From Limnohabitans sp. Rim8 (GTDB lineage Bacteria; Pseudomonadota; Gammaproteobacteria; Burkholderiales; Burkholderiaceae_C), in contig CAMDFK010000019.1 in assembly GCA_945897465.1 (NCBI GenBank), positions 1 to 64,000 of the forward strand: a stretch of 64,000 nucleotides of DNA. The letters are read 5' to 3'. Both the position numbers and the translations under genes were made by a program. Shown here in pieces: positions 1 to 64,000 of the stretch (positions are counted from its first letter, which is position 1; each line of letters opens with the position of its first letter). The notes under the pieces were generated by a model that did no database searches, was not told the origin of the DNA, and worked only from the letters and a program-made list of their open reading frames with translations.

Positions 1-132
1 GTGATGGAAATCAAACACCTTGATGCGCGACTTGGAGGTGGCGTATGTGCCGTAGTTCTCGAAAGAACAGGCCATTTCGCACTGCAAGCAGCCGGTACAT
101 TTGTCCGGATTGATGTGCAGGACTTTCTGCAT
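1..132 (-). CDS. 4Fe-4S ferredoxin, N-terminal 44 residues (partial)
   Basis: The gene runs off the left edge; 44 codons from an ATG at 132 are visible, preceded by a good ribosome site (CAGGAG). The peptide carries CTGCLQCEMAC, a CxxCxxCxxxC cluster-binding motif at about residues 13-23, followed by SFENYG. This motif style and the strongly conserved start MQKVLHINPDKC match, from memory, the small iron-sulfur subunit that accompanies tungsten aldehyde:ferredoxin oxidoreductase in Betaproteobacteria. The tungstate transporter tupBCA 1.3 kb away supports that. The role would be electron transfer from the oxidoreductase, whose large subunit should lie to the left, outside the window. Ferredoxin identity is firm; the AOR partner is inference. 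Confidence 0.75.
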   Translation of the reverse strand, partial: MQKVLHINPDKCTGCLQCEMACSFENYGTYATSKSRIKVFDFHH

Positions 133-231
133 GTGTGTCTCCTGTGAGGGGTAGGACTGTTCAAGTCCACGCTGATGAATCAGAATCCAAGGACCATTGT
201 TGGTGATTGCGCCTGCAAACCGATCCGGATT

Positions 232-252
232 AACCCTAGGTTTAACAGGGTT
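232..252. promoter_or_regulatory. Inverted repeat AACCCT-N9-AGGGTT in divergent promoter region
   Basis: A perfect 6-bp inverted repeat with a 9-bp spacer sits 35 bp before the start of the GAF/Fis regulator and 100 bp before the divergent ferredoxin. Its position suits an operator, perhaps for the regulator itself. No sigma-54 type promoter was found in this intergenic region. Function is inferred only from position and symmetry. Confidence 0.3.
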
Positions 253-286
253 GACGGAAAAATTCTCAGCTTGATACACATCTGAT

Positions 287-1411
287 ATGCCCCTGACTGC
301 CCACCACAGCGACCGCTTGCAACGGATAGAACAAGCCCGAGATTTGGTGTTTCAGGGCCAGTCCGAGGCACTAGGCAGCGGCCTGCCCTCCTGGATTGCC
401 CAGTCCTGGCAGCGCTGTCTGTCCATGGGCCTGCAACCGGGCCAGGCGGTGGGGTTTGACGCCATCTCGGCCCAGCACATGCGCCGGGTGCAAGAGGCCA
501 GCCGCCCCCTGGTGCAGGCGGCCCAGCCGGTGCTGGCCGAGCTGGCGCGGGCCATTGCCGATATTCGATATTTCGCCATCCTCACCAATGCCCAAGGCAT
601 CGTGGTCGACGTGCACGGACCGGTGGACCGGCAAGACCGCCGTGCCGCGGTGATTGCCCGCGTGGGCGTGGACCTGTCTGAAAAAGCCGTGGGCACCACC
701 GCGATCAGCGCCGCCCTGAACGAACTGCAGCCGGTGTGGTTGCACCGGGGCGAGCACTTTTTTCAGGACACAGGTATCTACAGCTGCGCTGGGGCACCCG
801 TGTTTGGCCCGGATGGACTGTGCGCGGGCATGCTGGACCTGACGGGCATCGAGACCACCGAGCGCCCGGCCCTCAAACACCTGGTGCGCCGCTCGGCCCG
901 CAGCATTGAAAACAGCTGGCTGCTCTCCACCGATCACGCCCTGGTCTTGCGCCTGAATTGGCCCGGCAACCAGCCCGGTGACGACAGCGATGGCCTGATC
1001 ACACTCGACCACAACGGCCAGATCGTGGGGGCCAACCCCACGGCGCGGCAAATGCTGTCCATGTCACCGGGAAGCGACGGCCAAATGCAGCACGTCAGCG
1101 AAGTGTTCGCCTCGCCCTGGGAAAACCTGTTCGATGCGGCCAGCCGCCAAGCCAATGCGCAAGAGTTGCCGCTGTGGTCGGGCTTGCGTTTGCAAACCCA
1201 AGCCCTGCGCCCGGGTGCCCGCCCCATGACGACACACAGCGCGAAGTCAGCAGATCGCGTGCCTGTGGCTGCCAAACCCCTCAAGGACGTGCAGACCGAG
1301 ATGATCCGCGAAGCCGTCCAGCAAGCGCGTGGCAACGTCGCCGAAGCCGCCCGCAGCCTGGGCATCAGCCGCGCCACGGTTTACCGCAAACTCGGCTTGC
1401 CCAAAAGCTGA
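287..1411 (+). CDS. GAF/Fis-type transcriptional regulator (AcoR-like, no AAA+ domain)
   Basis: 374-aa cytoplasmic regulator divergent from the ferredoxin. The N-terminal ~200 residues form a GAF-like sensor of the AcoR type (IAQSWQRC near residue 37; KAVGTTAISAAL near 130; YSCAGAPVFGPDG near 165). A short PAS-like stretch follows (ITLDHNGQIVGANPTARQML). The last ~45 residues are a Fis helix-turn-helix (EAARSLGISRATVYRKL). AcoR-family activators normally carry a sigma-54 ATPase between these parts; here no Walker A or GAFTGA motif is present, so sigma-54 activation is unlikely. It probably controls the adjacent aldehyde oxidation or tungsten genes. The gene converges on tupA with a 12-bp gap. 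Confidence 0.8.
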   Translation: MPLTAHHSDRLQRIEQARDLVFQGQSEALGSGLPSWIAQSWQRCLSMGLQPGQAVGFDAISAQHMRRVQEASRPLVQAAQPVLAELARAIADIRYFAILTNAQGIVVDVHGPVDRQDRRAAVIARVGVDLSEKAVGTTAISAALNELQPVWLHRGEHFFQDTGIYSCAGAPVFGPDGLCAGMLDLTGIETTERPALKHLVRRSARSIENSWLLSTDHALVLRLNWPGNQPGDDSDGLITLDHNGQIVGANPTARQMLSMSPGSDGQMQHVSEVFASPWENLFDAASRQANAQELPLWSGLRLQTQALRPGARPMTTHSAKSADRVPVAAKPLKDVQTEMIREAVQQARGNVAEAARSLGISRATVYRKLGLPKS

Positions 1412-1423
1412 TCCAGCCTGTGA

Positions 1424-2239
1424 TCACTTACCCGCGTTCGGGAAGAACAGCTGCTCCCCGCCGATTTTGTAGTCGGCAATCACGCCCTGACCAGCGGCCG
1501 AGGTGATCCAGTCCACGAACTTTTGCGCATCGGCCCGTTTCACGTGCGTATGCCTGGCGGGGTTGACCACCATCACGCCGTATTGGTTGAAAAGACGCTG
1601 GTCACCCTCCACCAAAATGGCCAAATCGGCGCGGTTTTTGAAGTTCAACCATGTAGCGCGGTCGGCCATGACATAGGCACCTGACGAAGCCGCGATGTTC
1701 AAAGCCGGGCCCATGCCGCAGCCGCACTCTTTGTAGCCACTGCCTTTTTTGTCAGCCAAGTTGGCCATCTTCCAAAAACGCAATTCGGCCGCGTGTGTGC
1801 CGCTTTTGTCGCCGCGTGAGACAAAAGCTGCGCCGCCTGCCGACAGTTTGGCCAAAGCCGCCACAATGTCTTTGCCTTTCACACCGGCCGGGTCTGCTTT
1901 GGGGCCAATCAACACAAAGTCGTTGTACATCACAGGCAAGCGCTGGATGCCAAAGCCATCGGCGACAAACTTGTCTTCGGCCACCTGGTCGTGCACAAAC
2001 ACCACATCGGCGTCACCGCGCCGCGCCATGTCCAGCGCCTGGCCCGTGCCCAGGGCCACCACTTTCACATCCAGCCCGCTGGCTTTTTTGAATGCTGGCA
2101 AGAGGTGCGTAAACAAGCCCGATTGCTCGGTCGAGGTGGTGGAGGACATCACAATCGACTGGGCTTGTGCCCACACCGAGGTGGTGGCCAAAACCGCACA
2201 CACCAAGGCGCGACGGGTCTTAGAAGATGGAAAGGTCAT
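1424..2239 (-). CDS. tupA: Tungstate ABC transporter, periplasmic binding protein
   Basis: 271-aa secreted binding protein that captures tungstate in the periplasm. Residues 1-27 are a signal peptide ending AQAQS. The mature start MSSTTSTEQSGLF is the oxyanion-binding signature of the TupA family, and a second family segment, GCGMGPALNIA...YVMADRATW, lies at about residues 172-200. It is the last gene of the tupB-tupC-tupA operon: its ATG overlaps the tupC stop (ATGA). The neighbouring ferredoxin makes tungstate more likely than molybdate as ligand. Some TupA relatives bind both, so ligand choice is inferred from motif and context. Confidence 0.9.
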   Translation of the reverse strand: MTFPSSKTRRALVCAVLATTSVWAQAQSIVMSSTTSTEQSGLFTHLLPAFKKASGLDVKVVALGTGQALDMARRGDADVVFVHDQVAEDKFVADGFGIQRLPVMYNDFVLIGPKADPAGVKGKDIVAALAKLSAGGAAFVSRGDKSGTHAAELRFWKMANLADKKGSGYKECGCGMGPALNIAASSGAYVMADRATWLNFKNRADLAILVEGDQRLFNQYGVMVVNPARHTHVKRADAQKFVDWITSAAGQGVIADYKIGGEQLFFPNAGK

Positions 2240-2958
2240 GAAAGCTCGCCTTGAACAAAAGCATGAGCTGCCGGGCTGTGTGCAGCCAGCAGGTCGGGGT
2301 TGAAAAAATCGTCCAGGGGCAAGTCGGCCATGACTTGACCGAACTCCAGATAAATGACTCGGGTGGCCAAGCGCTTGACTTGGCCCAAGTTGTGGCTGGC
2401 CCAGACCAGAGTCAGCGGGCGCTCCTGGCGACAGGCAAAGTCAGCCATCAGGGCTTCGACTTCGCGTTTGGCGTGCGGGTCCAGGCTGGCTGTGGGTTCG
2501 TCCAGCAGCAGCACATCGGGCTGTCGTGCCCAGGCGCGGGCCAAGGCCAGGCGCTGCTGCTGCCCGCTGGACAATTGGCGTCCGTTTTGCCGCGCCACAG
2601 ACAACAAACCCACACGCTCCAAGGCTTGCAGCGCCAGCGCCTTGGCAGCGTCCCAAGACAGGCCGCGTGTGCGGTCCAGCCACAAAGCCAGCGCCACGTT
2701 GTTCAAGGCCGACAGACGCAACAAATGCGGCCTTTGGAACAGCATGGCCTGGCGCACTCCCGGCACTTGTTGCACCCGGCCCTGCGTGGGCGGCACCAGC
2801 CCATGTAAGGTGCGCAGCAAGGTGCTTTTGCCCGAGCCATTGGCCCCCACCAGCGCCACGCGCTCACCCACCTCGATGCGCAAGCTCACGCCCGTCAAGG
2901 CCGCTTGCGCCCCCAACTGCACACTCACCGCTTCCAAGCCGATCTGCGCGGCGCTCAT
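2236..2958 (-). CDS. tupC: Tungstate ABC transporter, ATP-binding protein
   Basis: 240-aa ATPase energising tungstate uptake. Walker A is GANGSGKS (residues 38-45), the Q-loop glutamine is near 75, the signature is LSSGQ (129-133), and Walker B is VLLLDEP (149-155). The length equals a single nucleotide-binding domain; there is no C-terminal TOBE or MOP regulatory domain, unlike ModC. Both ends overlap neighbours by 4 bp (ATGA), so translation is coupled to tupB and tupA. Confidence 0.9.
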   Translation of the reverse strand: MSAAQIGLEAVSVQLGAQAALTGVSLRIEVGERVALVGANGSGKSTLLRTLHGLVPPTQGRVQQVPGVRQAMLFQRPHLLRLSALNNVALALWLDRTRGLSWDAAKALALQALERVGLLSVARQNGRQLSSGQQQRLALARAWARQPDVLLLDEPTASLDPHAKREVEALMADFACRQERPLTLVWASHNLGQVKRLATRVIYLEFGQVMADLPLDDFFNPDLLAAHSPAAHAFVQGELS

Positions 2959-3698
2959 GGCTGCACCCCCAGGGTTCTGCCCTCGGGCGCGGGCCGCGTG
3001 TTGCGCCGCTCACCCCACAGGCGCAGCCCCGTCACCAGCGCATTGAGCAGCAGCACCACCGCCAACAAAACCATGCCCAACCCCAGCGCCAGCGGCAAAT
3101 CGCCTTTGCTGGTCTCCAAAGCAATGGCCGTGGTCATGACCCGCGTGAAGCCGTCGATGTTGCCGCCCACGATCATCACCGCGCCCACCTCAGAAATAGC
3201 GCGGCCAAAAGCGGTCACGCCAATGGTGAGCAAGGCGAGGCGTTCGTCCCAGGCCAGCAACAAGCTGCGCACCCAAGGCCCTGCGCCGAGCGATGCCCAC
3301 TGCTCGCCATACTGGCGCTCCACGTCTTCGACCACCTGGCGCGTGAGCGCGGCCACCACCGGCACCACCAAAATGAACTGGGCTAACACCATCGCCTTAA
3401 AGCTGAACATCCAGCCCAAAAAGCCCAAAGGCCCGGTGCGCGAGAGCAACAAATACACCACCAAGCCCACCACCACCGATGGCAGCGCCAGCAAAGTGTT
3501 CAAACCTACAAGCACAGCACCCCGCCCCCGAAAACGCGAGACTGCCAGCCAAGCCCCCAATGCCACACCCACGCCATAGGCCAGCAGGCAGGCCGTGGCA
3601 CTGACGGCCAAGGAACGGGTGACCACCACCCACAGGGCAGGATCGAAAGAAGTGACGAGGTTCAGCGCCGTCAGGACGCTGTCGGTGAAGGTGTTCAT
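2955..3698 (-). CDS. tupB: Tungstate ABC transporter, permease
   Basis: 247-aa inner-membrane permease, first gene of tupBCA. About six hydrophobic segments are visible, and the EAA-like cytoplasmic loop reads EQWASLGAGPWVRSLLLAWDE (around residue 135). The family segment FGRAISEVGAVMIVGGNI near residue 163 is typical of Tup/Mod-type permeases. The gene reads away from the TRAP terminator at 3822-3850. No ModE-type palindrome was recognised in its 120-bp leader. Confidence 0.88.
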   Translation of the reverse strand: MNTFTDSVLTALNLVTSFDPALWVVVTRSLAVSATACLLAYGVGVALGAWLAVSRFRGRGAVLVGLNTLLALPSVVVGLVVYLLLSRTGPLGFLGWMFSFKAMVLAQFILVVPVVAALTRQVVEDVERQYGEQWASLGAGPWVRSLLLAWDERLALLTIGVTAFGRAISEVGAVMIVGGNIDGFTRVMTTAIALETSKGDLPLALGLGMVLLAVVLLLNALVTGLRLWGERRNTRPAPEGRTLGVQP

Positions 3699-3821
3699 AC
3701 AGCGCCATAGATGCTAAGGGACATGTACCGGCCCATGCATCAGGGGTGTCCACTATGAACAAGTTTGCATAGGCCGCACCCGCACCATCATGATGACTTG
3801 ACAACCAAAACGGGCATCCAC

Positions 3822-3850
3822 AAAAAAACCCGGAGATCCGGGTTTTTTTT
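3822..3850. terminator. Intrinsic terminator downstream of the TRAP dctQM genes
   Basis: CCCGGA-GA-TCCGGG stem (3829-3842) flanked by A7 on the left and T8 on the right, so it would work in both directions. It lies 20 bp beyond the stop of the large TRAP permease and upstream of tupB. Confidence 0.85.
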
Positions 3851-3869
3851 GTGATGTGGGTCGACCGAC

Positions 3870-5660
3870 TTATGGCTTGTTGGCCTTCATGTCAGCTTCA
3901 AGCGCCTTGGCTGGGTCATCCTCAGTCGCCTCCTCACTTTCGGGCTTGAGTTCGTCGGCTTGTTCGTCCTGAGACTGGTTTTCAGCCTCAAGCATCTGCT
4001 CCAAAGCCGCGTCTGCATCAATTTTGACGCCCTCTTGGATACCCCCGGTCACCAAGTTCGGGAAAGCAATGATGCTCGCCACCATGATCAACTGGAGCAC
4101 GATGAAAGCAATCGAGCCCTTGTAGATCTCTGTGGTTTTGACCGCAGGGATGTTCTCGCCCGTGATGCGGTCTTTGTAATCGTTCTTGGGTGCGACACTG
4201 CGCAAATAGAACAAAGCAAAACCAAAGGGCGGTGTCAAGAACGAGGTCTGCAGGTTCATCGCCACAATCACACCAAACCAAATCATGGCCTGATCAGCGG
4301 TCATGCCGGGCACCATGCCGGGCAAGATCTTCTCGGCCACGGGGGCCAAAATGGGGATGACGATGAAGGCGATTTCAAAGAAATCGATGAACATGCCCAA
4401 AATGAAGATCAAGATGTTCACCACGATCAAGAAACCGATCGCGCCCCCGGGCATGTCCAGGAACAGATGCTCCACCCAGATGTGGCCATCGGCCGCGTTG
4501 AAGGTGAAGCTGAAGACGGTGGAGCCAATGAGGATGAACAACACAAACGAAGCGAGTTTGGCCGTGTTCTCCAAGGCCTGATTCATCAAAGGCATGCTCA
4601 AACGGCGTTTACCAATGGCCAGAATCAAGGCACCCAAAGCCCCCATGGCACCGCCTTCGGTGGGCGTGGCCACACCGAGGAAGATGGTGCCCAACACCAA
4701 GAAGATCAAAATCAGCGGCGGCATCAGGACAAAGGTCACTTGCTCGGCCAACTTGGACAACAAGCCCATGCCCGTCACCCGATTGACAATGGCCAGTGAC
4801 AAGGCCACCAAAGAAGCCACTGTCATCGACATGATCACGACCTCGTCTGACGGGGCCGCTTGCGTGCGCTCGAGCCAGGCCATCATCACGCTGTCGTGAG
4901 ACATCGCCCAAGCATAGCCCACCACCGTACACAAGATCAACAAAACCATCAGCGACACGTGGCCGGATTTGCCATTGGCTTCGCGGTAGATGCGTGCCTC
5001 AGGCGGCAAGGCAGGCACCATGGCCGGCTTGAAAATCGCCACCAACACAATGAACAGCACATACAAACCCACCAGCAGCAAGCCAGGCAACAATGCGCCG
5101 GCATACATGTCGCCCACCGAGCGTCCTAACTGGTCAGCCAGCACAATCAACACCAAAGAAGGCGGAATGGCCTGCGCCAAAGTGCCTGAGGCCGTGATGG
5201 CCCCGGTGGCGATCACCCGGCTGTAGCCGTAGCGCAACATGATGGGCAAAGAAATCAAGCCCATAGAGATGACCGCAGCTGCCACCACACCCGTGGTGGC
5301 GGCCAGCAGGGCCCCCACCAAAATCACCGCAATGGCCACGCCGCCGCGCACCGGACCGAACACCTGACCCACGGTTTCCAGCAAGTCCTCGGCCATGCCT
5401 GATTTCTGCAAAATGATGCCCATGAAGGTGAAAAACGGAATGGCCAGCAAGGTGTCGTTTTGCATGATGCCGAAAATTCGCAGAGGCAAAGCTTGGAACA
5501 GAGAAGGCGGGAACAACCCAGCCTCCATGCCGATGTAGCCAAAACCCAAACCACAAGCGGCCAAAGCAAAGGCCACCGGGAAACCGGTCAGCAGCAGCAC
5601 CAACAAGCCGCCAAACATGATGGGCACAAAGTTTTGTGCCAGAAAAGTCGCTTCCATCAA
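3870..5660 (-). CDS. TRAP transporter large permease (DctM-type), long form with acidic tail
   Basis: 596-aa multi-spanning permease of a sodium-coupled TRAP importer. Family landmarks include LLAIPFFTFMG near residue 72, TASGTLAQAIPPS near 157 and ATPTEGGAMGALGALI near 330. A typical DctM is about 425 aa. This is the longer subclass, with an enlarged central loop and a C-terminal tail of about 50 strongly acidic residues after the last membrane segment (from DADAALEQML onward). It overlaps the small permease gene by 4 bp. The substrate should be the ligand of the TakP-like protein encoded at 7608-8687. Confidence 0.88.
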   Translation of the reverse strand: MMEATFLAQNFVPIMFGGLLVLLLTGFPVAFALAACGLGFGYIGMEAGLFPPSLFQALPLRIFGIMQNDTLLAIPFFTFMGIILQKSGMAEDLLETVGQVFGPVRGGVAIAVILVGALLAATTGVVAAAVISMGLISLPIMLRYGYSRVIATGAITASGTLAQAIPPSLVLIVLADQLGRSVGDMYAGALLPGLLLVGLYVLFIVLVAIFKPAMVPALPPEARIYREANGKSGHVSLMVLLILCTVVGYAWAMSHDSVMMAWLERTQAAPSDEVVIMSMTVASLVALSLAIVNRVTGMGLLSKLAEQVTFVLMPPLILIFLVLGTIFLGVATPTEGGAMGALGALILAIGKRRLSMPLMNQALENTAKLASFVLFILIGSTVFSFTFNAADGHIWVEHLFLDMPGGAIGFLIVVNILIFILGMFIDFFEIAFIVIPILAPVAEKILPGMVPGMTADQAMIWFGVIVAMNLQTSFLTPPFGFALFYLRSVAPKNDYKDRITGENIPAVKTTEIYKGSIAFIVLQLIMVASIIAFPNLVTGGIQEGVKIDADAALEQMLEAENQSQDEQADELKPESEEATEDDPAKALEADMKANKP

Positions 5661-6259
5661 CGTGCTCCCTGCGCTTGTTCTTGCGCCAGTTTTTCCAATG
5701 CCAGCAATTCTTTTTGCTCGTCTGACATGGCGTCTTCAGACGACAAGACATCTTCACCTTGCCCAAACAAAAAGGCCAAACGCTTGATCAACTCCGACAC
5801 GCCTTGCAGCATCAGCAAGGCAAAGCCCGCGGGCACGAGTGCATACACAGGCCAACGGATCAAGCCACCGGCATTGGAAGACATTTCACCTGTGTTGTAG
5901 GCCTGAATGAACAGTGGCCAAGAGAGGTAAATGCAAATGAAACAAAAGGGAAACAAAGCCAGAACGATGCCCCCCACGTCAATCCAGTTGCGTGTGCGTG
6001 GGCTGAGCATGCCGGAGATGAAGTCGATGCGCACATGCGAGTTTTTGAGCAGGCCATATCCGGCCCCCAACAAAAACACGGCCGCAAACAGGTACCACTG
6101 GATCTCCAGCAAAGCATTGGAGCTCTGATCAAACGCTTTGCGAACAATGGCATTGCCTGCACTGATCAAGGTGGTGGCCAAAATCAACCAGGTGGTGAAG
6201 AAACCCACGCTTTGATTCAAACGGTCAATGCCCCGCGAAATCATCAAGAAAAAAGACAT
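5657..6259 (-). CDS. TRAP transporter small permease (DctQ-type)
   Basis: 200-aa membrane protein with four hydrophobic segments in the DctQ pattern; the conserved core reads ALLEIQWYLFAAVFLLGAGYGL around residues 48-70. The C-terminus is a charged cytoplasmic tail (DEQKELLALEKLAQEQ). It pairs with the large permease through an ATGA overlap. The matching substrate-binding gene is separated from it by the regulator gene at 6397-7512. Confidence 0.85.
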   Translation of the reverse strand: MSFFLMISRGIDRLNQSVGFFTTWLILATTLISAGNAIVRKAFDQSSNALLEIQWYLFAAVFLLGAGYGLLKNSHVRIDFISGMLSPRTRNWIDVGGIVLALFPFCFICIYLSWPLFIQAYNTGEMSSNAGGLIRWPVYALVPAGFALLMLQGVSELIKRLAFLFGQGEDVLSSEDAMSDEQKELLALEKLAQEQAQGAR

Positions 6260-6383
6260 CTTGTCCTCCAGAAATCTGGCCCAATTGTAAGTCTGCGTTA
6301 ACCTGCCGCGGCTCTTTCACGGGAGTGCGTGGGGTTGATATTTTTATCAGCGCTCATGAACGCTTTTCAAAACCGCCCAGTTC

Positions 6384-6397
6384 AAGGGTTAACCCTT
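6384..6397. promoter_or_regulatory. Perfect 14-bp palindrome AAGGGTTAACCCTT upstream of dctQ
   Basis: The palindrome touches the stop codon of the ModE-like regulator and lies 125 bp before the small TRAP permease. There is no T-run, so it does not look like a terminator. Its half-sites (AGGGTT/AACCCT) equal those at 232-252 in the opposite arrangement. An operator role is a guess. Confidence 0.3.
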
Positions 6398-7512
6398 TAA
6401 CCTGTCCGCTGTGACTTGAAACGCCACCAGGGCAACATGCTGCGCAAGGACTGGACCTGACCGCTGTCGTTGTGGGTGGTGTACCCGGCCATGGTTTGCA
6501 AACCCGCCAACCAAGCGGGGGCGCCGAGCAAAGCCCGCAGTTGTTTGACGGGTTCGCTGTCGAGGGCCGGCGCCAGGCACACCAGCCAATAGCGCTCGGG
6601 GTACAAGGGCACAAAATCGAGTCCATGCGTGGCCGCCGCACTGGCGATGCCCAAGCCTGCGTCGGCCTGACCGGCGGCGATGCAGGCGGCCACTGCGGTG
6701 TGCGAATTTTCTTCATGCGCATAACCCATCAGGTCCGATGCCACCAAGCCCAAGCCTTCCAAGCACTGGTCCAGCAGCAGGCGCGTGCCCGTGCCAGGAC
6801 TGCGGTTGACATAGCGCACCTTCGCACGGGCCACATCCACCAAGCTTTGCAAGCGCCAAGGATTGCCTGCGGCCACCATCAAACCTTGCTCGCGCGTGGC
6901 AAAACCGATGAGCTTGTGCTGGCCGGGCTTGAGCAGTGGTTTGTAAGTGCGGGCCACCAAGGAATTTGCATCGGGCTGCCACGGCGCATGAAAACCGGCC
7001 ACATGGCATCTGCCCTCGTTGAGAGCGCGGATGGCATCCACGCTGCCGCAAAAGCGCAGGTCCAAATGCAAAGACTGGGTAGCAGCTGTCTCGCGCAGCA
7101 TCACCAGCGCATCGTCATGGCTGGCATAAATGGCCAAGGCTTGGTGTGCGGGGTCAAAGGCCACCGCAAAGGTTTTTTCCAACTCGGCCTGCAAGGCGCT
7201 GATTTGCGGGGCCAAGCGGGCCTGCGCTTGGCGCTCTGCCCACAGGAGCTTGTCGGCAAAACCGGTCAGCCGAGCGGGTTGACCTTTTTCCCAGACGATG
7301 AGGGCTTGCCCCAGGCCTTGCTCCCAGCGTTTGAGTTCGCCCCAGACATGGCGGTAAGACAAACCGACACTCTTGGCAGCAGCGGCTATTGAACCCGACT
7401 GCCGCACCGCTTGGAGCAAGTCCATCAGCGGGTTGCGCAAAGGGCTTTGGCGGTTACGCCTTGTTTCTTGACCCGGTGGGGCCAAATGGTAAGAGAAATC
7501 AATGTGCTGCAT
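6397..7512 (-). CDS. ModE-type HTH regulator with periplasmic-binding-like effector domain
   Basis: 371-aa transcription factor. Residues ~25-95 form the winged helix of the ModE/LysR class (MDLLQAVRQSGSIAAAAKSVGLSYRHVWGELKRWE, quoted here in part). The remainder is a periplasmic-binding-protein-like sensor (RYVNRSPGTGTRLLLDQ near residue 222; AACIAAGQADAGLGIAS near 267), the architecture often called PBP-like in molybdate and formate regulons. There is no MOP/TOBE metal domain, so a direct oxyanion ligand is not assured. It lies inside the TRAP locus, between the binding protein and the permeases, all on one strand, and may respond to the TRAP substrate or to tungstate. Confidence 0.75.
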   Translation of the reverse strand: MQHIDFSYHLAPPGQETRRNRQSPLRNPLMDLLQAVRQSGSIAAAAKSVGLSYRHVWGELKRWEQGLGQALIVWEKGQPARLTGFADKLLWAERQAQARLAPQISALQAELEKTFAVAFDPAHQALAIYASHDDALVMLRETAATQSLHLDLRFCGSVDAIRALNEGRCHVAGFHAPWQPDANSLVARTYKPLLKPGQHKLIGFATREQGLMVAAGNPWRLQSLVDVARAKVRYVNRSPGTGTRLLLDQCLEGLGLVASDLMGYAHEENSHTAVAACIAAGQADAGLGIASAAATHGLDFVPLYPERYWLVCLAPALDSEPVKQLRALLGAPAWLAGLQTMAGYTTHNDSGQVQSLRSMLPWWRFKSQRTG

Positions 7513-7551
7513 GGCCGCCAGTTTGCCTCATGCGCCCGCTCACAGCCGGTC

Positions 7552-7584
7552 CAAAAAAACAAAAGGCCCCGAAGGGCCTTTTGT
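7552..7584 (-). terminator. Intrinsic terminator after TRAP binding-protein gene
   Basis: An 11-bp perfect stem ACAAAAGGCCC/GGGCCTTTTGT with a 4-base loop (7559-7584), followed on the minus strand by a run of seven T (7553-7559). It stands between the binding-protein stop and the regulator start, so the regulator and permeases probably rely on another promoter or on read-through. Confidence 0.85.
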
Positions 7585-7607
7585 GATGCACGCAATAGAG
7601 GGCTGAA

Positions 7608-8687
7608 TTACAGCTTGGCCGATTGCATGTACTGGTCAAAACGCGCTTCGGTGAAGCGGAACCACTGGTTGGCATCTTTGCGGAAAGCCGCATAGTCACC
7701 ATAGATTTTTTTCCAACCTGGGTTTTTCTCACCAATTTCAGCGTAAAGCGCCATGGACTGCTTGAAAGCGGCATCCATCATGTCTTTGGGGAACGGGAAC
7801 AACTTGGCGCCGCCGGCCACCAGCGTCTTGAGCGCTGCAGAGTTGCGAGCGTCATAACGAGCCTGCATGTCGGTGGCTGCAAAGCTGGCTGCGGCCTCGA
7901 TGATCGCCTTGTACTCGTTGGACAGGCTGTCGTAAGCCTTCTTGTTGACGTGCAAGTCGAGCTGAGGACCACCCTCCCACCAGCCTGGGTAGGCGTAGTT
8001 TTTGGCCACTTTGTAGAAACCGAGCTTCAGATCGTCGTAAGGACCGACCCACTCGGCGGCGTCGATAGTGCCTTTTTCCAAGGCTTGGTAAATCTCGCCA
8101 CCGGGGATGTTTTGGGGCACACCACCGATGCGCTCGACCACTTTGCCGGCGAAGCCGCCCACGCGGAATTTGGTGCCCTTGAACTCGGCCAAAGACTTGA
8201 TGGGCTTGCGGAACCAGCCACCCATTTGAGCACCTGTGTTGCCCATCACGAAGTTGACGATGTTATAGTTGTTGTAGTGCTCGCGCATGAGTTTCATGCC
8301 GTTGCCATGGTGCATCCAAGCCGTCATTTGGCGGCTGTTCAAACCGAAAGGAATGGCGCAGCCCAAGGCAAACACTTCGTCCTTACCGAAGTAGTAGTAA
8401 GGCGCGGTGTTGGACATTTCCACGGTACCGTCTTTGGTGGCATCGATGGTGCCGAAAGCGGGCACCAATTCACCGGCCGCATGGGTGGTGATCTCGAATT
8501 TGCCGCCGGTCATTTCCTTGACCTTGGCTGCGAACACATCGTTCACACCAAACAAAGTGTCCAGCGCCTTGGGGAAGCTGGATGTCAGACGCCAGCGCAA
8601 AGCGGCTTGAGCGTGAACGGCAGGTGCAGCACCCGCAGCCAAAATACCGGCAATGCCAGCGTTCTTAATAACGGAACGACGATCCAT
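7608..8687 (-). CDS. TRAP transporter substrate-binding protein (TakP-like, 2-oxo/hydroxy acid type)
   Basis: 359-aa periplasmic receptor. The N-terminus MDRRSVIKNAGIAGILAAGAAPAVHAQA has a twin-arginine-like start and an AxA cleavage site. LTSSFPKALDTLFG (about residues 35-48) and YPGWWEGGPQLDLHVN (about 212-227) match the DctP subgroup represented by Rhodobacter TakP, which binds pyruvate and other 2-oxo acids with a cation. The aromatic/acidic WWEGGPQ segment is the ligand-contact region in that subgroup. A TGGAG ribosome site precedes the ATG. It should feed the permeases at 3870-6259. Confidence 0.88.
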   Translation of the reverse strand: MDRRSVIKNAGIAGILAAGAAPAVHAQAALRWRLTSSFPKALDTLFGVNDVFAAKVKEMTGGKFEITTHAAGELVPAFGTIDATKDGTVEMSNTAPYYYFGKDEVFALGCAIPFGLNSRQMTAWMHHGNGMKLMREHYNNYNIVNFVMGNTGAQMGGWFRKPIKSLAEFKGTKFRVGGFAGKVVERIGGVPQNIPGGEIYQALEKGTIDAAEWVGPYDDLKLGFYKVAKNYAYPGWWEGGPQLDLHVNKKAYDSLSNEYKAIIEAAASFAATDMQARYDARNSAALKTLVAGGAKLFPFPKDMMDAAFKQSMALYAEIGEKNPGWKKIYGDYAAFRKDANQWFRFTEARFDQYMQSAKL

Positions 8688-8877
8688 GAACGGACTCCAG
8701 TTGAAAGATTAAAGACAAACCCGATTAGCCCGGGTACTGACCCACTAGTCGAACCACATTGTAGAAAGTTGCAGCGCCTGCAAAGACAGGGGTTTACCCT
8801 CTGATTCTGGATAGAAATTCAACAAAGTTGAACCAACAACAAAATATGAAAGTTTTTCAAGGCCGATTGAATTGAAT
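8688..8877 (-). promoter_or_regulatory. Upstream region of TRAP binding-protein gene
   Basis: 190 bp between the dxs stop and the binding-protein ATG. On the minus strand a TACAAT hexamer (plus-strand 8758-8763) is a reasonable -10 element about 70 bp before the ATG; the matching -35 is weak. No terminator hairpin for dxs was recognised here. Confidence 0.3.
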
Positions 8878-10725
8878 TCAATCGGGCCAGCGCTGGCGTA
8901 CTGACGCCTCAATGCCCGCACCGTCCAGCCCCTGTAAAGCCAGCAGTTTGGCCGGGTCGCCGTGTTCGATGAACTCGTCGGGCAGGCCCAGGTGCAGCAC
9001 CGGGCGCTGCAGGTTCAACTGCTGCAGAGCCTCCCCCACGGCGCTGCCCGCACCGCCCATGATGCAGCCCTCCTCCACCGTGACCAAACGCTCGTGGCTT
9101 TGGGCGATCTGCGCCAGCAGCGCCACATCGAGGGGTTTGACCCAACGCATGTTGACCACCGTGGCGTTGAGCTTTTCGGCGGCCTGCAGGGCCGGGGCCA
9201 ACAAGGAGCCAAAGGCCAAGATCGCCAATTTTTCGCCTTGGCGCCGCACTTCGCCCTTGCCAAAAGGCAAGGCATCCAGATCGCGCCCGGGCTCGGTGCC
9301 CACGCCTGCGCCACGCGGGTAACGCACGGCCACCGGGTGGTTTTGAGCATAAGCGGTGCTGAGCAGTTGGCGGCATTCGCGCTCATCGGCTGGGCAAGCC
9401 AGGCTCATGTTGGGGATGCAGCGCAGGTAGGCAATGTCGTAGGCCCCCGCGTGGGTCGCGCCGTCGGCCCCCACCAAACCCGCACGGTCCAAAGCGAACA
9501 CCACCGGCAGGTTTTGCAAGGCCACATCGTGGATCAGCTGGTCGTAGCCCCGCTGCAAGAAGGTGGAATAAATGGCCACCACGGGTTTGAGGCCTTCGCA
9601 GGCCATGCCCGCAGCAAAGGTCACGGCGTGCTGCTCGGCAATGCCCACGTCGTAATAGCGCTTGGGAAAGCGCTGGTGGAACGCCACCATGCCCGAGCCC
9701 TCGCGCATGGCAGGCGTGATGCCCACCAGGCGCATGTCTTTCTCGGCCATGTCACACAACCACTGGCCAAACACCTGGGTGAAGGTGGTTTTGGCGGGCG
9801 TGGCGGCAGGCACCAGGCCCACACTGGGGTCGAACTTGCCGGGGCCGTGGTAGGCCACCGGGTCGGCTTCGGCCTTTTCATAGCCTTGGCCTTTTTTGGT
9901 GACCACATGCAAAAACTGCGGGCCGTCCAGGTTTTTGATGTTCTCCAGTGTCGGGATCAGCGACTCGAGGTCGTGCCCGTTGATCGGGCCAATGTAGTTG
10001 AAGCCGAATTTCTCGAACAGCGTGGCGGGCACCACCATGCCTTTGGCGGTTTCTTCCAAGCGCTTGGCCAACTCGAAAAGGGGCGGTGCGTTTTTGAGCA
10101 CGTTCTTGGCCCCCGCCTTGGCCGCCGAATAAAAACGCCCGCTCATGAGCTGGGCCAAATAACGGTTGAGCGCCCCCACGGGTGGGCTGATCGACATGTC
10201 GTTGTCGTTCAGGATCACCAGCAGCTTGCATTCCTCCACGCCCGCATTGTTCAGCGCTTCAAAAGCCATACCGGCCGTCATGGCGCCATCACCGATCACC
10301 GCGATCGAATGGCGCGACTCGCCTTTTTGGCGGGCCGCCACGGCCATGCCCAAGGCCGCTGAAATGCTGGTGGACGAGTGCGCGGTACCAAAGGTGTCGT
10401 ACTCGCTCTCGTCGCGGCGCGGAAAACCCGACAAGCCGCCAAACTGGCGCAGCGTGGGCATGCGCACGCGTCGACCCGTGAGAATTTTGTGGGGGTAAGT
10501 CTGGTGGCCCACGTCCCAAACGATGCGGTCTTCCGGTGTGTTGAAGACATAGTGCAAAGCCACCGTGAGTTCCACGGTGCCCAGATTGGAGCTCAGGTGC
10601 CCGCCGGTTTTGGAGACGTTGTCCAGCACGCAATGGCGCAATTCGTCGGCCAACTGGGGCAAGTCGGTGCGCTGCAAGCGCCGCAGATCGGCCGGGGAGT
10701 CGATGTTCTTGAGCAAATCGGTCAT
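8878..10725 (-). CDS. dxs: 1-deoxy-D-xylulose-5-phosphate synthase
   Basis: 615-aa thiamine-diphosphate enzyme making DXP from pyruvate and glyceraldehyde 3-phosphate, the entry step of the MEP isoprenoid pathway. [21 protein letters not shown] near residue 42 and [18 protein letters not shown] near 140 (GDG...N cofactor-binding motif) are clear, as is [16 protein letters not shown] near 367 with the catalytic glutamate. Length is normal. It is the last gene of xseB-ispA-dxs; only one base separates it from the ispA stop. Confidence 0.97.
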
Positions 10726-10726
10726 G

Positions 10727-11629
10727 TCAGTTGTTTCTTTCTACCACCATGGCGGTCAGCGCACGCAGCGCGGCCAAACGGTCATCCGGCAATCCGGTAT
10801 CGGCCAAGGCCTGCATCGCCTGAGCGGCCAGCGCATCGGCATAGGCTTTGGCTGCGTCCAGCCCCATCAGGGCCACATAAGTGGGCTTGTCGGCGGCTTC
10901 GTCTTTGCCAGCAGTCTTGCCCAGCGTGGCCGAATCGGCCGTCACATCCAAGACATCGTCCACCACTTGGAAGGCCAGACCCAAAGCCTCGCCAAAACGC
11001 TGGAGCGCCGCTTGAACAGGGGCAGACACCCCAGGCACACAGGCCGCGCCCATCTGCACGCTGCACAGCAACAGCTCCCCAGTTTTGAGCCGGTGCATCT
11101 GGCGCAGCTGGTCTTCGCTCAGGCGTTGGCCCACACTGGCCAAATCAATCGCCTGACCACCGGCCATGCCTTGGTAACCCGATGCCCGCGCCAGCAAACC
11201 CACACAAGCGGCTTGCACCGCCACAGGCACGCGGCCATCCGGCGGCGTCAAAAATTCAAAAGCCAGGGTCTGCAAGGCGTCACCCGCCAGCAAGGCCTGG
11301 GCTTCGCCAAACTGCACATGCACCGTGGGTTTGCCGCGCCGCAGCACGTCGTTGTCCATGCAGGGCATGTCGTCGTGCACCAAGGAGTAAGCATGGACCA
11401 ACTCGATGGCACAAGCGGCATTGAGCGCGGCAGCGCTGCTGGCCTCAGAGCCTACGGCCTCGGCGGTGGCCAGCACCAGCAAGGGGCGCAGGCGCTTGCC
11501 GCCGTCCAGTACGGCGTATCGCATGGCCTGGCCCAAGGCGGCAGGTGATTCGGCCGCAATGCCAGCCGACAAAGCCTGCTCCACCCGGTCCAGATGCGGC
11601 TGCATCCAGGTTTTCAAATCCACACTCAT
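10727..11629 (-). CDS. ispA: Polyprenyl (farnesyl) diphosphate synthase
   Basis: 300-aa trans-prenyltransferase condensing isopentenyl diphosphate to farnesyl diphosphate. The first aspartate-rich motif is DDMPCMD, about residue 85, and the second is VVDDVLD, about residue 226. I chose the ATG at 11629 ([13 protein letters not shown]) because it overlaps the xseB stop as ATGA. An open frame continues 26 codons upstream into xseB, but that extension is implausible. Confidence 0.95.
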
Positions 11630-11880
11630 GCACCGCTCCAGGGTTTGAGTTGCCCGCCGTCCAGCACCTGGATCTGGTCTTCCACCGCCTTGAGCTTGTC
11701 GCGGCAAAACGCCAGCAAAACGGCGCCGCGCTGGTAGCCCGTCAAGAGCTGGTCCAAAGGCATTTGGCCCGATTCGAGCTGGCCCACCAACGACTCCAGC
11801 TCCGCCAAAGCCGTTTCGTACGTGGCGGGCAGCGGGGCTGCTGGTGCGTCAACGGGGTCGGTGGGGGCGGCCTTGGGCAT
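11626..11880 (-). CDS. xseB: Exodeoxyribonuclease VII small subunit
   Basis: 84-aa subunit of exonuclease VII. The core [27 protein letters not shown] is diagnostic; the N-terminal ~18 residues are alanine/proline-rich and variable. It heads the xseB-ispA-dxs operon, a common proteobacterial arrangement, with 4-bp coupling to ispA. Confidence 0.93.
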
Positions 11881-12167
11881 GGGGTGTTCCGGAGCAAAAA
11901 ACCCGATTTTAGGCCTTAAGCCTCGATCCAGCTGACAGTTGACCCTGTCAAGTCCACCAGACGAACACAGGAGAAGCTGCAGACAAAACTGCCGGCGACA
12001 GCCCCGAATTCTTCACAACGTTTGGTGTCTTGCCATTCAGTGCCCCTGCGAGGTTAGAATTACTCTTCATCGGCAGGATTACCCTGTCATTTTTTTGCGC
12101 CGTTTTCTTTGAATTCAGCGCTTTGTTCCTGCCCCTTCATAGGGGGAGTCTCTAGGTCAGGTCATCC
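11881..12167. promoter_or_regulatory. Divergent intergenic region xseB / Rieske oxygenase
   Basis: 287 bp separating minus-strand xseB from the plus-strand oxygenase gene, so it should hold promoters for both. It is locally less GC-rich around 12010-12110. I could not assign confident -35/-10 pairs, operators or a riboswitch. Confidence 0.35.
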
Positions 12168-13295
12168 ATGTCTGATTTAAGTCTTCAACTGCAGCAGGCC
12201 GCAAGCCAACTACCAGTTTCCACTTATTTCGATGAAGCGCTGTTTCAGCGCGAATTGAACACGCTCTTTCGCCAAGGCCCGCGTTATGTGGGCCACCAGT
12301 TGGCCGTGCCCCACCCGGGCGACTATTACGCCCTGCCCCACGAGGCTGAAGGCCGCGCCTTGGTGCGAAACGCCCAAGGCGGGCTTGAACTCGTCTCCAA
12401 CGTTTGTCGCCACCGCCAGGCCGTCATGTTGAACGGCCGTGGCAACCTCAGCACGCAGCAAAAAGGCAGCGCAGGCGGCAACATCGTCTGCCCGCTGCAC
12501 CGCTGGACCTATTCTCCCAGTGGCCAGCTGCTGGGGGCACCCCACTTTGCGCACGACCCTTGCCTGAACCTGAACAACTACAAGCTGCAGGAATGGAATG
12601 GCCTTTTGTTCGAGGACAACGGCCGCAACATTGCTGCCGATCTGGCGGGCATGGGGCCACGCTCGCAACTCAATTTCGACGGCTACGCGCTCGACCGGGT
12701 CGAGCTGCACGAGTGCAACTACAACTGGAAGACCTTCATTGAGGTCTATCTGGAGGACTACCACGTCGGCCCCTTCCACCCGGGCCTGGGCCAGTTCGTC
12801 ACCTGCGACGACCTGAGCTGGGAGTTCAAGGAACACTTCTCGGTGCAGACCGTGGGCGTGTCGGGTGGCTTTGGCAAGCCCGGCTCGGACACCTACAAAA
12901 AATGGCACCAGGTGCTGCTCAAATACCGCCATGGCCAACTGCCTGAGCGTGGTGCGATTTGGCTCACGTATTACCCCCACATCATGGTCGAGTGGTACCC
13001 GCATGTGCTCACGGTGTCCACCCTGCACCCGATCAGCCCTAACAAGACACTCAACATGGTGGAGTTTTACTACCCTGAAGAGATTGTTGCCTTTGAGCGC
13101 GAGTTCGTCGAAGCCCAGCAAGCCGCTTACATGGAAACCTGCATCGAGGACGACGAAATCGCCGAGCGCATGGACGCAGGCCGCAAGGCCCTGCTCGCTC
13201 GCGGCGACAACGAAGTTGGACCCTACCAAAGCCCCATGGAAGACGGCATGCAGCACTTTCACGAGTGGTACCGTCGCCAGATGAGCACCCTCTGA
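12168..13295 (+). CDS. Rieske non-heme iron oxygenase, alpha subunit
   Basis: 375-aa oxygenase component. The Rieske 2Fe-2S ligands are CRHRQ (about residues 80-84) and CPLHRW (about 107-112), that is CxH...CxxH. The mononuclear iron site is NWKTFIEVYLEDYHVGPFHPG (about 186-206), with the bridging Asp and two His. This fits the ring-hydroxylating or carnitine-monooxygenase-like superfamily. No reductase, ferredoxin or beta-subunit gene is nearby, so electrons must come from elsewhere. Substrate unknown. A DMT permease and a sulfurtransferase follow on the same strand at 13- and 15-bp gaps. Confidence 0.88.
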   Translation: MSDLSLQLQQAASQLPVSTYFDEALFQRELNTLFRQGPRYVGHQLAVPHPGDYYALPHEAEGRALVRNAQGGLELVSNVCRHRQAVMLNGRGNLSTQQKGSAGGNIVCPLHRWTYSPSGQLLGAPHFAHDPCLNLNNYKLQEWNGLLFEDNGRNIAADLAGMGPRSQLNFDGYALDRVELHECNYNWKTFIEVYLEDYHVGPFHPGLGQFVTCDDLSWEFKEHFSVQTVGVSGGFGKPGSDTYKKWHQVLLKYRHGQLPERGAIWLTYYPHIMVEWYPHVLTVSTLHPISPNKTLNMVEFYYPEEIVAFEREFVEAQQAAYMETCIEDDEIAERMDAGRKALLARGDNEVGPYQSPMEDGMQHFHEWYRRQMSTL

Positions 13296-13308
13296 AGCGA
13301 AGGCTCCG

Positions 13309-14196
13309 ATGCAAGCCTCTTGGATGATCTTGGCATCCTTGTTCTTCTCGTTGATGGGGGTTTGTATCAAATACGCATCGGCCCACTTCCACACCTTTGA
13401 ACTGGTTTTTTTCCGGGGCCTAATCGGCGTGGTGTTCATGGCCACCTTGTGCCGGATGCAAGGTGTGCCTTTGCGCACCCCCATTCCCTTGATGCATGTC
13501 TGGCGATCTGTGGTGGGCGTGACTTCACTGGCCGCATGGTTTTACGCCATAGGCCATTTGCCCCTGGCCACGGCCATGACCCTCAACTACATGAGCGGTG
13601 TGTGGGTGGCGGTGTTTCTGGTCGGCGGCACGCTGGTCATGGGCAAGCTGCAAGACGCGACACGTCAAGGGCCCATTGTGTTGACGGTGATCGCGGGTTT
13701 TGGAGGTGTCATCTTGCTTCTGCGCCCCACCATCGAACAGGACCAGCTGTTTGCCGGCATCGTCGGACTGCTCTCTGGCCTGATCGCCGCATTGGCCTAC
13801 ATGCAGGTGGCGGCGCTGGGCCGACTGAACGAACCCGAAGCCCGCACCGTGTTTTATTTTTCGGTGGGCACCACCGTGGTGGGGGCTGGGCTGATGCTGG
13901 TCACTGGCATGAGCCCATGGCTTTGGCCCAGCGTGTTGTGGTTGCTGCCCATTGGCGTGCTGGCCGCACTCGGGCAGTTGTGCATGACCAACGCTTACAG
14001 CCGCGGCTCGACCTTGGTGGTGGCCAACCTGCAATATTCGGGTATTGTGTTTGGTGCCTTGTTTGGCCTGTTCCTGTTTGGTGACCAGATCCCGCTCATG
14101 GGCTGGCTGGGCATGGCCCTGATCATGGCCAGCGGCATCGCCTCCACCATCTTGCGCAACCGAGCCCTGCCCCGTGCCCCCGCCGAAGACCATTGA
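13309..14196 (+). CDS. DMT-superfamily (EamA) transporter
   Basis: 295-aa inner-membrane protein with ten hydrophobic segments arranged as two EamA repeats. Typical features are FFRGLIGVVFMATLCR near residue 34 and the second-repeat end GMALIMASGIASTIL. EamA proteins export metabolites or amino acids, but the substrate cannot be read from sequence. It starts 13 bp after the Rieske oxygenase stop, suggesting co-transcription. Confidence 0.85.
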   Translation: MQASWMILASLFFSLMGVCIKYASAHFHTFELVFFRGLIGVVFMATLCRMQGVPLRTPIPLMHVWRSVVGVTSLAAWFYAIGHLPLATAMTLNYMSGVWVAVFLVGGTLVMGKLQDATRQGPIVLTVIAGFGGVILLLRPTIEQDQLFAGIVGLLSGLIAALAYMQVAALGRLNEPEARTVFYFSVGTTVVGAGLMLVTGMSPWLWPSVLWLLPIGVLAALGQLCMTNAYSRGSTLVVANLQYSGIVFGALFGLFLFGDQIPLMGWLGMALIMASGIASTILRNRALPRAPAEDH

Positions 14197-14211
14197 ACGG
14201 AGACCTTTGCC

Positions 14212-15069
14212 ATGTACCCCTTGCTCATCACCGCCGCCCAATTGCAAGCATTGCAGACCCAGGGCACGCCCTGCGCCGTGCTGGACTGCAGCTTTGACCT
14301 GATGAAACCCGAGCTGGCCGATGGCTTTTTTACCAGTGAACGCATCGCCGGCGCCTGGCCCGCCCACCTCGACAATGACCTGAGCACACACCAGCCGGGC
14401 CAGGGTGTCAACGGTGGACGCCACCCCTTGCCGCAGCGTGAGCGCGTGGCGCAGTGGCTGGGCAGTCTGGGCATTCACAACGGCATGCAGATCGTGGTGT
14501 ACGACCGCAACAAAAGCCAATACTGCGGGCGCTTGTGGTGGATGCTCAAGTGGCTGGGGCACGAGGCCGTGGCCGTGCTCGACGGTGGTTTGCAGGCCTG
14601 GAAAGACGCAGGCGGCGGCTTGGACGCTGGGCCTGTTGCGGCAACCGCGCCCGCCCGTTTTGAGCTGAAAACGCCGCTGCGCCAACTGGTGCTGACCGAT
14701 GCGGTTTCGGCCGCCTTGGGAAAACCCACTCAGACCGTGGTCGATGCCCGCGCCGGAGCCCGTTACCGGGGTGAGGTGGAGCCCCTTGACCCTGTAGCGG
14801 GTCACATTCCGGGCGCATTGAACCGCCCTTTCACCGAGAACTTTACCGAAGACGGCCGATTCAAAAGCCCCGAGCAGCTGAAGGCGGAATGGACCCAGGT
14901 GCTGGCGGGCCGGCCGGCCAGCAGCGTGGTGCACCACTGCGGCAGCGGCGTGACCGCTGTGCCCAATGTGATCGCGATGGAATTGGCCGGTTTCGGCCCG
15001 ACCGCGCTGTATGCGGGCAGCTGGAGCGAGTGGTGCCGCACGCCCGAGCTGCCCTGCGCCAAAGGCTGA
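14212..15069 (+). CDS. sseA: 3-mercaptopyruvate sulfurtransferase (two-domain rhodanese)
   Basis: 285-aa tandem rhodanese. The active loop of the second domain is CGSGVTA (about residues 242-248), the mercaptopyruvate-type loop rather than the thiosulfate-type CRKGVTA. The first domain has YDRNKSQYCGRLWWML near residue 100, and the linker carries VDARAGARYRGEVEPLD near 180. A GGAG ribosome site lies 8 bases before the ATG. It is the third gene of the apparent Rieske-DMT-sseA unit. Confidence 0.9.
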   Translation: MYPLLITAAQLQALQTQGTPCAVLDCSFDLMKPELADGFFTSERIAGAWPAHLDNDLSTHQPGQGVNGGRHPLPQRERVAQWLGSLGIHNGMQIVVYDRNKSQYCGRLWWMLKWLGHEAVAVLDGGLQAWKDAGGGLDAGPVAATAPARFELKTPLRQLVLTDAVSAALGKPTQTVVDARAGARYRGEVEPLDPVAGHIPGALNRPFTENFTEDGRFKSPEQLKAEWTQVLAGRPASSVVHHCGSGVTAVPNVIAMELAGFGPTALYAGSWSEWCRTPELPCAKG

Positions 15070-15080
15070 GGGCCTTCAAG

Positions 15081-15968
15081 TCAGTGCTGGTGCCCCGCCA
15101 CGGCGCTGACCAGCACCACCATGCCAATGCCCACGCTCAGCCACAAGATCTGCGCTGCTGTTTCTCGTGCTGACAGACGCTTTTGCAATTGGGGAATCAG
15201 GTCGGCCAAAGCCACATACACAAAGCTGCTGCTGGCCACAACCAAGAAATACGGCAACCAGTCGTGCAGAGTGTCGACCAACACATAACCCACCGCGCCG
15301 CCCAAAGCGGTGATGGCCCCGGCCATGGACACCTTGAGGATGGCCGCCTGGCGGCTGCTGCTGCCTTGGCGGAGCACCGCCAGATCGCCCATGTGGTGAG
15401 GGATTTCATGGGCCAGCACGGCCAGCGCGGCAATCACGCCCAAGCGCATGTCGGCGATGAAGGCCGAGGCGATCAAGATGCCGTCGCCAAAACAATGCAC
15501 GCTGTCCCCGGCCAACACGGCCCACTGACCGCGGGGTGACTCTTCGTTGGAGTGGGCGCTGTGCGCATGGTCATGGCCCTCGTTGGGCGCATGCCCATGG
15601 TTGTGCCCATGGTTGTGCCCATGGTTGTGCCCATGGTTGTGCCCATGGTCATGCCCGTGTCCGTGGCCGTGTTCATGCCCGTGGTGCCAGAGCTCGGCCT
15701 TGTCGAGCAGAAAGAAAAACAGCAAACCCACCAGCAAAGTCAGGAACAACTCGTGCGCCCCGGCCTCACTCTCAAAGGCCTCGGGCAAGAGGTGCAAAAA
15801 AGAGGTCGCCATCAAGGCCCCGGCGGCCAGGCTCAGCATGTGCTGGGTATAGCGGCTCAAGATGCCAAAACTCAGCCAAGCCGCTACCCAGACGCTGCCA
15901 ATGCCCGCCACCAAAGTGCCCACCAAAATCGCCAATAAAGTCATCATGTTTCCCGGAGTGCTTGGCAC
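15081..15968 (-). CDS. ZIP-family divalent metal transporter with His-rich loop
   Basis: 295-aa membrane protein importing zinc or another divalent metal. The metal-site helices are GDSVHCFGDGILIASAF (TM4, near residue 153) and HEIPHHMGDLAVL (TM5, near 190). Most ZIPs have HN in the first motif; here it is HC, an unusual substitution. The cytoplasmic loop between TM3 and TM4, about residues 93-136, is a (HGHx)n tract encoded by tandem 12-bp repeats. The gene overlaps nothing and faces sseA convergently, with a 12-bp gap. Confidence 0.88.
   Translation of the reverse strand: MPSTPGNMMTLLAILVGTLVAGIGSVWVAAWLSFGILSRYTQHMLSLAAGALMATSFLHLLPEAFESEAGAHELFLTLLVGLLFFFLLDKAELWHHGHEHGHGHGHDHGHNHGHNHGHNHGHNHGHAPNEGHDHAHSAHSNEESPRGQWAVLAGDSVHCFGDGILIASAFIADMRLGVIAALAVLAHEIPHHMGDLAVLRQGSSSRQAAILKVSMAGAITALGGAVGYVLVDTLHDWLPYFLVVASSSFVYVALADLIPQLQKRLSARETAAQILWLSVGIGMVVLVSAVAGHQH
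15594..15653. repeat. 12-bp tandem repeat coding the ZIP histidine tract
   Basis: Four exact copies of CCCATGGTTGTG (15594-15641) plus one variant CCCATGGTCATG (15642-15653). On the coding strand each unit gives His-Asn-His-Gly. Identity at the DNA level, not only in protein, suggests recent slippage and possible length variation between strains. Confidence 0.9.
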
Positions 15969-15974
15969 CCCATC

Positions 15975-15998
15975 AAAAACCGCCCCGAAGGGCGGTTT
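15975..15998 (-). terminator. Intrinsic terminator of dienelactone hydrolase-like gene
   Basis: Perfect 9-bp stem AAACCGCCC/GGGCGGTTT with loop CGAA, followed on the minus strand by T5. It lies 15 bp past the hydrolase stop and just before the ZIP gene start. Confidence 0.8.
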
Positions 15999-16012
15999 CT
16001 GCGTTCAAAAAA

Positions 16013-16909
16013 TCAGGCCACGCCGTTGCGTTTGAGCCAAGCCAGCAAACGCTGCCAGCCGTCTTCAGCGGGTCCCTTGCGGTAGCTGCCCCGGTAGTCG
16101 GCATGAAAAGCGTGAGGCGCCTCAGGATAAACCACAAACTCGCTAGATTTGGCCGCTGCGGGCCCTTGGGCCAATGCAACTTTCATCTTATCAACCGTGT
16201 CAAGGGGGATGCCCGTGTCGGCCGCACCGTACAAACCCAGCACCGGGGCCTTGAGTTGGCCCACCAAAGCCAAGGGATGCGCTGGCGTTTGCGTGGTGGC
16301 ATTGCCCACCAGCCGACCATACCAAGCCACACCCGCCTTGAGTTTGGGCTGGTGCGCCGCGTACAGCCAGGTGATGCGACCACCCCAGCAAAAACCGGTG
16401 ATGGCCAGTTTGTCGGTGTTTCCACCGTTGGCCGCCGCCCAGGCGACGGTTGCATCCAAATCACCCATGACCTGGGCGTCGGGCACTTTCGAGATGATCT
16501 CGGCTTGCAGCTTGGCGATTTCGCCGTAATCATTGGGGTCACCCTGGCGCACAAAGAGCTCTGGGGCAATCGCCATGTACCCGGCTTGCGCCAAACGGCG
16601 TGTGACGTCAGCGATGTATTCGTGCACACCAAAAATTTCAGAAATAACCAACACCACGGGCAAGCCCGTCTTGCCAGCTGGTGCGCTACGGTAGGCAGGC
16701 ATCTTGAACCCGTTCACATCAATGGTGACTTCACCCGAAACAAGGCCTGCAGAAGGGGTTTTGATGGCCGTTTGCGCCATGATCGGGACGGCAGCGGCGG
16801 CATAGCCCACACCCAGAGCCGCTTTCAAAGCGGTACGGCGTGTGGCCACAGCGTCGCCTACGCGACCGCCCAGCAGAGCTTGTGTATCTTCAATCAGGTC
16901 ATGGTTCAA
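16013..16909 (-). CDS. Dienelactone hydrolase family protein (exported)
   Basis: 298-aa alpha/beta hydrolase. The nucleophile elbow is GFCWGG (Cys at about residue 173), with Asp near AADTGIP (about 227) and His in EAPHAFHADYR (about 263), the Cys-Asp-His triad of dienelactone hydrolases. Residues ~23-45 (TRRTALKAALGVGYAAAAVPIMA) resemble a twin-arginine signal preceded by an unusually long n-region, so a periplasmic location is likely. Family members hydrolyse dienelactone or act as general carboxymethylenebutenolidases. No chlorocatechol genes are near, so the substrate is open. Confidence 0.82.
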   Translation of the reverse strand: MNHDLIEDTQALLGGRVGDAVATRRTALKAALGVGYAAAAVPIMAQTAIKTPSAGLVSGEVTIDVNGFKMPAYRSAPAGKTGLPVVLVISEIFGVHEYIADVTRRLAQAGYMAIAPELFVRQGDPNDYGEIAKLQAEIISKVPDAQVMGDLDATVAWAAANGGNTDKLAITGFCWGGRITWLYAAHQPKLKAGVAWYGRLVGNATTQTPAHPLALVGQLKAPVLGLYGAADTGIPLDTVDKMKVALAQGPAAAKSSEFVVYPEAPHAFHADYRGSYRKGPAEDGWQRLLAWLKRNGVA

Positions 16910-16999
16910 GGGATATCTCCTCGGTCGTGTTTCAAAAGGGGCTTCATATTGACACAGTCACTGCGGGCTTGCACAAAGGCGGCGATTTAAACTGCCGCC

Positions 17000-17641
17000 A
17001 TGTCTGAATTTGCCCTGCCTGTCCTGTATTCCTTTCGCCGCTGCCCCTACGCCATGCGGGCCCGGCTGGCCCTGCACGTTTGTGGCGTGGCTTACGAACT
17101 CCGCGAAGTGGTTTTAAAAAACAAGCCAGCCCACATGCTGTCGCTCTCGCCCAAAGGCACGGTGCCGGTGCTGTGGCTGCGCAGCGCAGCAGGCGATCAA
17201 GTGCTGGCGCAAAGTGTGGACATCATGCTGTGGGCGCTGCGGCTAAACGATCCGCTGGGCTGGCTGCCCCGCACAGACGCCGCCATGGCTGAGGCATTCG
17301 ATTTGATCGCGCACAACGACGGCCCCTTCAAACGGCAACTGGACCGCTACAAATACCCCAACCGATCTGGCTTGGCCAGCGGCGCAGCCGACCGTGACGA
17401 GGCAGCGCTTTGGCTCCACAAGCTGGATGCGCGGCTTCGCGCACAGGCTTTTTTGGCGGGCGAGCAGTTCGGCCTGGTCGACGCCGCGCTGGCCCCCTTT
17501 GTGCGCCAGTACGCCCACACCGACCCGGCTTGGTTTGCGGCGCAGCCTTGGCAACCCTTGGCCTCGTGGCTGGCCGCTTTCGAAGGTTCTGCACTGTTGG
17601 AGGCCACCATGCAAAAGCATGTGCCTTGGCAGCCCGCTTGA
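17000..17641 (+). CDS. Glutathione S-transferase family protein
   Basis: 213-aa protein with the N-terminal thioredoxin fold LYSFRRCPYAMRARLAL (CPYA at residues 15-18), the cis-proline segment KGTVPVLWL near 52, and an alpha-helical C-terminal domain. The Cys-containing motif points to omega- or beta-like thiol-transferase chemistry rather than Ser/Tyr-type conjugation. It is divergent from the dienelactone hydrolase and ends 3 bp from the polA stop. Confidence 0.82.
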   Translation: MSEFALPVLYSFRRCPYAMRARLALHVCGVAYELREVVLKNKPAHMLSLSPKGTVPVLWLRSAAGDQVLAQSVDIMLWALRLNDPLGWLPRTDAAMAEAFDLIAHNDGPFKRQLDRYKYPNRSGLASGAADRDEAALWLHKLDARLRAQAFLAGEQFGLVDAALAPFVRQYAHTDPAWFAAQPWQPLASWLAAFEGSALLEATMQKHVPWQPA

Positions 17642-17644
17642 GAC

Positions 17645-20485
17645 TCAGTGCGCTTGCTCCCAATTCGGCCCAAAGCCCACTTCAGCCAAGAGCGGCACCT
17701 TCAGGTCCGCCACCCCTGCCATGATGCGTGGCACTTCGGTGCGAACCCATTCGACTTCTGACTCAGGCACTTCAAACACCAATTCGTCGTGCACCTGCAT
17801 GATGACTTGGGTGGCCTTGCCTTGTTCGTCGAGCGCCTTTTGCACCGCGACCATGCTCAGCTTGATCAAATCCGCTGCTGTGCCCTGCATGGGCGCGTTG
17901 ATGGCGGCGCGTTCGGCCCCAGCGCGGCGCGGGCCGTTGGGGCTGTTGATCTCGGGCAGCATCAGGCGGCGGCCAAACACGGTCTCGACATAACCCAGCG
18001 CCTTGGCCTGCTCGCGGGTGGCGTCCATGTAGTGTTTGACGCCCGCAAAACGCTCAAAGTAACGGGTGATGTAGTTCTTGGCCGCCGTGTTGTCGATGCC
18101 CAGCGCCTTGGCCAAACCGAATGCGCTCATGCCGTAGATCAGTCCGAAGTTGATGGTCTTGGCGTAGCGACGTTGCTCGCTGCTCACCGTGTCGGGCGTG
18201 GCGCCAAACACCTCGGCCGCGGTGGCTTTATGCACGTCCAGCCCTTCATGAAAGGCCTTGAGCAAGGCCGCATCGTCGCTCAGGTGCGCCATGATGCGCA
18301 GCTCGATCTGGCTGTAGTCGGCACTCGCAATCACGCAGCCCGCCGGGGCCACAAAAGCCTCGCGCACCTTGCGGCCTTCGGCGGTGCGCACCGGGATGTT
18401 TTGCAGATTGGGTTCATTGCTCGACAAACGGCCCGTCACGGCCACGGCCTGCGCGTAATGCGTGTGCACCCGGCCCGTGCGCGGCAAGGCCAGCTGGGCC
18501 AGCTTGTCGGTGTAAGTCCCCTTGAGCTTGGCCAGGCTGCGGTGCTCCAGGATGCGGGCGGGCAGCGGGTAGTCCTCAGCCAGTTTCTCCAGCACCTCTT
18601 CGTCGGTGCTGCGCGCGCCGGTGGCGGTTTTCTTGATGACGGGCAGGCCCAGCTTGTCAAAAAAGATCTCCCCCAACTGCTTGGGGCTGGACAGGTTAAA
18701 GGGCTGGCCGGCGATTTCGTAGGCCTCGGTTTCGAGCTGCACAATGCGCTCGCCCAGCGCCTGGCTTTGCGCGGCCAGGGTGGGCGCGTCAATCAGCACC
18801 CCATTGCGCTCGATGCGGTAGAGCGCCTCGCTGGTGGCGATTTCCAGGTCGTAAACGTATTTCAGGCCTGCATGCGCCTCGATCTGCGGCCACAGGGCCA
18901 AGTGCACGTCCAGGCACTGGTCCGAGTCTTCGCACGCATAGTGCGCGGCTTTGTCCACCTCCACCTGCGCAAACGGGATCTGGTGCGCCCCTTTGCCACA
19001 CAGGTCTTCGTAGGTCACGCCCCGGCGGCCCACATGCCGCTCGGCGAGGCTACTGAGGCCGTGCGGCTTGTGCACTTCGAGCACATAGCTCTGGAGCATG
19101 GTGTCGTGGGCATAGCCTTGGACCTCGATGCCATGGTTCGCGAACACATGCCGGTCGTATTTGATGTTCTGGCCCAATTTCAGGCGGGCCGGGTTTTCCA
19201 ACCAGGGCTTGAGTTTGGCCAGCACGTCGGCCAGCGGCAGTTGCTCGGGCGCAGCCGGGCCGTTGTGGGCCAGTGGGATGTAAGCCGCCTCGCCGGGCGT
19301 GACGCTCAGCGATATGCCAACGATCACAGCCCGCATGGCGTCCAGCGACGTGGTTTCGGTGTCAATCGCCGTGAGGGCTGATTGCTCGATGCGAGCCAAC
19401 CAGGTGTCGAACAGCGCCCAGTCGAGCACGGTGGCGTATTTCAAATCACCCTGAACCGAGCTGGCAGCGATATCAAGCACAGGTGCCGCGGCTGGCTCCT
19501 CGTCAGCTGCCGATCCAAACAAATCGCCCATGTCCATGTCTTTGGGCTTGGCGGTTTTGGCTTTGCTCGCAGGCGCAGGCACGGCCCCACCCAGCGACTG
19601 CACCAGCCCCTTGAAGCCATAGGTCTGGTAAAAATTCAACAGCTTGTCCTTGTCCGGCTCCTGCAGGTGCAAGCTGGCGAGCGACGGCAAATCGGGGACC
19701 CAGCCGTTCAAGTCGCAATCGGTTTTCATGGTCACCAGCGCCCGGCCTTTGGGCAACCAATCCACCGCTTGGCGCAGGTTTTCGCCCGCCACGCCCTTGA
19801 TGTCGTGGGCGTTTTCCATGAGCTTGTCGAGCGAGCCGTATTCCATCAACCACTTGGCCGCCGTCTTGGGGCCGACCTTGGCCACACCGGGCACGTTGTC
19901 CACCGTGTCGCCCACCAGGGTTTGGTAATCGATCATCAGCGAAGGCGGCACGCCAAACTCGGCCGTGACGCCCGCCACATCGCGCACCTTGCCGTTCATG
20001 GTGTCGATGATGGTGATGTGCTCGTTCACCAACTGACTCAAGTCCTTGTCGCCGCTCGACACCGTCACGGTGATGCCTTGCTGCGCGGCCACATGGGCCA
20101 AGGTGGCGATCACGTCGTCGGCCTCTACGCCCGGCACGTCCAGCACCGTCCAGCCCATCAGGCGCACCAGTTCGTGGATCGGCTCGATCTGCGAGCGCAA
20201 ATCGTCCGGCATGGGGCTGCGGTTGGCTTTGTACTCGGGGTACAGCGCGTCGCGAAAAGTCGGGCCTTTGGCGTCGAACACGCAGGCGGCGTACATGGCT
20301 GGCACATCCTTGCACAGCCGCTCCATCATGTTGATCATGCCGCGAATGGCCCCGGTGGCGGGGCTCGTCGGGTCGCCCGGCACAGCCCGCAAATCGGGCA
20401 TGGCGTGGAAGGCGCGGTACAGGTAACTGGAGCCGTCGACCAACAAGAGGGTCGGTTGGGATGTGTCGGAGGTGTTGTCGCTCAT
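17645..20485 (-). CDS. polA: DNA polymerase I
   Basis: 946-aa repair and Okazaki-fragment polymerase. The 5' nuclease domain occupies roughly residues 1-300 (LLVDGSSYLYRAFHAMP; VSSGDKDLSQLV). The 3'-5' exonuclease domain is intact, since AIDTETTSLDAM (about 373) keeps the Asp/Glu pair. The polymerase domain has DYSQIELRIMAHLS (about 722), RRYAKTINFGLIYGMSAFGLA and MQVHDELVFEVP. I chose the ATG at 20485; the frame stays open 71 codons further upstream, but that passes through the promoter and hairpin region. It has its own promoter-like TTGACG-18-TACACA just upstream. Confidence 0.97.
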   Translation of the reverse strand: MSDNTSDTSQPTLLLVDGSSYLYRAFHAMPDLRAVPGDPTSPATGAIRGMINMMERLCKDVPAMYAACVFDAKGPTFRDALYPEYKANRSPMPDDLRSQIEPIHELVRLMGWTVLDVPGVEADDVIATLAHVAAQQGITVTVSSGDKDLSQLVNEHITIIDTMNGKVRDVAGVTAEFGVPPSLMIDYQTLVGDTVDNVPGVAKVGPKTAAKWLMEYGSLDKLMENAHDIKGVAGENLRQAVDWLPKGRALVTMKTDCDLNGWVPDLPSLASLHLQEPDKDKLLNFYQTYGFKGLVQSLGGAVPAPASKAKTAKPKDMDMGDLFGSAADEEPAAAPVLDIAASSVQGDLKYATVLDWALFDTWLARIEQSALTAIDTETTSLDAMRAVIVGISLSVTPGEAAYIPLAHNGPAAPEQLPLADVLAKLKPWLENPARLKLGQNIKYDRHVFANHGIEVQGYAHDTMLQSYVLEVHKPHGLSSLAERHVGRRGVTYEDLCGKGAHQIPFAQVEVDKAAHYACEDSDQCLDVHLALWPQIEAHAGLKYVYDLEIATSEALYRIERNGVLIDAPTLAAQSQALGERIVQLETEAYEIAGQPFNLSSPKQLGEIFFDKLGLPVIKKTATGARSTDEEVLEKLAEDYPLPARILEHRSLAKLKGTYTDKLAQLALPRTGRVHTHYAQAVAVTGRLSSNEPNLQNIPVRTAEGRKVREAFVAPAGCVIASADYSQIELRIMAHLSDDAALLKAFHEGLDVHKATAAEVFGATPDTVSSEQRRYAKTINFGLIYGMSAFGLAKALGIDNTAAKNYITRYFERFAGVKHYMDATREQAKALGYVETVFGRRLMLPEINSPNGPRRAGAERAAINAPMQGTAADLIKLSMVAVQKALDEQGKATQVIMQVHDELVFEVPESEVEWVRTEVPRIMAGVADLKVPLLAEVGFGPNWEQAH

Positions 20486-20493
20486 CCCCCGAT

Positions 20494-20523
20494 TGTGTAC
20501 CGGGTTAAGGGCTTGTCCGTCAA
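20494..20523 (-). promoter_or_regulatory. Probable polA promoter
   Basis: On the minus strand TTGACG (plus 20518-20523) and TACACA (plus 20494-20499) are separated by 18 bp, and the -10 ends 8 bp before the ATG. The spacing is acceptable for sigma-70, but the leader would be extremely short, so this is tentative. Confidence 0.4.
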
Positions 20524-20533
20524 ACGACCCCAT

Positions 20534-20615
20534 GATCGGGTGGCCGGGCCTGCGCCAGGGCGATGTGGCAAAGCGAAGCGCCTCTGAGCCCTGGTGCGGG
20601 CCCGGCCACCCGATC
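20534..20615. repeat. Hairpin element 1 (27-bp stem, 28-nt loop)
   Basis: Arms 20534-20560 and 20589-20615 pair over 27 positions. The only two non-Watson-Crick positions would be G-U wobbles in a plus-strand RNA. The 28-nt loop (20561-20588) begins CGATGTGGC and ends CTCTGAG. Its sequence recurs inverted in element 2. Confidence 0.9.
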
Positions 20616-20644
20616 TCCCCGCCAGTTCTGGGCAAACCCGGGCA

Positions 20645-20728
20645 GACCCGCAAAGGGCTGACTGCGCGGGGCCTCAGAGGCGCTTCGCTTTGCCACATCA
20701 GCCCCGCGCAGTCAGCCCTTTACGGGTC
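20645..20728. repeat. Hairpin element 2 (28-bp stem, 28-nt loop complementary to loop 1)
   Basis: Arms 20645-20672 and 20701-20728 pair over 28 positions with a single mismatch (GACCCG... against ...CGGGTC). The loop 20673-20700 is the exact reverse complement of 27 of the 28 loop bases of element 1. The stem sequence is unrelated to stem 1. Confidence 0.9.
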
Positions 20729-20810
20729 AGTTGGGTCTTTTCGCCCTCTACAATCAACATTTTGCTCACCCAAGCCAGACCCCTCTGGCGATTTGACGGT
20801 TTTCTCCCCC

Positions 20811-21773
20811 ATGGCGGTATTCACCGAAGTCACCGAAGCCCAGGCCAACGACCTGATGCGAGCCCTGAACTTGGGCCAGCTCACCGCTTTGCGCGGCATC
20901 GAGGGCGGGATTGAAAACACCAACTACTTTGCCACCACCGATCAAGGTGAGTACGTGCTCACCCTGTTCGAACGCCTGACGCACGAGCAACTGCCGTTTT
21001 ACCTGCTCCTGATGAAGCACCTGGCCGGGCGCGGCATCCCGGTGCCCGACCCGGCTGCCAACCAAGAAGGCGACGTGCTGCACACCGTGAGCGGCAAGCC
21101 CGCCGCCGTGGTCAACAAGCTGGTGGGCAAAAGCCAGCTGCAGCCCCAGGCGGTGCACTGCGCGGCTGTGGGCGACATGCTCGCGCGCATGCACCTGGCC
21201 GGGGCCGACTACAACCGCAGCCAACCCAATTTGCGTGGCCTGCCCTGGTGGAACGAGACTGTGCCCGTGGTGCTGCCCTACTTAGATTTGCCCCAAGCCG
21301 CCTTGCTGCGCAGCGAGCTGGCCTACCAAAACCACATCGCCGAGGGCGCAGCCTATGCCGCCCTGCCCCGTGGCCCGGTGCATGCTGACCTGTTCCGTGA
21401 CAACGTGATGTTCGTCGGCGAGCAGCTGACCGGCTTTTTTGATTTTTACTTTGCAGGCGTGGACACTTGGCTGTTTGACCTGGCCGTTTGCCTGAACGAC
21501 TGGTGCATCGACCTGCCTACAGGCGCGCACAACACCACACGCGCCCAGGCCATGGTTCAGGCCTACAACCAGGTACGCCCCTTGAGCGCGGCCGAACGCG
21601 CGTTGCTGCCTGCCCTTTTGCGGGCAGGGGCTTTGCGTTTTTGGATTTCAAGGCTGTGGGACTACCATCTGCCCCGCGAAGCGACCATGCTCACCCCGCA
21701 CGATCCGACCCATTTCGAACGCGTTTTGCGTGGTCGGGTGCAACAGCCCATTTCCCTGTCTGACCTCGTCTGA
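20811..21773 (+). CDS. thrB: Homoserine kinase (type II, APH fold)
   Basis: 320-aa kinase phosphorylating homoserine in threonine synthesis. It belongs to the aminoglycoside-phosphotransferase-like fold used by many Betaproteobacteria, not the GHMP ThrB. GIENTNYFATT near residue 33 and the catalytic loop PVHADLFRDNVMF (about 187-199), followed by GFFDFYFAGVDTWLFDLAV, show the Brenner-type HxD...N/D site. The ATG at 20811 (MAVFTEVTE) is the expected family start. The longer open frame through the hairpins is rejected. Confidence 0.93.
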   Translation: MAVFTEVTEAQANDLMRALNLGQLTALRGIEGGIENTNYFATTDQGEYVLTLFERLTHEQLPFYLLLMKHLAGRGIPVPDPAANQEGDVLHTVSGKPAAVVNKLVGKSQLQPQAVHCAAVGDMLARMHLAGADYNRSQPNLRGLPWWNETVPVVLPYLDLPQAALLRSELAYQNHIAEGAAYAALPRGPVHADLFRDNVMFVGEQLTGFFDFYFAGVDTWLFDLAVCLNDWCIDLPTGAHNTTRAQAMVQAYNQVRPLSAAERALLPALLRAGALRFWISRLWDYHLPREATMLTPHDPTHFERVLRGRVQQPISLSDLV

Positions 21774-21778
21774 ACACC

Positions 21779-22579
21779 ATGAATTTGAAAATCGTTCCCG
21801 CCAAAACTGGCCTCAAATGGGTGAGCCAAGGCATGACCACTTTCTGGCGCCAGCCACTGGCCTTGACCGGCCTGTTTTTTTTATTCATGGCCACGGTCTC
21901 GATCGTGTCGATCGTCCCTGTCGTGGGCAGCGCCCTGGCCCTGATTGTTTTGCCATCGCTGACACTGGGCATGATGGCCGCCACGCAATCAGCGACTGAA
22001 GGCAAGTTTCCCATGCCCAGTGTCTTGTTTGTGGCCTTCAAAGTCGGGCCACACCGTAAAACCATGCTTCATTTGGGCGGTTTATACGCAGTGATTTTTT
22101 TGGTTGTTATGTTTTTGTCCGCTCTGGCCGATGGCGGCACCTTTGCCAAGGTGTACTTTGGCGGACAAGCCATGACCCCCGAGGTCGTCACCGCAGATTC
22201 CTTCCAAAACGCACTCTGGGTGTCGATGCTGTTTTATATACCGCTGTCCATGATGTTCTGGCACGCACCCGCCCTGGTGCACTGGTACGGCATGCCCGCG
22301 GTCAAAAGTCTGTTTTTCAGTTTCGTGGCGTGCTGGCGCAACCTCAAGGCCTTTGGGGTGTATGTGTTCGCCTGGGGCGTGGTTTTCATGTTGGCAGGTG
22401 TCTTGGCGCTGCTGATTTCCAGCCTGTTGGGCAATCCGGGCTTGATGACGGCCACCTTCATGCCCCTGGCGCTGATGGTGGCGGCCATGTTCTTTACCTC
22501 GATGCTGTTTTCGGTGCGGGACTGCTTCTCGACCGATGTCTACGACGAGCCGCCCGCCAGCGCGGATCGGCCCGAATAA
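21779..22579 (+). CDS. BPSS1780-family membrane protein
   Basis: 266-aa protein with about six hydrophobic segments. The start MNLKIVPAKTGLKWVSQGMTTFWRQP (quoted partly) and the following membrane pair are typical of a conserved Burkholderiales family known only by the locus name BPSS1780. Function unknown. It begins 5 bp after thrB and is probably co-transcribed with it. It converges on slyD. Confidence 0.8.
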   Translation: MNLKIVPAKTGLKWVSQGMTTFWRQPLALTGLFFLFMATVSIVSIVPVVGSALALIVLPSLTLGMMAATQSATEGKFPMPSVLFVAFKVGPHRKTMLHLGGLYAVIFLVVMFLSALADGGTFAKVYFGGQAMTPEVVTADSFQNALWVSMLFYIPLSMMFWHAPALVHWYGMPAVKSLFFSFVACWRNLKAFGVYVFAWGVVFMLAGVLALLISSLLGNPGLMTATFMPLALMVAAMFFTSMLFSVRDCFSTDVYDEPPASADRPE

Positions 22580-22585
22580 ACAAGC

Positions 22586-23062
22586 TCAGTGGTGGTGACC
22601 GTGTGCACCGTGTGCGTGGCGGTGCGTCACCTCCTCGGCTGAGGCCGCCCGCACTTCCGTCACCTTCAGGCTCAGCGTCAGGTGCTGCCCGGCCCAAGGG
22701 TGGTTGCCGTCCAGGATCACCTGGTTGCCTTTGATTTTGAGCACGTTGAACAGCTGCTCGCGCCCATCGGGCGTGCGCCCGCGCAGCTGGCCACCCACTT
22801 TGACACCGGGCGGGAACTCGCTTTTGGGGATGGTCTGCACCAAGCTCTCGTCGCGCTCGCCAAAGGCGTCGGCCGGCGTCAGCTTCAAAGTGGTGGCAAA
22901 GCCCACTTCTTGGCCTTCGAGTGCGGCTTCGATTTTGGGGAAAGTGTTGTCATAGCCGCCGTGCAAATACGAGGTCGGCTCTTGTGCCTTGTCCAGCAAC
23001 ATGCCTTGGGCGTTGGTCACTTTGTACTGCATGGTGACGACGGTATCTTGGGCGATTTTCAT
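22586..23062 (-). CDS. slyD: FKBP-type peptidyl-prolyl isomerase, SlyD type
   Basis: 158-aa cytoplasmic isomerase and chaperone. The FKBP core MQYKVTNAQGMLLD...YLHGGYD is split by the insert-in-flap domain (FATTLKLTPADAFGERDESLVQ), as in SlyD. The C-terminus is a short metal-binding His tail (HRHAHGAHGHHH), shorter than in E. coli. SlyD proteins help nickel delivery and folding. A second FKBP without the tail is encoded at 60289-60732. Confidence 0.9.
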   Translation of the reverse strand: MKIAQDTVVTMQYKVTNAQGMLLDKAQEPTSYLHGGYDNTFPKIEAALEGQEVGFATTLKLTPADAFGERDESLVQTIPKSEFPPGVKVGGQLRGRTPDGREQLFNVLKIKGNQVILDGNHPWAGQHLTLSLKVTEVRAASAEEVTHRHAHGAHGHHH

Positions 23063-23087
23063 GGGGACTTTCAGAACATGAATGGGT

Positions 23088-25616
23088 TTACACCAACGTG
23101 AGTTTAGCCACGCTCAGCGCCAGCCATTTCACACCGTGGCGCGGGAAGTTGACCTGCGCCCGGGCATCGGTACCCACACCCTCCACGGCCAACACTTTGC
23201 CTTCGCCAAACTTGGTGTGGAACACGGTTTTGCCCGCGCTGATGCCGTGTTCGGGCGCGGCTTTTTGCACCGGCACAGGCGGGCTTTTGTAGGTTTCGGT
23301 GCTCAGGCTGCTTTGGCCCCAGGCCGGGCGTGCATGGCGGTTGAAGGCCGGTGTTTGGGGCCAACCGCCACCCGGGGCGTTGCCGCCTCCGCTGGCGGCC
23401 TGGCCCAAGTTAGAAAAGCCGCTGTTTTTGGGCGTGACCCACTTGAGGCACTCTTCGGGCAACTCATCCAAGAAACGGCTTTTAAGGTTGTAGCGGGTCT
23501 GACCGTGCAGCATGCGGGTTTGTGAATGGCTCAGGTACAGGCGCTTGCGGGCACGGGTGATGGCCACGTACATCAGGCGGCGTTCTTCCTCCAGACCGTC
23601 AAAGTCGTTCATCGCGTTTTCGTGCGGAAACAGGCCTTCTTCGAGGCCGGTGATGAACACCGCGTCAAACTCCAGCCCCTTGCTGGCGTGCACCGTCATC
23701 AGTTGCACCGCGTCTTCGCCCGCTTGCGCCTGGTTGTCGCCTGCTTCCAGCGAAGCGTGCGTCAGGAAAGCTGCCAGCGGGCTCATGATCACACCGTCTT
23801 CGCTGAAATCGCCGGTCAAAACCTCGTCATCGCGAGGACCGATGGGACGTGGCGATCCAGCACTGGACTGCCGCGCTTCGCTCGCAGTGACGGCATTCAA
23901 ACCATTGCTTGCCTCACTCACGCCGTCATCGCGAGCGAAGCGTGGCAATCCATCTCCTGCGGCAGTCAAGCCTTGGCTGGCCGGGCTTTGCGACAAGGCT
24001 TGCGGCATGGCCACCGCACTGCGTCCAAAGCCTTCTTGGGTGACAAAGCTCTCAGCCGCATTGACCAATTCTTCCAAGTTCTCAACGCGGTCTGCGCCTT
24101 CTTTTTCGGCGCGGTAGTGGTTGACCAGACCGGTTTTTTCCAACACCAGGTCAATGATTTCGCGCAGCGTCAGCCCTTCAGTCTGCTCGCGCAGCACATC
24201 CACCATGGCCACAAACGCGGCCAAATTGGCGCCTGCTTTGCCGGTGGTGGCGCTCACCGCATCGTGCAAGGAGCAGCCTGCAGCGCGTGCGGTGTCTTGC
24301 AACTGCTCAATGGAACGTGCCCCAATGCCGCGCGGCGGGAAGTTGACCACCCGCAAAAAGCTGGTGTCGTCGTGGGGGTTCTCCATCAGGCGCAAATAGG
24401 CCAGCGCGTGCTTGATTTCAGCCCGTTCAAAAAAGCGCAAACCGCCATACACCCGGTACGGAAACCCAGCGTTGAACAGCGCAGTCTCCAGCACCCGGCT
24501 TTGGGCGTTGCTGCGGTACAGCAGCGCCACTTCCTTGCGCTCAAAGCCGTCTTGCTTGACCAACTGGCGCAACTCTTCCACCAGCCACTGCGCCTCGGCA
24601 AAGTCAGACGGCGACTCCACCACCCGCACCGGCTCGCCCGCGCCTTGGTCTGTTCGCAGGGTTTTGCCCAAACGGGTTTTGTTGTGGCTGATCAGGTGGT
24701 TGGCCGAGTCCAGAATATTGCTGAAACTGCGGTAGTTTTGCTCGAGCTTGATCTGGTGCTGCACCTGGAACTCGCGCACAAAATCGGCCATATTGCCCAC
24801 GCGTGCACCCCGGAAGGCGTAAATGCTCTGGTCGTCGTCGCCCACGGCCAAGATGGCGCATTCGCCACCCTCGCTTGGCAAACCCGCCAGCTGCTTGAGC
24901 CAGGCGTCTTGCAGCTTGTTGGTGTCCTGAAACTCGTCCACCAAGATGTGGCGAAAGCGGCGGCGGTAGTGCTCGCGCACATGCGCGTTGTCGCGCAGCA
25001 GTTCATAAGAGCGCAGCATCAACTCGCCAAAATCCACCACGCCTTCGCGTTGGCATTGCTCTTCGTACAGTTGGTAAAGCTCCACCTTGCGGCGGGTTTC
25101 ATCGTCGCGCACCGGCACATCACCCGGGCGCTGGCCGTCTTCTTTGCAGCCCGAGATGAAATACTGCACCTGCTTGGGCGGGAAGCGGTCTTCGTCCACA
25201 TTGAACTGCTTGCACAGCCGCTTGACGGCCGAGAGCTGGTCTTGGGTGTCCAGAATCTGAAAGGTCTGCGGCAATCCCGCCAGCTGATGATGCGCACGCA
25301 AAAAGCGGTTGCACAGCCCGTGGAAGGTGCCGATCCACATCGCGTTCACATTCACCGGCAGCATGGACTGCAGGCGCAGCTTCATTTCTTTGGCGGCCTT
25401 GTTGGTGAAGGTGACCGCCAAAATGCCGCCGGGCGAGACCTGCGAGGTTTGCAGCAGCCAGGCGATGCGCGTGGTGAGCACTCGGGTTTTGCCAGAGCCT
25501 GCCCCCGCCAAGATCAGGGCGTGTTCAGTGGGCAAAGCCACCGCCCGGTGCTGCTCGGCGTTGAGCTGGGCGAGCAAGGGGGACGCCGAAGCGTTCGGGG
25601 AGAATTCAGACAACAT
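23088..25616 (-). CDS. uvrD: UvrD/PcrA-type DNA helicase carrying an in-frame palindromic-repeat insert
   Basis: 842-aa superfamily 1A helicase for nucleotide excision and mismatch repair. Motif Q and Walker A (LNAEQHRAV; LAGAGSGKT), motif II (LVDEFQDTN), motif III (AVGDDDQSIYAFRGA) and motif V (TVHASKGLEFDAVFITGLEEG) are intact. ATG at 25616 (MLSEFSPNAS) is preferred over an open extension of 20 codons. Around residues 553-598, in the linker between the 2B region and motif V, the translation becomes LPRFARDDG...ASEARQSS, which is encoded by a genomic palindromic repeat (23825-23952). The frame is kept. Confidence 0.95.
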   Translation of the reverse strand: MLSEFSPNASASPLLAQLNAEQHRAVALPTEHALILAGAGSGKTRVLTTRIAWLLQTSQVSPGGILAVTFTNKAAKEMKLRLQSMLPVNVNAMWIGTFHGLCNRFLRAHHQLAGLPQTFQILDTQDQLSAVKRLCKQFNVDEDRFPPKQVQYFISGCKEDGQRPGDVPVRDDETRRKVELYQLYEEQCQREGVVDFGELMLRSYELLRDNAHVREHYRRRFRHILVDEFQDTNKLQDAWLKQLAGLPSEGGECAILAVGDDDQSIYAFRGARVGNMADFVREFQVQHQIKLEQNYRSFSNILDSANHLISHNKTRLGKTLRTDQGAGEPVRVVESPSDFAEAQWLVEELRQLVKQDGFERKEVALLYRSNAQSRVLETALFNAGFPYRVYGGLRFFERAEIKHALAYLRLMENPHDDTSFLRVVNFPPRGIGARSIEQLQDTARAAGCSLHDAVSATTGKAGANLAAFVAMVDVLREQTEGLTLREIIDLVLEKTGLVNHYRAEKEGADRVENLEELVNAAESFVTQEGFGRSAVAMPQALSQSPASQGLTAAGDGLPRFARDDGVSEASNGLNAVTASEARQSSAGSPRPIGPRDDEVLTGDFSEDGVIMSPLAAFLTHASLEAGDNQAQAGEDAVQLMTVHASKGLEFDAVFITGLEEGLFPHENAMNDFDGLEEERRLMYVAITRARKRLYLSHSQTRMLHGQTRYNLKSRFLDELPEECLKWVTPKNSGFSNLGQAASGGGNAPGGGWPQTPAFNRHARPAWGQSSLSTETYKSPPVPVQKAAPEHGISAGKTVFHTKFGEGKVLAVEGVGTDARAQVNFPRHGVKWLALSVAKLTLV
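23825..23952. repeat. Palindromic repeat inserted in the uvrD coding region
   Basis: A full palindromic copy (23825-23892: CGTCATCGCGAG... to ...CTCGCAGTGACG) plus a half copy (23923-23952: CGTCATCGCGAGCGAAGCG...CAATCCAT). The same family occurs between genes at 59123-59291 and 61708-61903. Inside uvrD its length is compatible with the reading frame and creates no stop. Confidence 0.88.
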
Positions 25617-25883
25617 CTGTCGATTGTAGGAAGTTCGCACGCCGTGCAACACCTCACATGACACCCGAACCCGCAAGTGGCCTGCTCATCGTGAGCTGAC
25701 AGCACCACCGGCTTGGATTTCGTCCACTTCGGGACACACGGCGCGAGCCGGGTGTGCCACGATGTTCGCTCTGCATAAATATTCCGACAAAGCGCCTTCC
25801 TCCATGACATCCTTCGCCAGGCCCTCGCCAAGACTGCCCCAAGACTGGCACCGCCAGGGCGCTGGCACCGGGGCAGTCCGCAC
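25617..25883. other. Intergenic region uvrD / MFS gene
   Basis: 267 bp between divergent genes. I see no credible gene, RNA or repeat. It should contain both promoters, but no confident elements were assigned. Confidence 0.4.
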
Positions 25884-27125
25884 ATGAAGCTGTTTTATGG
25901 CTGGCGCATGGTGGGCGCGGCTTGTGGCATCCAGTTTTTGCTGGCGGCCTTTCTCACCCAGGCCTTGGGCCTGTACATTGCCGTGCTGTCGGACGAAATG
26001 GGCTGGAGCAAAACCACCTTGTCGGGTGCTGCCGCGCTGCAATCGGTCGAAGCGGCCATCATCGGCCCGTTGCTGGGCTGGGTGATGGACCGCGTGGGCC
26101 CGCAAAAAATGATCCGCTGGGGCATGGTGCTGTTCAGCGCCGGTTTGATGCTGCTCAGCCAAGTCGACAGCGTCGCCACCTTTTACGCCAGCGCCATCCT
26201 GATGGCCGTCGGCGCCAGCCTGGGTGGCTACTTTCCGCTGTCGGTGGCGCTGGTGCAGTGGTTCGAGAAGTTCCGTGCCCGCGCCCTGTCCATCATGAGC
26301 CTGGGCTTGGCCATGGGTGGGCTGGTGGTGCCGCTGATGGCCTGGTCCATTCAGGTGTGGGGGTGGCGGGCCACAGCGGCAGGGTCAGGTCTGTTGGTTT
26401 TATTAACCGGCTTGCCCATGGCCAGCATCATCCGTCGCCGACCCGAAGACCACGGCGAACACGTCGACGGCATCGACCCGGCGCAAGCGGCCGCCAACTT
26501 GGCCCAAGGACACCCTGCACCGCCGGTCCAGATCGAATTCACTGTGGCACAAGCACTGCGCACCCGAGCTTTTTGGATGCTGGCCATCGGACACGGACTG
26601 GCCCTGCTGGTGGTGTCGGCGGTGAACGTGCATGCCATCACCCATATGAAAGAAGGCCTGGGCTATTCATTCACCACCGCCAGTTGGGTGATCCTGATCA
26701 TGACCTTTGGCCAATTGTCCGGCGTGCTGATGGGGGCCACTCTGGGTGACCGGTTTGAAAAACGCAAAGTCGCCGCTTTGTGCATGCTGGCCCACGGCCT
26801 CGGCATGCTTTGCCTGACCTACGCTTCGCACATCGCCATGCTGGTGGCGTTCGGGGTGTTTCATGGCATCGCCTGGGGTTTGCGCGGGCCTTTCATGCAG
26901 GCCATCCGGGCCGAATACTTTGGGCGCAACGCCATTGGCCTGATCCTGGGCCTGTCGGCCGCCATCATCGCGCTGGGGCAAATTGCGGGCCCCATGATCG
27001 CTGGGGTGCTGGCCGACCTCACAGGCGATTACCAGCTGGGCTTCAGCCTGTTGGCCCTGCTGGCGGCGCTGGGCTCACTGTCCTTCATGCTGGCCACCAA
27101 ACCGGTGCTGCCCCGACTAAACTGA
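25884..27125 (+). CDS. Major facilitator superfamily transporter (monocarboxylate/oxalate-formate type)
   Basis: 413-aa carrier with 12 predicted membrane helices. The start KLFYGWRMVGAACGIQFL and DRVGPQKMIRWGMVLFSAGL (motif A between TM2 and TM3, about residue 72), together with the second-half GDRFEKRKVAALCML, fit the oxalate/formate- or monocarboxylate-porter group. The substrate is unknown. It ends before the terminator at 27188-27221. Confidence 0.85.
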   Translation: MKLFYGWRMVGAACGIQFLLAAFLTQALGLYIAVLSDEMGWSKTTLSGAAALQSVEAAIIGPLLGWVMDRVGPQKMIRWGMVLFSAGLMLLSQVDSVATFYASAILMAVGASLGGYFPLSVALVQWFEKFRARALSIMSLGLAMGGLVVPLMAWSIQVWGWRATAAGSGLLVLLTGLPMASIIRRRPEDHGEHVDGIDPAQAAANLAQGHPAPPVQIEFTVAQALRTRAFWMLAIGHGLALLVVSAVNVHAITHMKEGLGYSFTTASWVILIMTFGQLSGVLMGATLGDRFEKRKVAALCMLAHGLGMLCLTYASHIAMLVAFGVFHGIAWGLRGPFMQAIRAEYFGRNAIGLILGLSAAIIALGQIAGPMIAGVLADLTGDYQLGFSLLALLAALGSLSFMLATKPVLPRLN

Positions 27126-27187
27126 GAACTTGCCCCGATGCATAGGGGGGGCCAAAGGAGCGTCAGGCAATCCGGGTAGAATCAGCC

Positions 27188-27221
27188 ACCGGGCCCAAGA
27201 TTCTTGCGCCCGGTTTTTTTT
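27188..27221 (+). terminator. Intrinsic terminator after MFS gene
   Basis: ACCGGGC/GCCCGGT outer stem with a CAAGA/TCTTG inner stem, followed by T8. It ends about 100 bp before guaC. Confidence 0.85.
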
Positions 27222-27323
27222 GCCCTGAACCTGCAATGGGTTCATTTCAGGGGCCAGAAAACCGGCCAGGCCAAGCGCTCACTCGTTCCCTCAACGAATC
27301 CTTTTTTGGAGCTTGGTTTTCCC

Positions 27324-28301
27324 ATGGAAATTTTTGACTACGACAACATCCTGCTTTTGCCACGCAAATGCCGCGTGGAAAGCCGTTCCGAGTGCGACAC
27401 GAGCGTCACCTTGGGCAGCCGCACCTTCCGCCTGCCGGTGGTGCCTGCCAACATGAAAACGGTGGTGGATGAAACCATTTGCCTGTGGATGGCGCAAAAC
27501 AATTACTTTTACGTGATGCACCGCTTTGATTTGGACAACGTCCAGTTCGTGCGCGACATGCACGCCCAAGGCGTGTACGCCTCGATCTCCTTGGGTGTCA
27601 AAGCCCCCGACCGCGCCACGGTGGACCAGCTTGCTACCGAAGGTTTGGTGCCCGAGTACATCACCATCGACATCGCCCACGGCCACGCCGACAGCGTGCG
27701 CGACATGATCGGCTACATCAAAGGCAAGCTGCCCACCAGCTTCGTGATCGCGGGCAACGTGGCCACCCCCGAAGCCGTGATCGACCTGGAAAACTGGGGC
27801 GCTGACGCCACCAAAGTGGGCGTTGGCCCTGGCAAAGTCTGCATCACCAAGCTGAAAACCGGTTTTGGCACGGGCGGCTGGCAGTTGTCGGCGCTCAAGT
27901 GGTGCGCCCGCGTGGCGACCAAACCGATCATTGCAGACGGCGGCATCCGCAGCCACGGCGACATCGCCAAAAGCATCCGCTTTGGTGCGAGCATGGTCAT
28001 GATCGGCTCGCTGTTTGCCGGCCACGAAGAGTCACCCGGCAAAACGGTGGAGGTCGATGGTGCTTTGTTCAAGGAGTACTACGGCTCGGCCAGCGACTTC
28101 AACAAGGGCGAGTACAAGCACGTCGAAGGCAAGCGCATTTTGGAGCCGATCAAGGGCAAGCTGGTCAACACGCTCATCGAGATGGAGCAGGACGTGCAAA
28201 GCTCGATCAGCTACGCCGGTGGCACCAAGCTGATGGACATCCGCAAGGTGAACTATGTGATCTTGGGCGGCGACAACGCGGGTGAACACCTGTTGATGTG
28301 A
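27324..28301 (+). CDS. guaC: GMP reductase
   Basis: 325-aa NADPH-dependent enzyme converting GMP to IMP, of the IMPDH/GMPR barrel fold. The start [16 protein letters not shown] and the catalytic loop [11 protein letters not shown] (Cys near residue 174) are diagnostic. There is no CBS insertion, which argues against IMP dehydrogenase. ATG at 27324 gives the usual 325-residue length; the open frame extends 40 codons upstream through the terminator and is rejected. Confidence 0.93.
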
Positions 28302-28317
28302 GCCTCCAAGCACCCAC

Positions 28318-28348
28318 AAAAAAGGGGAGCCTATGGCTCCCCTTTTTT
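28318..28348 (+). terminator. Intrinsic terminator after guaC (bidirectional)
   Basis: A6-GGGGAGCC-TAT-GGCTCCCC-T6 (28318-28348): a perfect 8-bp GC stem with A/T runs on both sides. It separates guaC from the convergent TauE-like gene. Confidence 0.9.
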
Positions 28349-28383
28349 AATCTGGAACTTTTGCTCCAATCAAAGGCATCAAG

Positions 28384-29115
28384 TCAGCGCAAGGCCCCCA
28401 GCGCCAGCATCAAGCCACTGACCACCAGCAAAGCGCAGATGATCTGACGCAACTGTGCCACGGGCACGCGGTGCGCCACCCGGTGGCCCAACCACACACC
28501 CAGCAGCGCCACACCGATCAGCACGGTCCACCGCTGCCAGATCCAGCCGCTGGACAAGCGCCCATCCCAAGCCATGCCCAGCAGCACGGTGGCCGCCGCC
28601 ACAGAAATGATCATGGGCGTGCTGGCCCTCATTTGTTGGACATCTGGCAAGCGGCGACTGAGCCAGGCCACCACCACCGGGCCGGCCGTGCCAAAAAGCA
28701 TTTCCACCAGGCCAATGGCGACCCCGACCGGCCAAGCCCAAACGGGTGCTGCGGTAGACGCTTGGGCCGCCTTCGGCCGCAAAGCATTGACACCCACGCC
28801 AGCCACATACACCCCCAGAAAAAGCAGCGGCCAACGGCTGTTCATGTGCTGCACGAGCCACAAGCCCGCCAGCGTGCCCAACACCATGCCCGGCAACAAA
28901 CGGCGCAGCTCGCGCCACTGCACTTGCCGCCAGTTCAGCCCACTGTGAAAAGCCGATGCGGGCACGTCCATCAGCAAGGTGAGCGCCACCACAGCGGGCA
29001 AGGGCCACTTCCAGGCCAACAGGGGCACCACCACCAATGCCGAACCGAAACCCGTCAGGCCCAGCACGGTGTAGCCCAGCAAAACCACCCCAATGGGGTA
29101 AAGCCACTCTTCCAT
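28384..29115 (-). CDS. TauE/SafE-family membrane exporter
   Basis: 243-aa protein with about eight hydrophobic segments in two halves. GFGSALVVVPLLAWKWP near residue 22 and GTAGPVVVAWLSRRL near 141 are the paired glycine-rich family motifs. Members export sulfite, sulfoacetate or other organic anions. It begins 18 bp after the LysR regulator on the same strand, so it is likely co-transcribed and perhaps controlled by it. Confidence 0.82.
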   Translation of the reverse strand: MEEWLYPIGVVLLGYTVLGLTGFGSALVVVPLLAWKWPLPAVVALTLLMDVPASAFHSGLNWRQVQWRELRRLLPGMVLGTLAGLWLVQHMNSRWPLLFLGVYVAGVGVNALRPKAAQASTAAPVWAWPVGVAIGLVEMLFGTAGPVVVAWLSRRLPDVQQMRASTPMIISVAAATVLLGMAWDGRLSSGWIWQRWTVLIGVALLGVWLGHRVAHRVPVAQLRQIICALLVVSGLMLALGALR

Positions 29116-29133
29116 CCTGTTTCCTTATCAGCG

Positions 29134-30039
29134 TCAATCGGTCATGTGTTGTTGGACAAATTCGCGGAACACCGACAGGGCAGGCAACTCGGTGCGGCCG
29201 GTCAAGGTGATGAGGCCCAGTCGTGCCTGCCCTTTGAGAGGTGTGCGCATGGGCAACTCCACCAAAGCCCCTCGGGCCATGGCCTCCCGCGCTGCCCCAA
29301 GGATGCCCAGGTAAATCGCATCGGTCTGCCCCACCACATCCAGCAAGCTGGCGATGTCTTCGCTCTGCAAGGTGGTCATTTGTGCCGGGTTGGCCTGCGG
29401 ACCGTAGTGGTCCACCAGCAAGCGGGCCACCTCTTGCGACAGCTGGATGGAGGCGATGGGGTAGGCCAGCAAAGCATCAAAGGGCGCGCCCTGGGGGTAG
29501 CGGCCCAGCAGCGGGTGCCCCTGGCGGCACACGAAGCCGGCCCGCATCTCCACCACATGCGCCACATTCAAGTCGGGGGCGGCTTCGACCCGCCTCACGT
29601 CCACCACCAAGGCGTCGAGTTGCCGCTCGCGCAATTGGTTCAGTTGCAGCTCGGTGGAGCCGCGCGAGACCGTGACCTGCACCGTGGGGTGGTGCCGGGC
29701 CATGAAAACCAACCAAGGCGTCATCAGCATCGCGTCAGGACCCGAGCCCAAACCGACCCGCAAGGTGCCCAGGCCCCCTTGCTGCAGCAAGGCGGCACCT
29801 TGCTGGAGTTCCTGAGCCTCGTGCACGATGCGCCGGGCCCGCGCTAGCACCGAACGGCCCAGGGGCGTGAGCTCATTTTTTTTACCCACCCGGTCCACCA
29901 AAGGTCCACCCAACTCCTCTTCCAACGCCTGGATGCTGCGGCTCAGGGCCGACTGGGTGATGTGCAATTTTTCTGCCGCGCGGCTGAACGAGCCGGTATC
30001 GGCCAGCGCCAGCCAGTGTTCCAAGTGCCTGAGGTTCAT
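29134..30039 (-). CDS. LysR-type transcriptional regulator
   Basis: 301-aa regulator. The N-terminal winged helix reads MNLRHLEHWLALADTGSFSRAAEKLHITQSALSRSI (quoted in part), followed by a periplasmic-binding-like effector domain (LRVGLGSGPDAMLMTPWL near residue 95). It is divergent from the decayed TctC/M20 locus and upstream of the TauE exporter. Its target is probably the 30040-30155 interval, where an inverted repeat is visible. Confidence 0.9.
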   Translation of the reverse strand: MNLRHLEHWLALADTGSFSRAAEKLHITQSALSRSIQALEEELGGPLVDRVGKKNELTPLGRSVLARARRIVHEAQELQQGAALLQQGGLGTLRVGLGSGPDAMLMTPWLVFMARHHPTVQVTVSRGSTELQLNQLRERQLDALVVDVRRVEAAPDLNVAHVVEMRAGFVCRQGHPLLGRYPQGAPFDALLAYPIASIQLSQEVARLLVDHYGPQANPAQMTTLQSEDIASLLDVVGQTDAIYLGILGAAREAMARGALVELPMRTPLKGQARLGLITLTGRTELPALSVFREFVQQHMTD

Positions 30040-30041
30040 GT

Positions 30042-30060
30042 ATTCATTTTACGAATGAAT
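30042..30060. promoter_or_regulatory. Candidate LysR operator ATTCATT-N5-AATGAAT
   Basis: A perfect 7-bp inverted repeat with a 5-bp spacer beginning 3 bp upstream of the LysR ATG in the divergent intergenic region. Size and symmetry (a T-N11-A type core inside) suit a LysR box. Only position and symmetry support it. Confidence 0.5.
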
Positions 30061-30155
30061 ATTCGAAAAATAAGTCATTAGGCACATTAAATTGGAATTT
30101 TTACGATGCGTGTGTGGTCGTTTAAACCTTTCAACCCGAAATTTCAGGAGACAAC

Positions 30156-30360
30156 ATGAACGTCAAAACCCTTCTGGGCAGCCTGCTCATGGCCGCCACC
30201 GCAATCAGCCCCGCCCTCGCGCAAACCTACTCGGTCAAACCCATCAGCTTGATCGTGCCCTACCCGGCCGGTGGTCCATCCGACTTTTTTGCCCGCAAGG
30301 TACAGCCCGAGGCCACCGCCAAACTGGGCAAAACCGTGGTGGTCGAAAACCTGGGTGGCG
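30156..30360 (+). pseudogene. Truncated Bug/TctC-family binding protein
   Basis: Starts with a proper ribosome site (CAGGAG), a signal peptide MNVKTLLGSLLMAATAISPALAQ, and the Bug-family beginning ISLIVPYPAGGPSDFFARKV up to VVVENLGGA at about residue 69. A normal protein is about 325 aa and continues GGN/GS...; here the homology stops and the sequence jumps into an M20 hydrolase. The remaining open frame to 30458 is noise. Such proteins bind carboxylates in the periplasm; this one cannot be functional. Confidence 0.8.
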
Positions 30361-31091
30361 CAATTTGCCACCACCACTGTTTTGGCGGTGCGCAACATGC
30401 CCGGCCACCCACATGGCCAGTTGGTGTTCCGCGATGGCCCGGCCATGGCGTCTTCTGACAATGTGACCATCACCATCGAAGGCACAGGTGGCCACGGGGC
30501 GCTGCCACACCGGGCAGCCGACCCGGTGGTGGCCGGTTCGGCCATCGTCATGGGCTTGCAAAGCATCGTGGCGCGCAACATTGACCCGCAACAAGTGGCC
30601 ATCATCACCGTGGGCGCTTTCAATGCGGGTGTGGCCAACAACGTGATCCCGCAAACGGCCACGCTGCGCCTGAGCGTGCGATCGCTGGACCGGGACGTGC
30701 GCATTCTGCTCGAAAAACGCATCACCGAACTGGTCCACGCCCAAGCGACCAGTTATGGCGTCAAGGCCCACATCACTACCAGCGCGGTTACCCGGTGCTG
30801 GTCAACCACCTGCGCGAGACCGAATTTGCTCGCCAAGTGGGCGAAGAACTGGTCGGCGCCACCAACGTCACGCGCCAAGGTCGTGCACTCACGGGCAGCG
30901 AAGACTTTGCCTTCATGCTTGAGTAGTTGCCCGGCTGCTATTTGCTGATTGGCAATGGCGATGGCACGGGCGACGGCCACGGCGCCTGCATGGTGCACAA
31001 CCCCGGCTACGACTTCAACGACCAGAACGTGGCCGTGGGCTCGGCCTACTGGTCCTTGTTGGTGGAGCGCTTTTTGCCCGCCCAAGGGTGA
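30361..31091 (+). pseudogene. Decayed M20-family amidohydrolase (hippurate hydrolase-like)
   Basis: The first roughly 150 residues are missing. Readable protein starts with NMPGHPHGQLVFRDGPAMAS and continues through GTGGHGALPHRAADPVVAGS (dimerisation region) to SYGVKAHI. A one-base deletion near 30775 shifts the frame into YQRGYPVLVNH...ALTGSEDFAFMLE, then an in-frame TAG at 30924-30926 (probably from CAG) interrupts before LPGCYLLIGNGDG...YWSLLVERFLPAQG, ending at 31091. Three independent lesions show an old pseudogene. It was fused by deletion to the TctC remnant. Confidence 0.88.
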
Positions 31092-31246
31092 ATATTTCAG
31101 GCCGGGCTTGGGGGTCCGGCCCACCTGGGCAGCTGACCCAAGAAGTCAAACAAAGGCACTGCGCAAGCCTTTCGCAGCCGATTCAATGCCCCCAAGCCCC
31201 TGCCTGCGCCAGCGCACAGACGGGTCTGAGACAATCGGGGCTGAAT

Positions 31247-31909
31247 ATGTCTGAGCTCATCCAAACCGTTTTGATTTACGCCCTGCCTGTGATCTTCGCC
31301 ATCACGCTGCACGAGGCCGCCCATGGCTACGCTGCGCTGCGCCTGGGTGACAACACCGCGTCCATGCTGGGCCGCGTCACGCTCAACCCCATCCCGCACA
31401 TCGACCCGGTGGGCACCATCTTGCTGCCGCTGCTGCTGTACTTCAGCACCAGCGGCGCGTTTTTGTTCGGTTACGCCAAACCCGTGCCTGTGCGCTTTGA
31501 CCGACTGCGCCACCCCAAGCGCGACATGGTTTGGGTCGCCTTGGCCGGGCCGGGCGCGAATCTGGTGCAGGCGCTGCTTTGGGGCGTGCTTTTTTACCTG
31601 CTCACGGGCAGTGGCGTCACCGAGCGGTTTTTCATCGAGATGTGCAAAGCCGGCATGCTGACCAATGTGGTCATGTTCGCTTTCAACCTGTTCCCGCTGC
31701 CGCCGCTGGACGGCGGGCGCATCTTGGTCGGCGTGCTGCCCTGGCGGCAGGCGGTGCTGGTCTCGCGCGCAGAGCCCTGGGGCTTTTTCATCGTCATGGC
31801 CTTGGTGCTCACCGGCCTGATCAGCACTTGGTGGATGCAGCCCCTGATGCGCCTGACCTTTGACTTTTTGAAGCTCACCCTCAGTCCGCTGGCCGCCCTT
31901 TTGCGTTGA
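31247..31909 (+). CDS. Site-2-protease-like M50 membrane peptidase
   Basis: 220-aa membrane protein. HEAAH (about residues 21-25) is the HExxH zinc motif and NLFPLPPLDGGRIL (about 146-159) supplies the third ligand Asp. This short form lacks a PDZ domain, as in the group related to B. subtilis SpoIVFB-like YwhC. The ATG at 31247 (MSELIQTVLIYALP) is chosen over an open upstream extension running into the pseudogene. It is followed by trpS. Confidence 0.88.
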   Translation: MSELIQTVLIYALPVIFAITLHEAAHGYAALRLGDNTASMLGRVTLNPIPHIDPVGTILLPLLLYFSTSGAFLFGYAKPVPVRFDRLRHPKRDMVWVALAGPGANLVQALLWGVLFYLLTGSGVTERFFIEMCKAGMLTNVVMFAFNLFPLPPLDGGRILVGVLPWRQAVLVSRAEPWGFFIVMALVLTGLISTWWMQPLMRLTFDFLKLTLSPLAALLR

Positions 31910-31935
31910 TTTTGATTATTTGTTTGCTATCCCTC

Positions 31936-33252
31936 ATGAACTCCACCATCCGCACACGCGTTCTCACCGGCATCACCACCACGGGCACCCCCCATTTGGG
32001 TAACTACGTGGGGGCCATCCGCCCCACGGTGCAAGCCAGTCGAAACACCCAAACCGACGGTTTTTATTTTCTGGCCGACTACCACGCGCTCATCAAATGC
32101 GACGAACCCGCCCGCATTCAGCGCTCCACCCTCGAGATCGCGGCCAGCTGGATCGCCTCGGGCCTGGACCCGGACAAAGTCACCTTCTACCGCCAGTCGG
32201 ACATTCCTGAAATCCCCGAACTCACCTGGCTGCTGACCTGTGTGACCGGCAAAGGTGTGCTCAACCGCGCCCACGCTTACAAGGCGGCTGTCGACAAAAA
32301 CAACACGGCTGGGCACGATCCGGACAGCGATGTGACGGCAGGCCTGTTCATGTACCCCGTGCTCATGGGCGCAGACATCTTGATGTTCAAGGCCCACAAG
32401 GTGCCCGTGGGCCGCGACCAGATCCAGCACATCGAAATGGCCCGCGACATGGCCTCAAGCTTCAACCACTTGTATGGTGAACACTTTGTTTTGCCCGAAG
32501 CCGTGATCGAGGAATCGGTGGCCCTCTTGCCCGGTCTAGACGGCCGCAAGATGAGCAAGAGCTACGACAACACCATTGCGCTGTTTGCCCCCGCCGCACA
32601 AATGCGCAAACAAATCTCGGCCATCGTGACCGACTCCAAAGCACCGGGTGAGCCCAAGGCCACCGAGGGCTCGGCACTTTTCCAGATTTACCAAGCCTTT
32701 GCCAGCACCGAAGAAACTGCGGCCATGGCCCGGGCCTATGGCGACGGCATCGGCTGGGGCGATGCCAAACAAATGCTGTTCGAGCGCATCGACCGCGAAA
32801 TCGCTCCCATGCGCGAACACTACCAAGCCCTGATCGACAACCCCGCCCAAATGGACAAAATTTTGCGAGCGGGTGCCGATAAAGCACGCCAATTGGCCAC
32901 GCCCTTCATGCGCGAGCTGCGCCACGCCGTGGGCCTGCGTGCCTTGTCATCGGGCAACATTGCCCCTTCAGCCAAAGAAGCCAGGATCGCGTTGCCCAGC
33001 TTCAAGCAATACCGCGAAAAAGACGGTCTGTTTTATTTCAAATTGGTGGATCCCAAAGGCCAAGTTTTGCTGCAAAGCCTTGGTTTTGCCTCACCCAAAG
33101 AGGCCGGCCAAACCATCGCTCGGCTGCAAAGCGAAGGCCCAGCTGCTTTGGCATCACTGCGGACCATGCTGGAGAACCCAAAGGAAACTTTGGAGGTTTT
33201 GAATGAAATTTTGGGGCTTTTGAAAGCCGCTCAAGAGAGCCTCGAAAAATGA
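31936..33252 (+). CDS. trpS: Tryptophanyl-tRNA synthetase with C-terminal extension
   Basis: 438-aa class I synthetase. The HIGH-equivalent is TGTPHLGNYVGA near residue 12 and the KMSKS loop is DGRKMSKSYDN near 200. A standard bacterial TrpS is about 330-340 aa. Here about 90 extra residues follow, beginning near ARIALPSFKQYREKDG and containing FYFKLVDPKGQVLLQSLGFASPKEA, which looks like a YegP/DUF1508-type fold. The upstream start at 31906 (MILIICLLSLM) is unlikely; MNSTIRTRVLTG is the conserved beginning. Confidence 0.93.
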   Translation: MNSTIRTRVLTGITTTGTPHLGNYVGAIRPTVQASRNTQTDGFYFLADYHALIKCDEPARIQRSTLEIAASWIASGLDPDKVTFYRQSDIPEIPELTWLLTCVTGKGVLNRAHAYKAAVDKNNTAGHDPDSDVTAGLFMYPVLMGADILMFKAHKVPVGRDQIQHIEMARDMASSFNHLYGEHFVLPEAVIEESVALLPGLDGRKMSKSYDNTIALFAPAAQMRKQISAIVTDSKAPGEPKATEGSALFQIYQAFASTEETAAMARAYGDGIGWGDAKQMLFERIDREIAPMREHYQALIDNPAQMDKILRAGADKARQLATPFMRELRHAVGLRALSSGNIAPSAKEARIALPSFKQYREKDGLFYFKLVDPKGQVLLQSLGFASPKEAGQTIARLQSEGPAALASLRTMLENPKETLEVLNEILGLLKAAQESLEK

Positions 33253-33336
33253 TTTTGTTACTTTAAACAAAAAAGATAGCAAAAACAAAACAAAACTGAT
33301 ATCCTTATACTTTAAGTTTAGCGCGGAGATTAAATC

Positions 33337-33942
33337 ATGACTGTTTACGTCATTGACGACCACCCCCTGATGCGTGATGCATTGACCATGCTCCTGCATC
33401 GGGTCAAACCAGGCCTGAAAATCACCCCTATTCACAAGTTGAATGTGGTGGAATCAACTGTAGAAAAAAATGGCCTTCCTGAGCTGTTTTGTCTCGATTT
33501 GCAACTGCCTGACACGCTGGGCATGTCAGGCGTACAGGTCCTCAAGGCCAAATTCCCAGAAGTCCCCTTGGTGGTTGTGACCAGCTCCAGCGCCAGTGAA
33601 TATGAAGAGCGATGCCTTGAAGCCGGGGCCGATGCTTTCATCGAAAAGTCCAACAGTCCAAACCAAATCATCGCCTCTTTGCGCAGCCTGCTGGTGACCG
33701 AGGAGCAAGCCGCCATCGAAGACGCGGCGACTCCTGCCGGCCCGACCAAGTTGTCCAAACGCCAAAAACAACTGATTTTGATGTTGGACCAAGGCTTGTC
33801 GAACCGCGATATCGCCGAAAAGCTGGACATCAGCGAACACACGGTCAAAGTGCACTTTTGGCGTTTGTTCCGTCGTCTGGGCGTCAACAGCCGCACACAA
33901 GCGCTGCACTTTGCCCGCACCAACGGCTGGTTGGGCATTTGA
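33337..33942 (+). CDS. LuxR/NarL-type response regulator (orphan)
   Basis: 201-aa two-domain regulator. The receiver carries the phospho-Asp in FCLDLQLPDT (about residue 53), a Ser/Thr switch VVTSS, and Lys in FIEKSN. The C-terminal HTH reads LSKRQKQLILMLDQGLSNRDIAEKLDISEHTVKVH (quoted in part). A clear GGAG lies 9 bases before the ATG, and the 85-bp leader is AT-rich with a TATACT hexamer at 33306-33311. No sensor kinase is adjacent, so its partner is unknown. Confidence 0.9.
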   Translation: MTVYVIDDHPLMRDALTMLLHRVKPGLKITPIHKLNVVESTVEKNGLPELFCLDLQLPDTLGMSGVQVLKAKFPEVPLVVVTSSSASEYEERCLEAGADAFIEKSNSPNQIIASLRSLLVTEEQAAIEDAATPAGPTKLSKRQKQLILMLDQGLSNRDIAEKLDISEHTVKVHFWRLFRRLGVNSRTQALHFARTNGWLGI

Positions 33943-33951
33943 TCGGGCTTT

Positions 33952-34509
33952 ATGCCAGTTGTGTCCATCACCTTGTTGCCGGGTTACGAACCCGACACCC
34001 AACACCGCATGGTCAACCGCGTGGCCAATGCCGTTCGCTCGGTGATCGCAACCCCAGAGGCGGGCACAACGGTGTTCGTCAACGAAGTCAGCACCTACCG
34101 GCGAGACGGCAAGGTGTTCAGTGGTGGCCGCGCAGCACACCCAGTGGCCTCAGAGGTGGTGAAGTCTTTTTTGCAAGCCATGCAAGAGCGGGACATGGCC
34201 TTGGCACAAAGCTTTTTGCACCCGGAATTTGCCATGTGCTTTCCGGGTGGCGTGCAAATGCGGACTTTGCCCGAATTGATCACTTGGGCCCAACAGCGTT
34301 ACAGCACCATCGGCAAAAACTACGCACAGTTCGAAGAGAGCTGGCAAGGCGATGCCACCGTGGTGTTTTGCCACGGCACCTTACATGGCACCTGGCTCAA
34401 TGGCGAGACTTTTGAAGGCATCCGTTTCATCGACCGAATGGAAGTGCACGATGGCTTGATCACTCGCCAGGACGTGTGGAACGACTTAGCAGAGCACCGC
34501 CTGGCCTGA
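33952..34509 (+). CDS. Tautomerase-SnoaL fusion protein
   Basis: 185 aa in two parts. Residues 1-62 (MPVVSITLLPGYEPDTQHR...TTVFVNEVSTYRRDGKVFSGG) match the 4-oxalocrotonate tautomerase family and keep the catalytic Pro directly after the initiator Met. Residues ~68-185 (FLQAMQERDMALAQSFLHPEFAMCF...) resemble the SnoaL/NTF2-like cone fold. A keto-enol tautomerase joined to a small-molecule-binding isomerase fold suggests one substrate handled by both. The gene starts 9 bp after the response regulator. Confidence 0.75.
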   Translation: MPVVSITLLPGYEPDTQHRMVNRVANAVRSVIATPEAGTTVFVNEVSTYRRDGKVFSGGRAAHPVASEVVKSFLQAMQERDMALAQSFLHPEFAMCFPGGVQMRTLPELITWAQQRYSTIGKNYAQFEESWQGDATVVFCHGTLHGTWLNGETFEGIRFIDRMEVHDGLITRQDVWNDLAEHRLA

Positions 34510-34517
34510 AGCAGGTC

Positions 34518-34703
34518 TCAGTCTTTCTTTTTGTCTTTGTCGCGGTTGATGATGTCGGGCGTCACGGCATCCACCACATTGACCACCGTTTTGACCCCGT
34601 AAATCACGGTGGATGCCGCGACATCGGCAATGGCCAGCACAGTGCATCCTTGCAACAAAGGCAGGCCCAAAAGAGCAACGATCAAGATCTTGGTTTTCAT
34701 CAT
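34518..34703 (-). CDS. Small lipoprotein (NF038104-like)
   Basis: 61-aa predicted lipoprotein. The signal MMKTKILIVALLGLPLLQGC ends in a lipobox LLQGC (Cys about residue 20), followed by a short hydrophobic Ala/Val-rich stretch (VLAIADVAASTVIYGVKTVVNVVDAVTPDII) and a lysine/aspartate tail. It resembles a conserved small proteobacterial lipoprotein family of unknown role. The ATG at 34703 (or 34700) is preferred because GGAAAC lies just before it; the ORF could open at 34718. Confidence 0.7.
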   Translation of the reverse strand: MMKTKILIVALLGLPLLQGCTVLAIADVAASTVIYGVKTVVNVVDAVTPDIINRDKDKKKD

Positions 34704-34718
34704 GTTTCCATTTCGCAT

Positions 34719-35357
34719 TCAACAATGTTGCGGGGATGCGCTGAAGGCACACCGAATTGGCGCTGGCACGCCTGCCAAAAAACACCACAGGGTGCGGTTG
34801 ACCGGACAATGAGGAAGGATCGATTTGTGGCCTGACTTAGCCAAAGCATCTGCATTTTATTCGCCCAGTCAAACGGGATTGTGAACAGCGAGGCAATCCC
34901 AACCACCAGCTTTTTGACATCTTTTCAAAATTCGGATCTGTCCCGGCATGGTGACGTCCCAAGTCATTTTTTGATTCATAAAGTATTGATAAATTTCATT
35001 TTTTTCGGCCAGCGTGACGCTGGGTCAGGCTGAGTTGGAAATTTCCAGTCACCGCTCTGCTTAACAATCTGCATGAGGCAGACGCGCTTCTAATCGGTAC
35101 TGCTGTCGACTCAGTTGAACCCACGGGTGACCACCACTTTCCTAACGGTCTTTGATGGGTGTGTTTTGTGGTGCGGGCCCCTTCGACCCGCCGCCATTAC
35201 CGGTGCGTTGTCCGTGACGGTCTATCAGGGCTACAACGTATTGACGTGATGCGTCAAACCCGTTCACACTCAGCCTCATCATCAAACCATGATCTGTGGG
35301 CGCAAGTAAACGTACCGCAATGTTCGATGACAACCACGATAACCACGGAGCACAAAC
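34719..35357. other. Gene-free interval before the catabolic island
   Basis: 639 bp, locally AT-rich around 34960-35020. No intact gene is supported. A stop-free plus-strand stretch of about 45 codons ending at 35155 (...LHEADALLIGTAVDSVEP...) faintly resembles the end of a class IV aminotransferase, but this is too weak to annotate. The last ~60 bp carry the leader of the TAXI gene, with GGAG 8 bases before its ATG. Confidence 0.4.
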
Positions 35358-36296
35358 ATGACATTTCCCTTTCACCGCACCGCCATCACGATCGCCGCTT
35401 TGGTCTGCAGCGTGGGCGCAACCCAGGCACAACAGGTCAGACTGATGACCGGCCCACAGGGCGGCGCTTGGTACCCACTGGGTGGCGCTATCGCCAACAT
35501 CGCCGACAAGGCGGGCGTTAAGGTACAGGTGTTGCCGGGCGCGGGTATCGCGAACGTCAAGGCGGTGGACGGTGGCAAGGCCGATTTTGGATTTGGTAAC
35601 TCCATCTCCACCGTCGACGGTGTGGCCGGGCGCGCGCCATTCGAGAAACCGACCAAGAACGTGTGCAACGTCGCCAGCCTGTACCCACAGTACTACCAGG
35701 TGGTGGCCAACGCCGATGCCAAGATCAATTCGCTGAACGACCTCAAGGGCAAGTCGCTGGCGGTGCAGCCCAAAGGCAACACGGCCGAGTTCATCAGCAT
35801 GCAGTCGCTCGAAGTGTATGGGCTCAAGTATGCCGACATGAGCCGTGTCAGCTACGTTTCTTACACCGATGCTGTCTCCCTGATGAAGGACAACAATGCA
35901 CAGGCGTTCACCTTGGGAACAACGGTGCCGGCTTCGTCCATCATGGATCTGGCCTCTGCGCGTGACATCAAGCTGATCGGCATTCCAGAAGACAAGATTC
36001 AAGCCATGCGCAAGCTCAATCCGGGTTACACCAAGCTTGTGATACCAGCCGGCAGTTATCCGAAGCAGACCGCCGATGTGCCAACCATCGGGTACGCGAC
36101 CCACGTGATCGCCCGCTGCGATCTCGACGAAAATGTGGTCTACAAAATGCTCAAGGGCATGGTCGACAACAAGGCCGATTTGGCCGCGATCGCCAAAGCC
36201 ATGTCGGGCATCACGCCCAAGATGATGGCCGAGGACATCGGTGTACCAATGCACAAGGGTGCGCTGAAGTTCTACAAGGAAGCCGGCGCACTCTGA
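35358..36296 (+). CDS. TAXI-family TRAP transporter substrate-binding protein
   Basis: 312-aa periplasmic receptor with a signal peptide ending GATQAQQ. The mature start VRLMTGPQGGAWYPLGGAIANI is the TAXI signature, and GGKADFGFGNSIS (about residue 74) and LKGKSLAVQPKGNTAEF (about 128) follow the family order. TAXI proteins work with fused TRAP permeases, and the next gene is one. The ligand is not predictable; relatives bind glutamate or other acids. Confidence 0.9.
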   Translation: MTFPFHRTAITIAALVCSVGATQAQQVRLMTGPQGGAWYPLGGAIANIADKAGVKVQVLPGAGIANVKAVDGGKADFGFGNSISTVDGVAGRAPFEKPTKNVCNVASLYPQYYQVVANADAKINSLNDLKGKSLAVQPKGNTAEFISMQSLEVYGLKYADMSRVSYVSYTDAVSLMKDNNAQAFTLGTTVPASSIMDLASARDIKLIGIPEDKIQAMRKLNPGYTKLVIPAGSYPKQTADVPTIGYATHVIARCDLDENVVYKMLKGMVDNKADLAAIAKAMSGITPKMMAEDIGVPMHKGALKFYKEAGAL

Positions 36297-36397
36297 GGCC
36301 GTATGCCGGCGCGTGATGACGCGCGTGCTGGCCGATCACCGCAGCGCTGACGCTGCTGCGGATTTCCCTTGGCGCCCCGTCGCGCCGGAGCTCATCC

Positions 36398-38266
36398 ATG
36401 TTGTCACTGCCCTTGGTCGTCTCACGCCGACTCATTACCACCGTGGCGGTGGCGATGTCGCTGTTCCATCTGTATGTGGCCTTTGTCGGCCCGCCCGACG
36501 CCTACGTGATGCGTGGCGCCCACCTGGCTTTCGCACTGGTGATGGCGTTTTTGATCATGCCCGGGCGCAATGGGGCCGCGACCAAGGTGGGCTGGTTCGA
36601 CGTGTTGCTGGTGCTCGCAGCCTGCGCCGCTGCGTTGTATCCGACCATGAACCTGGGCTACATCCAGAACCGGATGTATTACGTCGACGATCCCATCTTG
36701 GCCGACTACATCTTCGGCGGGGCGCTGATTGTGCTGACACTTGAGGCCACCCGGCGCGCCACCGGTCTGGCCTTGCCGATCACAGCCCTCGTGTTCCTGA
36801 TCTACGGACTGAGCATCGGCAACCAGTCTGTCGGCATCATGCTCGACCAACTCTACCTGACGACCGAGGGCATTTTCGGCATTCCGCTGTATGTGTCGGC
36901 CACGTATGTGATGCTGTTCATCCTGTTCGGTGCTTTCGTCGAGCGCAGTGGTGCCGGCCAGTTGTTCATGGACTTCGCCCTCGCGTTGGCTGGCCATACC
37001 TCGGGGGGGCCAGCCAAGGTGGCGGTGATCACCAGCAGCCTGTTCGGTACCGTCTCGGGCAGTGCGGTGGCCAACGTGATGACCACTGGCACCTTCACGA
37101 TCCCGCTGATGATGCGCACCGGCTACCGGCCGGCTTTCTCTGGCGCGGTGGAGGCCGTGGCCTCGACCGGCGGCCAGCTGATGCCACCGATCATGGGCGC
37201 GGCGGCGTTCGTGATGGCCGAGTTTCTCGGTGTGTCCTATCTGACCGTGGCTGCCTTCGCGTTGCTGCCGGCACTGCTGTATTACGTCGCCGTGTTCATG
37301 GCTGTGCATTTTGAGGCCAAACGAATCGGACTGGTTGGACTGCCCAAGGCCGATCTGCCCCGGTTGCGCGAAGTGATTGTCGAACGCGGACACCTTTTCC
37401 TGCCGCTGATCGTCATCGTTGTCGTTTTGCTGGCCGGCTACAGCGCGGCATTCTCGGCCTTGTGCGGCATCGGCTCGGTCATTCCGACCACCTGGCTGCG
37501 AGCCAGCACCCGCAAAACTTTCACGGTGGGCGCCATCATCGAGGCGCTGGAGTCGGGCGCGCGCAATACCCTGGTCGTGGCGCTGGCCTGCGCAACAGCT
37601 GGCATCGTGATCGGCACCATCACCTTGACGGGCCTGGGCCTGACCTTTACCGGCGTGGTGCTGTCGCTGTCGCAGAACTCGTTGATCCTCGCCTTGCTGC
37701 TGACCATGCTGGCCGGCATCTTGCTGGGCATGGGATTGCCGACCACGCCGGCCTACATCGTACAGGTGGCACTGCTGGTGCCGGCGCTGGTCAAGCTTGG
37801 TGTGCAGGTCGAGGCAGCCCACCTTTTCGTGCTGTATTTCGCGGTGCTGTCCGCCATCACGCCGCCGGTGGCGATGGCAGTGTATGCAGCAAACGGCATT
37901 TCCCGCGGCACTCTGATGCAGACCAGCTGGGCTGCCGTCAAGCTAGGCCTGACCGGCTACATCATCCCATTCATGTTCGTGTTCGCACCGTCGTTGTTGC
38001 TGATAGGCGATTTCTGGGTCGTGGCGCTGTCCACGGTGACCGCCACCGTGGGTGTGATCTGTCTCGCCGGCGGGCTGCACAGCTACTTCTTTTTCGGCCT
38101 TGCACGCTGGTGGGAGCGGCTGCTGCTGATCGCCGCGGCTTTGGTATTGATCAAGCCCGGTTGGATGACCGACCTGTTGGGCCTGGCGCTGATCGGTGTC
38201 ACCGTGGCCAGCCAGTTGATGCTAAGGGCCCCGGCCACTGGCAACGACACCATCAAGAAATCCTGA
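36398..38266 (+). CDS. TRAP transporter fused permease (4TM/12TM)
   Basis: 622-aa membrane protein joining the DctQ-like and DctM-like parts in one chain, as usual for TAXI systems. DctM landmarks include SGSAVANVMTTGTFTIPLM (about residue 222), STGGQLMPPIMGAAAFVMAEFL and MGLPTTPAYIVQVALLVPAL (about 445). It begins 101 bp after the receptor gene. Together they form a complete importer; no catabolic gene is directly attached. Confidence 0.9.
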   Translation: MLSLPLVVSRRLITTVAVAMSLFHLYVAFVGPPDAYVMRGAHLAFALVMAFLIMPGRNGAATKVGWFDVLLVLAACAAALYPTMNLGYIQNRMYYVDDPILADYIFGGALIVLTLEATRRATGLALPITALVFLIYGLSIGNQSVGIMLDQLYLTTEGIFGIPLYVSATYVMLFILFGAFVERSGAGQLFMDFALALAGHTSGGPAKVAVITSSLFGTVSGSAVANVMTTGTFTIPLMMRTGYRPAFSGAVEAVASTGGQLMPPIMGAAAFVMAEFLGVSYLTVAAFALLPALLYYVAVFMAVHFEAKRIGLVGLPKADLPRLREVIVERGHLFLPLIVIVVVLLAGYSAAFSALCGIGSVIPTTWLRASTRKTFTVGAIIEALESGARNTLVVALACATAGIVIGTITLTGLGLTFTGVVLSLSQNSLILALLLTMLAGILLGMGLPTTPAYIVQVALLVPALVKLGVQVEAAHLFVLYFAVLSAITPPVAMAVYAANGISRGTLMQTSWAAVKLGLTGYIIPFMFVFAPSLLLIGDFWVVALSTVTATVGVICLAGGLHSYFFFGLARWWERLLLIAAALVLIKPGWMTDLLGLALIGVTVASQLMLRAPATGNDTIKKS

Positions 38267-38649
38267 CGCCCATATCGAAGATGACCTAAGCATTGCCGAG
38301 CAAGACCAGCGCTGTCGCAGGGCCACATGCCCAAGTCAGCTCTGTGTAGCGCTGCATCCACGAATTCCATCATTTCAAACTATGGACAAATCGTCGCGTT
38401 GTCTTTGCTTGCAATCCGGATTCTTCCTCGCCCGCTCAAAAACACTTCGTCAAAATGCCGATCCACAAAAGACCCATCAGAGTTTGGCACGCAAAGAGTG
38501 GATTTGATCTGGTTTGTGGTGTGGGTTGTTGGTCTGGCTACATACCTTGCAGCGTGACCTGATGCCACAAGGCACGCGCATTTAGAGCTGGGGGTTGATT
38601 GTCGAGCACGGTTCGCTGCCATCCAATTGATGGCATCGAACCTCCCATG

Positions 38650-38755
38650 GGCTGGAGTGCGGTTTCTTTACGGCCAATCTGATCGGTCGCACTTCACGCG
38701 CGAATTTGCTGAACCGGTGGGCATGTCCCCTCAAAAGTACCAAGCAACTCTTTGA
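38650..38755 (+). pseudogene. AraC-family regulator remnant
   Basis: After a frame slip in ECGFF, the plus strand reads GQSDRSHFTREFAEPVGMSPQKYQATL and stops at 38753-38755. This is the second helix-turn-helix and terminal motif of AraC regulators (GFSDQSHFTREF...GMSPxxYR). Everything upstream of about 38640 is unrecognisable, so only the 3' end of the gene survives. Confidence 0.65.
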
Positions 38756-39264
38756 CTAGGCTGAAACATTGATTGGGGTTGGATTCCTTCTGCACCAAAA
38801 CCGCACGAATCATGGATAAGCGTGAAAAAGCTCCTGACTTTTCGCCGAAGCGCGGCAACGCGGATTCCGGAAAAATTGCGACAGTGTCTCACTTGAACAC
38901 CTGTCCCAAAATCGGGGTCCACTTCACTAGTTAAAAATTCCCAGAACCTAAAACTGCCAAGTTCAATGCTCAGGGAAATTACAGAAAAGATGTTGCACTA
39001 ACACTTGGATCTTAATTCGAGTGCTGCTGTGCGCAAGGACTCCGAGCAAGTCTTGAAATTACGACATCAACCATTCCAAGATTTACGCAGGACCCCCTGC
39101 GGTCATTATTGGACGGCTTCAAGGCCTTTTCGTGCGATTTATCAATCGGCCAAATTCCCTGACTTTGGAGTCCACTTCAGGGTACTGTAGAAAACAAAGC
39201 CCAAACAAGCATTAGCATGTTGCGCCATCCTGCTATCAGATCACGCTAGGGCCCTTAGCGCCCT

Positions 39265-39292
39265 GGCTACTGGCTACTGGCTACTGGCTACT
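39265..39292. repeat. Short tandem repeat (GGCTACT)x4
   Basis: Four exact 7-bp copies followed by the near copy GGCAGCT, in non-coding DNA. Probably slippage; no function suggested. Confidence 0.85.
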
Positions 39293-39428
39293 GGCAGCTT
39301 GCGGCTTGCAACTGTCAAAAGAACTGAAGGTGAATGCTCGTCAAGTACGCATAAACTTTCGTTAATTATTTGCAATCGGTACGGTTCAAAATCGGCTTTC
39401 GGACCGAGGAGGCGCGTTTAGCCTTGGT

Positions 39429-40802
39429 TCATGCCTGACGCAGGTGCCAGGCCTTGGGTCGGGTGAAGGTCTGGATGCCGTAGGTGGACAGGGTCAGGCC
39501 AACGCCAGAGTCGCCATAGCCGCTCCAAGGCAGGCGTGGGCTGACACGGTCGCAGCAGTTCCAGTACACAGTGCCAGCCCTGACCTGGGCCAACAACGCG
39601 CGGGCACGGGCCTCATTGGGCGTGAAGACGCCGGCGGTCAGGCCGTAACGGGTGTCGTTCATAAGCCCAACGGCTTCGGCGTCACTGGCCACCTTCTGGA
39701 TGCCGATCACCGGGCCAAAGCTCTCCTCCTGCATGATCGTCATGCTGTGGTTCACGCCGGTCAACACCGTGGGCGCAAACCAGTTCCCGGGGCCGGGCAG
39801 GCGGTGCCCACCGCAGTGCAGGTTTGCGCCCTTGGCCATGGCATCGGCCACCTGGTCCTCCAACACCGCGAGCTGCGGCGCGCGGGTGATGGCGCCAATG
39901 TAAGTGTCCTCAACCGCCGGATCGCCGACTTTGAAGCTGTTGACAGTGGCCAAAAAAGCCGTCACGAAGGCATCGTGAATTCTGGCGTGAACATAGATGC
40001 GCTCCACCGAGCAGCAACTTTGGCCAGTGTTGTACATAGCGCCATCGGCCAGCGACTCGGCCGCCACTTGCGGGTTGGCGTCATCGCAAACATAGGTCGG
40101 GTCCTTACCGCCGAGCTCGAGTTGTAGTTTGACCAGGCGCGGCCCCAAGGCCTTGGCAATGCGCTCGCCGGTGGCGTGCGAGCCCGTGAAAAACAGGCCG
40201 TCGATCGGTTGCGCCTGCAAGGCTGCGCCCACCTCAGCCTCGCCCACCAGCGTAATGAAGACGTCAGCCGGAACACCCGCCGCATGCAGCAGGCGGGCCA
40301 TGGCCAGACCGGTCAGGGTGGCGTACTCAGACGGTTTGTACAGCACGGCATTGCCGGCCAGCAGCGCTGGCACAAACACGTTGCCGCCTACGAACCAGGG
40401 GTAGTTCCAGGCCGAGATGTTGGCCACCACGCCCAACGGCGTGTGGTCTATCTGCTCCGTCATGCCGCCGTCGGCGAACACGGTTTCGGTGGCCAGGGTG
40501 GCATCCACCGCACCCAGAAAGAAGTCGATCCGGCCCATCAGGCCGTTAAGCTCGTTGCGCGACATCTTGATCGGCTTGCCGGTTTCGCGGGTCATGATGG
40601 CGGCAAGCGGTTCGAGTTCGGCCCGCACCGCGACTGCAAAGCGCTCGATGCAGGCCTTGCGTGCGGCCAGCGGCGTGGCCGCCCAGGCGGCCTGGGCGGC
40701 GCGGGCGCGCTCGGCTTTGTCGGCGACCGTCGCCGCGTCATCCGCGACTACAGTGGTGATCAGGGCGCCGGTTGCGGGGTTGTGAATGGCAAGGTGGTTC
40801 AT
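39429..40802 (-). CDS. Aldehyde dehydrogenase (PuuC-like role)
   Basis: 457-aa NAD(P)-dependent enzyme. SAWNYPWFVGGNVFVPALLAGN (about residue 131) lies in the cofactor domain, LELGGKDP (about 232) holds the catalytic Glu, and NTGQSCCSVER (about 263-273) the nucleophilic Cys. It is the last gene of the amine operon, overlapping the glutamine-amidotransferase-like hydrolase by 4 bp. In a gamma-glutamyl-amine pathway it would oxidise gamma-glutamyl aldehyde to the acid; the exact substrate is inferred. Confidence 0.88.
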   Translation of the reverse strand: MNHLAIHNPATGALITTVVADDAATVADKAERARAAQAAWAATPLAARKACIERFAVAVRAELEPLAAIMTRETGKPIKMSRNELNGLMGRIDFFLGAVDATLATETVFADGGMTEQIDHTPLGVVANISAWNYPWFVGGNVFVPALLAGNAVLYKPSEYATLTGLAMARLLHAAGVPADVFITLVGEAEVGAALQAQPIDGLFFTGSHATGERIAKALGPRLVKLQLELGGKDPTYVCDDANPQVAAESLADGAMYNTGQSCCSVERIYVHARIHDAFVTAFLATVNSFKVGDPAVEDTYIGAITRAPQLAVLEDQVADAMAKGANLHCGGHRLPGPGNWFAPTVLTGVNHSMTIMQEESFGPVIGIQKVASDAEAVGLMNDTRYGLTAGVFTPNEARARALLAQVRAGTVYWNCCDRVSPRLPWSGYGDSGVGLTLSTYGIQTFTRPKAWHLRQA

Positions 40803-41608
40803 ACAGCGAGTTGGGGTTCTGAAAGGGGTAAGGTTTTGGCGGCCTGGCAGGCCTGGATGAAATCTGTCAAAAGCGGTGTGTCATCTAGCGTGCCGAGTTC
40901 CGGGCGGTGGAATTCGGGGTGCCACTGCACCGCGGCCAGGAAGCTGGGCCCGGTGTGTCGGATGGCTTCAATCATGCCGTCATGCGGGCAGCGTGCCTCG
41001 ACCTCGAAACCGGGAGCCAAGTCTTTGATGCCCTGGTGATGAATGCTATTTATCTTGTGGCTAGAACTGCCAGCCAGCAAATGGCTCAGTCGGGTTTTTG
41101 GCACCAAGGCTAGGTCGTGGAAATTATGGTCGTAGACCTCGGCGTCGCGGTGTTTCAGCGCCAGTGGCATCTGCGTCGGGATGTCCTGGTACAGCGTGCC
41201 GCCAAAGGCCACATTGATCAGTTGCAGGCCGCGGCACACGCCAAACACCGGCTTGCCAGCGGCCACAAAGGCCTTCACCAGTGCCTGCTCGTACAGATCG
41301 CGAATGCGGTCGCCGCTCCAGCGCGCTTGCAATGGAGTTTCACCGTAGCTGCCGGGCCAGACATCGGCGCCGCCATGAAGCACCAGCCCGTCGAGCCAGT
41401 GCGCGTAATCGTCTAAGTGCACCTCGCCGCGGGCCGTGTCGCCGGCTGGCGAGGGCACCATCACCGGCAGGACGCCACCGGCCATGAGCCAGTGCGCCAT
41501 CGACTGTTCGACGTACTGAAGGGTTTTGCTGGCAAAGGCGGTTCGCGCCGGGTCTGGGTGGAAAAAGCAAGCGCTGATGCCGATTTTCAGACGGTCTGCC
41601 GGCATCAC
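40799..41608 (-). CDS. Gamma-glutamyl-gamma-aminobutyrate hydrolase-like class I amidotransferase (PuuD-like)
   Basis: 269-aa hydrolase. The nucleophile elbow FGVCRGLQLINVAFGG (Cys about residue 122) and the His/Glu pair in AAVQWHPEFH (about 230) complete the class I triad. It has no synthetase partner domain, as expected for PuuD, which removes glutamate from gamma-glutamyl amino acids. Both ends overlap neighbouring genes by 4 bp, showing tight operon packing. Confidence 0.88.
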   Translation of the reverse strand: MMPADRLKIGISACFFHPDPARTAFASKTLQYVEQSMAHWLMAGGVLPVMVPSPAGDTARGEVHLDDYAHWLDGLVLHGGADVWPGSYGETPLQARWSGDRIRDLYEQALVKAFVAAGKPVFGVCRGLQLINVAFGGTLYQDIPTQMPLALKHRDAEVYDHNFHDLALVPKTRLSHLLAGSSSHKINSIHHQGIKDLAPGFEVEARCPHDGMIEAIRHTGPSFLAAVQWHPEFHRPELGTLDDTPLLTDFIQACQAAKTLPLSEPQLAV

Positions 41609-42738
41609 ATCGCCGCCTTGAACAAAGCCTCGAAGTCGGCAGCGGTGCAGGGGTGTGGGTTGGTCTGGTGGCAGATGTCGGCGGTGGCAATCGCCACCAG
41701 CCGCGGCAGATGAGCCGGCGTGACGCCGTGCGCCGCAAGGCCGCCGCTGATACCGACACTGGCCTTGAGCGTTTTCAGCCAGGGCACAAAAGCGGCTCCA
41801 CCGCCCGCCACCCCGCAGACATGGGCCAGTTCGTCAAACTTGGCCGGCACCGCACTCAGGTTCCAGGCCAGCACGGTGTCGATCATCAATGCATTGGCAA
41901 GGCCGTGGTGCAGGTCGCACACGGCGCCCAGCGCGTGCGCGCAGGAGTGCACCGCGCCCAGGTCTTTCTGGAAAGCAATCGCCCCCATCATGGAGGCCAT
42001 CATCATGTCGCTGCGCGCCTGCAGGTTGGTGGGCTGTTGGACTGCGGTCAGCAGGGCGGCGGCGGCAATGCGCGTGCCTTCGAGCGCGATGCCGTCGCAC
42101 AGCGGGTGGTAGGCCGACGACAGGTAGCTTTCGATGTTGTGGGTCAGCGCGTCCATACCAGTGGCGGCCGTAACGGCGGCCGGCAGACCAAAGGTCAGCT
42201 CCGGGTCGGCAAACACCACCTTGGCCAAAATTTTTGGGCTGAACACTACGCGCTTGAGGTGGGTGTCGTTTTCACTCACCACGCTGGAGCGGCCCACTTC
42301 GGAGCCGGTGCCCGAGGTAGTGGGCAGCGCCACAAAATAGGGCAGCTCCTGCACGATAGGGCGCACCTGCGGGTGGTCCCACACGTACTCCAGAATGTCG
42401 CCCGGGTGGGTGGCCACGATGCCGACCACCTTGGCCACGTCCAGCGCGGCGCCGCCGCCAAAGCCGATCACGCAGTCGGCGCCATGCGCCTTGTAGGCCG
42501 CCGCACCGTCCATCACCTGATTGCAGGTCGGGTTGCCGAATACGCCGGCAAACACCGCCACCTCTAGGCCCTGCAGGTAGGTTTCGAATTCAGTCAGCAC
42601 CGGCAGTGCGCCCAGCGCCCGGTCGGTCACGATCAGCGGGCGTTTGCAGCCGACCTCCAGCAAGTGGGCGGCCACCAGCTTGCGCGCGCCGGCGCCAAAA
42701 CGTATGGGGGTAGGGAAGGCGAAGTTGGTAATGCTCAT
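41605..42738 (-). CDS. Iron-containing alcohol dehydrogenase
   Basis: 377-aa group III dehydrogenase. GFGGGAALDVAKVVGI (about residue 91-106) is the nucleotide-binding motif and HNIESYLSSAYHPLCDGIALEG (about 198) lies by the metal site. His residues in GAVHSCAHALGAVCDLHHGLANA (about 255) complete the iron ligands. ATG at 42738 (MSITNFAFPTP) is preferred over an upstream Met. The enzyme suggests that the operon substrate or an intermediate is an alcohol, for example an amino alcohol. Confidence 0.87.
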   Translation of the reverse strand: MSITNFAFPTPIRFGAGARKLVAAHLLEVGCKRPLIVTDRALGALPVLTEFETYLQGLEVAVFAGVFGNPTCNQVMDGAAAYKAHGADCVIGFGGGAALDVAKVVGIVATHPGDILEYVWDHPQVRPIVQELPYFVALPTTSGTGSEVGRSSVVSENDTHLKRVVFSPKILAKVVFADPELTFGLPAAVTAATGMDALTHNIESYLSSAYHPLCDGIALEGTRIAAAALLTAVQQPTNLQARSDMMMASMMGAIAFQKDLGAVHSCAHALGAVCDLHHGLANALMIDTVLAWNLSAVPAKFDELAHVCGVAGGGAAFVPWLKTLKASVGISGGLAAHGVTPAHLPRLVAIATADICHQTNPHPCTAADFEALFKAAM

Positions 42739-42742
42739 GGTG

Positions 42743-44146
42743 TCAGATGATCTCAAAGTAACGTTTCATTTCCCAGTCGGTCACGGCGTCCAGCCATTGA
42801 CGCCATTCCCAGTCACGGGTGGCGGCAAAGTGGTCGACAAAACCGTCGCCCAGCCATTCACGGGCGATTGCCGACTGCTGGAATTTTCGGGTGGTTTCAA
42901 TCAGGGTGCGCGGCGCGCGCGGGATGCGCTCGGCGCCGACATTCGTGCCTGTGATGGGCGGCGCGGTAAGCTTCAGGCCCTTCTCCACGCCATCTAAGCC
43001 GGCGGCAATCACCGCCGCCATCGCCAAATAGGGGTTGACATCGGCGCCCGGGCAGCGGGTTTCCAGCCGGGTGGCCTTGGGGCTGCCTGCGATCACGCGA
43101 AAACTGGCGGTGCGGTTGTCAATGCCCCAAGTCGGCTTGACCGGCGCCCAGAAACCGTCCACCAAGCGCTTGTAGCTGTTGATGGTGGGCCAGATCATCG
43201 GCGCAAAGTCCATCATGCAGGCCACCTGGCCGGCCAGGTAGTTCTCGAACAATTTGCTCATCTTGCGCGGGTTTTTCGCGTCATAGAACAGGTTGGTCTT
43301 GCCGTCTGACAGGCTTTGGTGGATGTGACCGCTGCAACCGGGCAGGTTCTGGTGAGGCTTGGCCATGAAGCTGGGCATGATGCCAAAGCGCGACGCAATC
43401 TCCTTGGTGCCGCTTTTGAACAAGAGCGCGCGGTCGGCCTGCGCCAACGCCTCGCTGAAAGCAATCGCCGCTTCAAACACGCCTGGGCCGGTCTCGGTAT
43501 GCAAGCCCTCCACCGGCACGCCGAAGGCCAGCATCTCGTCCATCAGCGCGTTGAAAAATGGCCGGTTCTGGTTCATGCGCAGCAGTGAGTAGCCGAACAT
43601 GCCGGGGGTCAGCTGCTCAGGACCGACACCTTTTTTGGCGGCCCAGCTCTGCGGCGTCTCGACAAAATTGAACCATTCAAACTCCATGCCGGTCATGACT
43701 TGGAAGCCCATTTTTTCGGCACGTTTGAGCACCCGTTTCAGCGCCTGGCGCGGGCATTGGGCATGCGCTGTGCCGTTGGCATTGACAAATTCGCCCAGAA
43801 AAAACGGTACGCCGTCGTCCCATGGCACGTGGCGCGCGGTGTCCAGGTCCAGCCGCGCCAGCGCGTCAGGAAAGCCGTGCTGCCAGCCGGTGGCGGTAGT
43901 GTTGTCGTAGGTGCTGTCCATCATGTCCCAGCCCAGCACCACGTCGCAAAATCCGAAGCCGCCACCGGGATAGGGCTCGGCCGCGCCAAGAAATTTGTCG
44001 CGGTGCAGGTACTTGCCGCGCAACACCCCGTCAATGTCGCTCACCGCCACCTTGACCTTGCTGGCATTTGAGCTCCGCACCGCCGCTACCGCAGGATGTT
44101 CAAGTGCTGCATTTGTCTTAGAAGTTGCCATGTGTATTGGATCCAT
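42743..44146 (-). CDS. Glutamine synthetase-like gamma-glutamyl-amine ligase (PuuA-like)
   Basis: 467-aa ligase of the GlnA fold. GMEFEWFNF (about residue 152) has metal-binding glutamates, CSGHIHQSL (about 270) contributes the conserved His, and DNRTASFRV (about 340) the substrate-side Arg. True GlnA would have an intact NRxxSIRIP with an adenylylation loop; here the loop and gene company indicate an amine gamma-glutamylating enzyme such as PuuA. The start may be at 44146 or at an internal Met at 44131. It starts 22 bp after the DadA-like gene. Confidence 0.87.
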   Translation of the reverse strand: MDPIHMATSKTNAALEHPAVAAVRSSNASKVKVAVSDIDGVLRGKYLHRDKFLGAAEPYPGGGFGFCDVVLGWDMMDSTYDNTTATGWQHGFPDALARLDLDTARHVPWDDGVPFFLGEFVNANGTAHAQCPRQALKRVLKRAEKMGFQVMTGMEFEWFNFVETPQSWAAKKGVGPEQLTPGMFGYSLLRMNQNRPFFNALMDEMLAFGVPVEGLHTETGPGVFEAAIAFSEALAQADRALLFKSGTKEIASRFGIMPSFMAKPHQNLPGCSGHIHQSLSDGKTNLFYDAKNPRKMSKLFENYLAGQVACMMDFAPMIWPTINSYKRLVDGFWAPVKPTWGIDNRTASFRVIAGSPKATRLETRCPGADVNPYLAMAAVIAAGLDGVEKGLKLTAPPITGTNVGAERIPRAPRTLIETTRKFQQSAIAREWLGDGFVDHFAATRDWEWRQWLDAVTDWEMKRYFEII

Positions 44147-44168
44147 TCGTTAACTTCATTTGACGGTC

Positions 44169-45407
44169 TTAACTTCCAGCAAAGCGGCTGGCGGCGAACG
44201 GTGCCAAGTCCAAAGCTGGCGTGCGCCCAGCCACCAGGTCAGCTACCAGGGCGCCACTGATACCCCCCAGCGTTACCCCAATGTGTTGATGACCAAAGGC
44301 ATAAATCACCCTAGCTGAATCGCGCGAACGCCCCAGCACCGGCAAACCGTCGGGCAGCGTGGGCCGCAAGCCCAACCAGGGCTCACTTGGTGCGTCTAAC
44401 CCAGGCACGGCGCGTTTGGACGAGAAATGCAGTAAATCCAACAGGCCCTGGTGGCGTTGGGACTTCATGCCCGCCAACTCCACCGTGCCGGCCACTCTCA
44501 GGCCCTGCGCCATGGGCGTCATGTAAAACCCGCGCTCGGCCCAGCCGATCGGGCGCGAAATCAGGCCGGAGGCACCCGGGTACATTATGTGGTAACCACG
44601 CTCGGTTTCCAGCGGCACCTCATCGCCACACTGGCGCGCCAGAGGTTTGGAGTGGGCGCCGGCGCACACCACCACCCAGTCGTGGCCGGTTTGGCCAGCG
44701 TCGGTGCTGACGTGGACCGCGCCTGCTTGTGGTCGCAGTCCGGTGACCACGCTGCTGGCCATCTGCATACCGCCCGCCACCAACGAGGTTGTCAACGCGC
44801 GCAGGAAGTCGGCTGGGCTGGACAGAAACCAAGAGCCCTGGTAGAGCAACCCTCGGTCAAAAATCGGGGCCAGACCCGGCTCTAAGCGGGCGATGTCGTC
44901 GCGCCCCTGCACCGTGAAGTTGACGCCCAGCGAGCGGCGCAGCGACAGCGTTGATTCAGACGCGGTAAAGTTAGTAGCGCCCGAGTACAGGTACAGGCAC
45001 TCGCTGGGCTTGATAAAGGCCGCCAGGTTGGCCTGCGACGTCATCTGGGTATAGCCGTCTTGTGCCCGCGCCAGCAAGTGCGACAACGCAGTGGCCGAGG
45101 CGATGTAACGCCGCCGACCGGAGCTGGCCAGAAAGCGAAGCAACCAAGGCGTGATCTGTGGCAAGTAGGACCAACGCAGGCGGAAAGGGCTGTCGCCCGC
45201 CAGCAGATAGCGTGGCAGGTCGCGAAACACCGAAGGGTTGTTGACCGGAATGCAGGCGTAGTTGGCAAAGGTGCCGGCATTGCCAAACGAGGCGCCACCA
45301 GCCACACCGGCCGGGTCAAAGACAGTGACCTGGTGGCCATCCTGCATCAGCCAGTAGGCACTGGACAGGCCGACAAAGCCGGCGCCGATGACCGCGACAT
45401 TGGCCAT
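44169..45407 (-). CDS. FAD-dependent amino acid oxidoreductase (DadA-like)
   Basis: 412-aa DAO-superfamily flavoprotein. The FAD fingerprint VAVIGAGFVGLSSAYWLMQDGHQVTVFD (residues 4-31, partly quoted) is exact, with a C-terminal GHQHIGVTLGGISGALVADL FAD-contact segment. It resembles D-amino acid dehydrogenases that pass electrons to the respiratory chain. Within this operon it may oxidise an amino acid or amine product. It begins 3 bp after the 50-aa ORF. Confidence 0.85.
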   Translation of the reverse strand: MANVAVIGAGFVGLSSAYWLMQDGHQVTVFDPAGVAGGASFGNAGTFANYACIPVNNPSVFRDLPRYLLAGDSPFRLRWSYLPQITPWLLRFLASSGRRRYIASATALSHLLARAQDGYTQMTSQANLAAFIKPSECLYLYSGATNFTASESTLSLRRSLGVNFTVQGRDDIARLEPGLAPIFDRGLLYQGSWFLSSPADFLRALTTSLVAGGMQMASSVVTGLRPQAGAVHVSTDAGQTGHDWVVVCAGAHSKPLARQCGDEVPLETERGYHIMYPGASGLISRPIGWAERGFYMTPMAQGLRVAGTVELAGMKSQRHQGLLDLLHFSSKRAVPGLDAPSEPWLGLRPTLPDGLPVLGRSRDSARVIYAFGHQHIGVTLGGISGALVADLVAGRTPALDLAPFAASRFAGS

Positions 45408-45410
45408 GGC

Positions 45411-45563
45411 TCAGTTCCAAAGGGCGGGCTGGCTGATGCCCGTGTCGAGTAGCTTCTGCGCCACAGTCTGACGCAGCTCGGCTGGGACGAGGGCGCCAAT
45501 ACAGCCGACATATCTACAGCTTAGGTAGTCGGCCATGATGTTAATGATGTTGGGATCCAGCAT
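45411..45563 (-). CDS. Small 50-aa protein of unknown function
   Basis: An ORF of 51 codons, ATG at 45563 and TGA at 45411-45413, lies between the PuuB-like and DadA-like genes with gaps of 9 and 3 bp. The peptide starts MLDPNIINIMADYLSCRYVG and ends TGISQPALWN; it has two cysteines, no membrane segment and a mostly helical look. Tight spacing and a frame free of rare-codon clusters suggest a real gene rather than a spacer, although no strong ribosome site is visible. I recognise no family. Confidence 0.55.
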   Translation of the reverse strand: MLDPNIINIMADYLSCRYVGCIGALVPAELRQTVAQKLLDTGISQPALWN

Positions 45564-45572
45564 GGTTATTGC

Positions 45573-46871
45573 TTAAATCGGCAGTCGGTCGCGCAGCCTG
45601 TAGTAGCCGATCGAGGGCGCCAGAAACCAGGGGTTGCCGCTGTATAGCGGCCGGGTCTCAAATGCCAGCCCGTTCAGTGCGGTCTGCCCCTCTTTCAGGC
45701 CCAGCACCTGCTGCCCGATGCGCATGCCAAAATAGCTGGAGGTACCGACACCAGCGCCGCAGTAGCCCATGGCGTAGTGCATGCCCTCGTGCTTACCTAG
45801 GTGCATCAGTTCATCAAAGGTGTAAGCAACAAAACCGCACCACGAGTGGCTGATCGGCACCTCGGCCAGCTCAGGAAAAATGGTGGCCATGTCTGCATGC
45901 AGCTTGGGGCCACTGACGCGCGGATTGGTCTCCTGGTGCGACACGCGGCCACCAAACAAAATGCGTCGCCGGTCAGGTGAGGCGCGGTAGTAGAACACCA
46001 CCTTTCGCGTGTCGCTGACAATGCGGTTCTTGGGGATCAGCCGGTCCATTAGGCCCTCGGGCAGCGGGTCTGTGGCGATCATGTAGCTGCCAATCGGGAT
46101 CACGCGGCGCTGCAGCCAGGGGGTCAGGTTACCGGTGTAGCCGTTGGTGGCAATCACTACATCACGCGCCAGCACAACACCACGCGCCGTGGTCACGCGA
46201 AACTGCGCGCCCTGCTTGTCGATAGCGCTGGCTGGGCAGCGCGGGGCTACCTGCACCCCGGCCGCCAGTGCCCGTTCCAGTAAGCCCTGGTGGTAGCGCG
46301 CCGGGTGTACCGAGCAATGCTGCTCATAGACCACGCCACCCCAGTAGCCATCCGAGCCCAGTTCGCGCCGCTGCTCGGCGCGCGGCACCACATGGGCGCG
46401 CACCTCCAAGCCCTTGGGCTGCTTGGTCAGCTTGGCAGCCAGGGCTTCGTATTGCGCAGCATTGTGCGCTGCATGAAAGCGCCCGACCTGGCCGAAGTCG
46501 CAGTCAATACCTTCGCTGCGCACAAACTCGGCAATCCAGGCCAGCGACTGCTGGCCCTCGCGCAGGATACCAAAGGCACGCTCCTCACCGTGGCGCTTGG
46601 CCAGTTGGTCGAAGCCGGGTTTGATGCTGGTGGATATCTGTCCGCCATTGCGCGTGCTGCAGCCCCAGCCGGCTTCCTCGGCGTCCACCACCAGGGTGGA
46701 GCGGCCGCCGCGTGCGGTTTGCAGGGCGGCATGCAGGCCTGTGTAGCCCGCACCTATCACCAGCACATCCACCGTGGCGGGCAGCACTGCATCCGGCAGG
46801 CTGGGCCGCTGGGCGTTGTCCCACCAGTAGGGCGTAGTTTTGCAGTGGGCCATCAGGTCGTCGTGGGTCAT
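45573..46871 (-). CDS. FAD-dependent gamma-glutamyl-amine oxidoreductase (PuuB-like)
   Basis: 432-aa flavoprotein. DVLVIGAGYTGLHAALQTARGG (residues ~33-54, partly quoted) is the dinucleotide fold, CSTRNGGQISTSIKPGF (about 71) is the characteristic PuuB/DAO block, and the end MGYCGAGVGTSSYFGMRIG contacts FAD. PuuB oxidises gamma-glutamylputrescine to the aldehyde, making H2O2. The gene overlaps the GMC oxidoreductase by 4 bp and sits with PuuA-, PuuC- and PuuD-like genes. Confidence 0.87.
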   Translation of the reverse strand: MTHDDLMAHCKTTPYWWDNAQRPSLPDAVLPATVDVLVIGAGYTGLHAALQTARGGRSTLVVDAEEAGWGCSTRNGGQISTSIKPGFDQLAKRHGEERAFGILREGQQSLAWIAEFVRSEGIDCDFGQVGRFHAAHNAAQYEALAAKLTKQPKGLEVRAHVVPRAEQRRELGSDGYWGGVVYEQHCSVHPARYHQGLLERALAAGVQVAPRCPASAIDKQGAQFRVTTARGVVLARDVVIATNGYTGNLTPWLQRRVIPIGSYMIATDPLPEGLMDRLIPKNRIVSDTRKVVFYYRASPDRRRILFGGRVSHQETNPRVSGPKLHADMATIFPELAEVPISHSWCGFVAYTFDELMHLGKHEGMHYAMGYCGAGVGTSSYFGMRIGQQVLGLKEGQTALNGLAFETRPLYSGNPWFLAPSIGYYRLRDRLPI

Positions 46872-48496
46872 GGGGCATGTGTCCTGGTTGCGGCCAGCAC
46901 CAGATCGGCGCCTTTTTCGGCCAGCATTAGGGTAGGGGCGTTGGTGTTGCCCGAGGTGAGGGTGGGGAAGACGGAGGCGTCAATCACTCGCAGGCCCTGT
47001 AGGCCATGCACGCGCAACTGGGCGTCCACCACGGCCTGGCGCGGGTCTGTGCCCATGCGGCAGGTGCTGACCGGGTGGAACACGGTGGAGGCGCGCTGCG
47101 CGATGTCGTCCATGATCTGGGCGTGCGAATGCACGCCGGGCCCTGGTGTGAGTTCTTGCTCAATCACGGCCTGAAAGGCGGGTGTGGCCGCCAGTCGGCG
47201 CACCAGGCTGGCGGCGGCGTACATGGCGTCTCGGTCATGTTGCGTGGCGAGCGAGTTGGGCACGATGCGCGGCGGTTGCAACGGGTCGGTACTGCGCAGT
47301 GTCAGGTGGCCGCGGCTGTCAGGCCGGCAGGGCTGCGCGCTCAGGGCAAAGCCGGGAAAGGCGTCGGGCGCCGTCAACTCACGCTTGCCTGGCACCGCGC
47401 GCTGGTAGCTCAACGGCGAGAAATACAGCTGCATGTCGGGGTGCGCCAGTCCCTCGCTCGAGCGGCAAAAACCACCGCCTTGGTTAACGCTGAGCGCCAG
47501 CGGACCGCGCCGGGTGGTCAGGTACTGCAGGCCGGCCCAGAGCTTGGCCGGCCACGGCCCCAGCTGGTTGTTGAGCGTGGGCACGCGTGAGCGGTACACG
47601 TAGTCGATGCACAGGTGATCTTGCAGGTGCTGGCCCACGGCCGGGCTGTCCAGCACCAGCGGCAGTTGCAGCGCCGTCAGCGCGCCCGCTGGGCCTACCC
47701 CGGAGAGCTGCAGCAGCTGCGGTGTGTTGATGGCACCAGCCGCCACAATTACCTCGCAGCGGGCGCGGCTGCTGTGGCGCTGGCCGTGCTGCAGGTACTC
47801 GACACCGGTAGCGCGCAGCCCGTCAAAACAGATGCGCGTGGCCAGCGCGCCTGTCTCTACCCGCAAATTGGCGCGCCGCCGCGCTGGGCGCAGGTAGGCG
47901 CTGCTGGCCGAGGCCCGTACGCCATGGCGGGTGGTGATCTGGTTGATCGCCACGCCCTCGTTGGAGGCGCCGTTGATGTCTGGGTTGCGCACCAGGCCGA
48001 GCTGCTCACCGGCGCGCAGGTAGACCTCGCATAGCGGGTGCACTTGGCTGGAGACATCGCTCACCTGCATCGGCCCATCGGCACCTCGAGTTTCGCTGGG
48101 TCCGTGTGGACTGTCCTCGAGCTTCTTAAAATAGGGCAGCACATCGTCCCAGCCCCAGCCGGTATTGCCCAGTGCAGCCCAGTCGTCAAAGTCACGCTGC
48201 TGACCGCGGATGAAAACCATGGCGTTGATGCTGCTGGAGCCGCCCAACACCTTGCCGCGTGGCCAGTAACCTTGACGCTCAGCCAGCCCCGGATCGGGCT
48301 CGGTGCGGTACATCCAGTTGACCTTGGGGTTGTAGAAAGACATGCCGTAGCCAATCGGGGCTTTCAGCCAAAAGCGCTGGTCACTGCCTCCGGCCTCCAA
48401 CAGCAGCACGCGGTGCCGCCCGCAAGTGGTCAACCGGTTGGCCAGCACACAGCCGGCCGATCCGGCGCCAACTACGATGAAATCAAATTCGCTCAT
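46868..48496 (-). CDS. GMC-family FAD oxidoreductase (choline/alcohol dehydrogenase type)
   Basis: 542-aa flavoenzyme, first gene of the operon. FDFIVVGAGSAGCVLANRL (residues 4-22, partly quoted) binds ADP, WPRGKVLGGSSSINAMVFIRG (about 78) is GMC signature 1, and GAINTPQLLQLSGVGP (about 256) is signature 2. The C-terminal active-site His region is TVFHPVSTCRMG (about 470). Relatives oxidise choline and other alcohols. Together with the Fe-alcohol dehydrogenase it points to hydroxylated amine substrates. Confidence 0.88.
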   Translation of the reverse strand: MSEFDFIVVGAGSAGCVLANRLTTCGRHRVLLLEAGGSDQRFWLKAPIGYGMSFYNPKVNWMYRTEPDPGLAERQGYWPRGKVLGGSSSINAMVFIRGQQRDFDDWAALGNTGWGWDDVLPYFKKLEDSPHGPSETRGADGPMQVSDVSSQVHPLCEVYLRAGEQLGLVRNPDINGASNEGVAINQITTRHGVRASASSAYLRPARRRANLRVETGALATRICFDGLRATGVEYLQHGQRHSSRARCEVIVAAGAINTPQLLQLSGVGPAGALTALQLPLVLDSPAVGQHLQDHLCIDYVYRSRVPTLNNQLGPWPAKLWAGLQYLTTRRGPLALSVNQGGGFCRSSEGLAHPDMQLYFSPLSYQRAVPGKRELTAPDAFPGFALSAQPCRPDSRGHLTLRSTDPLQPPRIVPNSLATQHDRDAMYAAASLVRRLAATPAFQAVIEQELTPGPGVHSHAQIMDDIAQRASTVFHPVSTCRMGTDPRQAVVDAQLRVHGLQGLRVIDASVFPTLTSGNTNAPTLMLAEKGADLVLAATRTHAP

Positions 48497-48597
48497 TCGC
48501 TTGCCATTAAATACGACATGCGGATCATCCCACTGGTATTGGATGGGTGCAAAGGTCCGCTTTAGCCAAAATTACAGGCCACGAGTGAACAGGCGGA
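48497..48597. promoter_or_regulatory. Promoter region of the amine operon with TGGTAT motif
   Basis: 101 bp between the regulator stop and the GMC gene start. It contains TGGTAT at 48534-48539 (ATACCA on the operon strand), the half-site reported for GabR-type regulators. A -10/-35 pair is not clear. Confidence 0.4.
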
Positions 48598-50118
48598 CTA
48601 GCGGGCTTGCGTCTTTTGCTTGACGGCCAAGCTTAGGTGGGCTTCAAGCACCTGCGCCAGCACCTCAACGCCGGCGGTGATCAGCTTGGGCGAGACGCCG
48701 GCATAACCCATCACCAAGCCGTTGACGGCCACAGGCGACAGCGCAAATCGGCTGATCGGAGAAACCGTCACTTGTCGCTGCTCGGCATCTCGGGAGATGG
48801 CCGTTTCAGACATTGAAGCAGGCAGCAACGCAATGGTGTGCAGGCCGCCGTGTGTCGGCTGTACATCAAGTAGGCCGGTCAGTCGCTGGTGTGCAGCGGC
48901 CATCAGTACATCGTGGCGCTCCCGGTAAATCAGTCGCATGCGACGCACATGGGACGCAAAATATCCTTCGTCGATAAATTCAGCCACCATCGCCTGGGTA
49001 TGCGAGGGCACGCCCGGCAAAAACTTGCTCATGATGGTGCCAAATGTGTCTACCAGCGTCGGCGGCACCAACACGTAGCCCAAGCGCAGTGCCGGAAACA
49101 GCGACTTGCTGAAGGTGCCAACATAAATCACCTGGCCGTTGGTGTCCACGCTCTTAAGCGTGGGCGGCGGCCGTCCGGTGAAGAAGAATTCGCCGTCATA
49201 GTCGTCCTCAATCACCCATGCGCCAGCGCGCTCGGCGGCGTTCAGCAGAGCAAAGCGACGCTCAAGGCTCATCACGTTGCCCATTGGTTGCTGGTGGGAC
49301 GGTGTCACAAAAGCCAGCCGGAACTGCGGGCTCAGGCGCAGTGCCTCGTCCACCCGCAAGCCTTCGGCATCAACCGGAACTGGCACTAGGTTAGCGCCGC
49401 AAGCGATCAGGCTGTTGCGCGCACCGATGGCGCCAGGGTTTTCAAACCACACGTTCTCGCCCGGGTTGAGCAGGGTAGAACCAATCAGGTGAAAAGCCTG
49501 CTGCGCGCCACCAACGATAAAAATTTGTTCGGCTTCGCAGGCGATGCCGCGGTTGACGCGCAGGTGCGAGGCCAGCGCGCGGCGCAATTGGGGCAAGCCA
49601 TCCGGGTCGCCATAGCCCAGTATGTCGTCACGTGCGCCACGCAGATACTTGGCCGACAGACGCGCCCATTGCGCCATCGGAAACACATCAAACGCTGGCA
49701 GAGCGGTGGTGAAGGCTCGAGCCATGTGCGGTAGCCGCTTGCGGTCAGCAAAGCGGCTCACCGCCTTCGCCATCATGCCGGACAGTTTCGGTGCAGAGTA
49801 CACCAGCGGCGGCGCATCGGGCTGCTGCAGCTTGGGTCGGCTTACGTTGAGCACGGCACTGACAAAAGTGCCAGCCCCGGTACGGGACTCCAGCAACCCC
49901 TCGGCCACCAGGCGGTCAAAAACCTCTATCACGGTGTTACGTGACAGGCCCAAGTCGCGCGCCAGCGTTCGACTGGCCGGAAGGCGTTCACCAGCCAAAA
50001 AGCCACCAGTCAAAATCATTTCGCGAAGAGCAATGCACAGCTGGGTGCTGACCGGCTGTTGGACTTCACGGTTGATCTGGATCGACAGAAGTAGCGAGCC
50101 GCCTGCGCGTTTGACCAT
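48598..50118 (-). CDS. MocR/GabR-type PLP-dependent transcriptional regulator
   Basis: 506-aa two-part regulator. The N-terminal GntR-like winged helix (REMILTGGFLAGERLPASRTLARDLGLSRNTVIEVFDRL, partly quoted, about residues 26-64) is joined to an aminotransferase-like domain. That domain has a PLP lysine in YVGTFSKSLFPALRLGY (about 332) and DDYDGEF upstream of it. Such proteins sense amines or PLP adducts. I start at ATG 50118 because the longer frame overlaps the divergent gene. It lies between the two arms of the island and probably controls both. Confidence 0.88.
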   Translation of the reverse strand: MVKRAGGSLLLSIQINREVQQPVSTQLCIALREMILTGGFLAGERLPASRTLARDLGLSRNTVIEVFDRLVAEGLLESRTGAGTFVSAVLNVSRPKLQQPDAPPLVYSAPKLSGMMAKAVSRFADRKRLPHMARAFTTALPAFDVFPMAQWARLSAKYLRGARDDILGYGDPDGLPQLRRALASHLRVNRGIACEAEQIFIVGGAQQAFHLIGSTLLNPGENVWFENPGAIGARNSLIACGANLVPVPVDAEGLRVDEALRLSPQFRLAFVTPSHQQPMGNVMSLERRFALLNAAERAGAWVIEDDYDGEFFFTGRPPPTLKSVDTNGQVIYVGTFSKSLFPALRLGYVLVPPTLVDTFGTIMSKFLPGVPSHTQAMVAEFIDEGYFASHVRRMRLIYRERHDVLMAAAHQRLTGLLDVQPTHGGLHTIALLPASMSETAISRDAEQRQVTVSPISRFALSPVAVNGLVMGYAGVSPKLITAGVEVLAQVLEAHLSLAVKQKTQAR

Positions 50119-50148
50119 CAGGAGTAGGGCATATAAATCATCACAATA

Positions 50149-50154
50149 TGGTAT
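50149..50154. promoter_or_regulatory. TGGTAT (ATACCA) motif in divergent regulator promoter
   Basis: The hexamer lies in the 93-bp region between the MocR-type regulator and the enolase-superfamily gene, in context ATATGGTATCA. A near-inverse TTACCA occurs at 50192-50197. ATACCA is the half-site known for B. subtilis GabR. Confidence 0.4.
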
Positions 50155-50170
50155 CACCCATTGTTCAAAA

Positions 50171-50186
50171 TGGACCTTTGAGTCCA
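50171..50186. promoter_or_regulatory. Inverted repeat TGGAC-N6-GTCCA
   Basis: Perfect 5-bp inverted repeat 26 bp before the enolase-superfamily ATG. It may be a second regulator site or a chance symmetry. Confidence 0.3.
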
Positions 50187-50211
50187 CCCAATTACCAACG
50201 ATTATCAGTCC

Positions 50212-51315
50212 ATGAAGATCCAACGAATCGAAACCTTTTCCGACCCATTTGTCAGCTTTACCCGGGTGACTGCCGAAGACGGCACCCAAGGCTGGGGCCA
50301 AGTGTCCACTTACCACGCCGACCTCACGGCGCAAATTCTGCACCGCCAGGTGGCGCCCTGGGCCCTGGGCCACGACGCAACGGATATCCATGGTCTGAGC
50401 GCACTGGTGCCAGAGCGCGAGCACAAGTTTCCGGGCTCGCACCTGTACCGGGCACTGTGCGGGGTCGAGACCGCGCTGTGGGACCGGCTGGGCAAGGCCG
50501 AAGGCAAGCCGGTGTGCGAGTTGCTGGGCGGCGCGCCGCGACGCCTGCGCGCCTACGCCTCGTCTATGAAGCGCGATATCACGCCCAAGGACGAGGTACG
50601 CCGACTGCAGGGCTTGCGCGACCAGTATGGCTTTGACGCCTTCAAGTTCAGGGTGGGCGCTGAATATGGCCACGACAAGGACGAGTGGCCCGGCCGCACC
50701 GAAGAAATTGTGCCCGCTATGCGCCTTGGCCTGGGCGATGCAGTGGAACTGCTGGTGGACGCCAACAGTTGTTACTCGCCGGCACGCGCCATCGAGGTCG
50801 GCCGCCTATTGGAGGCCAACGGCATCTGCCATTTCGAGGAGCCCTGCCCGTACTGGGAGTTGGAGCAAACCCGAACCGTGCGTGAGGCTTTGTCGATTGA
50901 CGTGACCGGTGGTGAGCAGGACTGCTACCTGCCGATGTGGAAGCACATGATCGCCATGCACGCGGTGGACATCGTGCAGCCCGACGTCTGCTACATGGGC
51001 GGCATGGTGCGCAGCCAGCAGGTGGCGCAAATGGCGCACGCGGCCGGCCTGCCCTGCACCCCGCACAGCGCCAACCTGTCGCTGGTGACACTGTTCACCA
51101 TGCACCTGCTTTGCGCCATTCCCAACCCTGGCAAGTACCTTGAGTTCTCCATTGAGGGCTCCGACTATTACCCCTGGCAGGAGGGTTTGTATGTGGAGTC
51201 TCCCTACAAAATCAGGGATGGCCATATCGAGTTGCCGGCAGGTCCGGGCTGGGGCATAGAGATCCACCCCTACTGGCTGCAACGCGCCAGCTACCAGATG
51301 AGCGAGGTGAGCTGA
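50212..51315 (+). CDS. Mandelate racemase/muconate lactonizing enzyme family protein
   Basis: 367-aa enolase-superfamily enzyme. The capping domain holds GAETALWDRLGKAEG-like VETALWDRLGKAEGKPVCELLGG (about residue 84). The barrel has KFRVG (about 145) with a Lys base, metal ligands in LVDANSCYSP (about 180), HFEEPCPYWE (about 205) and TGGEQD (about 231), and a terminal His/Asp region near CTPHSANLSL. It likely dehydrates or racemises a hydroxy or sugar acid. The substrate is not predictable. A GTG-started aldehyde dehydrogenase follows immediately. Confidence 0.87.
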   Translation: MKIQRIETFSDPFVSFTRVTAEDGTQGWGQVSTYHADLTAQILHRQVAPWALGHDATDIHGLSALVPEREHKFPGSHLYRALCGVETALWDRLGKAEGKPVCELLGGAPRRLRAYASSMKRDITPKDEVRRLQGLRDQYGFDAFKFRVGAEYGHDKDEWPGRTEEIVPAMRLGLGDAVELLVDANSCYSPARAIEVGRLLEANGICHFEEPCPYWELEQTRTVREALSIDVTGGEQDCYLPMWKHMIAMHAVDIVQPDVCYMGGMVRSQQVAQMAHAAGLPCTPHSANLSLVTLFTMHLLCAIPNPGKYLEFSIEGSDYYPWQEGLYVESPYKIRDGHIELPAGPGWGIEIHPYWLQRASYQMSEVS

Positions 51316-52809
51316 GTGACCCCTGAACTGCAGCGCTGGGTGCAGGAGGCACAGGCCACCGGCACGCTGGCAGATTTGCCGGACTGCCACTTCATTGACG
51401 GCGCTGCCGTGGCCTCTGCCGATGGCGGCACCATGGAGACGCTGGACCCCGGCACGGGTCGGATGTTTGCCCGGTTTGCCGCCGGGCAGGCGGCAGATGT
51501 TGATGCCGCCGTGCAAGCTGCCAACCGCGCCCTCAAAGGCCCCTGGCGCGACATGGCGCCGGCACAGCGCGGCCGCGTGCTGCACCGGGTGGCGGATCTG
51601 ATTCGGGCCAACGCAGCGCGCCTGGCCGTGGTTGAGACTTTGGATGCCGGCAAACGGCTAGTGGAGGCCTTGGGCGACGTGGCAGGTGCCGCCAACTGCT
51701 TTGACTATTACGCTGGTGCATGCGATAAACACCAGGGCGACAGCCTGCCGCTGGGGCCGGACTACCTGGCCTATACCCTGCATGAACCGGTGGGTGTCAC
51801 CGCCCACATCATCCCTTGGAACTACCCCCTGTCCACCGCCGCACGCGGCCTGGCGCCGGCACTGGCCGCCGGCTGCACAGTGGTGGCCAAACCGGCAGAA
51901 CAAACGCCGCTAACCGCGCTAATGCTGGCCGAGCTGTGCCTCCAGGCTGGTGTGCCAGCTGGGGTCTGCAATGTGGTGACCGGCACCGGGCGCGAAGCTG
52001 GCGCGGCGCTGGCGCGCCACCCCGGCATCCACCACATCACCTTCACCGGCTCGGTCAACACCGGCATTGATGTGATGCGCTCGGCCGCACCCAACATCAC
52101 CCGGCTGGTGCTGGAGCTGGGTGGCAAGTCGCCACTGCTGGTGCTGGCCGATGCTGATCTGGACCAGGCTGCCGACAACGTGATGGGCGCAATTTTTGAA
52201 AACGCCGGGCAGATTTGCTCTGCTGGCTCGCGCCTTCTGGTAGCGCGCTCTGTGCATGAGCAAATGGTGGCACGGGTGGCGGCGCGTGCGCAGGCCCTGA
52301 GTCTGGGCCATGGCCTGCGCGATCCCGGCATGGGCCCGTTGAGCTCCGAGGCGCACCTGAACAAGGTGGCGGGCTACGTGGAACGGGCGCGGGCACGCGG
52401 TGTGGCGGTGCGTACCGGAGGAAACATCCAGCCAGACCCGCATACAGGGCTGGGCTGGTTTTATGAACCTACCCTGCTCGATAACCTTGCGCCCACCGAC
52501 GAGGCTGTTCAAGAGGAGATATTTGGCCCAGTTCTTTGTGTTCAGGTGTTTGATGACCTTTCCGAGGCGGTGGCCTTGGCCAATGGCACGTCGTTCGGTT
52601 TGGTGGCTGGCATATTCACAAAAGATCTTAGTGCCGCGCACCGACTGGCGCGTGACATCGACGCAGGGCAGGTTTATCTCAATGAATACTTTGCCGGCGG
52701 CATCTCGGTGCCATTTGGTGGAAACAAGCGTTCCGGTTTTGGACGCGAAAAAGGCATGGAGGCATTGCGCAGTTACTGCAAAACCAAGAGCGTAGTGGCG
52801 CGTTTGTGA
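51316..52809 (+). CDS. Aldehyde dehydrogenase (betaine-aldehyde type)
   Basis: 497-aa enzyme starting with GTG directly after the previous stop codon (TGA-GTG), hence translationally coupled. IIPWNYPLSTAARGLAPALAAGC (about residue 156) binds cofactor, LELGGKSPLLVLADADL (about 261) has the catalytic Glu, and NAGQICSAGSRLLV (about 295) the Cys. It differs clearly from the ALDH at 39429 and probably works with the enolase-superfamily enzyme and the ABC importer rather than the Puu-like operon. Confidence 0.88.
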   Translation: MTPELQRWVQEAQATGTLADLPDCHFIDGAAVASADGGTMETLDPGTGRMFARFAAGQAADVDAAVQAANRALKGPWRDMAPAQRGRVLHRVADLIRANAARLAVVETLDAGKRLVEALGDVAGAANCFDYYAGACDKHQGDSLPLGPDYLAYTLHEPVGVTAHIIPWNYPLSTAARGLAPALAAGCTVVAKPAEQTPLTALMLAELCLQAGVPAGVCNVVTGTGREAGAALARHPGIHHITFTGSVNTGIDVMRSAAPNITRLVLELGGKSPLLVLADADLDQAADNVMGAIFENAGQICSAGSRLLVARSVHEQMVARVAARAQALSLGHGLRDPGMGPLSSEAHLNKVAGYVERARARGVAVRTGGNIQPDPHTGLGWFYEPTLLDNLAPTDEAVQEEIFGPVLCVQVFDDLSEAVALANGTSFGLVAGIFTKDLSAAHRLARDIDAGQVYLNEYFAGGISVPFGGNKRSGFGREKGMEALRSYCKTKSVVARL

Positions 52810-52947
52810 GTGCCATTCCATTGTCATATTGGTATGTCGATGTTTCGAAAATGGCCCTAGTGCAAAGGCCACTGGGTTTTTAAAGTGAAATCATGTCAGT
52901 CCATCCCGGTGCTGACGTAACGACAAGTTTTTTAAAGGAGTGTTGCG
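52810..52947 (+). promoter_or_regulatory. Leader of the polyamine-type ABC operon with TGGTAT motif
   Basis: 138 bp, AT-richer than its surroundings, holding TGGTAT at 52830-52835 (context ATATTGGTATGT) and ending with a strong AAAGGAG ribosome site. An independent promoter is likely because the preceding genes end without a hairpin. Confidence 0.4.
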
Positions 52948-54000
52948 ATGATGAAGCATTTCAAGGTCCGTTTCGTGGCGCTTGCCACTGCAACCCTAGC
53001 AACAAGTTTTACTGGTCATGCGCTTGCCCAGTTGACCGTTGTATCTTTTGGTGGCTCCTATCAGGAGGCCCAAAGTAAAGCCTTGTTTGTCCCAGCGGCC
53101 AAGACCCTTGGCATCAACATCAAGGAAGAAACCTACACTGGTATTGCCGCCGTGGCGCTGCAAGTCAAGGCTGGAGCGGTAACTTGGGACGTCGTTACCA
53201 GTGGCTCTGGGGGTGCGGCTGCATCGGGCGCTGAAGGGATGTTAGAGCCTCTTGACTACAAAATGATTGATTCGAGTAGTCTGATCCCTGGAGCTGCAAC
53301 GCCTTTCTTTGTGTGCGGCGATGTTTTCTCAACGGTGATTGCTTGGAACACAAAGACCTATGGAGATAAGGGACCCCAGAGTTGGGCCGATTTCTGGGAT
53401 GTCAAAAAGTTTCCCGGTAAGCGCTCCTTCCGCAAGGGTGGAGAGTTTGTTTTGGAGCCCGCGCTGATGGCAGATGGCGTGCCAGCGAATAAGGTCTACG
53501 AGGTTTTATCATCTCCGGGGGGCATGGAGCGGGCGATCAAAAAGCTCAAAGAGCTCAAACCACACGTTGCTGTTTGGTGGTCTTCGGGTGCGCAGCATGC
53601 TCAGCTGATGAAAGACGGTGAAGTTGACATGATCACGGGTTGGAATGGCCGCTTCGATGCCGTGGCGAAAGATGGCGGCAAGGTTGCCTACACCTTCAAC
53701 CAAGGATCTAACGACATGGATTGCTATGCGATTCCTAAGGGTGCTCCCAACAAAGCCAACGCCATGAAATTTCTCAACGAAATCATGAAGGCTCCTTACC
53801 AGGCTGAATTCACCAAATACATCAATTACGGCCCCACCAATAAAAAGGCTTTTGAGGGTAATACGATACCGGCTGCAACCGCAAGGCTGAGCCCTTCTCA
53901 CCCAGAGAATCTTGCTAAGCAACTCCAGATTGATCAAGCTTGGTACGTAAAGAATAGGGCCCGTGCAAACGCCCTTTTTCAAGACATGTTGACTGAGTAA
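52948..54000 (+). CDS. ABC transporter substrate-binding protein (PotD-like)
   Basis: 350-aa periplasmic protein with a signal peptide ending GHALAQ. LTVVSFGGSYQEAQSKALF at the mature start, WDVVTSGSGGAAASGAEGMLEPLD (about residue 71) and WADFWDVKKFPGKRSF (about 145) fit the spermidine/putrescine/opine binding-protein family. It starts with AAAGGAG seven bases ahead of tandem ATGs. It is followed by a hairpin and then the other three transporter genes. Confidence 0.88.
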   Translation: MMKHFKVRFVALATATLATSFTGHALAQLTVVSFGGSYQEAQSKALFVPAAKTLGINIKEETYTGIAAVALQVKAGAVTWDVVTSGSGGAAASGAEGMLEPLDYKMIDSSSLIPGAATPFFVCGDVFSTVIAWNTKTYGDKGPQSWADFWDVKKFPGKRSFRKGGEFVLEPALMADGVPANKVYEVLSSPGGMERAIKKLKELKPHVAVWWSSGAQHAQLMKDGEVDMITGWNGRFDAVAKDGGKVAYTFNQGSNDMDCYAIPKGAPNKANAMKFLNEIMKAPYQAEFTKYINYGPTNKKAFEGNTIPAATARLSPSHPENLAKQLQIDQAWYVKNRARANALFQDMLTE

Positions 54001-54040
54001 GTCATTGACATAAACCCGTTTACGGGCCTGTCCAACTACC

Positions 54041-54077
54041 GACGACTTAGCCCCCAACGGGCGGTCGTCTTTTTTTA
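54041..54077 (+). terminator. Hairpin with T7 between binding protein and ATPase genes
   Basis: Outer stem GACGAC/GTCGTC with inner GCCC/GGGC, then seven T. It lies inside the transporter operon, 40 bp after the binding-protein stop and 14 bp before the ATPase ATG. Partial termination here would give more receptor than permease, as in other ABC importers. Confidence 0.75.
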
Positions 54078-54090
54078 GAATGAGCCTGTC

Positions 54091-55185
54091 ATGGCAAGTC
54101 ATTTGTCACTACCGATCACCATCACGCAAGTGACCAAATCATATGGCAAGGTTTTTGCCCTTGACCATGTAGACTTGAACATCAAGAGCGGTGAGTTCCT
54201 GACCTTGCTTGGCCCTTCGGGCTCGGGCAAAACGACACTTCTGACGGTTTTGGCCGGCTTTACCAGGCCCGATGGTGGCAGTTTGAAGTTCGGGGACACG
54301 GAAATGATCACTGTGCCGCCGCACAAGCGCGAAGTTGGCATGGTTTTTCAGAACTATGCCCTGTTCCCTCACATGTCCGTGGCGGGCAATGTGGCTTTTC
54401 CGCTGAAATTGCGCGGTATATCTGGTGGTGAAGCTGCTCGTCGCGTTGAGCGGGCGCTGGAGATGGTGAGGCTAGGGGGCTTTGGCAAGCGCGGCGTAGA
54501 CCAACTTTCTGGTGGTCAGCGTCAGCGCGTAGCGCTTGCGCGCGCCATGGTGTTTGAGCCGCGCATCATGCTGATGGATGAGCCACTATCGGCACTGGAC
54601 AAACAATTGCGCGAACACATGCAAATCGAATTGCGCCAATTGCATGAGCAACTGGGTATGACCACGGTGTACGTCACACACGACCAGCGTGAGGCTTTGA
54701 CTATGTCAGATCGCATCGCAGTCATTCAAGGCGGACGAATCATGCAAATCGACTCGCCTCGTGTTATCTACGAGCGCCCTGCCAATCGCTTTGTTGCTGA
54801 ATTCATCGGAGAATCCACTTTTGTGCCTGTAACGGTGGCGTCTGGCCAACTGACACTTGCTGGTCAAGTGCTGAAGACTGCTGAGCCACTGCTGATGGAC
54901 GGCGCTCGCTTGTTGTTGCTAAGGCCTGAGCGCTTACGTGTGCTGAGCACCACCGAAGACCCAGGGCAAGGCTTCAACGTGTTGCAGGCCAACTTGGTAC
55001 ACACCGTTTACCAAGGGGACAGTTCACTGATGCAGGTATCCATGACCGATGGCACGCTACTGCAAGTGCGCAGCGCATCGATTGGACCGACCGATGGTGC
55101 CCAACTGTCGCCGGGCCGACCATTGCGTTTGGCTCTTGCGGTACACGACACAGTGCTGCTTTCGACTGAAGGATCTCCTTCATGA
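54091..55185 (+). CDS. Polyamine-type ABC transporter ATP-binding protein (PotA-like)
   Basis: 364 aa. Walker A is GPSGSGKT (about residue 42), signature LSGGQRQRVALARA (about 140), Walker B RIMLMDEPLSALD (about 160), and the switch His lies in VTHDQREAL (about 197). A C-terminal TOBE domain (~100 aa) follows, as in PotA/FbpC-type importers. It overlaps the first permease by 4 bp. Confidence 0.9.
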   Translation: MASHLSLPITITQVTKSYGKVFALDHVDLNIKSGEFLTLLGPSGSGKTTLLTVLAGFTRPDGGSLKFGDTEMITVPPHKREVGMVFQNYALFPHMSVAGNVAFPLKLRGISGGEAARRVERALEMVRLGGFGKRGVDQLSGGQRQRVALARAMVFEPRIMLMDEPLSALDKQLREHMQIELRQLHEQLGMTTVYVTHDQREALTMSDRIAVIQGGRIMQIDSPRVIYERPANRFVAEFIGESTFVPVTVASGQLTLAGQVLKTAEPLLMDGARLLLLRPERLRVLSTTEDPGQGFNVLQANLVHTVYQGDSSLMQVSMTDGTLLQVRSASIGPTDGAQLSPGRPLRLALAVHDTVLLSTEGSPS

Positions 55186-56069
55186 CAGCCTTGCCCAATG
55201 CACTCGCCTTGCAACGTCGAGCGCGCTGGGAACGGCTCGGGCTGGTCAGCCTCATTGCACCAGCCTTTTTGTTGATCCTGCTGACCATGCTGGTTCCTGT
55301 GAGTTGGCTGTTTTACCTTTCGGTGTTGTCAGATGCTGGTGCCTTTAGCTTGGAACACTACCAACGTATGTGGGATCAGCCCTCTTACGGACGCACATTT
55401 GTCACCACATTCAAGGTCAGCCTGCAGACCACAGTCATATGCATCCTGCTGGGCTATCCATTGGCCTATTTCTTGTCTGAGTTACCCAAACGCATGGCCA
55501 CCTTGTGCATGGTGGCAGTTCTGCTACCGCTGTGGACCTCTCTCTTGGTGCGGACCTATGCTTGGCTTGTGCTCCTACAGCGAAAAGGCTTGATCAATAA
55601 CTGGGGCATTGAATTGGGGCTTTGGGACGAGCCGCTGACACTGGTGCACAACCTGACTGGCACATTGATTGGCATGGTGCACGTGATGCTGCCCTTTCTC
55701 GTGCTGCCGTTGTATTCGGCTATGCGTGCAATTGACCGAGACTACCTGCGCGCTGCTGCCAACCTTGGTGCAGGTCCGTTGCGCAGATTTTGGCTTGTAT
55801 TTTTCCCACTCGCCCTTCCCGGACTGATCACTGGAACACTCATTATTTTTATTCTATGTTTGGGTTTTTATGTCACACCCGCGGTGCTGGGTGGCGGAAA
55901 GGTCATCATGGTTGCGGGTCGAATAGCCAACGATATTGAACTCTTTTTTAATTGGGGGTCTGCCAGTGCTTTGGGTGTGGTACTGCTGATTCTGACCACC
56001 CTACTGATTTTTGGCGCCATGCGGCTAGCCCGAATTGGATCGGCTTTATTTAATCGGCGCGAATCATGA
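55182..56069 (+). CDS. Polyamine-type ABC transporter permease (PotB-like)
   Basis: 295-aa permease with six membrane segments. The EAA loop reads YLRAAANLGAGPLRRFWLVFFPLALPGL (about residue 187, partly quoted), the coupling helix for the ATPase. The N-terminus places a first helix at LIAPAFLLILLTMLVPVSWLF. ATGA overlap links it to the ATPase gene before and the second permease after. Confidence 0.9.
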   Translation: MTALPNALALQRRARWERLGLVSLIAPAFLLILLTMLVPVSWLFYLSVLSDAGAFSLEHYQRMWDQPSYGRTFVTTFKVSLQTTVICILLGYPLAYFLSELPKRMATLCMVAVLLPLWTSLLVRTYAWLVLLQRKGLINNWGIELGLWDEPLTLVHNLTGTLIGMVHVMLPFLVLPLYSAMRAIDRDYLRAAANLGAGPLRRFWLVFFPLALPGLITGTLIIFILCLGFYVTPAVLGGGKVIMVAGRIANDIELFFNWGSASALGVVLLILTTLLIFGAMRLARIGSALFNRRES

Positions 56070-56878
56070 CTTGGCTAATGCGTTCAGCTACTGAGACCCA
56101 GATCACGCATCGGGCTCGGCTATGGCTTTACACCACGGCCATTCTGGTGATGGTCTTTTTGGTGATTCCCACGTTGTTGGTAATACCCATGTCGTTTTCC
56201 GCCTCACAGTACCTAGAGTTTCCACCGAGTAAATGGTCGTTGCGGTGGTACGAGAGCTACTTCAACTCAAAATCATGGATGGATGCGACAGCCACCTCCC
56301 TGAAGGCCGGGGTATTGACGGCCTTATTCGCCACACCGATTGCCACTATGGCTGCTTATGGCTTGCATGTAGCACGACTTCGACACAGCAACATGCTGCT
56401 GATGCTATTGCTGACCCCGATAGTCATACCGAACATATTGATTGGTATCGGAATTTTTTATGTTTATGTGCAGCTCAAACTGGTCAACTCTATGCTGGGT
56501 TTGGTGCTTGCCCACAGCATGCTCGCTATACCGGTGGTCATGCTGGTGGTGGGGTCTGCATTGAAAACCTTTGACTTGGATCAGGAGTTGGTCGCACGCA
56601 GCTTGGGGGCTTCGCGAATCAAGGCTTTTTGGATGGTGACGCTGCCGCAAATCAAGTTTTCGGTGATCACTGGGGCGGTGCTGGCATTCCTGACATCATT
56701 TGATGAAATCATCGTAGCGCTATTTGTTTCTGGCGGACCCAATTCGACGCTCACCCGAAATATGTTCAATGCTTTGCGCGACCAAGTGGACCCGACCATT
56801 GCAGCTGTTTCAACACTGATCGTACTGGTCACAACCTTACTGCTGGTGATCACCCAGTATGTCGGGCGCGATAAATAG
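56066..56878 (+). CDS. Polyamine-type ABC transporter permease (PotC-like)
   Basis: 270-aa permease with six membrane segments; the EAA loop reads ELVARSLGASRIKAFWMVTLPQIKFSV (about residue 174, partly quoted). It completes a four-gene importer. It is followed by a RidA gene 54 bp downstream. Confidence 0.9.
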   Translation: MTWLMRSATETQITHRARLWLYTTAILVMVFLVIPTLLVIPMSFSASQYLEFPPSKWSLRWYESYFNSKSWMDATATSLKAGVLTALFATPIATMAAYGLHVARLRHSNMLLMLLLTPIVIPNILIGIGIFYVYVQLKLVNSMLGLVLAHSMLAIPVVMLVVGSALKTFDLDQELVARSLGASRIKAFWMVTLPQIKFSVITGAVLAFLTSFDEIIVALFVSGGPNSTLTRNMFNALRDQVDPTIAAVSTLIVLVTTLLLVITQYVGRDK

Positions 56879-56932
56879 CTTTTGAGCGTTGCTTCACTGC
56901 CCAATGATTTTTCACTCACCCAACCCACCACC

Positions 56933-57289
56933 ATGAACATTCAACGCATAGAAGCCGGCCCCCGTTTGTCAGAGGCGGTCATTCACCAAAATACCGTGTA
57001 CCTGACCGGCCAGGTCGCAGACGAGGGCTGCGGTCCCGATATCTACACACAAACTCAACAGGTTTTGGCCAGCATTGACCGTATTTTGTCGCTTTGTGGA
57101 AGCGACAAAAGCCATGTGCTGTCAGCCACCATTTGGCTCACCAACATGGACACCTTTGCCGACATGAACCGAGCTTGGCAAGAATGGGTGGTTCCTGGAC
57201 ATACGCCAGCTCGGGCCACTGTGCACAGTGCCCGATTGGCCGGCCCGGAATACGGCGTCGAGATCAAGGTGATTGCGGCACAGGCCTGA
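56933..57289 (+). CDS. RidA-family enamine/imine deaminase
   Basis: 118-aa small protein of the YjgF/RidA family. Characteristic segments are VYLTGQVAD (about residue 20), IDRILSLCGSDKSHVLSATIWLTNMDTF (about 45, partly quoted), and VPGHTPARATVHSARLAGPEYGVEIKV with the conserved Arg. RidA proteins hydrolyse reactive 2-aminoacrylate and imines, useful beside amine oxidases. ATG at 56933 is preferred; a TTG at 56882 would add 17 unlike residues. Confidence 0.85.
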   Translation: MNIQRIEAGPRLSEAVIHQNTVYLTGQVADEGCGPDIYTQTQQVLASIDRILSLCGSDKSHVLSATIWLTNMDTFADMNRAWQEWVVPGHTPARATVHSARLAGPEYGVEIKVIAAQA

Positions 57290-57538
57290 GCTTCTTGAGG
57301 GCCTGCCAACCCTCGCGCTTGATCCGCTGCAAAACGGCCGCCCAGCGCCCCTTGGATCGTTCTGCTAGGGGCGTCGAGACCTCAGATCAAAAGTCCAGAG
57401 TCTGCAAACGCACTGCTGGGAGTAGCTAGGCTGGCACGTCTGCTAAGTAGCCGGTGCCAACGTCCACAACCGCAGAGGCAAGGTCAAATGTGTGGCCATC
57501 TGCGAGTTCCCACTCAACATGGGTTTTGGCGCTGAAAC
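57290..57538. other. Decayed interval between RidA and tRNA-Ser
   Basis: No intact gene. On the minus strand about 40 codons ending at 57264 read ...AERSKGRWAAVLQRIKREGWQALKKLRPVPQSP without a start codon, and another 33-codon piece ending at 57426 reads KTHVEWELADGHTFDLASAVVDVGTG.... They look protein-like but I cannot name them; they may be the tail of a gene truncated by the island. Confidence 0.4.
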
Positions 57539-57565
57539 AAACAAGCGCCCGGAAGGCGCTTGTTT
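57539..57565 (-). terminator. Terminator of tRNA-Ser
   Basis: Perfect 11-bp stem AAACAAGCGCC/GGCGCTTGTTT with loop CGGAA. On the minus strand it lies 10 bases past the tRNA 3' end and is followed by GTTTC. Confidence 0.8.
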
Positions 57566-57575
57566 GCTAACTGAC

Positions 57576-57665
<90 letters not shown>

Positions 57666-57699
57666 TGATTCGGTGTCGTTTGTCGGAGCCATTATTCTA

Positions 57700-59356
<1,657 letters not shown>

Positions 59357-60289
59357 TCAATCGTGTTTGAGGCCTTTGGGCAGAGGAAACTTGATGGTTT
59401 CCCGGATGCCGTCCAGGGTGCGCACCGACACCGCTCCCATCGCACGCAAACGCGCAATCACCTCTTGCACCAGCACATCGGGGGCCGAGGCACCTGCGGT
59501 CAGGCCTACTTTTTGCGCCCCATCAAACCAGGCCTCTTGCAAATCGGCTGCTGAGTCCACCATGTAGGCGGGCGTGCCCAAGCGGTCGGCCAGCTCGCGC
59601 AGGCGGTTGCTGTTGGAGCTGGTGGGGCTGCCCACCACGATCACCACGTCCACCAGCGGCGTCATGAGTTTGACGGCGTCTTGGCGGTTTTGGGTGGCGT
59701 AGCAAATGTCTTGTTGTTTGGGCTCGCGCACTTGCGGAAAACGCGCTTTGACCGCGGCCACGATCTCGGCCGCATCGTCCACACTCAGTGTGGTTTGTGT
59801 GACCACGGCCAGCAAATCCGTTTGGGCGGGTTGCACTTTGGCCACGTCCTCCACGTCTTCCACCAAATGGATGCCGCTGTCGAGCTGGCCCATAGTGCCT
59901 TCCACCTCAGGGTGGCCCTTGTGGCCGATCATGATGAATTCGTAACCCTCTTTGTGCAGCTTGGCCAGCTCCACATGCACCTTGCTGACCAGCGGGCAAG
60001 TGGCGTCAAAAATGCGGAAACCGCGTCGCTCGGCCTCTTCCTGAATGGCCCGGCTCACGCCATGGGCGCTGAAAATCAACGTGGCTCCGGGCGGCACATC
60101 GGCCAGCTCTTCGATGAAGATCGCGCCTTTTTTTTTCAGATCGTCCACCACATAGGTGTTGTGCACGATCTCGTGGCGCACATAAATCGGTCGGCCAAAC
60201 TTGGTGAGCGCATGCTCCACGATGTCGATCGCACGGTCCACCCCGGCGCAAAAGCCACGTGGCTCTGCCAACAGCACTTCAGACGTCAT
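59357..60289 (-). CDS. ispH: 4-hydroxy-3-methylbut-2-enyl diphosphate reductase
   Basis: 310-aa iron-sulfur enzyme for the last MEP step, giving IPP and DMAPP. The three cluster Cys are in [11 protein letters not shown] (about residue 13), [10 protein letters not shown] (about 97) and [11 protein letters not shown] context after [12 protein letters not shown] (about 198). ATG at 60289 overlaps the fkpB stop (TGATG); a GTG one codon earlier is possible. With dxs and ispA this window carries three steps of the pathway. Confidence 0.95.
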
Positions 60290-60732
60290 CACAGCACCCC
60301 AATCAGTTCGACTTCAAAGGTCACAGGCTGACCGGCCAGCGGGTGGTTGAAGTCAAACAACACCGCGCCCTCCTCGTTCACTTGCAGCACCGTTCCGGCG
60401 TAAGAACCCAGCCCATCGGGGGTAGGGAACTGCACCACATCGCCTGCCGCGTATTTTTCGGTCGGGTCACCCAGTTCATTGAGCAACTTACGCGCCACCC
60501 ATTGCTGCATGTCGGCAATGTGCTCGCCAAAGGCTTCGCCCGCAGGGATCTCCATGACCACCCGCGTGCCCTCGGCCAAACCCAGCAAGCGCTGCTCCAC
60601 GGCGGGCGACAAGGTGCCCGAACCCAGTGACAAGGTCGCTGGTTTTTCACTGAAGGTGTTGATGATGTCCCCCTGCGGCCCGGCCAGGCGGTAGTGAAGC
60701 GTCAAAAAAGAACCGGGTTCGACAATGGACAT
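60289..60732 (-). CDS. fkpB: FKBP-type peptidyl-prolyl isomerase (SlpA/FkpB)
   Basis: 147-aa isomerase of the SlyD-like group without a His tail. [10 protein letters not shown] near residue 9, [19 protein letters not shown] near 34 and [10 protein letters not shown] near 62 show the FKBP core with insert-in-flap domain. The pairing fkpB-ispH is conserved in proteobacteria. ATG at 60732 ([12 protein letters not shown]) is chosen; 11 open codons upstream lack conservation. Confidence 0.9.
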
Positions 60733-60862
60733 AAGGGTTTTCGTGGTTGCTGCCCAAATGGGCAAACAGGCATAAACAAGGCTCTATTGTAAAAAGCCCG
60801 GCTAGCCAGTCCCGATCAAAGGGCTTAACCGGACCGAGGCCGCTCCAGGGAGGGGCTTTCCA

Positions 60863-61534
60863 ATGAGCATCAAGGACTTGCCGCTTGACGCGCGTCCGCG
60901 CGAAAAACTGCTGGCGCGTGGCCCACAGGCCCTGAGCGACGTGGAGCTCTTGGCCATTTTGCTGCGCACGGGCATGGCGGGCAAAAACGTGTTCCAGTTG
61001 TCCGAGGAGCTTCTGGGGCAGGATGGCATCGCGGGCCTGCTGAACGCCACGGTGCCCTCGCTCAAAATGGTCAAGGGGCTGGGGCCTGCCAAACAGGCCG
61101 AGCTGCTGGCCGTGTTCGAGTTGGCCCGCCGGGCGCTCAGCCAGCGCCTCAAAGAGCGAGAAGCCTTCCAAACGCCGGGCGCAGTCAAGCAATACCTGCA
61201 GCTGCAATTGGCCCATAAAAACCACGAAGTCTTTGCCGTGCTGTTTCTGGACCACCAAAATCGCATGCTGGCCATGGAAGAGCTTTTTCGCGGCACGCTC
61301 AGCCAAACCAGCGTCTACCCGCGCGAAGTCGTTCTGCGTGCCCTGCACCACCAGGCCGCAGCTGTGGTCTTGAGCCACAACCACCCCAGCGGCTCGGTGC
61401 AGCCCAGCCGCGCCGACGAACACCTGACCCAAACCCTCAAGGCGGCTTTGGCGCTGGTGGATGTGCGCGTGCTCGACCACATCATCGTGGGCCAAGGCCA
61501 GTCGCTGTCGATGGCGGAGCAGGGCTTGATGTAG
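60863..61534 (+). CDS. radC: RadC-family JAB/MPN-domain protein
   Basis: 223-aa protein. An N-terminal helix-hairpin-helix region ([24 protein letters not shown]) is followed by the MPN domain with the metal motif [19 protein letters not shown] (about residues 172-190; HxHP...D). A strong GGAGGG ribosome site precedes the ATG. The historical DNA-repair label is doubtful for the family; the actual role is unresolved. Confidence 0.92.
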
Positions 61535-61560
61535 CCATCTTTTCTGGTCGCGGCCTCGCT

Positions 61561-61680
61561 GAGACGCTGAGACGCTGAGACGCTGAGACGCTGAGACGCT
61601 GAGACGCTGGGGGGCTGGGGGGCTGGGGGGCTGGGGGGCTGGGGGGCTGGGGGGCTGGGAGGCTGGGGGGCTGAGGGGCT
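61561..61680. repeat. 8-bp minisatellite: (GAGACGCT)x6 then (GGGGGGCT)x9
   Basis: Fifteen consecutive 8-bp units. The first six are identical GAGACGCT; the next nine are GGGGGGCT with two variants (GGGAGGCT, GAGGGGCT). Both unit types share the frame G....GCT, so one probably arose from the other. The G6 runs spaced by CT are strong G-quadruplex candidates on the plus strand. Confidence 0.93.
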
Positions 61681-61707
61681 GGGAAAGTGCACCACATTTA
61701 ATAAAAC

Positions 61708-61903
61708 CGTCATTGCGAGCGAAGCGCGGCAATCCATGCCTTGCAGCCAATACATGGATTGCTTCGTTCCTCGCAATGACGGATCAATCTTCGTTCCTCG
61801 CAATGACGGCTGGTTCTGTGCGCCTTGCCACAACAGCTAATGCGCCGTGCCCCTGATCACAAAAACCGTCACGGCGAGGAGCGCAGTGACGTGGCAGTCC
61901 ATG
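61708..61903. repeat. Palindromic repeats (same family as in uvrD)
   Basis: Arms CCGTCATTGCGAGCGAAGC...CAATCCATG (61708-61739) and CATGGATTGCTTCG...GCAATGACGG (61753-61782) pair around a short loop. Half-copies follow at 61787-61809 and 61866-61903. The last lies in the likely leader of the kinase gene. Confidence 0.85.
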
Positions 61904-61952
61904 TTTGACTGCGCAGCCGGTAAACTCGCATCTTTTATTTTCAGCGTCCGCC

Positions 61953-62951
61953 ATGTCCCACTACCACCTCTACGCCATCGGCAACGCCCTGGTCGATACC
62001 GAATACGAAGTCTCCGACGAACTGCTGAGCACCATGGGCGTGAGCAAGCGGCACATGACGCTGATCGACACCCCCCAACGCGCTGAACTGCTCACCCATG
62101 TGCAAGGCCTGCATGCCCGCCGCACCGGCGGCGGCTCGGCCGGCAACACGGTGGTGGCGCTCGCGCAATTGGGTGGCCAAGCGTTTTATTCGTGCCGCGT
62201 GGCGGACGACGAACTGGGCGCTTACTACACCCAAGACCTGCAAGCCAACGGCGTGGCGACCAACCTGACGCACACCCGCCCCACCGAAGGCCAAACGGGC
62301 AGCTGCATGGTGCTGGTCACGCCCGACGCTGAGCGCAGCATGTGCACCTTTTTAGGTGCCACCTCGCAACTCGACGCCAGTGCCCTGCACCCGCAGGACA
62401 TCGGCAAGTCCAAAATTTATTACATGGAAGGCTACCTGGCCGCTTCGCCCACAGGCCTGGAAGCCGCCGTCCAAGGCCGCCAGATCGCCATCGAGCACAA
62501 AGTGGCCACGGCGTTGACCCTCAGCGACGTGAGCATGATCAACTTCTGCCGCGCAGGTCTGGAAGCCATGATCGGTGACGGTCTGGACTACCTCTTTGCC
62601 AACGAAGAAGAAGCCCAAACCTGGTACGGCACCTCCGATCTGGACACCATGATCGGCCAGCTGGCGGCTTTGGCCAAAACCGTCTGCCTGACGCGGGGGC
62701 CCAAAGGCTGCATCGTGATGCAAGGCGCCCAGCGCATCGAAGTGCCCGCCGTGCCCACCCAAGCGGTCGACACCAACGGCGCTGGCGACATGTTTGCCGG
62801 CACCTTTTTGTACGGCATCACGCACGGTCACTCACCTGCGCAAGCCGCAGCACTGGCCAACCGCACAGCGGCGGCGGTGGTCAGCCAGCACGGCAACCGA
62901 TTGACCCAGGCGCAAATGCAAGCGATCTACACCGAATTCCAGCAAGCCTGA
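61953..62951 (+). CDS. PfkB-family kinase, adenosine kinase-like
   Basis: 332-aa ribokinase-fold enzyme. The substrate-side [20 protein letters not shown] (about residue 52-71) and the catalytic [18 protein letters not shown] (about 270-287, base Asp) are both PfkB signatures. In Betaproteobacteria this subgroup is annotated as adenosine kinase (adenosine to AMP). ATG at 61953 ([13 protein letters not shown]) is chosen over an open extension through the repeat. purT follows two bases later. Confidence 0.87.
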
Positions 62952-62953
62952 CC

Positions 62954-64000
62954 ATGAAAAAAATCCTCCTTTTGGGCTCTGGTGAGCTCGGCAAAGAGTT
63001 CGTCATCAGCGCCAAACGCTTGGGCTGCCACGTCATTGCCTGCGACAGCTACGCCAGAGCGCCCGCGATGCAAGTGGCCGATGAATCTGAAGTATTCAGC
63101 ATGCTCGACGAAGTCGCGCTGCGTGCCGCCATTGCCCAGCACCAGCCCGACCTGATCGTCCCCGAGATCGAAGCCATCCGCACCGAAGTGCTGCTCGATG
63201 TGGAAAAAGAAGGTTTTGAAGTCATCCCCAGCGCCCGCGCGGCCAACCTGACCATGAACCGCGACCGCATCCGCGACGTGGCCGTGGGCCTGGGCGTGCG
63301 CACCGCCAAATTTGCCTACGCCGACTCCGCCGCCGAACTACTTGCCAAAGCGACCGAGATCGGTTTCCCGGTCGTCATCAAACCCGTCATGAGTTCATCG
63401 GGCAAAGGCCAGAGCGTGGCCAAGACGGCCGCCGATGTGCAAACCAGCTGGGACTACGCCTGCGCAGGCATGCGCGGCGACCGCCAAAAAGTCATCGTCG
63501 AAGAATTCATCCACTTCGAGTTTGAAATCACCCTGCTCACCGTGCGCCAACGCAAAGGCCCCACCCTGTTTTGCCCGCCGATTGGCCATGTGCAAGAGCG
63601 CGGTGACTACCAATACAGCTGGCAGCCGCAGGGCATGACGCCTGAGCAAATCCAAGCCGCACAAGACATGGCCGACAAAGTCACCACCGACTTAGGGGGC
63701 GCAGGCCTGTTTGGGGTGGAATTTTTTGTGACGAAAGACGAAGTCATCTTCAGCGAGCTGAGCCCCCGACCCCACGACACCGGCATGGTCACGCTGACCA
63801 GCCAGAACCTGAGCGAATTTGACCTGCATGCCCGCGCCATTTTGGGTCTTCCGATCCCGCGCATTGACTGCGTGGAAGGCGCCAGCGCCGTGGTGCTGGC
63901 GGACAAAGACGGAAAAAACCCAACCTTCACGGGCGTGGAAGCGGCGCTGAGCGAGCCTGGTGTGGACGTGCGCATTTTTGGCAAACCCACCACCCGCCCC
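62954..64000 (+). CDS. purT: Formate-dependent phosphoribosylglycinamide formyltransferase, partial
   Basis: 349 codons are visible before the window ends; the full protein is about 390-400 aa. The ATP-grasp enzyme makes FGAR from GAR and formate in purine synthesis. [21 protein letters not shown] (residues 3-23, partly quoted), [15 protein letters not shown] (about 147) and the metal site [28 protein letters not shown] (about 255, partly quoted) are diagnostic. It starts two bases after the adenosine-kinase-like gene, so both purine genes likely form one operon. It has no stop in the window. Confidence 0.95.

Follow-up and report, generated by a model that had tools for sequence, protein, structure and literature searches.

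The stretch of Limnohabitans sp. Rim8 DNA analyzed here (64,000 nucleotides of contig CAMDFK010000019.1; hereafter the window) contains the divergent genes polA and thrB, with two long hairpins in the gap between them. The features of this region are as follows:

17645–20485, minus strand: polA (context gene)
20534–20615, plus strand (loop strand): hairpin 1, the polA-proximal copy A, 28-bp stem, covariance model score 94.7 bits
20562–20587, plus strand: conserved 26-nt loop of hairpin 1, closing pair C20561-G20588
20573–20579, plus strand: GCGAAGC apex of loop 1 (GNA mini-hairpin motif)
20616–20644, no strand: 29-nt spacer of the inverted pair; in six other species the same interval holds a hairpin B
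20645–20728, minus strand (loop strand): hairpin 2, the thrB-proximal copy C, 29 pairs, covariance model score 90.4 bits
20674–20699, minus strand: conserved 26-nt loop of hairpin 2, closing pair T20700·G20673
20811–21773, plus strand: thrB (context gene)

The arms of hairpin 1 (20534–20561 with 20588–20615) form 28 bp, two of which are G·T on the plus strand, and those of hairpin 2 (20645–20673 with 20700–20728) form 29 pairs on the minus strand, including one internal G·T and the closing T·G. The strand that bears GATGTGGCAAAGCGAAGCGCCTCTGA is referred to as the loop strand; it is the plus strand for hairpin 1 and the minus strand for hairpin 2. Each hairpin is fully paired on this strand; its imperfect stem positions, of which hairpin 1 has two and hairpin 2 has one, read there as G·T or G·U. 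Folding confirmed the two hairpins where the initial annotation had placed them, and both imperfect pairs of stem 1 are wobbles, as it had claimed. Compared with shuffled sequences, the loop strands gave z-scores of −9.7 (hairpin 1) and −10.8 (hairpin 2) in RNA folding, and the corresponding DNA values were −8.7 and −9.9. The outward-facing promoters that had been suggested on each side found no support, with no consensus promoter between 20440 and 20840. The open frames of polA (17645–20698) and thrB (20463–21773) extend upstream into or through the hairpins, which is a trap for start-site annotation.

A 28-nt loop sequence occurs at 20561–20588 (plus) and at 20673–20700 (minus) with one difference, and 100 shuffles of the window gave no match. 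The two loops are thus reverse-complementary except for one base, as first described. Because this single difference falls in the closing pair (C-G versus T·G), the true loop is 26 nt long. The same length follows from the wider family, where the base preceding the 27-nt core pairs with the last base of the core, as C-G or T-A. A generic model search of the window at E ≤ 1 returned these two copies only.

The loop recurs far beyond this locus. In the 3.02-Mb genome to which the window belongs (G000), the 27-nt core had 11 matches at up to three mismatches, nine of them exact, and the core read backwards had none. All 11 matches are loops of long hairpins whose stems differ. Across the genus, at the same threshold, 50 of 90 Limnohabitans genomes contained the core (35 of the 56 of good quality) and 40 did not; the backwards control matched none of the 90. 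The random loop mutations in close relatives that the initial annotation had named as a possible counterargument were not found in these searches, which allowed three mismatches. Among the matches listed, the titles of core-matching records were mostly Limnohabitans, Comamonadaceae, and Burkholderiales. Also among the matches listed was a metagenome-assembled genome (MAG) titled Akkermansia muciniphila (CALQKH020000015.1 and others; L046, L071, L076), whose polA/thrB (L046) and gap (L076) sites are of the Limnohabitans type and which is probably a mislabelled bin. The family-wide core search (up to three mismatches) matched 8 of 399 genomes and 4 of 141 genera. All five core matches outside the genus are loops of hairpins whose stems are again different; two of these hairpins are imperfect. 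Two of the five loops carry a paired change from G-C to C-G at core positions 6 and 21. At least 114 loci were drawn by the exact loop pattern, which biases their loop identity upward; the three-mismatch searches of G000, genus, and family are free of this bias. As one strain may occur both as a named contig and as a genome entry, identical rows were collapsed. Relatives of the element were sought on plasmids, with two weak 35-base matches, and on viral contigs, with none; at this sensitivity, nothing supports transport on elements of that kind.

A covariance model of the family found 21 matches in G000, ten of them of a second class (type 2) with the loop C-GATTTGGCGAGCGAAGCGAGT(N)ATGA-G or a variant of it. 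Under the stricter filters used for searches of more than 40 genomes, by which weak matches are lost, this model matched 24 of 299 genomes and 13 of 141 genera across the family. The generic model, which covers both classes, matched 32 of 40 genus genomes at E ≤ 1e-4 (at most 30 matches in one genome) and, across the order and again under the stricter filters, 9 of 399 genomes and 7 of 158 genera, including two other families, in one of which 2 of 41 genomes matched. The GC content of 50 model matches elsewhere was 59%–81%. The elements are scattered, about 84 bases long, and hosted by Limnohabitans and other Burkholderiales.

This dispersal bears on the proposal that the complementary loops of the polA–thrB pair kiss, or pair over 27 bp, and thereby switch between alternative structures that act on polA and thrB. 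The loops are indeed complementary, both are present in the parsed intergenic region of 12 of 19 species, and six inverted pairs were found in G000, where the two models together detected 23 places. However, any inverted pair yields complementary loops. For 10 of the 23 places no partner lies within 400 bp, three of the four unpaired type-1 loops are exact, and partners can differ in loop, as at the fabI site, where type 1 faces type 2. A kissing-loop or long-range switch is not needed to account for the loops, and we regard it as extremely improbable.

The stems were compared in 180 parsed copies, of which 163 had stems of at least 20 bp and 160 had stems of 24–30 bp; the remainder included contig-end and broken copies. 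When arms were clustered at 78% identity, 184 unique copies (broken ones included) fell into 38 stem families, and a 68% cut-off merged most arms. The initial description of the stems as unrelated was nearly right, as the consensus arms of different families are slightly more alike than shuffled ones (similarity 0.46 versus 0.38). When 43 chosen copies were aligned without gaps, pairing held in 94.9% of cells, compared with 37%–46% when the register was slid, covariation was 0.80 versus 0.11–0.15, and two-sided changes were present at all 29 outer stem pairs. In alignment positions, the closing pair 29–56 covaries, and pair 35–50 changed once on both sides. Within nine families with at least eight mostly orthologous members, two-sided change was seen at 4 to 11 of 28 pairs. 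The initial annotation had suggested looking for covariation in stems versus loops: the stems covary and stay paired, and the 26-nt loop hardly varies from one unlinked site to another. Its alternative, two insertions of a common element with no constraint on pairing, is correct in that both hairpins are copies of a common element and incorrect in that pairing is constrained, as the 29 two-sided pairs indicate. At one orthologous site, at murB (L353, L355, L356, L359, L363), the stem halves are wholly different among species with pairing intact.

Mismatches within the stems indicate which strand is folded. In 169 unique stems, selected on Watson–Crick pairs only (a symmetric rule), the loop strand carried 231 G·T and 36 A·C mismatches; an earlier count by G·T-favoring scoring had given 244 versus 30 and was redone under this rule. 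Counted once per family, position, and type, the numbers were 139 versus 39 (p = 2e-14, assuming independence). The excess was also present in the 38 copies of the GATTT class (85 versus 14) and in families antisense to both flanking genes (41 versus 5 in 18 copies, with context read in 13). Because the antisense families show it as well, the selected object is the folded loop strand, whatever the direction of the genes. A cruciform folds both strands, so a strong strand bias of mismatches would not be expected from it. Of the earlier suggestion that the element acts as DNA, a DNA role remains likely, whereas the cruciform form of it does not explain this bias. Single-stranded DNA and RNA tolerate G·T (G·U) alike, so the strand bias by itself cannot choose between them.

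One alternative is that the loop strand acts as a transcript. Here, an apical module with tandem G·A, U·U, and a triloop would be bound by an RNA-binding protein or nuclease and would act on transcript ends or as a small RNA. The G·U-type mismatches on the loop strand, the GNA apices, the strong RNA fold (z of −9.7 and −10.8), and the changes at pairs 29–56 and 35–50 all fit RNA. In 14 of the 21 covariance-model matches in G000, a gene of the same sense lies upstream of the copy or surrounds it (three of these 14 copies lie behind a predicted terminator). Small RNAs of Bordetella also overlie the nearest published repeat, BRE (PMC3110155). On the other side, four of the 21 copies are antisense to both neighbors, two are preceded on their loop strand by a predicted bidirectional terminator, the orientation to genes flips between species at hpaH–hpaI and trxB, the strand bias is independent of gene direction, and Rfam gave no match above gathering at 14 loci. 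Rfam also returned 17 matches for the window stretch, mostly to microRNA models, all below gathering and taken as chance. An RNA element is possible, though we consider it rather unlikely; recognition as single-stranded DNA is favored, at about even confidence, with RNA as the next candidate well below it.

The second class and the distant relatives share a common tip, C-GAT(T/G)...(A/C)TGA-G, often with a GC-GNA-GC apex. A scan for tips in the frame C/T-GA(T/C)(T/G)...TGA-G/A with paired flanks gave 218 copies, among which 44 different tips, 22 to 59 nt long, were distinguished; since the frame was demanded by the scan, its constancy cannot be judged from these copies. The inner hairpin varies, and a C(GNA)G apex (GAA, GCA, or GTA) was present in 201 of the 218 copies and 28 of the 44 distinct tips, absent from the other 16, and present in 31 of the 38 copies of the GATTT class. 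Inspection by eye of 48 listed second-class copies showed that many end close to ACGCAGC and GCGGAA and have a bulged A beneath the tip. DNA mini-hairpins of the d(GCGNAGC) type are described as extraordinarily stable, melting near 78°C (PMC4686876). By nearest-neighbor energies, the isolated 28-nt loop folded no better than shuffles (DNA z of 0.63, RNA z of 1.11), and the loop strand, folded as a DNA hairpin, gained only 1.7–5 kcal/mol over its complement, so the case for nucleation at the apex comes from that literature. Taken together, the element has a fixed apical module (closing C-G or T-A; GAT(T/G).../...(A/C)TGA; apex often GC-GNA-GC) on a stem of free sequence, usually 24–30 bp.

Recurring sites of the element include polA/thrB, fabI/decarboxylase, hpaH/hpaI, etfA/acyl-CoA dehydrogenase, trxB, gap/GMC oxidoreductase, and a peptidyl-prolyl isomerase gene beside a TrhP-like U32 gene. 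Some of the Pfam-type matches behind gene names score below the curated cut-off; several names, trxB and acyl-CoA dehydrogenase among them, are presumptive, and L206, for which a Pfam search gave no family, is presumably a DNA methyltransferase. Gene contexts were read with a caller trained with polA one base out of frame; it was retrained for the 21 G000 sites, where it gave the same neighbors except for small ORFs at L186 and L195–L197. Twenty of these 21 copies are intergenic, three of the 21 lie upstream of both divergent neighbors, and one is in frame inside valS. At the fabI/decarboxylase site of G000 (L189), a predicted bidirectional terminator lies between type-2 and type-1 hairpins of opposite orientation, and transcription from the flanking genes should thus reach neither loop strand.

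A full-length valS match spans the insertion in 33 of 60 genus genomes. The insertion was present at all 30 of the valS loci read, with the CGATTT..ATGAG tip intact in 10, which indicates a weaker constraint inside this gene; 12 further loci had no insertion, one of them keeping the 5′ arm only. Other in-frame copies occur in a SpoU-family gene and a large ORF. Elements open in several frames (peptides such as SEALRFATS) and thus disturb gene annotation. Rickettsia palindromic elements are likewise palindromes inserted in frame in genes; to our knowledge, no description of them includes a conserved loop on unrelated stems.

The history of the polA–thrB site was read from 19 parsed loci of the 30 fetched. 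Thirteen were filled, 12 of them with both loops, and six had no hairpins, with a gap of 95–98 bp in five of these. The blocks adjoining polA and thrB are common to filled and empty forms, and the hairpins lie between them. Six species have a broken half of hairpin A together with a hairpin B, and one species has a chimeric hairpin. At three loci (L287, L289, L299), the 3′ arm matches its own 5′ arm and an older arm lies downstream, which fits renewal by template switching or loss from tandem copies. As the older arm could remain from a deleted tandem copy, these new 3′ arms are weakened as proof of template-switch renewal. At trxB, two species (L068 and L075) are colinear over the left flank and arm (99 of 111 aligned) and over the right arm and flank (101 of 111), and their 26-nt loops are exact reverse complements, so the loop flipped in place. 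At hpaH–hpaI, the loop is sense in seven and antisense in 11 of the loci read. Pairing is kept on the loop strand, the loop itself can flip, and its retention in both orientations argues against a cis-acting role in mRNA. A MAG from the Hainich site (L080) holds two copies at a distance of 1305 bp that have a common hairpin, arms included, and different flanks, as expected of an element that moves whole. No target-site duplication was recognised. Among the readings offered by the initial annotation, a mobile repeat that bears its head in opposite orientations on the two stems came closest, given the same head in other G000 hairpins and the loop inversion within conserved arms at trxB.

The elements could also be passive relics: old palindromic insertions that no longer have a function, whose pairing is maintained by template switching and whose similarity is maintained by conversion among copies. 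According to published work, template switching creates and repairs stems and flips spacers (PMC8794818; PMC8604942), the latter in yeast inverted repeats (PMC8604942). The half hairpins and the chimeric copy at polA–thrB, as well as the weaker tip conservation inside valS, agree with relics. They do not readily explain why unlinked sites have almost the same 26-nt loop on diverged arms, as conversion tracts so short seem implausible, and the strand-specific mismatch bias calls for selection or a strand-specific process. We therefore judge passive relics to be unlikely. Template-switch hairpins resemble the present ones in arm homogenisation and spacer inversion, but they are the outcome of a mutational process rather than an element, and the process leaves the near-constancy of the loop across unlinked sites unexplained (PMC8794818; PMC8604942).

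A gene of the Y1_Tnp family (Y1/RAYT-like) is present in 85 of 90 genus genomes, including some in which no hairpin was found, and single-stranded hairpins are the type of substrate used by Y1 transposases. The hairpins might accordingly be single-strand transposon ends mobilised by this resident protein. However, the gene has no visible linkage to the hairpins, it occurs in genomes with no hairpin at E ≤ 1e-4 (e.g., G007, G047, G055, G061, and G075), and in G000 the repeat that flanks the two RAYT-like genes is another, AT-rich one (two loci). RAYT as the partner was thus dropped as unsupported, and such transposon ends are very improbable. The two near-identical RAYT-like genes of G000 (L234 and L235, on contigs C17 and C1) lie near contig ends with TTTAATTGGG..CCCAATTAAA repeats, as the result of a duplication or a strain mixture; they adjoin what we take to be two gltB-like starts.

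In the literature searched, with the stem-loop families of 40 genomes, Bordetella included (PMC2267715, in part), outside the comparison, only the Beta-proteobacterial repeat element (BRE; Hot et al. 2011, PMC3110155) came close. BREs are 75–91 bp long with a GC content of 63.7%–78.9%, mostly intergenic with some in coding sequences, and occur in Bordetella and Comamonadaceae, where past mobility is suspected. The window copies (84 bp; GC 73% and 68%) fall within these ranges and, like BREs, the present elements have intergenic and intragenic copies in Betaproteobacteria. BREs differ in having been detected by similarity at >70% identity and in being partly arranged in tandem arrays, and the available portion of that paper describes no conserved tip, free stems, or strand bias. 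Among the present copies, one tandem pair was read in G773, and pairs in G000 are inverted. By size, composition, location, and host range, the element is possibly kin of BRE; as it was likened by description rather than by sequence, it was not filed under BRE.

REP elements of the GTAG/CGTC families are sorted by stems, loops, and end tags, with stems of 5–13 bp, loops of 2–20 bp, and an unpaired GTAG/CGTC tag (PMC3733652). They resemble the present element in being palindromic, often in inverted pairs, intergenic and intragenic, and in having G·T in stems (PMC3733652). They differ in size, since 160 of 180 stems here are 24–30 bp and the type-1 loop is 26 nt. By eye, no GTAG/CGTC tag was seen at the stem base in the flanks of the two window hairpins or of 48 type-2 copies, and the flanking of a RAYT gene by the repeat, a feature of GTAG-type REPs, was absent at the two RAYT-like loci of G000. 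The element therefore fails the tested defining features of REPs. Unlike repeats sorted by stem, loop, and tag, it has a free stem and a tip that is retained, whichever way it is oriented, from species to species and at sites that are not linked. An integron attC site was also considered, and its GTTRRRY box was not seen by eye.

The family, its strand, and its fixed tip are established by these comparisons. A tip kept nearly letter for letter on freely changing but paired stems suggests that a factor of the cell reads the folded strand. The explanation we prefer, with about an even chance of being right, is that the polA–thrB pair represents two copies of a dispersed, once-mobile palindromic element whose loop strand is read as folded single-stranded DNA by a putative factor. 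The pair would have been inserted between the polA-side and thrB-side blocks in an ancestor of part of the genus. The loop strand would fold when single-stranded, during replication, repair, or uptake, aided by the stable GCGNAGC apex, and a putative protein or enzyme would recognise the folded tip, with the stem as a rigid handle. This factor may once have mobilised the element, or the host may now use it. Stems would drift through compensatory change, probably aided by template switching, which would also flip loops. A protein partner of the hairpin was not found.

We propose more tentatively that the hairpin tip serves as a chromosomal signal, read as a single-stranded DNA fold by a Burkholderiales factor, either of the host or domesticated. 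Such a factor would act at as many as about 30 sites in a genome, whatever the gene direction and the stem sequence. If so, recognition of the tip whatever the stem would leave the stem free to evolve, and such a hairpin-tip code would escape ordinary motif or repeat searches. Reading of the folded strand by a factor would mean that ordinary freshwater bacteria have a single-strand hairpin signal in their chromosomes. Many species offer sites that are filled, half-filled, flipped, or empty, which make stem renewal and loop inversion directly testable.

Two other structures were seen in the window. A perfect 14-bp hairpin with a 3-nt loop at 28318–28348 has A and T runs at its outer ends and resembles a bidirectional terminator. 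An inverted pair at 23864–23952 lies inside a UvrD/PcrA-like helicase gene and resembles CGTC-type REPs. REPs within repair genes have been reported (PMC3733652).
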